Shown here: in pieces, positions 1 to 33,794 of the stretch | How the letters are laid out: every line of letters begins with the position of its first letter | Position numbering within the stretch: position 1 is the first letter of the stretch | Source of the DNA: Candidatus Dadabacteria bacterium | GTDB taxonomy: Bacteria; Desulfobacterota_D; UBA1144; Nemesobacterales; Mycalebacteriaceae | Assembly: GCA_026708565.1 (NCBI GenBank) | Contig: JAPOUR010000001.1 | Coordinates: 1 to 33,794 of the forward strand | DNA: 33,794 nucleotides | Direction: 5' to 3' | Notes under the pieces: model-generated | Database searches by the model: none | Seen by the model: the letters and a program-made list of their open reading frames with translations, nothing else | Told to the model about the DNA's origin: nothing | Position numbers and translations under genes: made by a program

Positions 1-359
1 ACCCGCTCATTCTCCTCAGTGGCAATCGCCACAAGGGAATGATCATCCCCTTTCTGAATTATGTGCATACTGCGGATATTAACCCCCGCATCTTTGAGTT
101 TGCCGGAAACCTCCGCAAGCGAACCCGGTTTGTTCTCAAGGCGCACAACCAGCGCATCCTCAGAAACCGCCTTGAAACCGGCATTGTTCAATATCTTTAA
201 CGCCTTGTCATAATTGTCGGTCGTCAAAATCACCGCGCCGTGCTCCTTTGAACCGCTGGTGTCAAGCCGCTCAATGTTTATGCCGTTCCCGGACAGAATG
301 CCGCTTATGTCCGCAATTACGCCTATCCTGTTGCCGCTTACCACCACTATCTGCTTCAT
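1..359 (-). CDS. Tandem ACT-domain protein (3' end cut by window edge)
   Basis: Reading the complement from 359, the ORF opens MKQIVVVSGNRIGVIADISG and stays open to base 1, giving about 119 residues. Two ACT-type units are visible. The first spans residues 1-68 and has the ligand-loop pattern GNRIGVIADISGIL. The second starts near residue 70 (LVVRLENKPGSLAEVSGKL) and runs to the edge. ACT domains bind small molecules, usually amino acids, and no catalytic domain is attached in the visible part, so this is probably a small regulatory or sensor protein. Its ATG overlaps the TGA of the upstream histidine decarboxylase by 4 nt (ATGA), so translation is probably coupled. An inferred role is sensing histidine or another amino acid for its partner. 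The C-terminus lies outside the window. Confidence 0.8.
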   Translation of the reverse strand, partial: MKQIVVVSGNRIGVIADISGILSGNGINIERLDTSGSKEHGAVILTTDNYDKALKILNNAGFKAVSEDALVVRLENKPGSLAEVSGKLKDAGVNIRSMHIIQKGDDHSLVAIATEENER

Positions 360-1537
360 TTTGACCCTCCCTTTTCCGGTTGCTTCAAATCGCCGGAAAT
401 CTCCCTTGCCGCCTCCGCCAGTTTCTCACGGCTCAAATGAGGCAGGGTGACAATGTGCGATATGTCATCCTTTGAAGCAAGTTGCCACTTGAACACAGTT
501 TTTTCAGACGGGCGCGGAAACACAACTATCGGTGAATTTTCATTTCTCCACGCCGCCACGCCGTTTTGCTTGAACTCCTTTATCAGAAAATCCGCGCTCT
601 CTATTGACCCCCGGACAAGTTTTTTCAATCCCCCGTCCCCGTAGCGCCGGACGGCATACCACAGCGCAAGCGGCGCAAAGGCGTTTCTTGAGCCGGTGAT
701 TGTGGTGTCAAGCGCGCCCACATATTCAATGTTGCGGGCTATAGTGTTTACCTTGTCCCTTTTTGCCAGAACAATGCCGCACGGAAACGGGCTGCCTATC
801 ATTTTGTGCCCGCTTACCGCCACGCTGTCCGCTCCGGCGGGAAAACCGAAAGGCGGCGGGTCTTCCACAAACGGCAGAATCATTCCGTGCAGCGCGGCGT
901 CACAATGGATGTATGAGTTTGTTATCGCAAATTCGGAAAGAATAAGCCGTATCTTCCCGATGTCATCCACCGCTCCGGTCATGGTAGTGCCGATGTTTGC
1001 CATTATAATCGCCGGGCGGTCTCTGTGAATGCGCACCGTCTCCCGCAGGTCTTCATAGTCAATTTCCCCGTTTTCACCCGCCCTTATCATTATGTGCCGC
1101 ATGTCCAGAAGACGCATTATCTTGGAGACGCTGTAATGCGTTTCCTCGGAAAAGTAAACCAGCGTCTCGCGCCCCATCAACTCTCTGGCGATATACAGGC
1201 CGTACATGTTTCCCTCTGTTCCCCCGCCCGTTATGTAGCCCCACCAGTTGTTTTCGGGGGCTTTTGTCATTTTTGCGAAAAAACGCACCATCTCGCGTTC
1301 TATTTCATGCGTGTTGACCCTGAAATTTGTGCCGCCAAAGGGGTCGCCCACATTGTTGATGGGAAACTCCAGAAAGCGGTGGAGTTCCGAATAATCAAAC
1401 GCCATGTTGCACGGATAGCCCGCGTGCGTGCTTCGCGCATCGGCCAGACCGCCGTAGAGGGCGTCCAGCCGCTTTTTGTCTTTTGCGCCAAGCGGTTTCG
1501 GATAGATGTCCGCGCCTGATTTTTTGGTTTTACCCAC
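356..1537 (-). CDS. hdc: PLP-dependent histidine decarboxylase (group II)
   Basis: The 393-residue product matches the bacterial pyridoxal-phosphate histidine decarboxylase family (histidine to histamine plus CO2), as I recall it from Morganella-type enzymes. Visible blocks are the N-terminal substrate segment GYP..FDY (40-49), INN.GDP (60-66), ITGGGTEGN (102-110), THYS with the PLP-stacking His134, ANIGTTMTGAVDDI (180-193), HCDAALHGMILPFV with Asp213 (211-224), SGHKMIGSP with the PLP lysine Lys245, and TITGSRN. Length is normal for the family. The start is GTG at 1537 with no Shine-Dalgarno. A TATATT hexamer lies 7 nt upstream, so a leaderless transcript is possible. The other close option would be a related L-amino-acid decarboxylase, but the SGHKMIGSP and ITGSRN blocks favour histidine. 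No siderophore or amine-export gene is adjacent. Confidence 0.85.
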   Translation of the reverse strand: MGKTKKSGADIYPKPLGAKDKKRLDALYGGLADARSTHAGYPCNMAFDYSELHRFLEFPINNVGDPFGGTNFRVNTHEIEREMVRFFAKMTKAPENNWWGYITGGGTEGNMYGLYIARELMGRETLVYFSEETHYSVSKIMRLLDMRHIMIRAGENGEIDYEDLRETVRIHRDRPAIIMANIGTTMTGAVDDIGKIRLILSEFAITNSYIHCDAALHGMILPFVEDPPPFGFPAGADSVAVSGHKMIGSPFPCGIVLAKRDKVNTIARNIEYVGALDTTITGSRNAFAPLALWYAVRRYGDGGLKKLVRGSIESADFLIKEFKQNGVAAWRNENSPIVVFPRPSEKTVFKWQLASKDDISHIVTLPHLSREKLAEAAREISGDLKQPEKGGSK

Positions 1538-1579
1538 GGTTTTTAATATATCGGATTTCGCCGCAGGGCGGGGAGGGGC

Positions 1580-2380
1580 TCACTTGAAAAGCCCGGAAAG
1601 GTCTTCTATCACATAGTCCGGCTTGTATTTGAACTTTTTCAGGTCTTTGCGCGATGATATTCCCGTGAGCGTGAGGACTGTCCCGACTCCCGCGCGGCGG
1701 CCCCCCCTTATGTCGGTTTTCATGCTGTCTCCGATGACGGCGGTTCTTTCGGGCGGCGAGCCGAGGATTTTCAGGCAAATCCTGAAGATGTCCGGATGCG
1801 GCTTTCCCGTTATGACGGGCTTTTTGCCCGCCACCTTCTCCACTGCGGCGGCAAGCGCCCCCGTTGCGGGCTTGAAGTCGCCGTCTCCGGACGGATAAAC
1901 AAAGTTTGAGTTGGTGGCTATGAAAACAGCCCCGTTTCTCACCGCCCGCCCCGCAGTGTCTATGTCCGCATAGCCAAAGCCCCCGTGCCCGCCTATCACA
2001 ACCGCATCACACCCCGCCGCCGCCTCTTTGTGATTGACAATCCGGACTCCGGTTTTGCGGACTTCCGAAAGCAGCGCCACGCTTCCCGACACAAAAACCC
2101 TCGCGTCTCCGCAGTTTTTGAACCTGCGCCTTATGTGGAACGCCGTTGAGGTTGCCGATGTGATTATCTCGCCCGGACGGGCGGCGATTCCCATTTTCTC
2201 AAGGTGTTTTGCCCACCCCGCCGCCGACCGCCGCGCGTTGTTGGTCACAAAAAGCAGCGGCTTTCCGGTCTTTCTCAGTTTTTTCAGCGCCGCCGCCGCG
2301 CGGGCGACCGGCTTTTCCCCGGACACCGCCGTTCCGTCAATGTCCGCAAGGAACGCGTCAAATCTGTCAACAATTCTCAT
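1580..2380 (-). CDS. HAD-superfamily class IIA phosphatase (NagD/PGP-like)
   Basis: A 266-residue HAD hydrolase if translation starts at MRIVDRFDAF (ATG at 2380). An in-frame ATG at 2416 would add 12 Arg/Pro-rich residues and overlap the upstream gene. Motif I is DIDGT (nucleophile Asp13, acid/base Asp15), motif II is VTNN (Thr46), the GKPHP segment supplies the motif III lysine, and motif IV is GDSMKTDI. The C2a-type cap lies between motifs II and III, as in NagD, AraL and phosphoglycolate phosphatases. The family dephosphorylates small sugar phosphates or nucleotides in the cytoplasm, and the actual substrate cannot be told from sequence. It sits inside the long minus-strand gene chain, 20 nt after the preceding stop and 42 nt before hdc. 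Confidence 0.85.
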   Translation of the reverse strand: MRIVDRFDAFLADIDGTAVSGEKPVARAAAALKKLRKTGKPLLFVTNNARRSAAGWAKHLEKMGIAARPGEIITSATSTAFHIRRRFKNCGDARVFVSGSVALLSEVRKTGVRIVNHKEAAAGCDAVVIGGHGGFGYADIDTAGRAVRNGAVFIATNSNFVYPSGDGDFKPATGALAAAVEKVAGKKPVITGKPHPDIFRICLKILGSPPERTAVIGDSMKTDIRGGRRAGVGTVLTLTGISSRKDLKKFKYKPDYVIEDLSGLFK

Positions 2381-2400
2381 GCGCGCCGCAGGACGGGGGG

Positions 2401-2730
2401 TCAGACATCCCCCCACATGGCGCGGGCAAGGCGGGCGCGCGCGTCGGGGTCCGCAGAGGAGGGAACAAGCGCTATCTTTTTTCCGCCGTCATCCTGAAAC
2501 ATCTCAACGCCCATAAACTTCAAAATGTCCGATGACGCCTCCCTGTAGCCCTCGTAAAACTTTTCATCCTCTCCCGAAGCCCTGACCGTCTGCATGTCCA
2601 GAAACAGCGCCACCGCCGCAAACTCCCGCGCAACGGCGGGGTCTATCTCAAGAGTGTATTCCGCCAGAGGCCCGTTCAGCATGAATTTTTTCCACCTGTC
2701 AACCGCCTTTTTGAAACGCTCCTCGGTCAT
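2401..2730 (-). CDS. Small protein of unknown function
   Basis: A 109-residue, probably soluble and mostly helical protein with no signal peptide, membrane segment or motif that I recognise. The N-terminal half is amphipathic (MTEERFKKAVDRWKKFMLNG) and the middle is rich in Asp and Glu. Its ATG overlaps the TGA of the mannose-type EIIA gene by 4 nt (ATGA), so it is translationally coupled and real. In many relatives of this cluster HPr (ptsH) follows the EIIA gene. This protein has no phospho-His HPr motif and is not HPr. A role with the phospho-relay proteins is only inferred from position. Confidence 0.7.
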   Translation of the reverse strand: MTEERFKKAVDRWKKFMLNGPLAEYTLEIDPAVAREFAAVALFLDMQTVRASGEDEKFYEGYREASSDILKFMGVEMFQDDGGKKIALVPSSADPDARARLARAMWGDV

Positions 2731-3170
2731 TTGCTCTCCTCCTCCCCGCCGACCTGTCTGGATGACGCCTTCCCGCCGGTCAGTATTTCGCTTGCCGAGA
2801 CCACATTCTCCCTTCCCGCCCTCTTTGCCGCGCTGACCGCGCCGGGCAGGGACGCCCCCGGTTTCATTGCGGCGAGTTTAAGAAGCATCGGCAGGTTCAC
2901 GCCGGTAATAACCTCCACCCTTCCGGGCTCAAGGAAGGTCAGGCTCACATTTGAAGGCGTTCCGCCAAACATGTCCGTGAGAATCACCGTGCCGCCCTCC
3001 GCTTCGCTCAAATGCGTTTTGATTTTCCCCGCAAGCGCGTCAAAGCCGCCTTCGGGGGAGAACGAGACGCCCTTTATAACAATCGCGGACTTCTCGCCAA
3101 GCACGAACTCAACGGTTTTGATGAGTTCAAAAGCCAGTTCCCCGTGGGTTACGACCAGTATCTGTTTCAT
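2727..3170 (-). CDS. PTS mannose-family EIIA component
   Basis: A 147-residue single-domain EIIA of the mannose/sorbose family. From the ATG at 3170 it reads MKQILVVTHGELA, placing the phosphorylated histidine at position 9, as in ManX. The in-frame start at 3200 would add ten residues not seen in the family and overlap rapZ. Other family blocks are LTDMFGGTPSN and the segment VEVITGVNLPML. No EIIB, EIIC or EIID gene is next to it, so this is a regulatory PTS protein rather than part of a sugar transporter, which fits its position with rapZ, hprK and ptsN. It would receive phosphate from HPr, whose gene is outside the window. Confidence 0.9.
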   Translation of the reverse strand: MKQILVVTHGELAFELIKTVEFVLGEKSAIVIKGVSFSPEGGFDALAGKIKTHLSEAEGGTVILTDMFGGTPSNVSLTFLEPGRVEVITGVNLPMLLKLAAMKPGASLPGAVSAAKRAGRENVVSASEILTGGKASSRQVGGEEESK

Positions 3171-3171
3171 T

Positions 3172-4011
3172 TCAGATTTTGCCAATGTCTCTGTGGACAA
3201 CCCTCACCTCCCTTGCGGGACGGCCCTTCAGCCGCTCCGCGAGCGCGTCGGCAACCGCCACCGACCTGTGCCTGCCGCCCGTGCACCCTATGGCGACATT
3301 GATGTGAAGTTTGTCCTTCCCTCCGTAAGCGCCGATTACAAAATCAATTATGTCCGCCGTTTTGTCAAGAAAACGCGCCGCCCCGCCGCCGGAGAAAACA
3401 AAATCCCTTATCTCCCGCCGCGTGCCGTCCAGGGGTTTGAGTTCCGGGGTGAAGTTGGGGTTGGGAAGCATCCGCACGTCAAACACCATGTCCGCGTCCT
3501 GCGGGTTGCCGTGCTTGAATCCGAAGGATGTGAGATTGACCTTTATGCCGCCGCCCGCGGGCGAAAGCGCGGACAGGCGCTCTCTGAGGTCGTGCGGAGT
3601 GAAACCGCTTGTGTCAATAACCGTGTCCGCCGCCGCCCGGAGGTCGGACAGCAGGGCGCGCTCCTTTTCAATCCCCACGGCAATGTCTCCGTCCCGCGAA
3701 AGCGGGTGGTTTCTGCGCGTCTCGCCGTAGCGCCGGGCGAGGGCGCGGTCGGACGAGTCAAGGAAGATGGTCTCAACCCGCGCCCCGCCTTTGAGTTCGT
3801 CCGTAACCGCCGCGACCTTCTCAAGCGGGTTTCCGCCCGGAGTTCTTGAGTCCACAACCACGGCGAACGGCCCCTTGTGCTCGCTCACGAAAGCCCCGAT
3901 GAGGTTTGCCGGCATGTTGTCCGCGCAGGTGAAGCCGAGGTCTTCAAACAGGCTGCGCGCGGTGCTTTTGCCCGCCCCGGACATGCCGGTGATTATCAGC
4001 AGCAGTTTCAT
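3172..4011 (-). CDS. rapZ: RapZ-family RNase adaptor / nucleotide-binding protein
   Basis: A 279-residue protein with the full RapZ (YvcJ/YhbJ) layout. The N-terminal kinase-like domain has Walker A GMSGAGKST (9-17, Lys15) and a Walker B-like VVVDSR (51-56). The C-terminal domain has SFGFKHGNPQDADMVFDVRM (162-181), LPNPNF and GCTGGRHRSV (242-251), which form the metabolite and RNA-binding part. In E. coli RapZ controls GlmS synthesis by guiding RNase E to the GlmZ sRNA, and it binds GlcN6P. In most other bacteria the target is unknown. Its ATG overlaps the hprK TGA by 4 nt, and the EIIA start follows 1 nt after its own stop. Confidence 0.95.
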   Translation of the reverse strand: MKLLLIITGMSGAGKSTARSLFEDLGFTCADNMPANLIGAFVSEHKGPFAVVVDSRTPGGNPLEKVAAVTDELKGGARVETIFLDSSDRALARRYGETRRNHPLSRDGDIAVGIEKERALLSDLRAAADTVIDTSGFTPHDLRERLSALSPAGGGIKVNLTSFGFKHGNPQDADMVFDVRMLPNPNFTPELKPLDGTRREIRDFVFSGGGAARFLDKTADIIDFVIGAYGGKDKLHINVAIGCTGGRHRSVAVADALAERLKGRPAREVRVVHRDIGKI

Positions 4012-4958
4012 TTTCCGCGCCGCTTGCCGCCCTTTGCCGTAGGCACAGTTTCGGGAAGGCGGTCAAGCGCGTTTATTCCGCCGGTTTTCAGTATGTGGTT
4101 TCTCACGGCGACCTCGGCAAGGGTGGAGATGTTTCTGCCCGGGCGCACGGGGATGCTTACAAACGGCAGGTCAACATCAAGGATTTTCACGGTCTCGCTC
4201 TCAAATCCCAGCCGGTCGTATTCCGCCTTGTCGTCCCACGGCTCAACCTCTATTACTATGTCAATCGGGTGGCTTTCCATGACCGATGTTCTGCCGAACA
4301 GGTCGGCTATGTTGACGATGCCGATTCCGCGTATCTCCATCATGTGCCAGACGGTTTCGGGAGCCGAGCCTATCAGGTGGCCTCCCACTCTTTTGACTTC
4401 CACCACATCGTCCGAGATGAACTTCCACCCGCGCGCCACAAGTTCAAGGGCGCACTCGCTTTTGCCCACGCCGCTTTTGCCCGTTATCAGCGTTCCCGTT
4501 CCGTGAACCACCACAAAGGTGGCGTGGCTGTTTGCGCGCGGCGCAAGACGCCACTCAAGCAGCTCCCCCAGTTTTGACATCAGGGCTTCAAGGGGAATTT
4601 CGCTCCTGAAGACCGCGACAGACCGTTTGTTCATCATGGACTTGAAACGCGCGTTTATCCTTATGCCGTCCGACACGACAAAGCACGGAACTTTCTGCCC
4701 GGCAAACTCCCCCGCCAGTTCCTCGCGCTCCCCGGGCGACATTTTTTCAATGTATGCGCATTCGGTTTCCCCGAGCACATACACGTGTCCGGGGTCAAGT
4801 TTCATGGGTTTTTCGGTCATTCTGAGGCCGGGCTTGCGCACGGCGGCGCTGGTTATCAGGGTGTCAAAACCCGTTTTCCCCGGCTCTCTGTCAAGCCGCA
4901 GCGCCGAGAACCATTTCTCTTTGAACTCGCCTACGCTGACGTTTTTATTCTCAGCCAT
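4008..4958 (-). CDS. hprK: HPr kinase/phosphorylase
   Basis: A bifunctional HPr(Ser) kinase/phosphorylase of 316 residues from the ATG at 4958. A GGGGAAG stretch directly before this ATG supports it over the in-frame start at 4979. The N-terminal receptor-like domain covers about residues 1-140. The catalytic domain has the conserved His145, Walker A GKSGVGKS (160-167), the SDD acidic pair (182-184) and the HprK signature EIRGIGIVNI (208-217). It phosphorylates and dephosphorylates a serine of HPr according to ATP, phosphate and fructose-1,6-bisphosphate levels. It overlaps ptsN by 8 nt and rapZ by 4 nt. Its HPr partner is not encoded in the window. Confidence 0.95.
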   Translation of the reverse strand: MAENKNVSVGEFKEKWFSALRLDREPGKTGFDTLITSAAVRKPGLRMTEKPMKLDPGHVYVLGETECAYIEKMSPGEREELAGEFAGQKVPCFVVSDGIRINARFKSMMNKRSVAVFRSEIPLEALMSKLGELLEWRLAPRANSHATFVVVHGTGTLITGKSGVGKSECALELVARGWKFISDDVVEVKRVGGHLIGSAPETVWHMMEIRGIGIVNIADLFGRTSVMESHPIDIVIEVEPWDDKAEYDRLGFESETVKILDVDLPFVSIPVRPGRNISTLAEVAVRNHILKTGGINALDRLPETVPTAKGGKRRGK

Positions 4959-5406
4959 CTTCCCCGACAAGCGCCTCAAAAATGTCCTTTGCCGAGGCGG
5001 CGTTTTTCAGGCGTTCGCGCATCCCGCCGTCTTTAAGAACCGAGGTTACCCCGGCGAGAAGGTTGATATACAGGTCGGCGCGCGAGTCCGCCGCTATGAT
5101 TATCAGAAACAGGTGGGTCGGCTCTCCGTCAAGCGAGCCGAAATCCACTCCCTTTGCGCTTCTGGCAAACACCGCCAGAGGCTCGGACAGCCCGTGCATC
5201 CGCAGGTGCGGAACGGCAACCCCGTGGTCAAGCGCGGTGCTGCAAACCTCTTCGCGCTCAACCAGCATTTTGTAAAGCGTGTCTGCGCCGAGGGGGGGAG
5301 AGAGCTCCGAAACCGCCTCGGAGATTTCCCTCAGAACCTCGTTTTTTGTAGTTCCCTCAAGCGACTCTATAATGGCGTCTCTTGTGAGTATGTCGGAGAT
5401 TTTCAT
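4951..5406 (-). CDS. ptsN: PTS nitrogen-regulatory EIIA (PtsN-like)
   Basis: A 151-residue EIIA type-2 domain read from MKISDILTRDAII (ATG at 5406). An upstream in-frame start at 5454 would lie inside hpf and add a Ser-rich tail foreign to the family. The phospho-acceptor is His67 in the block DHGVAVPHLRM. PtsN links phosphoenolpyruvate and nitrogen state to targets such as potassium transport, sigma-54 activity or kinases. It starts 4 nt after the hpf stop and overlaps hprK by 8 nt, in the classical neighbourhood hpf-ptsN-hprK/rapZ that in proteobacteria follows rpoN. rpoN itself is replaced here by leuCD. Confidence 0.92.
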   Translation of the reverse strand: MKISDILTRDAIIESLEGTTKNEVLREISEAVSELSPPLGADTLYKMLVEREEVCSTALDHGVAVPHLRMHGLSEPLAVFARSAKGVDFGSLDGEPTHLFLIIIAADSRADLYINLLAGVTSVLKDGGMRERLKNAASAKDIFEALVGEDG

Positions 5407-5410
5407 GGTC

Positions 5411-5938
5411 TCAGGGGACGATGAGGACAACTTTGCCGTCCCGCCTGTAAACAACGTTTAGTTCCTGGGTCTCGCTGTTGACAAACGCGACAAAGCCGCC
5501 GTCTGAGACCTCCGTTTGAAGCGCCGCCTCTTCGGGCGACATCGGTTTGGCGGCGACCCTCTCAATTTTCACTGCGGGGGGGTTTTCTCTTTTGCCGGTC
5601 TCTTGCGGCGCGTGCGGCGCGGATTTTTTGCGGCGGGACGACACTCTTTTGTCTCCCTTGCGCCTGAGCTGCTTGACCACGGCGTCCATCACATTGTCTA
5701 TGGATGAGTTCATATCGTCCGAGGTTACGCTTGCGGTTGCGGAGAGCCGCACGCCCGCCACTATGACCTCCGCCGTGTGCCTGAGTTTTTCCGATGACAG
5801 AACAGCCCGTACGGACGCCTCCTCGCCGCGCTTGTAAAGGTATCTTTCCACTCTCGGCAGTTTTGAGAGCATGTATTCCTTCACCTTGGCGGCGACCCGC
5901 CTGTCCGTAATGTGCCTTGTTGTTATTTTGATGTTCAT
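5411..5938 (-). CDS. hpf: Long-form ribosome hibernation promoting factor
   Basis: A 175-residue protein. Residues 1-95 form the S30AE ribosome-binding domain ([10 protein letters not shown] and the basic helix VKEYMLSKLPRVERY), followed by a basic, Pro-rich linker. The C-terminal dimerisation domain (about 130-175) has MSPEEAALQ and the LNVVYRRDGKVVLI end typical of long HPF. Long HPF joins two 70S ribosomes into an inactive 100S dimer in starved cells. The start is decided by a perfect GGAGG (complement of 5943-5947) spaced before the ATG at 5938, whose A is also the last base of the leuD TAA. The longer in-frame start at 5959 has no such site. Confidence 0.93.
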   Translation of the reverse strand: MNIKITTRHITDRRVAAKVKEYMLSKLPRVERYLYKRGEEASVRAVLSSEKLRHTAEVIVAGVRLSATASVTSDDMNSSIDNVMDAVVKQLRRKGDKRVSSRRKKSAPHAPQETGKRENPPAVKIERVAAKPMSPEEAALQTEVSDGGFVAFVNSETQELNVVYRRDGKVVLIVP

Positions 5939-6555
5939 TATGCCTCCGGGAACGCCCACGGCCTTGTTTGCGCGGCGTTCTTTTCATAACGGTCTATTGC
6001 TTGCGCCTCGGCGAGCGTCTGGGATATGTCGTCAAGCCCCTCAAGCAGGGTTTGTTTCCTGAACGGGTCCAGTTCAAAGCCGAGCCGGACGCCGTCTCCC
6101 GTTATGGTTTGTTTTTCCAAATCCACTTCCAGAGTGAATCCGGGATTTTTTCTGACTTTTTCAAACAGGTCCTCCACCGCCTCCGGGGCGAGCCGGACGG
6201 GAAGTATGGAGTTTTTGAAACAGTTATTGTAAAAGATGTCCGCAAAAGAGGGGGCTATGATGACCCTGAAGCCGAACTCCCTTATTGACCACGGCGCGTG
6301 CTCGCGCGAACTGCCGCTTCCGAAATTCTCCCTTGAGAGCAGAATGCCCGCGCCCTTGTAGCGCTCGGCGTTCATTTCAAATTCGGGGTTCGGGGTCTTG
6401 CCGTTGTCAAGAAACCTCCAGTCGTAGAACAGAAACTCGCCAAAGCCGGTTCTCTCAATCCTTTTGAGAAACTGCTTGGGAATGATCTGGTCGGTGTCAA
6501 CGTTTGCCCGGTCAAGCGGGGCAACCAATGCGCTGATTTTTGTGAACTTCTCCAA
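5938..6555 (-). CDS. leuD: 3-Isopropylmalate dehydratase small subunit
   Basis: The swivelling small subunit of isopropylmalate isomerase in leucine synthesis. The family start ([20 protein letters not shown]) is followed by [12 protein letters not shown], then [10 protein letters not shown] and [16 protein letters not shown], which is the substrate-binding signature. Alignment to the family N-terminus points to a TTG start at 6555 (205 residues), with GGGGAG about 10 nt upstream. A GTG at 6573 would add six residues and overlap leuC. It follows leuC by 5 nt, giving the usual leuC-leuD pair that forms the heterodimer. Confidence 0.93.
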
Positions 6556-6560
6556 CTTTT

Positions 6561-7985
6561 TCAGTCTCCCCACTCGCGCACGTCCACAAAGCGCCCCTCA
6601 ATCGCCGCCGCCGCCGCCATAACGGGGCTCGCGAGATGAGTGCGTCCGCCCTTGCCCTGACGCCCCTCAAAGTTTCTGTTGGACGTGCTTGCGCACCTCT
6701 CTCCGGGGGCGAGAATATCGGGATTCATTCCGAGGCACATGCTACATCCGGACTCGCGCCACTCAAAGCCCGCCTCTTTCAGTATTTTGTCTATCTCCAT
6801 TTCCTCCGCCTGTTTCTTGACGCTCTGAGAGCCCGGCACCACCATGGCGCGCACGCCTTCCGCCACTTTTTTGCCTTTAACAAGGCGCGCCACGGCGGCA
6901 AGGTCTTCTATGCGCGAGTTTGTGCATGAACCGACAAAAACCCTGTCTATTTTGATGTCTTTGATGGGCGTTCCGGGTTTGAGACCCATATACTCAAGCG
7001 CCCTCCGCACGGTGTCGCGCTGCTCGCCGGTTTGCTCGCTGTCAGGGTCGGGAACGCATGAGTTTATGTCCGCCACCATTCCGGGGTTTGTTCCCCATGT
7101 TACCTGAGGGGCAATCTCCGCCGCATCCATCACGAGGGTCTTGTCAAACGCCGCGTCCTCATCCGACACGCAGTCTTTCCAATCCTCAAGCGCCTTGTCA
7201 AGCATTTCGCCCGAAGGCGCATACCGCCTGCCCCGCGCATACTCAAAAGTCTTTTCGTCCGCGGCTATCATTCCCGCCTTCGCGCCCGCCTCTATGGACA
7301 TGTTGCACACGGTCATCCTCTCTTCCATTGAGAGGTCCCGGACGGCTTCGCCCGCGTATTCAACCGCAAATCCGGTCGCCCCGGCGGTTCCTATGCGGCC
7401 TATGACGGCGAGGATGATGTCCTTTGCCGTAACGCCCGTTCCCTTTTTGCCGTCAACCCTGATTTGAAAAGTCCGGGGGCGGGTCTGCCTGAGGCACTGG
7501 GTCGCAAGCACATGCTCAACCTCGCTTGTTCCGATTCCGAACGCCAGAGACCCGAACGCCCCGTGTGTGGAGGTGTGGCTGTCGCCGCAGACAATCGTCA
7601 TTCCCGGCTTTGTGAGGCCGAGTTCGGGTCCTATGACGTGAACAATGCCCTGAAGGTCTTCAATCCCCGCGGCGGGCGCGATGTCAAAAAGGGAGACGCC
7701 GAATTTCTGGCAGTTTTCCCTGAGCGCCTCAATCTGCCGCGCGCTGATCTCATCGTCTATGGGCGCGCCCCTCGGCGTTGTGGGCACGTTGTGGTCCATT
7801 GTGGCGAAAGTCAGGTCGGGGCGGCGCACCTTCCTGCCTTCAATTGAGAGGCCCTCAAACGCCTGAGGCGAAGTTACCTCGTGAACCAGATGAAGGTCTA
7901 TGTAGAGAATGTCGGGCTTTCCCTCTCCGCCCTCGCTCACGAGGTGGCGGTCCCATATTTTTTCAAGAAGTGTTTTTCCGGCCAT
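6561..7985 (-). CDS. leuC: 3-Isopropylmalate dehydratase large subunit
   Basis: The 474-residue aconitase-family large subunit, which carries the [4Fe-4S] cluster used to interconvert 2- and 3-isopropylmalate. The cluster ligands are Cys354 in VGSCTNSR and Cys414/Cys417 in [12 protein letters not shown]. Other family blocks are MDHNVPT (63-69), [13 protein letters not shown] (133-145) and NRNFEGRQG (437-445). Length is normal for bacterial LeuC. The ATG shares its last base pair step with the stop of the upstream coiled-coil gene (TGATG), so translation is probably coupled. No leuA or leuB lies in the window. Confidence 0.96.
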
Positions 7986-8488
7986 CAGGAGTTTTCGTCT
8001 TCTTTAAGAAATGCGGGAGTTTTGTAGGAGACATGCTGTTCCATTTTTGCCTCAACCCTTGCAAGCCGTTCGCCGAATTCCTCATTTCTTTCCCCGATTC
8101 GTTTCAGGACTTCATCTATTTTTCCGTCTATTACTTGAATTCTGCGCGCGTTGTCTTCAATTCCGCGCGCGTTGCTTGCAACCTTTTCTTCAATATTTCC
8201 GAATCTTCCTTCAATACTGCCGACTTTTTCTTCAACACTGCTGACTTTTCCCTCAACACTGCTGACTTTTTCTTCAATACCGCTGACTTTTCCCTCAATA
8301 CTGCTGACCTTTCCTTCAATACCGCCGACTCTTCCTTCAATATTTCCGACCTTTCCTTCAATACTGATGATCTTCCCTTCCATGCCGCTGACTTTTTCCT
8401 CAATACCGCCGACTTTCTCTTTGAGAGAATCAAACTCCGGAACAACCATGTCTTTCAGCAGTTCCCGCATGTCTTTTACAAAACTCAC
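7985..8488 (-). CDS. Heptad-repeat coiled-coil protein of unknown function
   Basis: A 167-residue protein dominated by a long coiled coil. The start is GTG at 8488, chosen because GGAG lies 6 nt upstream. An upstream in-frame ATG at 8566 would fall inside eno. After a short N-terminal helix (residues 1-25) come eleven consecutive near-identical heptads (26-102) of the form V-S/G-x-I/V-E-G/E-K. Val or Ile holds position a, Ile, Val or Met holds d, and charged residues hold e and g. A more degenerate coiled coil follows (103-155), then a short hydrophilic tail. There is no signal peptide or membrane segment. The beta-branched a/d core suggests a stable parallel oligomer, perhaps a trimer (inference). 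It sits between eno and leuC on the same strand and overlaps leuC by 1 nt. Function unknown. Confidence 0.8.
8183..8413 (-). repeat. Eleven tandem 21-bp units encoding coiled-coil heptads
   Basis: Eleven imperfect 21-bp direct repeats (231 bp) inside the coiled-coil gene. On the plus strand each unit has the form cttcaatactgctgactttt with substitutions at a few positions. Every unit encodes exactly one heptad and the frame never breaks, so unit number can vary by slippage or unequal recombination without frameshifting the protein. Confidence 0.9.
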
Positions 8489-8513
8489 TTTTTTCTCCGC
8501 AACCCCAATCCTA

Positions 8514-9788
8514 TCAGAAGTTTTCGTTACCGGCAAACACCGCCCGCTTGCCGAGTTCCTCCTCAATTCTGAGCAGGCGGTTGTATTTTGCGGTTCTTTC
8601 CCCCCTGCACGGCGCGCCGGTTTTTATGCGTCCGCAGCCCGCGGAAACCGCTATGTCCGCGATGGCGGCGTCCCCGGTCTCGCCGGAGCGGTGCGACACC
8701 ATGCGCGAGTATCCCGCCTCCTTCGCGCAAGCCATGGCGTCAAACGTTTCCGACAGAGTTCCTATCTGGTTTACCTTGATAAGGATTGAATTCCCCGCGC
8801 CGGTTTTTATGCCCTTCTCAAGACGCCGCCTGCTGGTGACGAACAGGTCATCCCCCACAATTTGAACCTTCCCCCCGATGCGGGACGTAACCTCGCGCCA
8901 GCCCTCCCAGTCGTTTTCGTCCATGGGGTCTTCAATGGACACTACGGGCCAGTTGTTCACCCATTTTTCATACATCTTTCCAAGGGCGGCGGATGAAAGC
9001 CGCGCCCGTCCGACCCTGTATTTGCCGCCGTCAAAAAACTCGCTCGCCGCCGCGTCCATTGCGAGAGACACCTGCGTTCCGGTTTTGTAGCCCGCCTTTT
9101 CCGCCGCTTCGGCCATAAACTCCATCGCCTGCTCGTTTGAGCGCAGGTTCGGGGCGAAGCCCCCCTCGTCTCCGACCGCCGTGGCAAGCCCCTTTGATTT
9201 CAGGAGCGATTTCAAACTGTGAAACACCTCAACCCCCGCCCGCAGCGCCTCCGAAAATGTTTTGAATCCGTGCGGAACAAGCATGAACTCCTGAATGTCC
9301 AGATTGTTGTCCGCGTGCGCGCCGCCGTTGATGATGTTCATAAACGGGACGGGCAGGCGCGGTTTGCCGCCGCTCATGCCTGAGAGGTGGCGGTAAAACG
9401 GCGCTTTTTCCGATGCCGCCGCCGCCCGCGCCGCCGCCAGAGAGACCCCTAAAATTGCGTTTGCGCCCATGCGCGACTTGGTTTTTGTTCCGTCCGCGCG
9501 AATCATCGCGCCGTCAACATCGGCTTGCCGCCGGGCGTCAATCCCCCTCACCGCCCGCGCGAGAATGCCGTTGACATTGCCCACCGCCTTAAGGACGCCC
9601 CTGCCGCCGTATCTGCTCTTTCTTGCCGAGTCTCTGAGTTCCCGCGCCTCGTATTTTCCGGTTGACGCCCCCGAAGGGACCGCCGCCCTGCCGAAAGAGC
9701 CGTCCGAACAGAGAACATCCACCTCAACGGTGGGATTTCCGCGCGAATCAAGAATCTCTCTCGCCTTTACGGTTTTAATTTTTGCCAT
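8514..9788 (-). CDS. eno: Enolase
   Basis: A 424-residue phosphopyruvate hydratase that interconverts 2-phosphoglycerate and phosphoenolpyruvate. Visible motifs are [10 protein letters not shown] (39-48), GGAHADNN (155-162), catalytic Glu208 in GDEGGFAPN, Mg ligands Asp245 (AMDAAASEF), Glu286 (SIEDP) and the GDD at 312-314, catalytic Lys338 in [13 protein letters not shown] (335-347) and [10 protein letters not shown] (364-373). The last block has Gly where Glu is more common (SGETED). The ribosome site is strong (AGGAGGAG, complement of 9796-9803) and lies inside the 3' end of the hemW-like gene, whose stop falls 14 nt into eno, so the two are probably coupled. Enolase is close to PTS regulators that ultimately use phosphoenolpyruvate. 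Confidence 0.97.
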
Positions 9789-10986
9789 TGCGGGTCTCCT
9801 CCTGAAATTGCGGATTATATCCTATTGCCCGCCCGGCGCGCGCCACCTCCGCAATGACGGGGTTTGCGACAAGCAGCCCCTTTTCCGTAATTCTGACGGT
9901 TTCCCCCTCCCGTTCTATCAGCCCTCCGCTCCGCAGGCGCTCAAGGGCGGCGGCGTCCGTCCGGACGCCGAATTTCTTCTCCGCAAGCGCAAGGTTCATT
10001 CCACCGGCGAGGCGAAGCCCCATCATCACATTGTCCGAAAAGCCGGTTTCAGGGTCAAGGATTTCCGTCCGCGCCCGCCGCCTGTGCCGCGCCGCCTCCA
10101 TGTATTGCTCCGGATTTCGCGGGTTTGCCCACCTGACTCCAAAAGGGGCGTCCGCCGTTGTCATGTGAGAGTGCGCCCCCGCGCCGAGGCCTATGTAGTC
10201 TCCCGAAAGCCAGTAATTGATGTTGTGCAGGCAGCGGGTCTGCGGAGTGGAAAAACTTGAGATTTCGTAACGTTCAAACCCTCGCGACTGTAACACGCCC
10301 GCCGCAAGTGAAGCCATTTCCGCCGCCTCGTCATCGGACGGCAGGGTTATCCCCCCGCTTTTCCGCAGCGAGTAAAAGCGCGTGCCCCTTTCAACTTCAA
10401 GCCCGTAAACCGAAAAGTGGTTTGCTCCGGTGTCCGCCGCCAGCCGTATGTCGCGTTCAAACCGCTCCGGTGTTTCCTCCGGGGCTGCGGCGATAATGTC
10501 AACGCTTATGTTCTCAAATCCCGCCGCCTGCGCCGCGGCGACCGCTTCAAAACACCGCCCCGCCCCGTGGTCTCTGCCGAGGATTTTCAGTTTTTCCGGA
10601 AGAAAGGACTGCGCCCCTATGCTTATGCGGTTTATGCCCGCTGTGCGGAGGGATTCCAGTTTTTCCCGCCCGCATGAGAGCGGGTGCGCCTCAAGCGAGA
10701 TTTCGGTTTCGTCCGCCGTTTTCCAGTGTTTTGACGCATATTTTAGAATGCGGCGGACGGCATTGCCCGACATAAGGGAAGGCGTTCCTCCGCCGATAAA
10801 GATGGTTGTGACCTTGTAGTCGCCCCCCGCGGCTTGCGCGACCGCCTCCGCCTCGCGGGCTATGCAGTCCGCGTAGGCGGTTTCGTCAAAGGTTGAACTT
10901 TCCCACGCATTGAGGTTGCAGAAGGGGCATTTGACGGCGCAGTAGGGGAAGTGGATGTAGACGGAGAGGGGTTTGGGGGCGGGCAT
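9775..10986 (-). CDS. hemW: HemW-like radical SAM protein
   Basis: A 403-residue radical SAM protein read from [16 protein letters not shown] (ATG at 10986). The open frame extends further upstream but into the divergent promoter region. The [4Fe-4S]-SAM motif is CxxxCxxC (Cys16, Cys20, Cys23) in the block [18 protein letters not shown] and ISIGAQSF match the SAM-binding strands. The [15 protein letters not shown] block and a C-terminal winged-helix part ([20 protein letters not shown]) match HemW, the haem chaperone long misannotated as oxygen-independent coproporphyrinogen oxidase. A true HemN would start longer and carry a different first-cysteine context. It heads the long minus-strand chain and is divergent from tolC. 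Confidence 0.88.
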
Positions 10987-11043
10987 GCGGGGGAGTTTAA
11001 CACAGGGGGCGGGGGGAGACACCGGCAACCCGCCGCGCTCTTG

Positions 11044-11052
11044 TGCTATAAT
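11044..11052 (+). promoter_or_regulatory. Extended -10 promoter of the tolC-macA-like operon
   Basis: TGCTATAAT combines the consensus -10 hexamer TATAAT (11047-11052) with an upstream TG extension. No good -35 lies at the usual distance, which is common for extended -10 promoters. The expected transcript start is near 11059, giving a leader of about 25 nt with GGAGG (11077-11081 region) just before the ATG at 11084. Confidence 0.6.
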
Positions 11053-11083
11053 TAACCCGCCTTTAAACCGCCGCCGGAGGAAT

Positions 11084-12403
11084 ATGACCGCTCCTTTTCC
11101 AAACCCCATATTTGCCGCTTTCAAGCGGGCGCTTCTCCCGCCGCTTCTGGTTGCCGCGCTCGCTCTGCTTGCCGCGCCGCCCGCCGGGGGGCGGACGCTT
11201 TCGCTTGAAGAGGCGGAGGGCATGGCGGTTAACGCCAGCCTTGAGGTGCGGCTTGCCGGAACGGAGGTCAGGATGAGCGAGGGGCGGCGGCGGGAGGCGT
11301 CCTCGCGCTACTATCCCAACATCCGGGCGCGGATTATCCCCAATGTCCGGAAGGGGTTTGAACTGGATTTTCTGGAAAGGGAATCCGGCTTCTTTGCCGA
11401 CCAGATTCTCTGGGATTTCGGACGCACAAGAAACCGCGTCAAAGCGCGGCGCGGCCTTGTCAAGGCGGCGAAGATGTCAAAAGAGGACGCCGAAAGAGAC
11501 GCCGTCCGCCGGGCTCGCAAGGCGTTTTTTCTGGTCATTCTGGAAGAGGCGCGCCTCTCTTATGCGGAAAAAAGCCACGGCCTCTCCGGGATGAGACTTG
11601 AAAGAAGCAGGATTCTTGAAAGAAACGGGCGCATATCAAACCTTGAACTCGCCGAGCAGGAGTCCGAGGAAAGGAGCACGCTGTTTGAAAAACGGAGAGC
11701 GGAAAACGCCGTTGAAGCCGCCCGCTTTGAACTCTTTCAACTTCTCGGTCTGGAGGGCGAAAACAACATCACGCTTGAATCTCCGGAGGATTTGGAGTTT
11801 GAAGCCCGCCCCGCCGGTGAGATAGTCGCCTCCGCCCTCAAAGGCAACGCCCGCCTGCGGGGTTTGACGGAGCGGCTGAAGAGCGATGAGGCAAACGTCC
11901 GCGCCGCGCGCGCCGAATACCTGCCCGTGATTTACGGAAGGGTCGCCTACAGGTTTGAGGGGGAGGGCGCGGATGAGGAATCAAGAAGTTTTATTGCGGG
12001 CGCGGGCGCGACCGTGCCGATCTTTGAAGGGTTTTCCCGTCCGGCAAAGGTGGAGCGGATGCGAGCCGCTCAAAAGAACACGGAGATAAAGATCGCCCTT
12101 GAGCGGCAGCATCTTGAGAGAGACATCAGGCGGCTGCTGCTTGAGATCACCCACGCCGATGCGAACATAATGCTCAGCAGGCAGGTTCTGGGCACGGCGC
12201 AGGAGAAGTTGATACTCGCCCGCGAGAAGGAAAAACTGGGCGCGGGCTCAATACTGGACCTGAAATTTGCCGAAAAAGAATATGCAAAATTTTACCTCAA
12301 ATATGAGGAATCGGTGTATAATAGAAGGGTGTTGCTTGTGGATTTGATGTTTCTTGTCGGCGGTCTTCCGCCCGGAGAGACGGAGAAAGGGGGTGAAAAT
12401 TGA
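11084..12403 (+). CDS. tolC: TolC-family outer-membrane efflux channel
   Basis: A 439-residue outer-membrane factor. The start is the ATG at 11084, preceded by GGAGG at 3 nt. It gives a signal peptide with a basic segment (FKR) and a hydrophobic core (LLPPLLVAALALL) ending near APPAGG. The mature part begins LSLEEAEGMAV, as TolC proteins do, and shows two long helical repeats typical of the periplasmic alpha-barrel (about 130-240 and 330-430), rich in Arg, Glu and Ala, with intervening beta-barrel strands. It trims the outer-membrane end of a tripartite exporter. It overlaps the adaptor gene by 4 nt (TTGA), so the two form an operon. Confidence 0.92.
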   Translation: MTAPFPNPIFAAFKRALLPPLLVAALALLAAPPAGGRTLSLEEAEGMAVNASLEVRLAGTEVRMSEGRRREASSRYYPNIRARIIPNVRKGFELDFLERESGFFADQILWDFGRTRNRVKARRGLVKAAKMSKEDAERDAVRRARKAFFLVILEEARLSYAEKSHGLSGMRLERSRILERNGRISNLELAEQESEERSTLFEKRRAENAVEAARFELFQLLGLEGENNITLESPEDLEFEARPAGEIVASALKGNARLRGLTERLKSDEANVRAARAEYLPVIYGRVAYRFEGEGADEESRSFIAGAGATVPIFEGFSRPAKVERMRAAQKNTEIKIALERQHLERDIRRLLLEITHADANIMLSRQVLGTAQEKLILAREKEKLGAGSILDLKFAEKEYAKFYLKYEESVYNRRVLLVDLMFLVGGLPPGETEKGGEN

Positions 12404-13512
12404 AACTGTTTGACAATACATTTGCCATGTTTGGCGCGATGAGCGGTCGGCTTCGCCTCGCCGTTCTTGCCGTTCTTGCCTTATCTCTGTGGGTCGGCAT
12501 GTCTCTGCGGGAGGGCTCCACGCAATACGTTATCAGGACGGTTTCGGTGGGCAGTGTTGTTTCCACCATAACCTCGGTCGGAACTCTCAAGCATTTTGAG
12601 GAGATTGAAATACACAGTTCAATCCCCGGCACGGTTACCGAGGTGCTCAAAGACAGGAGCGAGCAGGTTGCCAAAGATGACGTTCTCGTCCGTCTTGACG
12701 CCACCGCGCTGAAATCGCGCTACGAAAAGGCGCGGGCGGAGTTTGAAACCGCCGAGGCGGACTTCAAATACCAATCGGAACTTTACGAAAAACGCCTCAC
12801 CTCCGCCAATGACTACAACAAAGCGCGCATTGCCACCGAACAGACGCGGGCGGAGTTTGCCGAAGCCGAAAGAATGCTCAAGGCGACCGAGATAAAGTCT
12901 CCCATTGAGGGGACGGTCATCCACCGCTCGGTTGAGGTGGGGCGCTCCGTTGACAACACGGGCGGGATGCTTATGAAGGTGGCGGGAAGCCCCGACCGTA
13001 TGAGGCTTCTTATCCGCGTCAGCGAGGCGGACATAGGGCGCATTGCCGAAGGGCAGATGGTTCTGTTCACCGTTCCGGCTTTCAGAAACCAGACATTCAC
13101 CGGAGAGATACTCTCCGTTCCCGGCGCCCCGCTTGATGACAAGGGCGCGGTCGCCTACGAGGTTATGGCGTCCGTTGAAAACAAAGACCACACGCTTAAA
13201 TCCGGCATGACGGCGGATGTGACGGTAAGAATAGCGCGGGTTGACGATGTTGTCCGCGTTCCCACCTCCGCGCTCCGGTTTCTGCCTTCGGACGGCTCGG
13301 CGCACGCTTCGGGTTCCGCCGTCTGGGTAAGGGCGGTTACGGGCGAGTTAAGGCGCATTCCCGTTGCTGTGGGAGAGAGCAATGAGATATATGCGGAGAT
13401 CACGGCCGGGGAGATAACCGAGGGCGACAAGGTGGTTGTCGGCGTTGTTTCGGCGGGGGCCGGAGAGGAAGACAGCGGAGGCATGTCTCTGCCGCAGCCA
13501 AAACGTTTTTAA
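12400..13512 (+). CDS. MacA/HlyD-family periplasmic adaptor
   Basis: A 370-residue membrane fusion protein. The start is TTG at 12400, preceded by AGGGGGTG and overlapping the tolC stop. One N-terminal membrane segment (about 19-36, LRLAVLAVLALSLWVGMSL) anchors it in the inner membrane. The first half-lipoyl strand (FEEIEIHSSIPGTVTEV), an alpha-hairpin (about 105-165) and the second half (IKSPIEGTVIHRSVEVGRSV) follow, then a beta-barrel domain and a membrane-proximal domain. This order matches MacA-type adaptors, which join TolC to an ABC transporter. The next gene is an ABC ATPase, consistent with a MacAB-like exporter, although the permease is missing. Confidence 0.92.
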   Translation: MKLFDNTFAMFGAMSGRLRLAVLAVLALSLWVGMSLREGSTQYVIRTVSVGSVVSTITSVGTLKHFEEIEIHSSIPGTVTEVLKDRSEQVAKDDVLVRLDATALKSRYEKARAEFETAEADFKYQSELYEKRLTSANDYNKARIATEQTRAEFAEAERMLKATEIKSPIEGTVIHRSVEVGRSVDNTGGMLMKVAGSPDRMRLLIRVSEADIGRIAEGQMVLFTVPAFRNQTFTGEILSVPGAPLDDKGAVAYEVMASVENKDHTLKSGMTADVTVRIARVDDVVRVPTSALRFLPSDGSAHASGSAVWVRAVTGELRRIPVAVGESNEIYAEITAGEITEGDKVVVGVVSAGAGEEDSGGMSLPQPKRF

Positions 13513-13526
13513 TCCGCGCTTTCCGC

Positions 13527-14204
13527 ATGCCGTCCCCGAAACCGGTAATAGCCCTTTCGGAAATTGAAAAGTCATACCTTTCTGGCGATGAGCCCGTGCG
13601 GGTTTTGCGCGGCGTTTCTCTGGACATCTTTGCGGGCGACCTTATAGGCATTGTCGGCTCTTCGGGTTCGGGCAAAAGTACCCTGATGAACATACTGGGC
13701 CTTCTGGACATTCAGGACAGCGGTGGCTACCGGTTTGAGGGGCGGGAGGTTTTGTCTCTTTCCGCCGGTCAGTTGTCCGAGATCAGGCGGGAGCGCATAG
13801 GGTTTGTATTTCAGAGTTTCAACCTGCTTTCGCGCTCAACCGCGCAGGAAAATGTGGAACTTCCCCTGATGTACGGGGGCGTTTCCCCGGCAAAGAGGCG
13901 GCGGCGCGCCCTTGAGATGCTCGCCTCGGTCGGGCTGTCCGACAGGAGCGCCCATATGCCGTCCCAGCTTTCCGGCGGGCAGCAGCAGAGGGTCGCCATA
14001 GCGCGGGCTCTGTGCGCGGACCCGGCGGTGATTCTCGCGGACGAGCCCACCGGAAACCTTGACAGCAAAAACACCCTTGAGATTATGGACCTTCTGGGGC
14101 GGGTCAACGAGGAGGGAACAACGGTTGTGATGATCACCCACGAAAAGGATGTTGCGGACTCCTGCCGGAGGGTTGTCGCGATGAGGGACGGGAAGATAGT
14201 GTGA
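13527..14204 (+). CDS. MacB/LolD-type ABC transporter ATPase, ATPase domain only
   Basis: A 225-residue nucleotide-binding subunit. Walker A is GSSGSGKST (44-52), the Q-loop is Gln96 in FVFQSFNLL, the ABC signature is LSGGQQQR (148-155), Walker B is VILADEPTGNLD (168-179) and the switch His is His205 in MITHEKD. The QSFNLL and DEPTGNLD forms are typical of the MacB/LolD/FtsE class. MacB proper continues into a membrane domain of about 400 residues, but this protein stops right after the ATPase, and the next gene (4-nt GTGA overlap) is not a permease. The partner FtsX/MacB-type permease must be elsewhere in the genome or lost. Confidence 0.93.
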   Translation: MPSPKPVIALSEIEKSYLSGDEPVRVLRGVSLDIFAGDLIGIVGSSGSGKSTLMNILGLLDIQDSGGYRFEGREVLSLSAGQLSEIRRERIGFVFQSFNLLSRSTAQENVELPLMYGGVSPAKRRRRALEMLASVGLSDRSAHMPSQLSGGQQQRVAIARALCADPAVILADEPTGNLDSKNTLEIMDLLGRVNEEGTTVVMITHEKDVADSCRRVVAMRDGKIV

Positions 14205-14638
14205 AGACCCCTTCCATATTTATAGACAAAAAAGGCAGATGGTTTCAGGACGGCGTTCCCATAACCCACAGATGGACCTATCTTGAGAACAACCGCAATT
14301 TGCGCAAATCCGCGGGCGGCGGCTTTGAGGTTGCCGAGGGCGGGGTCGTCATTCCGGTTGAGGTTGAGGACACGCCCTTTGTGATAGTGTCCGCAGAGTT
14401 GACCGGCGAGGGCATAAAAGTCGGCATAAACGATGAGACCAGCGAACTGCTGACCGAGGGCAGCATCTTGAGCGTTGGCACGGACAATGTTCCCTACGCC
14501 CTGATAAAAGGCGGCGAGTTCAGGGCGCGTTTTCTGAGCCCCGCATACTACGCCATAGCGGACGCCGCCGCGCCGCAAAGCGGCGGCGGGTTCGTGGTTG
14601 AGTTTGCGGGCAGGAGATACAGTTTCCCGCCCCGGTAG
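14201..14638 (+). CDS. DUF1285-like small protein
   Basis: A 145-residue soluble protein starting at a GTG that overlaps the ATPase TGA by 4 nt. The N-terminal pattern FIDKKGRWFQDGVPITHRWT (residues 7-26) and the central PVEVEDTPFVIVSAEL are reminiscent of the DUF1285 family, whose members are usually somewhat longer. No signal peptide, membrane segment or catalytic motif is visible. Coupling to an exporter ATPase suggests co-expression but does not show function. The DUF assignment is tentative and based on remembered patterns. Confidence 0.6.
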   Translation: MKTPSIFIDKKGRWFQDGVPITHRWTYLENNRNLRKSAGGGFEVAEGGVVIPVEVEDTPFVIVSAELTGEGIKVGINDETSELLTEGSILSVGTDNVPYALIKGGEFRARFLSPAYYAIADAAAPQSGGGFVVEFAGRRYSFPPR

Positions 14639-14687
14639 GGACGCGGTTTTTGCGGGCGGAACATTTGAGTATAAAATCAGGTCTCCC

Positions 14688-16001
14688 TTGAAAGTAGGAA
14701 TCATAGGAACGGGGTATGTGGGTCTGGTTACGGGCGCGTGTTTTGCCAACAGCGGCAACACCGTTATATGCGCCGACATAGACCGGGGCAAGATAGAATC
14801 CCTGCGCGGCGGCGTTGTGCCTTTCCACGAGCCCAACCTGACGGAACTTGTGAGGAAAAACACCTCAGACGGGCGGCTTTTGTTCACCGACAGCCCGGAG
14901 GACGCCATTGTGTCTTCCGACATCATCTTTATAGCGGTGGGGACACCGCAGACGGAAAACGGCTCGCCGGACTTGAGCCATGTCTTTGCCGTGGCGGAGC
15001 AGACGGGCGGCCTGTGCCGGGGCGATGACTACAAACTGATAGTAACAAAGAGCACCGTTCCCCCCGGAACAACCGGAAGGGTGAGGGAGATAATGGCCGG
15101 TTGCGGAGCGCGTGATTTTGATGTGGCGTCCAATCCCGAATTTCTCAAGGAGGGCTCGGCGGTTGCCGACTTTTTGAGTCCCGACAGGGTGGTCATCGGG
15201 ACGGACAGCCCCCGCGCGGAGGCAATGCTGCGGTCGCTTTATTCCCCGTACATGAGGCGCGGGGAGCGGCTGATATCCATATCCATACGCTCATCCGAGG
15301 TTTCCAAATACGCCTCAAACGCCATGCTTGCGACGCGCATATCCTTTATGAACGAGATGGCGGGCTTTTGCGAAAAGATGGGGGCGAGCATATCGGAGGT
15401 GCGCTCCGTTATGGCGGCTGACGAAAGAATAGGAGACAAGTTTCTTTATCCCGGAGTGGGCTACGGCGGCTCGTGCCTGCCCAAGGATGTGAGGGCTGTC
15501 ATTGACACCGCTGGGGGTTTCGGCGTTGATATGAAGGTCTGCTCCGCCACGGACGCGGTCAACATGTCTCAGCGCGGGGTTTTTCTCGGCAAGATAAGGA
15601 GCGCCTTTCCGGACGGGCTTGCCGGGGTTACTTTCGCCTTCTGGGGCGTTTCGTTCAAGCCCAACACCGATGACATAAGAGAGTCTCCCGCGATCTACAT
15701 AATGGAGGAGTTAATGAGCGAAGGCGCAAATGTTCGCGCCCATGACCCAGTGGCGTTTGACGGCGCGGCGGCGGATTCCATACCTCCGGCAATAGTGAGG
15801 GTGAAAACCCCCTATGAGGCGTGCGAGGGCGCGGACGCGCTGTTTGTGAGCACGGAGTGGAGTCAATACAGGCAGCCGGATTTTGAAAGGGTTCGCGCGG
15901 TCATGAAGAGCCCCGTTATATTTGACGGCAGGAATATCTATCCGCGCGGGGAGATGGAGAAGATGGGGTTTCGCTACTTCTGCGCCGGAGAGCCTTTGTA
16001 G
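14688..16001 (+). CDS. ugd: UDP-glucose 6-dehydrogenase
   Basis: A 437-residue UDP-glucose/GDP-mannose dehydrogenase family enzyme that oxidises UDP-glucose to UDP-glucuronate with two NAD. The family N-terminus KVGIIGTGYVGLV fixes the start at TTG 14688. Further upstream in-frame TTG codons would overlap the preceding gene. Visible features are the Rossmann GTGYVG (residues 7-12), VGTPQ, the STVPPGTT substrate loop, Lys207 in the SEVSKYASNAMLATRISF block and the catalytic Cys263 in GYGGSCLPKD. The C-terminal domain includes FKPNTDDIRESPA. No Shine-Dalgarno precedes the TTG. A TATAAA hexamer 12 nt upstream may give a very short leader. Confidence 0.94.
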   Translation: MKVGIIGTGYVGLVTGACFANSGNTVICADIDRGKIESLRGGVVPFHEPNLTELVRKNTSDGRLLFTDSPEDAIVSSDIIFIAVGTPQTENGSPDLSHVFAVAEQTGGLCRGDDYKLIVTKSTVPPGTTGRVREIMAGCGARDFDVASNPEFLKEGSAVADFLSPDRVVIGTDSPRAEAMLRSLYSPYMRRGERLISISIRSSEVSKYASNAMLATRISFMNEMAGFCEKMGASISEVRSVMAADERIGDKFLYPGVGYGGSCLPKDVRAVIDTAGGFGVDMKVCSATDAVNMSQRGVFLGKIRSAFPDGLAGVTFAFWGVSFKPNTDDIRESPAIYIMEELMSEGANVRAHDPVAFDGAAADSIPPAIVRVKTPYEACEGADALFVSTEWSQYRQPDFERVRAVMKSPVIFDGRNIYPRGEMEKMGFRYFCAGEPL

Positions 16002-16028
16002 GCGGCTATAGGTTATATTACGGGCGAT

Positions 16029-17021
16029 ATGGATGTTGTTGTAACTGGTTGCGCGGGTTTTATCGGGGCGCGTGTGTGCGGAATGCTTCTTGACCGGGGC
16101 GACAGGGTTGCCGGAATGGATGACATGAACGGCCTCTCCTACGACCCTGCGCTTAAAGAGAAGCGTCTTGAGGAGCTCCGGAATCGCGAAGGATTTCTGT
16201 TCCGCAAGGCGGACATCTCGGACGCGGCGCGGACGGAGGAATTTTTCAGCGGTCTGGAGGGGTCTTTCTCTCCCTCGGCGGTTATAAACCTCGCCGCTCA
16301 TGCGGGCGTGAGACTTAGCGCCGAGATGCCTCTTGAGTTTTACAGAACAAATGTGCTTGGCACTATCAACCTGCTTGAGGTGTGCCGGGTCGGCGGGATA
16401 AAGAAGTTTGTTTTCATATCGTCTTCAAGCGTTTACGGGGAAAGCGGAGACGGGTCGTCCGCCGAGGACAGCCCAACGGACAAGCCGCTTTCACCCTATG
16501 CCGCGTCCAAATTCGCCGGGGAGGGCATATGCCACTCATACCACAAGATCTTCGGGACGGACGTAACCGCGCTCAGGTATTTCACCGTTTACGGCCCCGC
16601 CGGAAGGCCGGATATGAGCATATTCCGGTTTGTGCGTGCCGTGGCGGAGGGGGAGGAGATAGTGGTTTTCGGAGACGGGACGCAGAGCCGGGACTTTACT
16701 TTTGTTGATGACGCCGCCCGCGCCACAGTGCTTTCCCTGAAGGAGACGGGTTTTGAGGCGATAAACATAGCGGGCGGCGCGTCCGCCCGTCTCAAAGACG
16801 TTATCGCCCTGATAGAGGGCGGGCTTGGAAAGAAGGCAATTATCAGAAATGAGCCGATGCACCCCGCCGACCCGCTTGACACAAAGGCGAACATATCAAA
16901 GGCGGAAAAGGTTCTGGGCTGGAAGCCGCAGGTGGGCATTGAAGAGGGCATAAAATCCTGCGTTGACTGGTATGTTGAAAACAGAGAGTGGGCAAGCCGG
17001 GTCAAGATACCGGAGGTGTAA
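16029..17021 (+). CDS. NAD-dependent sugar epimerase, UDP-glucuronate 4-epimerase-like
   Basis: A 330-residue extended short-chain dehydrogenase/reductase. The NAD motif is GCAGFIG (7-13, a variant of GGAGFIG). The active site has SSSSVYG (131-137) and Tyr157/Lys161 in PYAASK. The AHAGVR (91-96) and FTVYGPAGRPDM blocks are typical of UDP-glucuronate 4-epimerases (GalA-forming) rather than of GalE. Being directly downstream of ugd (27-nt gap) fits a UDP-glucose to UDP-glucuronate to UDP-galacturonate path for surface polysaccharide. Other UDP-sugar 4-epimerases or decarboxylases of the family cannot be excluded. No Shine-Dalgarno is seen. TATATT (16014-16019) lies 9 nt before the ATG. Confidence 0.85.
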   Translation: MDVVVTGCAGFIGARVCGMLLDRGDRVAGMDDMNGLSYDPALKEKRLEELRNREGFLFRKADISDAARTEEFFSGLEGSFSPSAVINLAAHAGVRLSAEMPLEFYRTNVLGTINLLEVCRVGGIKKFVFISSSSVYGESGDGSSAEDSPTDKPLSPYAASKFAGEGICHSYHKIFGTDVTALRYFTVYGPAGRPDMSIFRFVRAVAEGEEIVVFGDGTQSRDFTFVDDAARATVLSLKETGFEAINIAGGASARLKDVIALIEGGLGKKAIIRNEPMHPADPLDTKANISKAEKVLGWKPQVGIEEGIKSCVDWYVENREWASRVKIPEV

Positions 17022-17026
17022 TTCAA

Positions 17027-19276
17027 ATGGCTAAATCCCTTGTAATAGTTGAGTCGCCCGCGAAGGCGAAGACGATAAGGCGCTACCTCGGCAGTGATTA
17101 CGAGGTGGAGGCGTCCGTAGGGCATGTGGTTGACCTTTCGGACAAGACGCACGGCAGGCTGGGCGTTGACCTTGAAAACGGGTTCAAACCGGATTACGAG
17201 GTCATCAAGGGCAAAAGCAAGGTTATTGCGGCCCTCCGCAAATCGGCGAAAGGAAAAGACACCGTATATCTCGCCACAGACCCCGACAGAGAAGGCGAAG
17301 CAATCGCATGGCACATTTCGCAGCAACTGAAACTGGGCGACCGCGCCCGCCGGGTGCTTGTGCGCGAAATAACAAAAGAGGGCGTTCTTGAAACCTTCAA
17401 AGACACCGAACAGATCAATCAAGCCAAGTTTGAAGCCCAGCAGGCGCGGCGCATACTTGACAGAATAGTCGGCTACAAAGTGAGCCCGCTCCTGTGGAAA
17501 AAAATCGGGGGCAACCTCAGCGCGGGAAGAGTTCAGAGCATCGCGCTGGGTCTTGTCGTAAAAAGAGAGCGCGAAATAGAGGCGTTCAACCCCGTTGAAT
17601 ACTGGAAGATAGAGGCGCGTCTGCGGACGGCGGAAGGCGAGGTTTTCAGCGCCCATCTCCGCAGTTTCAAAGGTTCGGAAGACGAAATACCGGACGAAAG
17701 CAAAGCCCTTGAAATAGTGCGGGCGGTTGAGGGAGAGCGGTTTGCCGTCTCCTCCGTTGACAGCAAAAAACTGAACATGAAACCGCCCGCGCCGTTTATA
17801 ACCAGCACTTTGCAGCGCGAAGCCTCAACCCGGCTGGGCTTTTCCGTGAAGAAAACAATGAATCTCGCCCAGCGCCTCTACGAGGGCATTGAGATTGGCT
17901 CGGAGGGTCCCGTGGGGCTGATAACCTACATGAGAACCGATTCCGTCCGCCTGTCGGAACGCGCCATCGCCGAGGCGCGGAGTTTTATCGCAGACAGATA
18001 CGGCGCGGATTTTGTCCCCGAAAAGCCCAATGTCGCAAAAGTCGGCAAGGGCGCTCAGGACGCGCACGAGGCAATCAGGGCAACCTCAATAGAGAGAACC
18101 CCTGAGGAAATGGCAAAGTTTCTTGAAAGAGACCAGGCGCGTCTTTACGAATTAATATGGAAACGTTTCGCGGCAAGCCAGATGTCCGCCGCCGTTGACC
18201 AAAAGACAACCGCGGACATAACGGCGGGCGAGGCGGTTTTCCGCGCCGCCGGAACGGTTGAGATGTTTGCCGGATGGAGGGCGGCAAGTCCCCCGGCGAA
18301 AAGATCAGGCGACACGGAGCTGCTCCCCGCCCTCTCCGAAGGCGACAGCCTTGAATGCGAGGAAACCCTGCCCACCCAGCACTTCACAAAGCCCCCCGCC
18401 AGATACAACGAGGCGTCTCTGGTTAAAGACCTTGAGAGCAAAGGCATAGGCCGCCCGTCAACCTACGCCTCAATCATCTCCACAATACAGGACAGGGAGT
18501 ATGTGGTTAAGGAAAACAAAGCCCTCAGCCCCACCCGGCTGGGCGTTGCCGTCAATGACTACCTTGTCAGGGATTTCCCTGATATTATGGATGAGAAGTT
18601 CACCGCCAGAGTGGAGGAGAGGCTGGACAAGGTTGAACAGGGCAACGAAAAATGGGACGGGATTTTGAACGACTTTTACCTTGACGAAGACTCCGGCTTG
18701 AAAAAACGGGTTGAGACGGCGGAGAATTCCGCAAACGAAGTGGAAACGACCGACATAAACTGCGACAAATGCGGCAAGTCCATGGTTGTGAAACGGCGGC
18801 GGCTCGGCGGCGAGTTTCTCTCCTGCTCTGGCTACCCGGAGTGCAAAAACGCATCCGACTTTGAAAGGGACGGAGACAAAATAACGCTCAAGCAAACCGA
18901 AGAGCCGGAGGAGACCGGCATAAACTGCGACAAGTGCGGCGAGCCGATGGTGATAAAGAAACGCCGGAGCGACGGCGCGGAGTTTCTCGCCTGTTCGGGC
19001 TACCCCAAGTGCAAAAACGCGTCCGATTTTGAAAGAGACGGCGGCAAAATCGTTCCCAAGCAGACCGAAGCGCCGGAAGAGGCGGGCATGGAGTGCGACA
19101 AGTGCGGCAAGCCCATGCTGATAAGGAAACGCAGAAAAGACGGCGCGGAGTTTCTTGCCTGTTCGGGCTATCCCAAGTGCAAGAATGCGTCCAACTTTGA
19201 GCGTCTGGAAGACGGCTCAATCAAGCGTATTGACAGGAAGAGGTCAGATTCCCGCAAGCAAGGCAAAAACGGCTGA
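17027..19276 (+). CDS. topA: DNA topoisomerase I (type IA) with three C4 zinc fingers
   Basis: A 749-residue TopA that relaxes negative supercoils. The TOPRIM domain opens the protein (SLVIVESPAKAKTI, and the acidic cluster TDPDREGE at 84-91). The catalytic tyrosine is Tyr301 in ITYMRTDS. The C-terminal 150 residues hold three tandem C4 fingers of the form CDKCG...F-L-S/A-CSGYPxCKN. The start at ATG 17027 is set by GGAGGTG 8 nt upstream, located in the last codons of the epimerase gene. The open frame extending further upstream is not used. A 47-nt overlap with recG follows if recG starts at 19230. Confidence 0.96.
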   Translation: MAKSLVIVESPAKAKTIRRYLGSDYEVEASVGHVVDLSDKTHGRLGVDLENGFKPDYEVIKGKSKVIAALRKSAKGKDTVYLATDPDREGEAIAWHISQQLKLGDRARRVLVREITKEGVLETFKDTEQINQAKFEAQQARRILDRIVGYKVSPLLWKKIGGNLSAGRVQSIALGLVVKREREIEAFNPVEYWKIEARLRTAEGEVFSAHLRSFKGSEDEIPDESKALEIVRAVEGERFAVSSVDSKKLNMKPPAPFITSTLQREASTRLGFSVKKTMNLAQRLYEGIEIGSEGPVGLITYMRTDSVRLSERAIAEARSFIADRYGADFVPEKPNVAKVGKGAQDAHEAIRATSIERTPEEMAKFLERDQARLYELIWKRFAASQMSAAVDQKTTADITAGEAVFRAAGTVEMFAGWRAASPPAKRSGDTELLPALSEGDSLECEETLPTQHFTKPPARYNEASLVKDLESKGIGRPSTYASIISTIQDREYVVKENKALSPTRLGVAVNDYLVRDFPDIMDEKFTARVEERLDKVEQGNEKWDGILNDFYLDEDSGLKKRVETAENSANEVETTDINCDKCGKSMVVKRRRLGGEFLSCSGYPECKNASDFERDGDKITLKQTEEPEETGINCDKCGEPMVIKKRRSDGAEFLACSGYPKCKNASDFERDGGKIVPKQTEAPEEAGMECDKCGKPMLIRKRRKDGAEFLACSGYPKCKNASNFERLEDGSIKRIDRKRSDSRKQGKNG
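18752..19200 (+). repeat. Three tandem zinc-finger repeats in topA
   Basis: Three copies of a 55-56-codon unit, with first cysteine codons at 18761, 18926 and 19094. Copies 2 and 3 are the most alike (GAEFLACSGYPKCKNAS), and copy 1 differs (GGEFLSCSGYPEC). The linkers between fingers also repeat (FERDG..I..KQTE.PEE), so whole finger-linker units were duplicated rather than the fingers evolving separately. Confidence 0.85.
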
Positions 19277-21707
19277 TAGGAACGTTTTTGTCAGCACACT
19301 GAAAAATCTTGAACGGGGCATCTCCAACGCCCTGAAAAACGATTCGCGTTATCTGGACAGGTTTCGCAATTTTGAAAGCAAACTGGAGCCGGTTTTCCGC
19401 AAAGTAATCTCATTCGCCCCCGAAGGCGAACTTGCGGAATTGAGGGCGGTGAGGGAGATGTTCAGGGGCTTTGACGGGCTTGGCGACACGGAAAAGGCGG
19501 GGGTTCTGTCCGCCTCCGCCGGGCGCATAAACGCCGTTTTGTCAAAGTTTAAGACGGCCTCCGCGCCCGCCCCCGCCGCCGGAAGCCCGCCCGCCCTTGA
19601 CAGTCCGGTTGACCGCCTCAGGGGGGTGGGTCCCGCCTTTGCGTCTTTTCTCGCAAAAAAAAGCGTGTTCACAGTCCGGGACGCGCTTCTGTATTTCCCT
19701 TTCAGATACGAGGACAGGCGCAACATCAAGCCGGTTTTCCAAGCCGAGCCCAATGTGTGGCAGACGGTACGGGGCAGGATTGATTTCGCCGGAAGAACAC
19801 GCGGCGGGCGCGGGGCGCAGTACCGCGTAACGCTCAAGGAGGGCGGCGGCTCGCTTGACCTTGTGTGGTTTCACTTTGACGACAGGTATATGAGGGGGAA
19901 ATACGGGACGGGAAAACTTGTGATAGTGAGCGGGGAGGTGGGCGTTGACCCGCGCAGGGGGACTTTGCAGATACTCCACCCCGCCGCCGACCGCGTGGAG
20001 GTTCTCGGCAGGGAGGACGAGGCGGAGGGAAGCATCCACATAGACCGCATAGTTCCGGTGTATCCGCTGACCGAGGGGCTCGGACAGCGGCGGCTGAGGT
20101 CTGTTATGAAAACCGTCTCGGAGCAGACCGGACTGCTTGACGGCATAATGCCGGAAGGCTGCGCGGACGGGCTTGTTCCCCTTCCGGACGCGGTGGCGGA
20201 GATGCACTTTCCCGGCGGCGCGGAAGGCTGCCCCGATTTTTCGCGGGGCGCGTGGGAGGCGGGCGGACGGGACAGAGCCCTCCCCGCCCCGCGCACAGTG
20301 GCGTTTTTTGAGTTTCTTCTTCTGCGCCTCGCCATTGAAATGCGCAAAAACACCCGCTCCGCCGCCGGAGGCATAGAGTTCGGCTCAGACGGCGGCATGT
20401 GCGAGCGTTTCGCCCGCGCCACCCCGTTTGAACTTACCGCCTCGCAAAAAGAAGCCGTTTCCCTGATACGGGAGCGGATGGAAAGCCCCGACCGGATGAA
20501 TGTGCTTCTTCAGGGCGATGTGGGAAGCGGCAAAACCGTTGTCGCGCTTCAGGCGATAATGAAGGCGCTTGATTCCGGCTATCAGGCGGCTCTTATGGCT
20601 CCCACTCAGGTTCTCGCCGAGCAGCACGCCCGCCTCATAATGCGCCATACAAAGGGGATGGGAATTAAAGTAGCCGTGCTGAAAGGCGGCGATTCGGGCG
20701 CGGATTTTGAGAGCGCGGCAAGCGGCGGGGCGGGCATAGTCGTGGGGACGCACGCCCTGATATACGACAGGGTCAAATTCAAACGGCTGGGGCTGGCGGT
20801 GGTGGACGAACAGCATAAATTCGGCGTCGCCCAGCGCGAAAAACTCACAAGCAAAGGTCTCTCCCCCGACATACTGGTAATGACGGCAACGCCCATTCCC
20901 CGCTCCCTTGCGATGACGGTTTACGGAGACCTTGAGGTTGTGTCAATCAAAGGGCTTCCGGGCGGAAGAAAGCCGGTGGAGACCTCCGTAACGGGAAAGT
21001 CTCCGCGAGACCGGCGCGGGATGCTGGACGCAATTAAAAGCGAGACGGAACAGGGCGGGCAGTGCTACTTTATATGCCCGCTGATAGACGCCGATTCCGA
21101 AGGGGACGAGGATGCGTCCGGGGTTTTTGAGGCGGCGTCCGGTTTGAGAAAAGACCTGCCCGGAGCGCGGGTTTCGGTTCTTCACGGGAGGATGCCGCCC
21201 GAAGAAAAAGACCGGGTGATGAATGAGTTTCAAAACGGCTCGGTGGATGTGCTTGTGTCCACAACGGTTGTTGAGGTGGGAGTGGACGTTCCCAACGCCG
21301 CGCTCATCGTGATAGACAACGCCGACAGGTTCGGTATTTCCCAGTTGCACCAGTTGCGCGGCAGGGTGGGGCGCGGAAGCCGGCAGTCCCGCTGCATACT
21401 TTTGAAATCTTCCGGCATCTCGGACGAAGGGGCGCGGCGGCTGGATGTGCTTGCCGAAACCCCGGACGGATTTTCCATAGCGGAAACCGACCTCCGGATG
21501 AGGGGTCCCGGCGAGTTTCTGGGAACAAAACAGTCCGGCGCGGCGAATTTCCGCTTTGCCGACCTTGTAATGGATTCTGAAGTTCTGCCTCTGGCGCACA
21601 ACAGCGCAAAAGAGATGCTTAAAAACGACCCGGAATTGAAAAACAGCCCCGTTCTAAAGGAGATGGCTCTTGAAGCGGTTAACGGCTCAACCGTCAATCA
21701 GGAGTGA
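19230..21707 (+). CDS. recG: ATP-dependent DNA helicase RecG
   Basis: A RecG branch-migration helicase that regresses stalled forks and acts on Holliday junctions. A helical N-terminal extension of about 115 residues (from [15 protein letters not shown]) precedes the wedge/OB domain ([20 protein letters not shown], then [12 protein letters not shown]). The helicase core has Walker [15 protein letters not shown], the RecG-type [12 protein letters not shown] box, TATPIPRS and the C-terminal QLRGRVGRG motif. The start is uncertain. No ATG or GTG follows the topA stop before coding sequence begins, so the nearest candidates are TTG 19230 (825 residues), ATG 19185 and TTG 19155, all overlapping topA. 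The 3' end overlaps the opposite sucB 3' end by 21 nt. Confidence 0.92.
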
Positions 21708-22934
21708 TTGAGGGTCTTCCACCAACTCTTTCAGACGCACGAGAAACTGCACCGCCTCCCGTCCGTCAACAACTCTGTGGTCGTAACTCAGGGCGACATA
21801 CATCACGGGGCGTATAACAACCTCGCCGTCAACAACAACCGGACGCTCCTTTATGGCGTGAAGCCCCAGTATTCCGACTTGCGGCGGGTTCAGTATCGGC
21901 GTGCTGAGCATAGAGCCGAACACGCCCCCGTTGGTTATGGAGAATGACCCACCCGCCAAATCCTCTATTTTCAGTTTGCCCTCTTCCGCCTTTTCGGCAA
22001 ACTGCCTGACCTCTTTCTCTATCTCGGCAAAACTCTTGCCGTCCGCCTCGCGCACCACGGGAACCACAAGGCCCGTTGAAGCCCCTATGGCAACCCCTAT
22101 GTCGTAGAAACGTTTATAGATGATTTCGTCTCCCTGAATCTCGGAGTTAACCTGAGGAAACGCCTTGAGCGCCCCCACCGCCGCCTTGATGAAGAAAGAC
22201 GACATACCGAGCGAAACGCCGTGTTTTTCCTTGAAACTGTCCTTGCGCTTTTTGCGGAGATTGATAACCGCGCTCATGTCCACCTCGTTAAAGGTTGACA
22301 GAATCGCCGCCTCCCTCTGCGCCTCAAGCATGCGCCGCGCTATGGTTTTGCGCCGCGCCGTCATCTTCACCCTTTCCTCCCTCCGGCTCAAAGCGGAAAG
22401 AGAGGGGAATATGTCGCTTCCGGCGGCGGGGGCGGCTGGCGCGGCGGGGCTTTGCCCCCTTGCGGCGGCTTTTTCAACATCGTCTCTGGTTATGCGGCTT
22501 CCCTCCGCCGGTTTTACCTGAGACAGGTCTATGTTCTCGTTTCTGGCTACATTTCTGGCAACCGGCGTGGAGCGTGCTCCGGAATCCGTTTTCACGGGCG
22601 GCGCGGCTTCCTGCGGCTCTGCGGCGGCGGGCGGCTCTTCCTTTTTCTCTTTCGGCGTATCATCGGACTTGGCGGCGGCGGGCGCGGCGGGTTTGCCGGA
22701 CTCGTCTATCTCTCCGAGAGAGTCGCCCACTTTCACCTCGTCCCCTTCGGTTTTTCCTATGCCGGAGATAACCCCGCTTGCCGTTGCGGGCACTTCAAAG
22801 TTCGCCTTTTCGGTCTCCAGTTCAACAACGGTCTCCCCCGTCCGCACGGCGTCGCCCGGCTGCTTGAGCCACTTGATTACCGTCGCTTCCAGAACGGAGT
22901 CTCCAAGGTCGGGAACAACTATTTGAGTAGCCAT
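21687..22934 (-). CDS. sucB: Dihydrolipoamide succinyltransferase, 2-oxoglutarate dehydrogenase E2
   Basis: A 415-residue E2 component. The N-terminal lipoyl domain has the modified Lys43 in [14 protein letters not shown] Pro/Ala/Lys linker, a peripheral subunit-binding domain ([19 protein letters not shown]...[13 protein letters not shown]) and the catalytic domain follow, with His386 and Asp390 in [12 protein letters not shown]. Its place immediately after sucA (24-nt gap, with GGAGG before the ATG) identifies it as the E2 of 2-oxoglutarate dehydrogenase, which transfers succinyl groups to CoA in the TCA cycle. The E3 gene is not in the window. Its last 21 nt are also the last codons of recG on the other strand. 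Confidence 0.95.
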
Positions 22935-22958
22935 AATTTTCCTCCAGTCTGCGGGCTA

Positions 22959-25817
22959 TTATACATCCCTTTCCAAAAGCACGCCGCTCTTTTCAAGGTT
23001 CGGAACATCGCCCCCGCTGAACGCCTGCTCAACAAGTATAGCCTGATTTACCTTGTGCATTGACAGAGAACCCTCCGCCGGGCTTGAATTGCGCTTTCTC
23101 GCAATCAGATGAAGGGGCAGTTTCCGCGCCCGCGCAATACGGCGCAATATCGGATTGATAAAGTCCCACGCTCCCATGTTTACCGGCTCTTCCTGAAGCC
23201 ACACTATTTCCTTCGCCTTTGCGTACCTGCCCACCGCCGCCTCAATCTCTTCAACCGGCGGGTAGTAAAGCTGCTCAACCCGTATGACCGCCACCTTCGG
23301 GCTGCTCTTTCTCAAGTCAGACATTTCCATATCCACCGCCACCTTGCCGCTGCACAGTATAACCCTTTCCACCTTCTTTGCGCCCGCCGCTTTTACGGGG
23401 TCGTCTATAACGGGCATAAACCCCCCGGACGACAACTGATTGAGCGATGACGACACCAGCGGATTTCTGAGCAGCCCCTTCGGCGTCATTATCACAAGCG
23501 GCAGGGGGTCTGTTTTGAGCACCGCCGCCTGTCTTCTCATCACATGGAAAAACTGCGCCGAACTTGTGCAGTTCACCACCCTGATATTTTTCTCCGCCGC
23601 CATGTTCAGAAACCTCTCAAGCCGCCCGCTGGAATGGTCGGGACCCTGCCCCTCGTAGGCGTGAGGCAGAAGCAGAACAAGAGACGGATGCTGCCCCCAC
23701 TTTGAACGCCCCGAAACCATGTATTCGTCTATGAGCGGCTGCGCCCCGTTGATGAAGTCTCCGTATTGTGCCTCCCAGATCACAAGCGTTTCGGGCTTCT
23801 GAATGCTGTAGCCGTATTCAAACCCTATGCACGCGTTTTCGGTGAGCGGGCTGTTGATGATTTCAAACCCCGCCTTTGCCTGAGGGATTTCCTGAAGCGG
23901 CGCATACTGCCGCCCCGTAACCTCATCGTGCCACACGGCGTGCCTGTGGCTGAACGTTCCCCTCTGGCAGTCCTGCCCGGTGAACCTTATCGGCACTCCG
24001 TCCGCAAGTATGGAGGCGTAGGAAAGTTCCTCTCCCATCGCCCAGTCAATTGAAAGGGCTTTGGGATTTTTGAGCGCATCGCGCCTTTTCTCGCGGGATT
24101 TCAGGATTTTGCTATTCATTGAAAACCCTTCGGGCAGGGTGAGAAGGGCGTCGTTTATCTCCCTCAGTTTTGCCGCCGGAAAAGCCGTCTTGGCGTTTGC
24201 CGCCGCTCTTTTTTCCGGCACGACTATAAGCCCCCTTTCAGAGTCTTCCGTTGCGTCCGGCAGTGATTCGTAAATTTCCGTCAGCCGCTCCATCCGCTCG
24301 TCAAACATCTCCCGCGCCCCGCTTTCCTCAACAACCCCCTCTGAGGCGCAGCGGGCGGCGAGTTTCTCGCGGACGGTCGGGTGGTTTCTCACATTTTTGT
24401 AGAGAAGCGGCTGAGTGAAAGCGGGCTCGTCTCCCTCGTTGTGCCCGTGGCGGCGGTATCCCACCAAGTCTATGAGGAAATCCTTGCGGAACTCCCGCAT
24501 GTAGGCAAAGGCGATGCGGACGGCTTCAATGCACGCCTCCGGCTCGTCCGCGTTTACGTGTATGACGGGAACTTCAAAGCCCTTTACCACATCGCTTGAA
24601 TAAAGCGTGCTGCGCCCGTCTGCGGGCAGGGTTGTGTAGCCCAGTTGATTGTTGGTGATGATGTGGAGCGTTCCGCCCGTGCCGTATCCGGGTATCAGAG
24701 ACATGTTGAGCGTCTCGGCGTTTATTCCCTGTCCGGGGAAGGCGGCGTCTCCGTGAACAACCACGGGAATGGAATACATCGGGTCAAATTTCGGCTCGCC
24801 CGCCGAGGAGGAATCCGTTCCCGCCCCCCGCGCCATTCCCTGAATGACCGGATTGACGGACTCAAGATGGCTGGGGTTGGGCGCAAGCACTATTTCCAGC
24901 ACTCCATCCGCGCCGCTTCCGCTGCCGTTCATCTGAAGCGGCTTGACCGCCCCCTCGTGGTATTTGACATCCCCCGTCCAGCCCATGTCATCCCTGAAAT
25001 CTCTCTCATACACGGGGTCTTTGAACTTCAAAAGAGACTGCTCACAGGGTTTGTCCATAACATTGTGCATAACGTTCAGCCGCCCCCTGTGCGCCATTCC
25101 GAGCGTTATGTGGTAAACCCCCGCTTCGGACGCAAGAAAGGTGAACTCATTAAGCATGGGAACAAGCATGTCCACCCCTTCAATGGAGAAGCGGAACTTG
25201 CCCGGAAAAACCTTGTGCAGAAACCTCTCCAGCGCCTCAACCGCAGACAGTTGCTCCAGAACAGACCTGAGATTCACGGGCAGGGCGGGAGACCTGAACT
25301 TTCCCGATTCCACCGCGTTCATCATCCACAGCCGCTCTCCGGAGTAGTAAATGTGCTGAAAATCGTAGCCCGAAAACGAGCAGTAAACCCGCCGCAGTCT
25401 GTCTATCGCTTCGGCGGCGTTTGCGCAACCTTCGGCGGCGGGGCTTTTCACTATGGACGGGGGGAGGGATGAGATCCGCCCTTCGGTTAGCCCGTGAAAC
25501 TCAAGGGAGAGAAGGCTGTCTCCGGCGGGCGGGTTTCCGAGCGGGTCTATTTTGGCGGCAAGGTGTCCGTTCAGCCGTATGGCCTGGGCGAGGTTTGTAA
25601 CCGCAACCGTGCTTTCGGCGTCCTGCGCCGTCCGCCCCGCGCCGGACGGGGAGGGGGCGGGAGCGCCGTTTTCCGCCGCGCCGTTGCCGTAGGGCTTCCA
25701 CGCCTCAAAAAACGCCCGCACTTCCGGCTCAACCGCCGAGGGGTCGCTTGTGTAGCGGTCGTAGAGTTCCGCTATCACGGCCGAGTTCGGTCCGTGAAAA
25801 ACGTCTTCCATCTTCAT
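22959..25817 (-). CDS. sucA: 2-Oxoglutarate dehydrogenase E1 component
   Basis: A 952-residue thiamine-diphosphate E1 that decarboxylates 2-oxoglutarate and succinylates the lipoyl arm of SucB. The N-terminal SucB-interacting segment (VIAELYDRYTSDPSAVEPEV) is present. Core blocks are HITLGMAHRGRLNV, GDVKYHEG, NPSHLESVNPV, HGDAAFPGQGINAETLN, NNQLGYTT, GYRRHGHNEGDEPAFTQPLLY (thiamine and metal site), QDCQRGTFSHRHAV and LPHAYEGQGPDHSSGRLER. Length is normal. The ATG at 25817 has an AAGGAA ribosome site 9-10 nt upstream that lies in the loop of a possible small hairpin (GTGAC...GTCAC). An alternative ATG two codons downstream is possible. Confidence 0.96.
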   Translation of the reverse strand: MKMEDVFHGPNSAVIAELYDRYTSDPSAVEPEVRAFFEAWKPYGNGAAENGAPAPSPSGAGRTAQDAESTVAVTNLAQAIRLNGHLAAKIDPLGNPPAGDSLLSLEFHGLTEGRISSLPPSIVKSPAAEGCANAAEAIDRLRRVYCSFSGYDFQHIYYSGERLWMMNAVESGKFRSPALPVNLRSVLEQLSAVEALERFLHKVFPGKFRFSIEGVDMLVPMLNEFTFLASEAGVYHITLGMAHRGRLNVMHNVMDKPCEQSLLKFKDPVYERDFRDDMGWTGDVKYHEGAVKPLQMNGSGSGADGVLEIVLAPNPSHLESVNPVIQGMARGAGTDSSSAGEPKFDPMYSIPVVVHGDAAFPGQGINAETLNMSLIPGYGTGGTLHIITNNQLGYTTLPADGRSTLYSSDVVKGFEVPVIHVNADEPEACIEAVRIAFAYMREFRKDFLIDLVGYRRHGHNEGDEPAFTQPLLYKNVRNHPTVREKLAARCASEGVVEESGAREMFDERMERLTEIYESLPDATEDSERGLIVVPEKRAAANAKTAFPAAKLREINDALLTLPEGFSMNSKILKSREKRRDALKNPKALSIDWAMGEELSYASILADGVPIRFTGQDCQRGTFSHRHAVWHDEVTGRQYAPLQEIPQAKAGFEIINSPLTENACIGFEYGYSIQKPETLVIWEAQYGDFINGAQPLIDEYMVSGRSKWGQHPSLVLLLPHAYEGQGPDHSSGRLERFLNMAAEKNIRVVNCTSSAQFFHVMRRQAAVLKTDPLPLVIMTPKGLLRNPLVSSSLNQLSSGGFMPVIDDPVKAAGAKKVERVILCSGKVAVDMEMSDLRKSSPKVAVIRVEQLYYPPVEEIEAAVGRYAKAKEIVWLQEEPVNMGAWDFINPILRRIARARKLPLHLIARKRNSSPAEGSLSMHKVNQAILVEQAFSGGDVPNLEKSGVLLERDV

Positions 25818-25921
25818 GGGGTGACTTCCTTGTGTGTCACGGGAGAAATCTTCCTGTCGTCAAAAACAGTCAAGCAATACTAATACAGAATTGCTCCGGA
25901 GACAATACGCCAACCGGACAA

Positions 25922-26398
25922 TTACCTGTTTTTCTTGGGCCTGTCTTTTTCCTCCACATAGCCGGTGAGTTGCACTTTGCTGCGGACTTCGGGGGGCAGA
26001 TTGCTGAGGTCGGGCTTGGGCATGTCGGTTGAAAGGTCGCTTGTGAAAGAGAAAGAGGAGACCACTTTGTCCGCTTTTTTAGAGCCGCACGAGGGGCATT
26101 TGACCTTTTTTTCGTCCCCCTCCTCATAGATGAGTTCCGAAAACCTGAAAGCCGTTGTGTTCATAATGAGCAGAACCGAGCCGTCTTCGGAGTAGCGGGC
26201 GATGTCAAGCCCGCCTTCTTTGGGCTTGCCCGCGCCCGCCTCTATCTTCCCGCTTTTCAGGTTTATAATCTGCACGCTGTTGACGGCGGCGGTTTCCTTC
26301 ACAACCGCCCCCGCCGCTTTTTTGTCTTTCATCAGCCGTTTCACCGCCTTTTCAACGGCGTTTTTGCACGGGGCGCATTCGTATTCAAAGAGGGGCAT
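25922..26398 (-). CDS. FmdB-like split zinc-ribbon protein, copy B
   Basis: A 158-residue protein opening MPLFEYECAPC and carrying a second CPSCGSKK block, the start and end of the FmdB/regulatory zinc-ribbon pattern. The two CxxC knuckles (Cys8/Cys11 and Cys101/Cys104) are about 90 residues apart, where ordinary FmdB proteins have about 20-25. The insert holds a basic helix (KAVKRLMKDKK) and beta-rich segments (VNSVQIINL, SVLLIMNTTAFRFSELI). The basic, Pro-rich C-terminal tail ends EEKDRPKKNR. It is similar in layout and at scattered positions to copy A, which lies 12 nt upstream, so they are tandem paralogues. The function of this inserted form is unknown. FmdB itself is only a putative regulator. 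Confidence 0.72.
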   Translation of the reverse strand: MPLFEYECAPCKNAVEKAVKRLMKDKKAAGAVVKETAAVNSVQIINLKSGKIEAGAGKPKEGGLDIARYSEDGSVLLIMNTTAFRFSELIYEEGDEKKVKCPSCGSKKADKVVSSFSFTSDLSTDMPKPDLSNLPPEVRSKVQLTGYVEEKDRPKKNR

Positions 26399-26410
26399 TG
26401 TCGCTGTCGC

Positions 26411-26902
26411 CTACTGCTTGAAATACTGGTTCAGGTTGTCCTGCCCGACCCAGTTTTGCTGTTCCTCGTCTTTCTGGATTTTGTAGTCTTTGTGCCATCC
26501 GATATCGTCTCCGGGACCCGGCTCGCGGTCTCTCTTGTCAAAGATCGCCTTGAAGGTTGAAAACACCCTTATCGCCTTTTTGCTCCCGCAGGACGGGCAG
26601 GGCGGCGCGGGTCCGCCGACTTCCACAATCTCGCTGAATCTGAAATCTTTCAGTTCAAGATACAGTATGTTTCCGCCGTCAAGCGTATAGCGAAACCTTC
26701 GCGCCGCCCGCGAGCGGGTCTTTTCGCCGACTGAGAAAACCGGCGCCCCGTCTTTTTCTTTTGTAACCTCAATGTAGAGAAACCCCGGATTGCCTTTTGA
26801 GATTGCCGAGGCGTTTTTTTTGGTAAGACGGCGGACGAGGGCGGAGATGTCGCCGTTAAACTTTCCCGCGCACTGTTCACATTCGTACTCGTAAATGGGC
26901 AT
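26411..26902 (-). CDS. FmdB-like split zinc-ribbon protein, copy A
   Basis: A 163-residue protein opening MPIYEYECEQC (Cys8/Cys11), the classic FmdB start, with the second knuckle CPSCGSKK (Cys102/Cys105) followed by AIRVFSTF. The 90-residue spacing contains an insert with a basic helix (ALVRRLTKKN), FLYIEVTKEKDG, a basic stretch (RSRAARRFRY) and NILYLELKDFRFSEIVEVG. The D/A-FRFSE-I/L block just before the second knuckle is shared with copy B and corresponds to the F-E-V/E region of ordinary FmdB. The C-terminal tail is hydrophilic (DDIGWHKDYKIQKDEEQQN). It is first of the pair and is transcribed away from the DUF262 island. Confidence 0.72.
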   Translation of the reverse strand: MPIYEYECEQCAGKFNGDISALVRRLTKKNASAISKGNPGFLYIEVTKEKDGAPVFSVGEKTRSRAARRFRYTLDGGNILYLELKDFRFSEIVEVGGPAPPCPSCGSKKAIRVFSTFKAIFDKRDREPGPGDDIGWHKDYKIQKDEEQQNWVGQDNLNQYFKQ

Positions 26903-26950
26903 GACAAGAACTGTTTAACTCTACACGGAATTGCAGGTTTTTGCACAGTG

Positions 26951-27060
26951 TCAGGCAACGGACGCCAACTCACAGGCCATCGCCTCGGAGAGCCTTATAG
27001 GGCGGGAAACCGCTTTGCTCACAAGACCGGTATCAACAGTATCTCGCCAAAGTCGGAAGA
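26951..27060 (-). pseudogene. Relic of a crotonase-family (enoyl-CoA hydratase-like) gene
   Basis: On the complement, a reading frame ending in TGA at 26951 encodes DTGLVSKAVSRPIRLSEAMACEL, which resembles the helical part of enoyl-CoA hydratases. The bases 27000-27034 (complement) match 28 of 35 positions of the intact crotonase gene at 30881-30915. Several differences are synonymous (ACC/ACG, GGT/GGA, GTG/GTA), as expected for diverged coding sequence rather than chance. The catalytic half and the C-terminal region are absent. It lies in the 243-bp gap between the FmdB-like pair and the DUF262 gene, in inverted orientation to the intact copy. The count is by eye, and coincidence is not excluded. 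Confidence 0.45.
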
Positions 27061-27067
27061 AAAGGGT

Positions 27068-27073
27068 TATAAT
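27068..27073 (+). promoter_or_regulatory. -10 box of the DUF262 operon
   Basis: A perfect TATAAT stands in an AT-richer stretch (GGGTTATAATTTGCC). The -35 region at the normal distance (around 27045-27050) is poor, so activation or weak expression is possible. The predicted start near 27080 leaves a leader of about 65 nt that contains a stem-loop at 27092-27109. Confidence 0.5.
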
Positions 27074-27091
27074 TTGCCTTACAGAGATTTG

Positions 27092-27109
27092 TTGGTCTGA
27101 AAAGACCAA
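27092..27109 (+). promoter_or_regulatory. Stem-loop with GAAA tetraloop in operon leader
   Basis: TTGGTCTGAAAAGACCAA forms a perfect 7-bp stem (TTGGTCT pairing with AGACCAA) closed by a GAAA loop, a stable GNRA-type tetraloop. It lies between the -10 box and the ribosome site AGGAGG of the DUF262 gene, 23 nt before the latter. As DNA it is also a 7-bp inverted repeat with a 4-bp centre, so it may be a repressor operator. No T-run follows, so it is not a standard terminator. Confidence 0.5.
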
Positions 27110-27145
27110 GAGATGGCTGAAAACAGATTTACAGGAGGTTTTGCT

Positions 27146-28276
27146 GTGACAGGTCACCCGCAAGTATTAGTTGACGAGCAAGAGATTCGCCTTGACGGAG
27201 ATGACACGAGTAGCGGTCAGGTCAACATAACAGAACCGTTTGACCCTACCAAAATCAGAGTTGAGACGAAAAACGCGCAGATGGACGCTCTCATCAAGCG
27301 GATCAAAAACGATGAGATTGATCTCAGTCCGGACTTTCAGCGTCAGGCCGTATGGAAAAATGAGGCAAAGAGCCGACTGATAGAATCTATGCTGATTAGG
27401 ATTCCGTTGCCCGCTTTTTACATGGATGCGAGCGATGACAGCAAGTGGCTGGTGGTGGACGGACTGCAACGTCTTACCGCAATCAAGGAGTTTGTTGTGG
27501 ACGGGTCGTTGTCCTTGACCGGATTGGAGTTTTTAACCGAGTATGATGGGGAAACATTCAGTGAACTCCCCCGCAGTTTGCAGCGCCGTATAGAGGAAAC
27601 AGACATTGTGCTGTATCTAATCCAGCCCCAAACGCCGCCAAAGGTGAAGTTTGATATATTCCGCCGAATCAATACCGGAGGCGAACCGTTGAGTTTACAG
27701 GAGATTCGCCATGCTCTTAATCAGGGAAAGGTCACGAAACTCCTGCCCCGTATGGTCAGTAACGAATTTAAGAGAGCCACGGCCCGAGGGGTATCTCCCA
27801 TACGAATGGATGACCGTGAGTGTGCGTTGCGATTTCTCGCCTTTACCTTGCATTCTCCGGATGACTACGAGGAAGATAACTTTGACCTGTTTCTCAACAA
27901 TACCATGTCCAAATTGAACGAGATGGACGACCTCAAGTTAAAAGGCTATGAAGAGTTGTTCAAAAAGACAATGGAGTGTGCCTGTTCAGTTTTCGGGGAC
28001 AGGGCTTTTCGTAAACAATACGAAGGTGTTGAACATCGTCACCCTGTGAACAAGGCGCTGTTTGAGGCGTGGAGTGTGAACATAGGGAGGCTGAGCGATG
28101 ACGAGCGACAGACCCTTATGGAAAAACGTGATGTACTGGTGGATAAATTCAAGAATTTGATGGATTCCGACAAAACCTTTGAATCCTCCGTTTCATACGG
28201 GACCGGATCAAAAAAGAATGTCCGCTACCGCTTCAACCGGATAGCCGAAATCATTCAAGAGACAATCAATGATTGA
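27146..28276 (+). CDS. DUF262 (ParB/GmrS-like) domain protein, island gene 1
   Basis: A 376-residue protein from GTG 27146, chosen because a perfect AGGAGG (27133-27138) sits 7 nt upstream. The in-frame ATG at 27113 has no good site. The DUF262 core is clear: IDLSPDFQRQAVW (59-71), the VVDGLQRLTAI motif (103-113, DGxQR) and DIFRRINTGGEPLSLQEIRHAL (170-191). DUF262 has a ParB/sulfiredoxin-like fold that binds or cleaves nucleotides and DNA in GmrSD- and SspE-type defence proteins. Here the C-terminal half is helical and no DUF1524 HNH nuclease motif is visible. The gene has lower GC than its flanks and overlaps the downstream ATPase gene by 8 nt. Confidence 0.88.
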   Translation: MTGHPQVLVDEQEIRLDGDDTSSGQVNITEPFDPTKIRVETKNAQMDALIKRIKNDEIDLSPDFQRQAVWKNEAKSRLIESMLIRIPLPAFYMDASDDSKWLVVDGLQRLTAIKEFVVDGSLSLTGLEFLTEYDGETFSELPRSLQRRIEETDIVLYLIQPQTPPKVKFDIFRRINTGGEPLSLQEIRHALNQGKVTKLLPRMVSNEFKRATARGVSPIRMDDRECALRFLAFTLHSPDDYEEDNFDLFLNNTMSKLNEMDDLKLKGYEELFKKTMECACSVFGDRAFRKQYEGVEHRHPVNKALFEAWSVNIGRLSDDERQTLMEKRDVLVDKFKNLMDSDKTFESSVSYGTGSKKNVRYRFNRIAEIIQETIND

Positions 28277-29375
28277 CTCCATGCGCATCAAAAACTTCAA
28301 GTGCTTCAGGGATGAATCTGTTTCCCTAAAGCCGCTGACAGTGCTTTCCGGTATAAACGGCATGGGCAAGAGCACTTTTATACAAATCCTGTTGTTTTTG
28401 CGACAATGGGGGTTTCAGTTGTCCGGCGACAATCACGCCAGAGCAAATTTGAACGGGCCTCTTGTCAACTTTGGCTATACGGAAGATGTGTTGCATGAGA
28501 AGGCTGAAGAAAAAGGGGAAGACATCATTCTTGCCATAGGTGGAGACGGGAGCGAGAAAGAATACCGTTTCAGTTGTCCGGATGGGGAAAAATGGATTGA
28601 AAGCCTCTCCGGCAAGCCTTTGGATACAAGCGATAGTCTTTTAGGGGAAAGTTTCTATTATCTTGGAGCTGAAAGAATCGGTCCGCGGTTGTCTTTCCTG
28701 TCATCTAATCTTGGAGGCGGGGAGAAAAGAATCAATGCAATAGGAAACAGCGGCGAGTATTGCGCATGGCTGTTAGCTAATGCTGAACGGGATAGTGTTG
28801 AGAATGACTCGCGGATTCATCCCGATGAATCTATATATGAATTGAGGGCGCAAGTTGAGGCATGGCTGTCAGAGATTGGCCAATCCGCCAGAATACACCT
28901 TAACAACCACAAGGATATGGACAGGGTAAGCCTCCAGTTTTCTTTCGTTCGTGACCGCATCACCAGTCGTTATTACCGCCCCACTAATGTGGGATTCGGC
29001 CTTACCTATGCGCTCCCAATCTTTGTTGCCGGTTTGCTTTCAAAGAAAGGAGGTCTGGTAATCATAGAAAATCCTGAGGCACATTTGCACCCGAAAGGTC
29101 AGTCCGTTCTGGGAAAATTTCTTTCAGGAGTGGCGAATAGCGGAGTTCAAGTCATTGTGGAGACTCATAGCGACCATCTGTTGAACGGCATCAGGATTTC
29201 TGCAAAAAACGGAGAAATAGATTCGGAATCTGTGGCTCTGCACTTTTTTCAGAGAGATGAGGGGGACCAGTCCACCAAGATAGTCACGCCAAAAATGGAC
29301 AAAAATGGCCGCTTGGATGAATGGCCTGAAGGATTTTTTGACGAATGGGAAAGCAGCCTGACAGAATTGCTGTAG
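28269..29375 (+). CDS. AAA/ABC-like ATPase with DUF3696 tail (COG4938 type), island gene 2
   Basis: A 368-residue predicted ATPase of the RecF/SMC-like ABC class. The N-terminus IKNFKCFRDESVSLKPLTV is followed by Walker A SGINGMGKST (27-36, Lys34). The signature-like block is NVGFGLTYALPI (240-251), Walker B is LVIIENPEAHLHP (263-275) and the switch is VETHSDHLL (297-305). The last 25 residues (KNGRLDEWPEGFFDEW) are the DUF3696 end. No TOPRIM or nuclease domain is attached, unlike OLD or GajA proteins. The start is ATG 28269, overlapping the DUF262 stop. ATG 28281 (MRIKNF) is also possible. Related ATPases occur in several defence systems, usually energising or gating a partner effector. Confidence 0.9.
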   Translation: MIDSMRIKNFKCFRDESVSLKPLTVLSGINGMGKSTFIQILLFLRQWGFQLSGDNHARANLNGPLVNFGYTEDVLHEKAEEKGEDIILAIGGDGSEKEYRFSCPDGEKWIESLSGKPLDTSDSLLGESFYYLGAERIGPRLSFLSSNLGGGEKRINAIGNSGEYCAWLLANAERDSVENDSRIHPDESIYELRAQVEAWLSEIGQSARIHLNNHKDMDRVSLQFSFVRDRITSRYYRPTNVGFGLTYALPIFVAGLLSKKGGLVIIENPEAHLHPKGQSVLGKFLSGVANSGVQVIVETHSDHLLNGIRISAKNGEIDSESVALHFFQRDEGDQSTKIVTPKMDKNGRLDEWPEGFFDEWESSLTELL

Positions 29376-29384
29376 GATGATTTC

Positions 29385-30335
29385 ATGGATCAGATATTCA
29401 ATGAACTTTCCGCCAATGGTAGTTACGATTCAAAATACAGCGCCTGTGCGGGTATGGAGAATCTTGCGTGCCTGTCTTTAGAGATGGCGAAGATTGGATT
29501 TAGCGGGAAACTGCGGACGGTTCAAAACTTCCACCAACTCCCCATTGCTCCTGACTTTACGATTTCTGATTGGGCTAATGAAAAGAAAGGGGTAGACAAG
29601 GAAAAACGACAATGGCTTCTTTTCTCCGCCACTCAGCATCCTTACATTGAGGATTTCATGGAGAAGGAGCAGGACAATAGTCTTGTAGAGTTCAAATTTG
29701 ACTGCAAGAAGTGTCTGGGTCTCGGTTTGGCATTTCTGTGGGATTGCGGCGCTCTTTCGCTGGATGGGGATGAGCGATTCAGGCAGGACGCTGTTGAGGC
29801 ATCTTTGTATCAGATTGACAGTAACGACAAGGAGTCTACGGAAACGGTGAAAATCCTGTCATGGTATTCACGGGAACAATTGCCTTCCATAAGAGATGTT
29901 CTTGTCAAAAGCGAGAGAAAATCCATATCAGACGGCGAGGGGTTGCTTTCAAAATCGTTGTCGCTATTTCCCGCGCTATCCATTGGTCAGAAAGCGTCTA
30001 AGCAATTACAAACTTTCAAAGGCAGTGAACAGCATTTTCAAGAAATTATCCGCCATTTTAGTGTGTTGAATGAAACAATGCGGAATTGGAAGTCTGGGCC
30101 GTTTGCTCCGCAGGGAGTAAGTTGGTCTCCTGAGTCTCAACCCACTATGGAACAATTTGCCAAAGAGCGCGAGTTTATATGTTCTGACAGAGAGAAGCGG
30201 ACATTCAGTCTTCACTCAAGGATTAGCTCCGCCAATGCCAATCTCCGCATTTACTTTCTCCCCGATACAAGTAATAAAACCGTCCATATCGGCTATGTCG
30301 GAACACACCTTCCTACGGTAAAACACAGGACCTGA
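29385..30335 (+). CDS. Protein of unknown function, island gene 3 (candidate effector or accessory)
   Basis: A 316-residue protein that I cannot assign to a named domain. It follows the ATPase by 9 nt with AGGATG as ribosome site, so it belongs to the same operon. There is no signal peptide or membrane segment. Three parts can be seen. The N-terminal third ends in a PIAPDFTISDWANEKKGVDK block and a short ATQHPYIEDF motif. The middle (about 100-200) contains FKFDCKKCLGLGLAFLWDCGALSL, with Cys residues and a hydrophobic core. The C-terminal third has RTFSLHSRISSANANLRIYF and HIGYVGTHLPT. The basic R-x-Y-F plus GYVG.HL ending is compact and could be a small catalytic or binding unit, but no function is established. 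Confidence 0.85.
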   Translation: MDQIFNELSANGSYDSKYSACAGMENLACLSLEMAKIGFSGKLRTVQNFHQLPIAPDFTISDWANEKKGVDKEKRQWLLFSATQHPYIEDFMEKEQDNSLVEFKFDCKKCLGLGLAFLWDCGALSLDGDERFRQDAVEASLYQIDSNDKESTETVKILSWYSREQLPSIRDVLVKSERKSISDGEGLLSKSLSLFPALSIGQKASKQLQTFKGSEQHFQEIIRHFSVLNETMRNWKSGPFAPQGVSWSPESQPTMEQFAKEREFICSDREKRTFSLHSRISSANANLRIYFLPDTSNKTVHIGYVGTHLPTVKHRT

Positions 30336-30337
30336 TA

Positions 30338-31141
30338 TTGCCCCGCCGACATGAAATTGCCAGCGAACTGCTTATTTCCGTTTCGGACGGGGTGGCTTCG
30401 CTTGAGATAAACAGGCCGGAGAAGATGAACTCTCTTTCTCCCGCCGTTCTTAACGGAATTGCCGATGCGCTGGGGAGGTTCTCATCCGAAGGGGACGCCG
30501 TCCGGTGCGTTGTGCTGTCGGGGCGAGGGGGGAAGGCGTTTTCTTCGGGATACGACTTCTCTTTTATCGGCTCAAATGACATGACACGCGATTATACGGG
30601 AAAAAAACACCCGCTCGCAGAGGCTTGCGAGGCGATTGAACAGTTTGCCAGACCCGTTATCGCAATGGTCTGCGGACACGTTCACGGCGGAGGGCTTGAA
30701 CTCGCGCTCGCTTGCGATTTTGTTATCTGCTCGGACGATTCCAAATTCTCCATGCCGCCCGCAAAACTGGGGATTGCCTATCCGTTCTCAGGGCTGGCAA
30801 GGGTCGCCCGCGCGGTCGGTATCGCCAACGCAAAAAGGATGTTCTTCACCGCAGAAACACTCTCCGCCTCAAAGGCGCTTGAAACGGGACTTGTAAGCGA
30901 AGTGGTTTCCCGCTCCGCGCTCAAAGAGGCGGCGGACACGGCGGCGCGGCAAATCACCGCCGGAGCGCCGCTTTCCATTGAAGCCGCAAAACTTGGGCTG
31001 AACTCATGGGCGGAGGGAGTAAGAGGAAAAGGGACGGAAGAAATGAAGAAAGCCGCGCAGAAGGCGCAAGACAGCGATGACTTCAAAGAGGGTATGGAGG
31101 CGGTTTCGGCGAAAAGGAAGCCGGTTTATCGGGGGAAGTAG
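30338..31141 (+). CDS. Crotonase-family enzyme, methylmalonyl-CoA decarboxylase-like
   Basis: A 267-residue crotonase-fold protein. The oxyanion-hole segments are KAFSSGYDF (66-74) and GHVHGGGLELALACD (113-127). Glu121 of the hydratase pair is present, but the second Glu position is Pro141 in FSMPPAKLG. The run FSMPPAKLGIAYPF and the C-terminal DFKEGMEAVSAKRKP resemble E. coli methylmalonyl-CoA decarboxylase (ScpB/YgfG). Its catalytic tyrosine corresponds to Tyr148 here, while the His of ScpB (in SAGHD) is Tyr72. Activity on methylmalonyl-CoA or another acyl-CoA is therefore plausible, and classic enoyl-CoA hydration is less so. The start is TTG 30338, only 2 nt after the island stop. Base composition returns to the host level here. 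Confidence 0.82.
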   Translation: MPRRHEIASELLISVSDGVASLEINRPEKMNSLSPAVLNGIADALGRFSSEGDAVRCVVLSGRGGKAFSSGYDFSFIGSNDMTRDYTGKKHPLAEACEAIEQFARPVIAMVCGHVHGGGLELALACDFVICSDDSKFSMPPAKLGIAYPFSGLARVARAVGIANAKRMFFTAETLSASKALETGLVSEVVSRSALKEAADTAARQITAGAPLSIEAAKLGLNSWAEGVRGKGTEEMKKAAQKAQDSDDFKEGMEAVSAKRKPVYRGK

Positions 31142-31144
31142 GGC

Positions 31145-33794
31145 TCAAAACCCAAACCGCAAACCCACATTGGCGCGGTATTCCATTATCTCCGAACCCA
31201 GAGAAACGGCGGCTTCGCCGAAAACTCCGCGCTCTTTGCCCCATGTGTACGAACCGCCCACACTCAAATCTCCGGCAATTGATTCAAGTTCACTGGTCAA
31301 ATTGTCAGTATGAGTACTGCTCCCCCTGCGGACTCTCACAGCCGTCTCGCCGTCCAGAGGGACGAGCAGGTTCAGCCCCGCGTAAACATTGCCTTTGCCC
31401 GCCTCACTGTCGCCGTATTCGCTTTCGCTTCCAAGCGCCTTTAACTCCTTGTCCACAAACACGCCCACACGCCCGGTAAGGGCTGCGCCGTCTTCAAGAG
31501 AGGCGGTTTCCGTGCCGAGTGTATTGCGGAAGTCGTCAAAATCCGCCGTAGTCCAGATTACCTGCGCCTGAGGGGTAACATTGACGCCGCTCAGGGGGTA
31601 GCGGTATCCCGCCTCTCCCGATACGCTGAAAGCGGTTGCGTCACTGCCGGAAACCGACAGTTGGGAGGAAGTCAGGTCGCTGGAAAAGAGGGCGTATTGA
31701 AACTGCCCGTCCGCGTAAAAGTTGCCCTGTTCCATAGTGGCGGTGGCGGCAACGGAGTAGCCGGTGGTTTCTATCTCGCCGTCTCCGGGCGCGATATCGG
31801 TGTTAGCCAGTCCGAACCAGACATTGCCTCCGAGTGTCAGCCCCTTCACTTCTTCAAAGGGATAGTCCGCGCCGAAGCGGATGCGTGTGTCTTGAATGTC
31901 ATACTCGCTTTTGGCTGTGGATACGCCCGGTTCAAACGAGGCGACAGACCCTTCAACCCGTCCCCATACGCCCACGCCTTTTTCGTCCTGCCAGACACGC
32001 CCCTCAAGACGCTGTTGCATTGAGGGAAGGGAGGAAAGTTGCGCAAGCGTTGCGGGGTAACTTTCTATTACTTTTCCGACATCGCCGAAGCCGTCTCTTA
32101 TGAAAGCACAAGCACCCGCCGCCGAGTCGCAGTTGAGTCTGAAAGCGTAGAATCCGGAGTCTGCGCTTCCGGTGAAATGGTTTGCCGCATTTGCCGCATC
32201 TGCGCCAAATAAGCTGATGACATTGTGAGTCCTCGCCGCCGCATTCGGGTTGCCGTGGATGATGAGGTCAATCGGGGTTGTGCCGGTTACCTCGTTGGTG
32301 ATGTTGAGGATTGAGAATCCTCCAGTCGCAAAGTTGGCGCTCATAACCAGCCGTCCGCCGTTGCCGGCATAGTTGCCGCTTATGGTAACACTCGCATCTT
32401 CATCAAGAAACAGAGCGCCATCGTCAAGGGAGAAACTTTCATCAACAGTTACCGAGCCGTCAATTGCCCATGTATTGGGTCCGGTTTTCCGCACTGTGTC
32501 AAAGCCGCTCAGTTGTCCCAAGTTAAACGAGGGGGTATTGGCGAACGGCGCGGTGGCGGCGGCAAGTTCAAATGTCGTGTTGTCTCCGGCTGCCGTTATA
32601 GCGCCTATGATATTTGCGCCCGGGCGCAGTCTGACCAGAGCGCTGTTGCTTGCGCCGGTGCGGACGGCGTGTTCGCCCCCTCTAACTGTTCCCGCAATAT
32701 CCACGACAATATCTCCGAGGTTTCCATTGCTTCTGCTGATTCCGGCAAAAATGCCTGTTCGCATGGCGGCGGGGGCATTGACCGATGCGCCCGGGGCAAC
32801 ATTAACTGTTATATCACCCGTGCCTTTATGATCCAGAGCGACGCCGCCTAAACTTGCGCTTGTGATGTTGCCGGTAACATCAATGTTCAGGGCGGAAGAG
32901 TTCACCCCCGTTCTGGCGTCAACGCCGCGCCCTATGGAAGTCCCGGTAGTGTTAATGTCTCCGCCGATGGTGATATTGAGGTCGCCTCTGGTGTCGTGTC
33001 TGGCGAGAATTCCGCCGCTTTGCGCAGAACCCGAAGCGTTGATGTTGCCCATCGCCATAATGTTCATGCCGCCCGGAGGATTGCCGGTGTGACCGATTGT
33101 GTTGGCGGCGGCGTCAATGCCCCAAGCGCCGGTTGTCATAATGTTGGCGTTGGGGGCGAGGAAGATTGACAGTTCGCCTCTGCCGAGATGCTCGGCTTTT
33201 ATGCCCAAACTTCCGCTTCTTATGTCGCCTGTGGCGTTGATGGTTACCGAGGACTGGCTTATGCCTGTGGTTTCCACATCAATGCCGTTATCCACAGCGT
33301 TGATATTGCCGCCGGAGTTAATTACCACCGCGCCCAAGCCCTGATGCCCGATGTAGATGCCCCGGTTTCCCGCCGTGATAGCGCCGGTGGCATTGACGGT
33401 TATGCTATCGGCGGCGGCGGTGGTAATTAAGTCAATGCCGTCCTGTGCGGCGTTGAGAGCCGCCGGAGTAGTTAATTGCCCCGTGCCATCAAGTATCTGC
33501 ACTCCGATGGCGTCTGTGCCTCTGGAGCTAACAGTACCGCCGATGGTGGCATCAAGACTGCCGCCCGGTACAGTAACCAGAGAGAGGGCTCTGCCTGTCG
33601 CTACATTCATACCGAAACCGGGTTCGGTGGTTACCACAAACCTCTCGCCATGAGTGGCGGAAGGGGATTGGGTCGTGTCCATAGTCGGGTCTGCCGCGCC
33701 GCTGCATGTCCATGCGCCGGGTGTGCCTGAGACTCGCTCACACATTCCCGCCGATGCCTTTTCGCCCGCGCCCGGAAACAGAGCCGTCCCCAGC
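31145..33794 (-). CDS. Autotransporter adhesin-type protein (5' end beyond window)
   Basis: The frame is open from the window edge to TGA at 31145, at least 883 codons. The first in-window Met is at 33745, but upstream codons continue in frame (ALFPGAGEKASAG), so the signal peptide lies outside. The passenger (about the first 590 residues) is a Gly/Asn/Thr-rich parallel beta-helix with repeated strands of the form SVTINATGDI.SG..GI and G.GDITV, alternating with AGI/IDA loops. The last 270 residues form the 12-strand beta-barrel (from GVWGRVEGSVASFEPG) and end YRANVGLRFGF with the terminal Phe needed for outer-membrane insertion. It is secreted by type Va and probably displayed on the surface. 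It converges on the crotonase gene with a 3-nt gap. Confidence 0.9.
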   Translation of the reverse strand, partial: LGTALFPGAGEKASAGMCERVSGTPGAWTCSGAADPTMDTTQSPSATHGERFVVTTEPGFGMNVATGRALSLVTVPGGSLDATIGGTVSSRGTDAIGVQILDGTGQLTTPAALNAAQDGIDLITTAAADSITVNATGAITAGNRGIYIGHQGLGAVVINSGGNINAVDNGIDVETTGISQSSVTINATGDIRSGSLGIKAEHLGRGELSIFLAPNANIMTTGAWGIDAAANTIGHTGNPPGGMNIMAMGNINASGSAQSGGILARHDTRGDLNITIGGDINTTGTSIGRGVDARTGVNSSALNIDVTGNITSASLGGVALDHKGTGDITVNVAPGASVNAPAAMRTGIFAGISRSNGNLGDIVVDIAGTVRGGEHAVRTGASNSALVRLRPGANIIGAITAAGDNTTFELAAATAPFANTPSFNLGQLSGFDTVRKTGPNTWAIDGSVTVDESFSLDDGALFLDEDASVTISGNYAGNGGRLVMSANFATGGFSILNITNEVTGTTPIDLIIHGNPNAAARTHNVISLFGADAANAANHFTGSADSGFYAFRLNCDSAAGACAFIRDGFGDVGKVIESYPATLAQLSSLPSMQQRLEGRVWQDEKGVGVWGRVEGSVASFEPGVSTAKSEYDIQDTRIRFGADYPFEEVKGLTLGGNVWFGLANTDIAPGDGEIETTGYSVAATATMEQGNFYADGQFQYALFSSDLTSSQLSVSGSDATAFSVSGEAGYRYPLSGVNVTPQAQVIWTTADFDDFRNTLGTETASLEDGAALTGRVGVFVDKELKALGSESEYGDSEAGKGNVYAGLNLLVPLDGETAVRVRRGSSTHTDNLTSELESIAGDLSVGGSYTWGKERGVFGEAAVSLGSEIMEYRANVGLRFGF

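Follow-up and report, generated by a model that had tools for sequence, protein, structure and literature searches.

The question raised by this locus is why a gene that carries the name of histidine decarboxylase overlaps the gene of a stand-alone ACT protein, and which amino acid such an enzyme would use. The window, that is, the whole stretch of 33,794 nucleotides analyzed here, corresponds to positions 1-33794 of the first contig of assembly G000 (1.57 Mb in 60 contigs; 95.9% complete, 0.05% contamination). The coordinates, strand and ATGA overlap given in an earlier note on this DNA are correct: the decarboxylase ORF runs from 1537 to 356 on the minus strand, starts with GTG and encodes 393 residues in an intact frame, and the ACT ORF follows from 359 to 3, with 119 readable residues and its 3' end cut off at the contig start. 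Full-length relatives of the ACT protein have about 130 residues. The features are:

3..359, minus strand: tandem ACT-domain gene, proposed regulatory subunit of the decarboxylase (Pfam, relatives and the model of relative L097)
356..359, minus strand: four-base ATGA overlap between the decarboxylase TGA stop and the ACT ATG start (read from the sequence)
356..1537, minus strand: group II PLP decarboxylase gene (Pfam and NCBIfam; clade from the tree)
722..724, minus strand: Tyr272 codon, predicted catalytic loop tyrosine (equivalent of AtSerDC Tyr341 in the excerpted text of PMC11407765)
803..805, minus strand: Lys245 codon, predicted PLP lysine (homologous to AtSerDC Lys314 in the excerpted text of PMC11407765)
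1409..1411, minus strand: Cys43 codon, the X of the YPX substrate-specificity motif (by alignment; Glu in histidine decarboxylases, Tyr in AtSerDC, Phe in CsAlaDC)
1580..2416, minus strand: HAD-family phosphatase gene, 42 bp upstream of the decarboxylase (Pfam; context, outside the pair)

Upstream of the pair lie the genes for enolase, LeuC, LeuD, HPF, a PtsN-like PTS IIA protein (76.6 bits, below the cut-off of 138.7), HPr kinase, RapZ, EIIA-man, a 109-residue ORF and the HAD phosphatase. In G001, a genome of the same genus, the nine genes from LeuC to HAD are found in identical order at 65-83% identity and are followed by other genes; the shared operon ends with HAD, and neither gene of the pair is present. 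The 109-residue ORF (2401-2730, minus strand) overlaps both of its neighbors in the RapZ/EIIA operon and has no Pfam or NCBIfam match, yet it is 80% identical in G001. The earlier note had also stated that no siderophore or amine-exporter gene is nearby. The first part of this statement stands, as a family scan of 27 window ORFs showed no siderophore gene, histidine/histamine antiporter or histidyl-tRNA synthetase. The second part needs qualification: TolC-like (83 bits, below its cut-off), HlyD-like and ABC ATPase genes lie in a row at 10973-14204 on the plus strand, a possible tripartite efflux set located 9.4 kb from the pair and on the opposite strand.

The coupling of the two genes, which the earlier note had proposed from this one locus, is real and widely conserved. 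Among the best 80 of 546 relatives in a species-genome collection (51-59% identity), the ACT gene lies directly downstream of the decarboxylase in 79 loci, a count that describes the nearest relatives since only the best-matching loci were taken; in the remaining locus, L105, the contig stops 14 bases past the decarboxylase ORF and the ACT gene is not visible. These best 80 come from Verrucomicrobiota, Planctomycetota, Chloroflexota including SAR202, Gemmatimonadota, Latescibacterota, Nitrospinota, Gamma- and Alphaproteobacteria, Lentisphaerota, Omnitrophota, Armatimonadota, Acidobacteriota and Cyanobacteria, with Brevifollis, Verrucomicrobium, Aliikangiella and Lyngbya among the named carriers. 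Because the arrangement recurs in 79 of 80 loci of other phyla, the coupling is far beyond chance. Within this set of 79, 36 have the -4 spacing seen in the window, 35 fall elsewhere between -14 and +33, six are wider (including L095, whose ACT frame is shifted), and in two the genes are fused. Counting one further case from a gammaproteobacterial sample (L116), there are three single-chain fusions, the other two being cyanobacterial (L061 and L106); only ORFs free of internal stops were counted as fusions. The ACT part of L106 scores below the Pfam thresholds and was recognized by tblastn (2.5e-16) and by its AF2 model, in which two ACT-like modules stand behind the decarboxylase, with low confidence for the linker and for part of the ACT region.

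A less selected check gave a consistent picture. We searched 868 sampled genomes for decarboxylase matches at E<=1e-40 and found them in 11 of 274, 9 of 194, 8 of 201 and 1 of 199 genomes, where each sample includes its centre genome, itself an already known carrier of the pair. The ACT gene is directly downstream or fused in all 21 of the 30 resulting loci that have at least 51% identity (nine of these 21 are genes already present in the best-80 set), and it is absent from the ~1.4 kb flank in all nine loci at 42% identity or less. The pair is therefore patchily distributed, present in at most a few per cent of genomes, yet the coupling is nearly obligate. Two of the sampled loci, L113 and L129, contain an in-frame TGA. 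One Chloroflexota-sample genome (G679) carries two pairs, L135 and L139, that belong to different subclades. In the Verrucomicrobiota-phylum sample, L124-L130 form a separate and more distant clade with YPF or YPI at the specificity motif and no ACT gene in the flank examined.

The two proteins also diverge in parallel. Pairwise identities of decarboxylase and ACT protein correlate with r = 0.78 across 79 rows, made up of the window and 78 loci with the frameshifted L095 left out, a value reached by none of 2000 permutations, whose maximum was 0.11. Correlated divergence of this kind implies that the two genes were inherited or moved together, and the pair has most likely been passed on as a unit, whether by descent or by transfer. 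When the ORFs of the best 80 loci were clustered, no neighbor beyond the pair and its antisense frames occurred in more than ten of them, so the pair appears complete in itself: a small and apparently self-contained cassette. The 30 proteins scanned near the pair belong to unrelated families or to none (among them HpaB, MOSC, acyltransferase, aminotransferases, an arginase-family protein at L039, an ornithine cyclodeaminase at L074); operon context was rejected as a guide to substrate, the neighboring families being unrelated and none of them conserved.

The ACT partner has two ACT stretches and matches Pfam ACT (5.4e-18) and ACT_8, the 'ACT domain pair'. The stand-alone tandem fold is thus assigned in the window by Pfam and in relative L097 by a structure model with a pLDDT of 88. 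The nearest solved relatives, both by sequence and by the L097 model, are BT0572 (2f06) and, more weakly, YdjB (9vp8), which align to the model with Z scores of 11.4 and 11.3 over 127 and 120 residues; the accompanying rmsd of 10-11 Å is read as a difference in domain angles. We know of no decarboxylase link for BT0572 or YdjB. A functional parallel is found in acetohydroxyacid synthase, where the ACT protein IlvH regulates the catalytic subunit IlvB in trans. Here too a separate small ACT protein accompanies a catalytic subunit, and the window protein matches Pfam ACT_AHAS_ss (5e-11); it differs from IlvH and IlvN in that its catalytic partner is a PLP decarboxylase and in that it falls far under the cut-off of the NCBIfam acetohydroxyacid synthase small-subunit models (29 versus 119 bits). 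The gene of an IlvH-type subunit is expected to adjoin that of its target enzyme or to be fused with it, and this is the arrangement in 79 of the best 80 of 546 loci and in one further fusion. A similar mode of action is reported for plant ACR11, an ACT-only protein that activates GS2 in trans according to the excerpted text of PMC6081435, although this protein is eukaryotic and its partner enzyme, glutamine synthetase 2, is unrelated.

We consider it probable that the pair is one regulated enzyme, made of a PLP decarboxylase and a dedicated ACT subunit, acting on a neutral amino acid and gained as a cassette at the end of an operon. Both proteins would be produced by coupled translation from what is presumably a shared transcript. 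The catalytic subunit would decarboxylate an L-amino acid to its amine with release of CO2, using standard PLP chemistry, while the ACT subunit, in presumed physical contact with it, would bind an amino acid, either the substrate or a related end product. In the ligand-bound state the ACT subunit would raise or lower the rate of the decarboxylase, as IlvH acts on IlvB, so that amine would be made only when the sensed amino acid is abundant or the need for it is covered. The gene pairing and its conservation suggest that the ACT protein probably controls the decarboxylase.

It is unlikely, in our judgment, that the ACT protein is no subunit of the decarboxylase and merely binds or senses an amino acid, being co-transcribed with the enzyme and travelling along with it. 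In favor of this reading, contact between the two proteins is a presumption, and one decarboxylase that nests in the ACT-coupled clade, from Vibrio campbellii (L018; NZ_CP050465.1, 6998-8158), has no ACT gene within 7 kb, from which it follows that the enzyme can do without its partner. However, the three single-chain fusions, the near-fixed adjacency and the correlated divergence favor a protein complex, and no domain other than ACT was matched in the ACT proteins of the window and of L097. The V. campbellii enzyme itself has Ile at the YPX position and adjoins a homocysteine S-methyltransferase gene, a weak hint of methionine.

To define what kind of enzyme the catalytic subunit of this regulated pair may be, we analyzed its family, its active-site residues and its place in a tree. 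The window protein matches Pfam PF00282 (Pyridoxal_deC) with 94.3 bits against a cut-off of 27 (8e-27). It was aligned with its relatives in 102 ACT-clade rows, which comprise the best 80 loci, 21 sampled loci and the window; nine genes are counted twice, and L105, whose ACT gene is not visible, is included. Lys245, the stacking His134 and Asp213, which faces N1, are present in the window and in all 102 rows, and Tyr272 in the window and in 101; the roles of these four residues are those described for plant enzymes in the excerpted text of PMC11407765. Two further positions set the clade apart. First, the residue after Tyr-Pro is Cys in 74 rows, Val in 16, Thr in 10, and Ser and Gly in one each, and it is Glu in all six histidine decarboxylases compared (Photobacterium 7erv and five plasmid-borne enzymes). 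Second, the residue after Gly-Asp is Pro in all 102 rows, in contrast to the Trp found in the same six enzymes. Neither the Glu nor the Trp occurs in any ACT-clade row. The sister of the six histidine decarboxylases, L019, keeps the Trp and has Val at the YPX position, so the Glu is not fixed in the whole branch.

The tree, a quick reconstruction of 126 proteins with long branches, was built from rows trimmed beforehand to a fixed length and leaves out L121, L148 and L149, in which the YPX motif is not clear. Before trimming, a few decarboxylase translations, among them those of L071 and L093, extended beyond their stop. The six histidine decarboxylases (Photobacterium 7erv and representatives from Klebsiella, Acinetobacter, E. 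coli and pJM1) form a branch with L019 at an SH-aLRT support of 98, and the window protein lies outside it. The ACT-coupled rows are also apart from the plant serine and alanine decarboxylases and their bacterial YPY relatives. Three changes of the label 'ACT pair' are needed on this tree, since the ACT rows are interspersed with L018 and with some actinobacterial rows on long branches; the Streptomyces and Micromonospora rows near the clade may be misplaced.

These results bear directly on the name of the enzyme. The NCBIfam 'histidine decarboxylase' model (the PRK02769 equivalog) is matched by the window protein with 456.7 bits against a cut-off of 305, but the same cut-off is passed by all ten proteins tested, the window protein included, among them a Rhizobium protein with the YPY motif of serine decarboxylases (L021) and a Streptomyces protein with Gly at that position. 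As all ten pass whatever their motif, the name does not discriminate, and by the sequence comparison 'histidine decarboxylase' is an over-general label for the ACT-coupled clade. The plasmid-encoded enzymes of Klebsiella (hdc) and Vibrio pJM1 are 42-44% identical to the window decarboxylase at 94-95% coverage and, like 7erv, resemble it in fold family, length, PLP residues and loop tyrosine. The window clade differs from them in lacking the Glu of YPE and the Trp of GDW, in forming a clade of its own, in its near-obligate ACT neighbor and, in the window, in having no antiporter or siderophore genes beside the decarboxylase.

A true histidine decarboxylase whose ACT partner senses histidine is clearly unlikely, even though three observations speak for it. 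The closest solved relative of the enzyme is the Photobacterium histidine decarboxylase 7erv (331 bits), the NCBIfam score is above the cut-off, and 2f06, the nearest solved relative of the ACT protein, is reported to have been solved with L-histidine, a lead that would favor a histidine sensor. Against it are the missing Glu and Trp in 102 of 102 ACT-clade rows, the well-supported separation from the histidine decarboxylase branch, the same NCBIfam name falling on relatives with a serine-decarboxylase motif, and a setting without the adjoining antiporter or HisRS gene of Klebsiella aerogenes. Thus the earlier note's identification of a histidine decarboxylase is not supported, whereas its suggestion of a different substrate is the better reading; the substrate is probably not histidine.

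Clues to the actual substrate come from plant enzymes. According to the excerpted text of PMC11407765, the residue following Tyr-Pro sets the substrate (Tyr111 in AtSerDC, Phe106 in CsAlaDC) and changing it switches or abolishes activity; serine activity is abolished in AtSerDC Y111V and Y111A, and the mutants described at this position include neither Cys nor Thr. Legume enzymes with YPT use Phe, Met, Leu and Trp, and plant YPT enzymes yield aldehydes and not amines (excerpts of PMC11407765 and PMC4177580). The similar size of Cys, Val and Thr, together with the lack of a common hydrogen-bonding role, suggests contact with a non-polar side chain. By this pocket residue, a larger neutral amino acid is more likely than histidine, serine or alanine, and the substrate is probably neutral, medium to large and mostly hydrophobic (the Leu, Ile, Val, Met, Phe, Thr class), an assignment resting mainly on one pocket position and transferred from distantly related plant enzymes. 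A remote relative, the Streptomyces L-methionine decarboxylase 7cif (3.8e-35), is named for a hydrophobic amino acid; it differs in its length of 557 residues and in having GYQ where the ACT-coupled clade has GYP.

Quite improbable is a bacterial serine or alanine decarboxylase that supplies ethanolamine or ethylamine under ACT control. The plant serine and alanine decarboxylases, the second-best solved family, have the PLP residues and the GDPF motif in common with the window protein, and GDPF/Y and mostly Trp351 are shared by the clade, the plant enzymes (AtSerDC, CsAlaDC; 8jik) and their bacterial relatives. The specificity residue, however, is mostly Cys, Val or Thr (Cys43 in the window) and not Tyr or Phe, and in AtSerDC replacement of this residue by Val or Ala removes serine activity; the bacterial YPY rows L021 and L138 fall elsewhere in the tree and are without ACT. 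The clade also differs from the plant enzymes in having an ACT partner. The plant zinc finger (three Cys and one His) is absent as well, the window protein having no Cys after residue 253, but this is a weak test for bacteria, since the finger is a plant feature in the excerpted text of PMC11407765. A search of 40 genomes that carry the pair found phosphatidylserine decarboxylase in 31; G000 and G001 both encode it, and in G000 phosphatidylethanolamine consequently needs no free ethanolamine; ethanolamine supply for this lipid was set aside as unnecessary here. Beta-alanine supply, with the enzyme replacing PanD, was likewise judged unnecessary, given PanD in G000, G001 and 23 of the 40 carriers (G000 included), and may apply to the 17 carriers that have no PanD match. 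L138 (G665, Chloroflexota sample) and L021 (on a Rhizobium plasmid), which group with the plant enzymes, are in their own right candidate bacterial serine decarboxylases.

We return to the regulated decarboxylase-ACT pair and to how it came to this locus. Of 57 genomes from the phylum, one, G000 itself, has a close homologue of the decarboxylase at E<=1e-50, and the other 56 have none. Any ACT match was found in four of the 57, those outside G000 at 31-36% identity, and remote PLP decarboxylases match at E<=0.001 in 16 of 60 genomes of the phylum, G000 included. This distribution fits a gain of the pair in this lineage, which we infer to have been horizontal and to have placed it behind the last gene of a native operon. 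The GC content is 52-54% over the pair and 58-60% in the next 3.7 kb, which is weak evidence because 53% recurs at 7.5-9 kb of the window in native genes. That a foreign 1.5 kb was joined to a native contig end in assembly or binning is very improbable: the pair does sit at the contig end, with a lower GC content than the adjoining DNA and no close homologue in the rest of the phylum, but it lies 42 bp behind HAD on the same strand, the expected site of an operon extension, its decarboxylase ORF is intact, its GC value is found again in native genes, and the assembly has the completeness and contamination given above; such an artefact would not touch the pairing observed across the family. An 83-base match of the window on contig C18 was taken as chance. 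No relative was found on viral contigs; in a phage collection eight records matched, the best at 44%.

No description of the decarboxylase-ACT pair was found in the open-licence literature, and to our knowledge a dedicated ACT subunit has not been described for any amino-acid decarboxylase. Each part is of a known kind, and the near-obligate combination is, as far as we have seen, undescribed. Control of amine production through a conserved ACT-sensor partner would be novel, comparable to the control of IlvB by IlvH. We put forward only tentatively, as somewhat less than an even proposition, the broader idea that this phylum-hopping cassette is an undescribed class of decarboxylase holoenzyme, with a main substrate new to the characterized family and a role in the regulated supply of a primary amine. 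If that were true, many mostly uncultured bacteria would now be wrongly annotated as histamine producers. In practice, the name 'histidine decarboxylase' in the many Verrucomicrobiota, Planctomycetota, Chloroflexota/SAR202, methanotroph and cyanobacterial genomes that carry it is not evidence of histamine production.

Two minor observations concern the far part of the window. An 866-residue ORF at 31145-33745 on the minus strand has no Pfam match at 1e-5. Before it, at 27113-30335 on the plus strand, lies a three-gene defence-like cassette with GmrSD_N and AAA_15/DUF3696 domains, whose products match PADLOC NsnA (477 bits), NsnB (387 bits) and NsnC (199 bits), names that we take to denote the Menshen system.

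Follow-up and report, generated by a model that had tools for sequence, protein, structure and literature searches.

Introduction

The FmdB proteins are small, occur widely and have hardly been characterized, and of old they have been annotated as putative regulators. Ordinary members that we examined carry two cysteine half-knuckles separated by a short loop of 15-19 residues: 15 in the one such protein of our source genome and 17-19 in the proteins examined from other phyla. Ruc (Rv0991c), a redox-regulated chaperone of M. tuberculosis, coordinates one zinc through C8, C11, C29 and C32 and loses it on oxidation, and its chaperone activity depends on a disordered tail (PMC7448276). An FmdB form carrying CxxU (a selenoprotein) has hinted at thiol redox chemistry (PMC2398784), and a list of candidate essential-domain genes in Burkholderia includes one FmdB gene (PMC8770471).

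Here we describe two adjacent genes, A and B, in a window of 33,794 nucleotides (the whole stretch of DNA that was analyzed) from a genome of Candidatus Dadabacteria. This phylum is mostly uncultured.

Two split zinc ribbons in tandem

The paralogous tandem reading frames put forward in the original prediction were recovered on the minus strand, 12 bp apart (Table 1); their products are 33% identical over 132 aa (E 1e-17), and the two genes probably share one transcript. The prediction had also called both proteins FmdB-like. Indeed, both pass the curated cut-offs of Zn_ribbon_8 (PF09723) and CxxC_CxxC_SSSS (TIGR02605), with 35.1 and 40.8 bits against a cut-off of 34.4 and with 39.3 and 36.1 bits against 31.3, and each match falls into two stretches. 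In the whole-genome scan PF09723 covers profile positions 1-16 and 14-41 in A and 1-21 and 22-41 in B; the match is interrupted at profile position 16-21, and the stretch after the break lies ~70 residues beyond the N-terminal one. The CxxC pairs are ~90 residues apart in A and in B, as had been predicted, and the short loop of ordinary members is absent from both. The 20-25 residues assumed beforehand for those members were an overestimate, and from the measured spacing the insert in A and B comes to ~71-74 residues instead of 70.

Like the FmdB family, A and B start with MP[IL][YF]E[YF]xCxxC and have a second CxxC followed by the S-S-F strand. They differ from it in the insert of 71-74 residues between the knuckles, in their long conserved tails, in always occurring as a tandem pair, and in the second knuckle of B, which is often rebuilt. 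Judged by sequence, they are a split variant of the FmdB zinc ribbon and not standard members of the family. Pfam and NCBIfam contain no model that spans the insert or either protein as a whole, and a PDB sequence search with the A and B profiles matched no chain. The split architecture, the phylum-wide pair and the secondary absence of the insert in B were not found in the libraries or literature searched. The suggestion of an unusual, perhaps undescribed architecture kept in two copies is supported by this lack of Pfam, NCBIfam and PDB sequence matches and by the near-universal presence of the pair in Dadabacteria.

Table 1. Features of the A-B gene pair, in coordinates of the window
Feature	Position	Strand	Length	Description or basis
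Gene A	26411..26902	-	163 aa	FmdB-type zinc ribbon with insert
A first half-knuckle C8-x-x-C11	26870..26881	-		Sequence; CxxC in 44/44 A orthologs
A inserted alpha/beta lobe, ~residues 13-86	26645..26866	-		AlphaFold; homologous to B insert
A second half-knuckle C102-P-S-C105	26588..26599	-		Sequence; CPxC or CPxxKxC in orthologs
A C-terminal tail, conserved, WHxDYKxQKDEE..WVGQDxLNQYF type	26414..26557	-		Alignment, low dN/dS
A-B spacer	26399..26410	.	12 bp	Both genes on the same strand
Gene B	25922..26398	-	158 aa	FmdB-type zinc ribbon with insert
B first half-knuckle C8-x-x-C11	26366..26377	-		Sequence
B inserted alpha/beta lobe, ~residues 13-84	26147..26362	-		AlphaFold, pLDDT ~90
B second half-knuckle C101-P-S-C104	26087..26098	-		Sequence; remodelled in other lineages
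B C-terminal tail SDLSTDMPKPDLSNLPPxVR..YxEEKDRPKKNR	25925..26050	-		Alignment

Predicted fold and potential metal ligands

The AlphaFold models (pLDDT 70 for A and 80 for B, with ~90 in the B insert) both have three ribbon strands flanking a self-contained H-H-E-E-E-E module. In B the strands span residues 3-8, 85-89 and 109-112, with the confident lobe between them. The elements of the lobe are H9-24, H28-37, E41-48, E54-59, E67-73 and E78-85 in A and H9-24, H26-35, E39-46, E51-57, E64-69 and E75-81 in B; according to these models the insert is a compact two-helix, four-strand lobe. The shared layout that had been noted for the two inserts is borne out by both models and by the homology of the inserts (hhalign, 61 columns, P 7e-7; unrelated controls 0.06 or worse), except for the 'FRFSE' block, which is the ribbon's own second strand and no part of the insert. 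In both models C11 stands at a helix start, and knuckle 1 as predicted departs from the standard zinc knuckle.

Each of the 44 A and 44 B proteins has four potential metal ligands, as FmdB does: four or more Cys are spread over its two half-knuckles, except that B of G017 has 3 Cys and 1 His. Knuckle 2 takes at least five patterns (CPxC, CxC, CPxxKxC, CxCC and xxCC), and in B of G053 C11 is lost and an extra Cys is present in the CPCC of the other half. We consider it likely that the two half-knuckles form one metal site, because the ligand count is kept though knuckle 2 is rebuilt, because AlphaFold retains three ribbon strands around a separate lobe, and because the insert-free B orthologs described below are ordinary ribbons. 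One could argue instead that the ribbon is a relic, that the insert does the work of the protein and that the knuckles have ceased to share a metal, which would agree with the irregular second knuckle of B in many lineages (CxC, CxCC, xxCC) and with the placement of C11 inside a helix. However, 88 of 88 proteins retain four potential ligands, and the insert-free B proteins have a textbook ribbon, the reverse of what a relic would lead one to expect, and we regard this reading as quite improbable.

The second knuckle of B has been rebuilt lineage by lineage (CKNNNSH, CxCC, xxCC), at locus L019 of G017 and at loci L052-L057 of family f8, and in family f8 A has CPxxKxC; these ligand patterns are unusual for a zinc ribbon.

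Comparison of the lobe with known folds

No Pfam family matches the insert consistently (hmmscan). In Foldseek searches Cache/PDC-type sensor domains ranked at the top for both models, most clearly for B. Sensor chains of KinD matched the B model with weak E-values of 0.013-0.06, probability 0.97-1.00 and TM 0.21-0.27, the best having E 0.013, probability 1.00 and rmsd 3-5 A over ~55-64 columns, and DraK and CqsR ranked below. Next to this weak structural similarity stand the differences from KinD, DraK and CqsR: the insert is much smaller and shows no sequence match to them, no signal peptide and no identified ligand-pocket motif. At most, the predicted lobe has a PAS/Cache/profilin-like alpha/beta shape.

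Roadblock/LC7 (PF03259) was considered as the family of the insert, since the insert has a similar beta-hairpin motif and HBXIP came up once among the matches of the A model (E 0.11, with a TM of 0.50 on the target). It was rejected: the profile comparison is unsupportive (hhalign P 0.047 over 23 columns for the B insert, not significant; unrelated controls 0.13 or worse), hmmscan of the A and B inserts gave no match to PF03259, and no Robl_LC7 was found in Dadabacteria. The viral structure library yielded no credible match, and chains of ribosomal S3 were matched by the A model only, with low probability. The near-invariant positions common to both inserts are few (G59, Y72 and I44 in A numbering) and look structural, which makes it unlikely that the insert is an enzyme.

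These comparisons bear on the proposal that the pair regulates transcription or translation, the ribbon binding nucleic acid or the transcription machinery and the lobe sensing a ligand. The old annotation of FmdB, the weak similarity in fold to ligand-sensing Cache/PAS-type domains and the weak, low-probability match of the A lobe alone to S3 would fit such a regulator, but no nucleic-acid-binding domain was found in A or B, none of the fold matches reaches an E-value as low as 0.01, and the good matches among them span only ~55-70 residues. We hold a regulator to be improbable. Less probable still is a phylum-specific heteromeric intracellular sensor with a minimal Cache/PAS-like lobe set in a zinc ribbon and with A and B as its two halves, in which exposure of the tails would depend jointly on a ligand of the lobe and on the metal or redox state of the clasp of four Cys.

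Occurrence and evolutionary history

Matches to gene A were obtained in 54 of the 61 genomes from within and around Dadabacteria; the match in G008 is only a weak piece of FmdB, and that in G011 is a fragment at a contig end. Orthologs of A are full-length at 49-74% identity across the phylum. The B profile was matched in 53 of 58 Dadabacteria genomes (G011 only as a fragment), and the pair is present in ~52 of the 58. In all 44 pairs examined in detail A precedes B on one strand with a gap of 3-27 bp. The start codon of A is GTG and not ATG in 13 of 44 A genes, those of genus g6 (e.g. L023, L024), and searches limited to ATG can miss them.

A combined A and B profile run against 387 genomes, of which ~330 were from outside Dadabacteria and form a sample and no census, gave full-length matches in Dadabacteria only. 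Outside the phylum only ordinary FmdB pieces were matched (profile positions 1-30 or 85-120), and a second survey with another center, whose outside sample overlaps that of the first, had the same outcome. Ordinary FmdB proteins are also present in Dadabacteria. Viral contigs were considered as a source of relatives and rejected, as none matched.

In the tree, A and B form two separate groups (support 98/96), each including every Dadabacteria family sampled, and the duplication is therefore older than the radiation of the phylum. Since the inserts of A and B are homologous, a single insertion preceding the duplication would be the simplest account. Whole-gene dN/dS is 0.02-0.19 for A and 0.05-0.24 for B (pairs where computable), that of the insert is usually < 0.25 (single-region values are noisy from small counts), and that of the A tail is 0.00-0.08 in all pairs computed; from these rates both inserts are under purifying selection. 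One would argue that frameshifted or mis-assembled FmdB genes could give such an architecture, given that the assemblies are fragmented and that B is broken in one relative (G013). However, the same two genes are intact in 44 genomes, the architecture is kept across the phylum and dN/dS is well below 1; chance or a decaying frame is refuted by these data, and we give it a negligible probability.

B proteins without the insert

In three assemblies (G005, G019 and G022, the last two of one genus) B is only 87 residues long and lacks the insert (L064:4515-4775, L080:4526-4786, L081:2309-2569). It is still placed after A, carries the B-specific tail and has normal spacing, C8-x2-C11-x18-C30-x2-C33, close to C8/C11/C29/C32 of Ruc. 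Among the 387 genomes, matches through the B tail were to Dadabacteria B proteins only. The B gene of G013 (L085:2678-3119) has a partly deleted insert and a frameshift, giving two overlapping ORFs, and may represent erosion under way or an assembly fault; among relatives of the same family, B either carries the complete insert or lacks it.

Loss of the insert from B is our best reading. G005 and G019 cluster in the A tree with G025, a genome in which B retains the insert. We rejected an ancestral insert-free B, because every A protein has the insert, as has B in the remaining families, the most distant among them, the inserts of A and B are homologous, and the insert-free proteins bear the B tail directly after A. 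It may also be that gene conversion gave B the core of an ordinary FmdB protein; the core tree, which puts these short sequences (38% of columns filled) outside the B clade, is consistent with this.

Genomic neighborhood

The neighboring genes, named by reading their sequences, were surveyed in 18 relatives. Across families a divergent enoyl-CoA hydratase, Era and AspS lie upstream of the pair and HisI/HisE downstream, besides others, and no chaperone gene was among the neighbors. The genes sucA/sucB follow the pair only in the source genome and its genus sister, and an operon with sucA/sucB as a general linkage was rejected for this reason. By its gene order the pair reads as a free-standing two-gene unit.

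Three further loci of the window were noted. A complete three-gene cassette on the plus strand (27113-30335) matches PADLOC NsnA, NsnB and NsnC (E 1e-143, 4e-116 and 4e-59), with Pfam matches to GmrSD_N in its first gene and AAA_15/DUF3696 in its second. It separates gene A from the enoyl-CoA hydratase gene, and since these two adjoin each other in the sister genome G001 and in most relatives, this Nsn defense cassette looks inserted here in the source genome. On the minus strand, 7985-8566 encodes a 193-aa heptad-like repeat protein (GxIEGKVSxIEGKV...) with many weak coiled-coil matches, directly upstream of a leuC-like gene. Also on the minus strand, 31145-33745 encodes an 866-residue protein with a weak match to an autochaperone domain (PF18883), probably an autotransporter; being near the contig end, its true start may fall outside the given ORF.

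Discussion

The overall explanation that we rank first, though tentatively, is that the A:B pair is a redox/zinc-gated chaperone-like adaptor built from a split ribbon. One ancestral FmdB-type zinc ribbon would have gained a ~72-residue two-helix/four-strand domain between the first knuckle and the second strand before Dadabacteria diversified, and duplication after the insertion would have given A and B, its cytosolic descendants, as two subunits. The ribbon would fold around the insert, strand 1 with C8/C11 and strands 2 and 3 with the second knuckle closing on one zinc, while the insert would form a lobe of its own, held at the base by the metal site as by a clasp, and the A lobe would pair with the B lobe. 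Oxidation or loss of zinc would then open the clasp and free the conserved C-terminal tails for client binding, as in Ruc.

A kept tandem order, spacing and co-occurrence are the usual pattern for subunits of one complex. Order and spacing are kept in 44 of 44 pairs and the pair in ~52 of 58 genomes, which argues for such subunits, and we judge the chances of an A:B heteromer to be even.

The redox-gated holdase or adaptor role is drawn by analogy to Ruc, and we regard it as possible but doubtful. Ruc anticorrelates with Hsp33 in some lineages. Hsp33 (PF01430) was found neither in the A and B proteins nor in any of the 58 Dadabacteria genomes searched; however, many bacteria lack Hsp33, and its absence is weak evidence. 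Ruc, the CxxU form of FmdB and the absence of Hsp33 together weakly suggest a thiol/zinc switch. The likeness to Ruc lies in the zinc ribbon with its four Cys, of which C8 and C11 coincide in position, and in the low-structure tail that follows. In contrast, Ruc has 17 residues between its knuckles and is a single gene linked to chaperone genes, whereas the Dadabacteria pair has an inserted lobe and conserved tails and, in the 18 relatives, lacks the linkage to chaperone or protease genes. The tails of Ruc are disordered and variable; those of A and B are of low AlphaFold confidence yet conserved in sequence, which fits a specific partner better than a general holdase. Additionally, the ordinary FmdB proteins of Dadabacteria may hold the Ruc-like function instead, and the fact that B can be without the insert implies that the lobe is not always needed.

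Ranked second, after the redox/zinc-gated adaptor, is a dedicated assembly or docking factor, in which ribbons and lobes would be a scaffold, the tails would bind one client and the zinc would be structural with no switch. The very low dN/dS of the A tail, the phylum-specific sequences of both tails, and a ligand geometry that is rebuilt while the count is kept, as expected for a structural site, all favor such a factor. However, no client is suggestively conserved beside the pair, sucA/sucB being confined as described above, and we regard this reading as possible but doubtful.

The ribbon of A and B is of a known kind; what is new, against the libraries and literature searched, is the split architecture and the phylum-wide tandem pair. 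The two proteins mark a gap in the Pfam and NCBIfam coverage of Dadabacteria, and their B genes offer a natural series of inserted, eroding and insert-free forms, with which the roles of the ribbon and the lobe could be told apart.

What the first reader, a model, noticed from the sequence alone, without database searches (positions are those of the whole stretch)
27068..30335. Three-gene low-GC island: DUF262 + COG4938/DUF3696 ATPase + unknown protein, a candidate defence module
A compact operon (8-nt overlap, then a 9-nt gap) of clearly lower GC stands among about 60% GC housekeeping genes. For example, 28261-28320 counts to 25/60 GC, while 18001-18060 counts to 36/60. The DUF262 protein keeps FQR and DGLQR but has no HNH/DUF1524 domain. 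The ATPase has all ABC motifs but no TOPRIM or nuclease. The third protein is unrecognised. DUF262 and such ATPases are known separately in anti-phage systems (GmrSD, SspE, OLD/Gabija-like). This set does not match any named system I can recall, so the third gene is the natural suspect for the effector.
Basis: partly seen in the sequence, partly recalled or inferred. Interest (0 to 1): 0.75.

Follow-up and report, generated by a model that had tools for sequence, protein, structure and literature searches.

The report
Menshen anti-phage operon (NsnABC)
These three genes are a complete copy of Menshen, an already named bacterial anti-phage defence system, inserted between two housekeeping genes; the third gene looks like a toxin-type effector whose tail resembles RelE/HigB/YoeB RNA-cutting toxins.

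Summary
In detail: three tightly packed + strand genes (27113-28276, 28269-29375, 29385-30335) form a lower-GC block (46.9% against 57.4% for the rest of the window). In 15 of 19 relatives examined, the two flanking genes (FmdB and enoyl-CoA hydratase) sit next to each other with nothing between, so the block is an insertion, not a housekeeping operon. It is not an unnamed system. PADLOC profiles identify NsnA (E=1e-143), NsnB (4e-116) and NsnC (4e-59), i.e. Menshen (Millman 2022). NsnC has a conserved N-terminal domain and an exchangeable C-terminal slot. In four Bacteroidota loci that slot is a clear Pfam YoeB toxin; here its predicted fold and profile resemble RelE/HigB, and the family's only two invariant residues (H277, R288) lie in it. 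Best model: NsnA (DUF262 NTPase) and NsnB (ABC ATPase) sense infection and release an RNase-like NsnC that stops translation. The RelE assignment is suggestive, not proven, and may already be in the 2025 Menshen 'domain polymorphism' paper, which was not readable here.

The parts
26903..30337 (+). Inserted block between the FmdB gene (26411-26902, -) and the enoyl-CoA hydratase gene (30338-31141, +); the left edge within the intergenic region is not resolved
   Evidence: The corresponding interval is about 50 bp in the congener G001 (L013) and has no insertion in 14 other genomes of the order; GC 46.9%
27044..27073 (+). Promoter-like site TCGCCA-N18-TATAAT, 39 nt before nsnA (weak evidence)
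   Evidence: 10 of 12 matches; number of such sites in the region not above shuffles
27113..28276 (+). nsnA: DUF262 / GmrSD_N (ParB/Srx-fold) NTPase-like protein, no HNH domain
   Evidence: PF03235 E=2.7e-24; PADLOC NsnA E=1.2e-143; AF2 model pLDDT 86 with weak SspE/ParB fold matches; profile match to BrxU 7p9k E=1e-3
27335..27343 (+). FQR motif (NsnA 75-77), invariant
27458..27472 (+). DGLQR motif (NsnA 116-120); D, G, Q, R invariant in 40 homologues
28269..29375 (+). nsnB: OLD/RecF-like ABC-type ATPase ending in DUF3696, no TOPRIM
   Evidence: PF13175 E=2.5e-26, PF12476 E=5.6e-18; PADLOC NsnB E=4.1e-116
28350..28373 (+). Walker A GINGMGKS (NsnB 28-35; G28, N30, G33, K34 invariant)
29385..30335 (+). 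nsnC: third protein, probable effector
   Evidence: PADLOC NsnC E=3.6e-59; no Pfam match
29385..29966 (+). NsnC N-terminal domain (residues 1-194), shared by NsnC proteins with different C-termini
29967..30332 (+). NsnC C-terminal domain (residues 195-316), RelE/HigB-like predicted fold
   Evidence: AF2 pLDDT 95; Foldseek hits to RelE-family toxins, TM-score on target 0.43-0.66; hhalign to RelE and HigB families above all controls
30213..30215 (+). codon of His277, invariant in 51 NsnC
30246..30248 (+). codon of Arg288, invariant in 51 NsnC; aligns with the conserved Arg of RelE/HigB
30306..30308 (+). codon of His308 (75% of NsnC); aligns with the Arg/His of the last RelE/HigB strand

Best explanation
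The block is a complete Menshen (NsnABC) anti-phage operon acquired by horizontal transfer between FmdB and enoyl-CoA hydratase genes. Inferred mechanism: NsnA, a DUF262 NTP-binding switch of the GmrS/BrxU/SspE kind without its own nuclease, and NsnB, an OLD/RecF-like ABC ATPase, form the sensing and switching part. On infection they release or activate NsnC. NsnC carries a conserved N-terminal docking domain and a C-terminal RelE/HigB-like toxin domain that probably cuts mRNA at the ribosome, shutting down translation and aborting infection. Shown here: system identity, insertion, motifs, modular NsnC, and YoeB toxin domains in the same slot of related NsnC. Inferred: RelE-type fold of this NsnC (likely), RNase activity, the trigger, and the order of events. 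Separate estimates: Menshen identity about 0.97; NsnC is the effector about 0.75; RNase activity about 0.6.
For: System identity: PADLOC NsnA 1.2e-143, NsnB 4.1e-116, NsnC 3.6e-59, each essentially full length. The same A-B-C order recurs in at least 75 of 80 loci from cyanobacteria, Bacteroidota, actinobacteria, clostridia, archaea and others. Insertion: FmdB and enoyl-CoA hydratase are adjacent and divergent in the congener G001 and 14 other genomes. Defence context: the homologous operon in G032 lies beside AbiEi and BrxA/B/C; a plasmid copy is flanked by transposition and recombinase genes. Effector: NsnC evolves about twice as fast as its partners (median pairwise identity 41% A, 40% B, 23% C). 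The N-terminal domain is shared while the C-terminus is swapped: four Bacteroidota loci carry Pfam YoeB_toxin there (E 2e-16 to 8e-21). NsnC model pLDDT 95; 9 of the top 32 Foldseek hits are RelE-family toxins, the only listed hits with target TM-score above 0.5. hhalign to RelE-type and HigB-type families scores 26 and 29, against at most 15 for 100 column-shuffled controls (RelE only) and at most 22 for unrelated-protein windows.
Against: No sequence profile of a RelE-family toxin matches this NsnC, no Foldseek hit reaches E 1e-3, and the hhalign probabilities are only 39-46%; known RelE sister families score 95-97% against each other. hhalign to YafQ and to the YoeB-type NsnC domains was negative. 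The HigB alignment covers only the last 36 columns. RelE-fold proteins include gyrase poisons (ParE), so the fold does not fix the target. No activity data exist for this locus. Some other NsnC C-termini have no recognised toxin domain.
Confidence: 0.7

Rival explanations
1. Menshen in which NsnC is the sensor or specificity subunit and NsnA/NsnB form the effector, for example a DNA-damaging OLD-like ATPase switched by DUF262.
For: NsnC is the fastest-evolving component, as expected of a sensor of variable phage triggers; [quoted passage not shown] NsnB is OLD-like.
Against: NsnB ends after DUF3696 with no TOPRIM, and NsnA has no HNH or other nuclease domain; NsnC C-termini are openly YoeB toxins in four loci.
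Confidence: 0.15
2. NsnC has a RelE fold but is a gyrase or other protein poison, or has lost catalysis and only binds ribosomes or nucleic acid.
For: ParE toxins share the fold and poison gyrase (general knowledge); the best fold matches include the PfiT toxin; similarity to proven RNases is weak.
Against: Invariant H277 and R288 and mostly conserved H308 match the kind and placement of RelE/HigB catalytic residues; the swapped-in homologues are YoeB-type, which are RNases.
Confidence: 0.15
3. An unnamed new defence system.
For: No Pfam match to gene 3.
Against: All three proteins match the Nsn profiles strongly.
Confidence: 0.01
4. A vertically inherited housekeeping operon.
For: It is directly followed by the enoyl-CoA hydratase gene.
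Against: Absent at this site in the congener and 14 other relatives; nearest homologues lie in Chlorobiaceae (58-63% identity for A and B).
Confidence: 0.01

Closest known systems
Menshen (NsnA, NsnB, NsnC; Millman et al. 2022)
   Same: Same three protein families, gene order and orientation; full-length profile matches
   Different: Nothing beyond ordinary sequence divergence; the host is a small-genome bacterium (1.57 Mb assembly)
GmrSD / BrxU / SspE
   Same: DUF262 NTPase-like domain with FQR and DGxQR
   Different: No DUF1524 HNH nuclease; works with a separate ATPase and NsnC
OLD / Gabija GajA / PARIS AriA ATPases
   Same: OLD/RecF-like ABC ATPase family for NsnB
   Different: NsnB lacks TOPRIM and has DUF3696 at its C-terminus
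RelE / HigB / YoeB toxins
   Same: Predicted fold and order of elements of the NsnC C-terminal domain; matching Arg and His positions; YoeB itself in the same slot in four Bacteroidota NsnC
   Different: Fused to a Menshen N-terminal domain, no adjacent antitoxin gene, and below detection by Pfam in this protein
PD-T4-2
   Same: Its DUF262 protein is the second-best PADLOC match of NsnA (E=1.9e-41)
   Different: A different system; NsnA is far better and the NsnB/NsnC partners are present

Membership tests
Menshen | DUF262 protein matching NsnA | tested here: met
   PADLOC E=1.2e-143, residues 27-386
Menshen | AAA/DUF3696 ATPase matching NsnB | tested here: met
   PADLOC E=4.1e-116, residues 1-368
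Menshen | Third protein matching NsnC | tested here: met
   PADLOC E=3.6e-59, residues 1-310
Menshen | Three-gene operon in order A-B-C | tested here: met
Menshen | Protection against phage | not testable with these tools
   needs expression and phage challenge
GmrSD / SspE / BrxU | DUF262 with FQR and DGxQR motifs | tested here: met
GmrSD / SspE / BrxU | DUF1524 HNH nuclease domain | tested here: not met
   no Pfam match in any of the three proteins
OLD / Gabija | TOPRIM nuclease domain after the ATPase | tested here: not met
   368-aa protein ends in DUF3696
RelE superfamily (NsnC C-terminal domain) | RelE fold | tested here: inconclusive
   Foldseek to several RelE toxins, target TM 0.43-0.66 but E above 0.3; hhalign above all controls but probability 39-46%
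RelE superfamily (NsnC C-terminal domain) | Match to a RelE-family profile over its cut-off | tested here: not met
   no such Pfam match in this NsnC or the other 50 members of the alignment
RelE superfamily (NsnC C-terminal domain) | Catalytic-type residues conserved | tested here: inconclusive
   H277 and R288 invariant, H308 75%; R288 and H308 align with RelE/HigB positions; mapping to known active sites is from general knowledge
RelE superfamily (NsnC C-terminal domain) | RNA cleavage | not testable with these tools
   needs biochemistry

The most novel reading that the evidence does not exclude
In the main branch of Menshen, including this copy, NsnC ends in an undescribed, highly diverged RelE/HigB-type mRNA interferase that works without an antitoxin gene and is instead held in check and released by a DUF262 switch and an ABC ATPase; the slot is exchangeable with YoeB and other toxin domains.
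Probability: 0.35. Interest if true: 0.5.

Novelty: new member of a known kind. Interest (0 to 1): 0.3.

Why it matters
A 2026 review still lists the Menshen mechanism as unknown (PMC12926258). Recognising a RelE/YoeB-type effector slot in NsnC gives a directly testable mechanism: translation shut-off by mRNA cleavage, with named residues to mutate. As a find in itself the locus is an ordinary copy of a known system.

Tried and rejected
Unnamed system: rejected by PADLOC. Housekeeping operon: rejected by empty sites. Plasmid relative of NsnC: none found by tblastn at E 1e-5, although NsnA and NsnB relatives are on plasmids. Intergenic 26903-27112 as a repeated element in the own genome: single copy. 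Flanking repeats or target duplications: only short two-copy repeats, nothing convincing. No tRNA in the window. NsnC against PDB sequences and against Pfam: nothing useful. NsnC against viral structures: nothing. NsnC C-terminus against YafQ and YoeB-type profiles by hhalign: negative. The 2025 Menshen paper (gkaf357) is not held.

Full report
What is there. Three + strand ORFs of 387, 368 and 316 aa lie at 27113-28276, 28269-29375 and 29385-30335, with an 8-nt overlap and a 9-nt gap. The block from the end of the upstream FmdB-type gene to the downstream enoyl-CoA hydratase gene (26903-30337) is 46.9% GC against 57.4% for the rest of the window; no other stretch of that length before it in the window is below 55.2%. 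Sampled stretches from other contigs of the same genome show that the contrast is local rather than extreme: mean 55.3%, sd 4.9, with 7.9% of equally long windows as low or lower.

Identity. Pfam gives GmrSD_N/DUF262 for the first protein, AAA_15 plus DUF3696 for the second and nothing for the third; there is no DUF1524 and no TOPRIM. PADLOC gives essentially full-length matches to NsnA (1.2e-143), NsnB (4.1e-116) and NsnC (3.6e-59). That NsnABC are the PADLOC/DefenseFinder names of the Menshen genes (Millman et al. 2022) is my own knowledge; a review confirms that Menshen has a DUF262 gene tied to a predicted OLD-type protein, and that losing the DUF262 gene abolishes protection (PMC10952713).

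Distribution and context. A scan with NsnB returned 80 loci in genomes from many phyla. NsnA is next to it in 78, and an NsnC-type gene follows in at least 75; most exceptions are short contigs. The closest set is from Chlorobiaceae, at 63/58/49% identity. In the congener G001 the FmdB and enoyl-CoA hydratase genes are divergent neighbours about 50 bp apart, and the same adjacency is found in 14 more genomes of the order, out of 19 loci examined: the site is empty there, so the block was inserted here, ending 2 nt before the hydratase TTG start codon. A homologous operon in G032 (same order, other family) sits between core genes and AbiEi plus BrxA, BrxB and BrxC. A plasmid copy in Methylobacterium is flanked by transposition and recombinase genes.

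Components. NsnA keeps F75-Q76-R77 and D116-G-x-Q-R120 invariant over 40 homologues. Its model (pLDDT 86) gives only weak fold matches, led by SspE and including ParB-type proteins, and its profile reaches BrxU at E=1e-3. NsnB keeps Walker A with Lys34, the IENPEAHLHP Walker B region and the ETHSDH loop. NsnC is the fastest-evolving part: median pairwise identity 23% against 41% (A) and 40% (B) over 666 pairs.

NsnC. The alignment of 51 NsnC has only two invariant residues, H277 and R288, both in the best-conserved last third. AlphaFold2 gives a confident model (pLDDT 95). Its C-terminal part has the order strand, helix, long helix, then after an insert three strands (198-200, 202-209, 216-234, 276-282, 285-294, 299-307), which is the RelE order (general knowledge). 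Against the PDB no hit reaches E 1e-3, but 9 of the first 32 are RelE-family toxins (E. coli RelE, M. tuberculosis RelE1 and RelE2, T. thermophilus RelE, PfiT), and the RelE proteins are the only listed hits with a target TM-score above 0.5. To test this by an independent route I built RelE/ParE, YafQ and HigB alignments from the relatives' genomes. hhalign of the NsnC C-terminal alignment scored 26.1 with a RelE subset (colinear over 75 columns, R288 on the conserved RelE arginine) and 28.6 with HigB (36 columns, R288 on the WRI Arg, H308 near the DYH His). None of 100 column-shuffled versions exceeded 14.9 against the RelE subset, and windows from NsnA, NsnB and the NsnC N-terminus reached at most 22.3. 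The RelE subset was chosen after a first comparison with the broader ParE/RelE set, which scored 22.6, so this is supportive rather than decisive. YafQ gave no match.

Effector slot. The NsnC N-terminal domain (1-194) is found in nearly all third genes, but not always with the same C-terminus. In four Bacteroidota loci (L083, L091, L093, L101) the C-terminus is a clear Pfam YoeB_toxin domain (E 2e-16 to 8e-21); one locus has DUF4160, and several have unrecognised tails. This modular pattern, with an overt toxin of the RelE superfamily in the same position, is the best evidence that NsnC is the effector and that the tail of the present NsnC is its toxic part.

Mechanism and limits. Shown: identity, insertion, motifs, modular NsnC, YoeB in the same slot elsewhere. 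Likely: RelE/HigB-like fold here. Inferred: NTP-dependent switching by NsnA/NsnB, release of NsnC, mRNA cleavage, abortive infection; the trigger is unknown. A paper entirely about Menshen domain polymorphism (gkaf357, 2025) is cited by others but not held and probably reports NsnC variation, so no priority is claimed. A 2026 review still lists the mechanism as unknown (PMC12926258).

Verdict. A real, intact, horizontally acquired copy of a known defence system: new member of a known kind. Moderate interest lies in the effector hypothesis.

Noticed in passing
window 30327-30340: The nsnC stop codon (30333-30335) is 2 nt before the TTG start of the enoyl-CoA hydratase gene, with an AGGA-like site inside nsnC; the insertion may have coupled a housekeeping gene to the defence operon.
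   Followed up: partly
L083, L091, L093, L101 (third gene after nsnB): NsnC proteins of Bacteroidota carry a bona fide Pfam YoeB_toxin domain fused to the NsnC N-terminal domain.
   Followed up: yes
L112 (G032:C150:9000-24000): A second Menshen operon in the same order lies beside AbiEi and a BREX set (BrxA, BrxB, start of BrxC).
   Followed up: partly
L113:6159-8236 (G001:C1): The congener carries a methyltransferase next to a DUF262 protein that matches a type II restriction enzyme profile and ends in an HNH-like stretch.
   Followed up: partly
G000:C17:2901-4244 (L196): The own genome encodes a second NsnB-like ATPase (E=9e-60 to the NsnB profile); its neighbours were not examined.
   Followed up: no
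window 31145-33745 (-): An 866-aa ORF near the window end with autotransporter-like repeats and a C-terminal beta-barrel-like region, without a Pfam match.
   Followed up: no
window 7985-8566 (-): A low-GC (44%), strongly skewed stretch encodes a coiled-coil protein with only coiled-coil-type Pfam matches, between aconitase-family and enolase genes.
   Followed up: no
L094, L108, L110: Marine gammaproteobacterial Menshen loci have NsnA of about 630-650 aa with a long N-terminal extension before DUF262, and a diverged NsnC; NsnA of L082 has an Mrr_N domain in its extension.
   Followed up: partly
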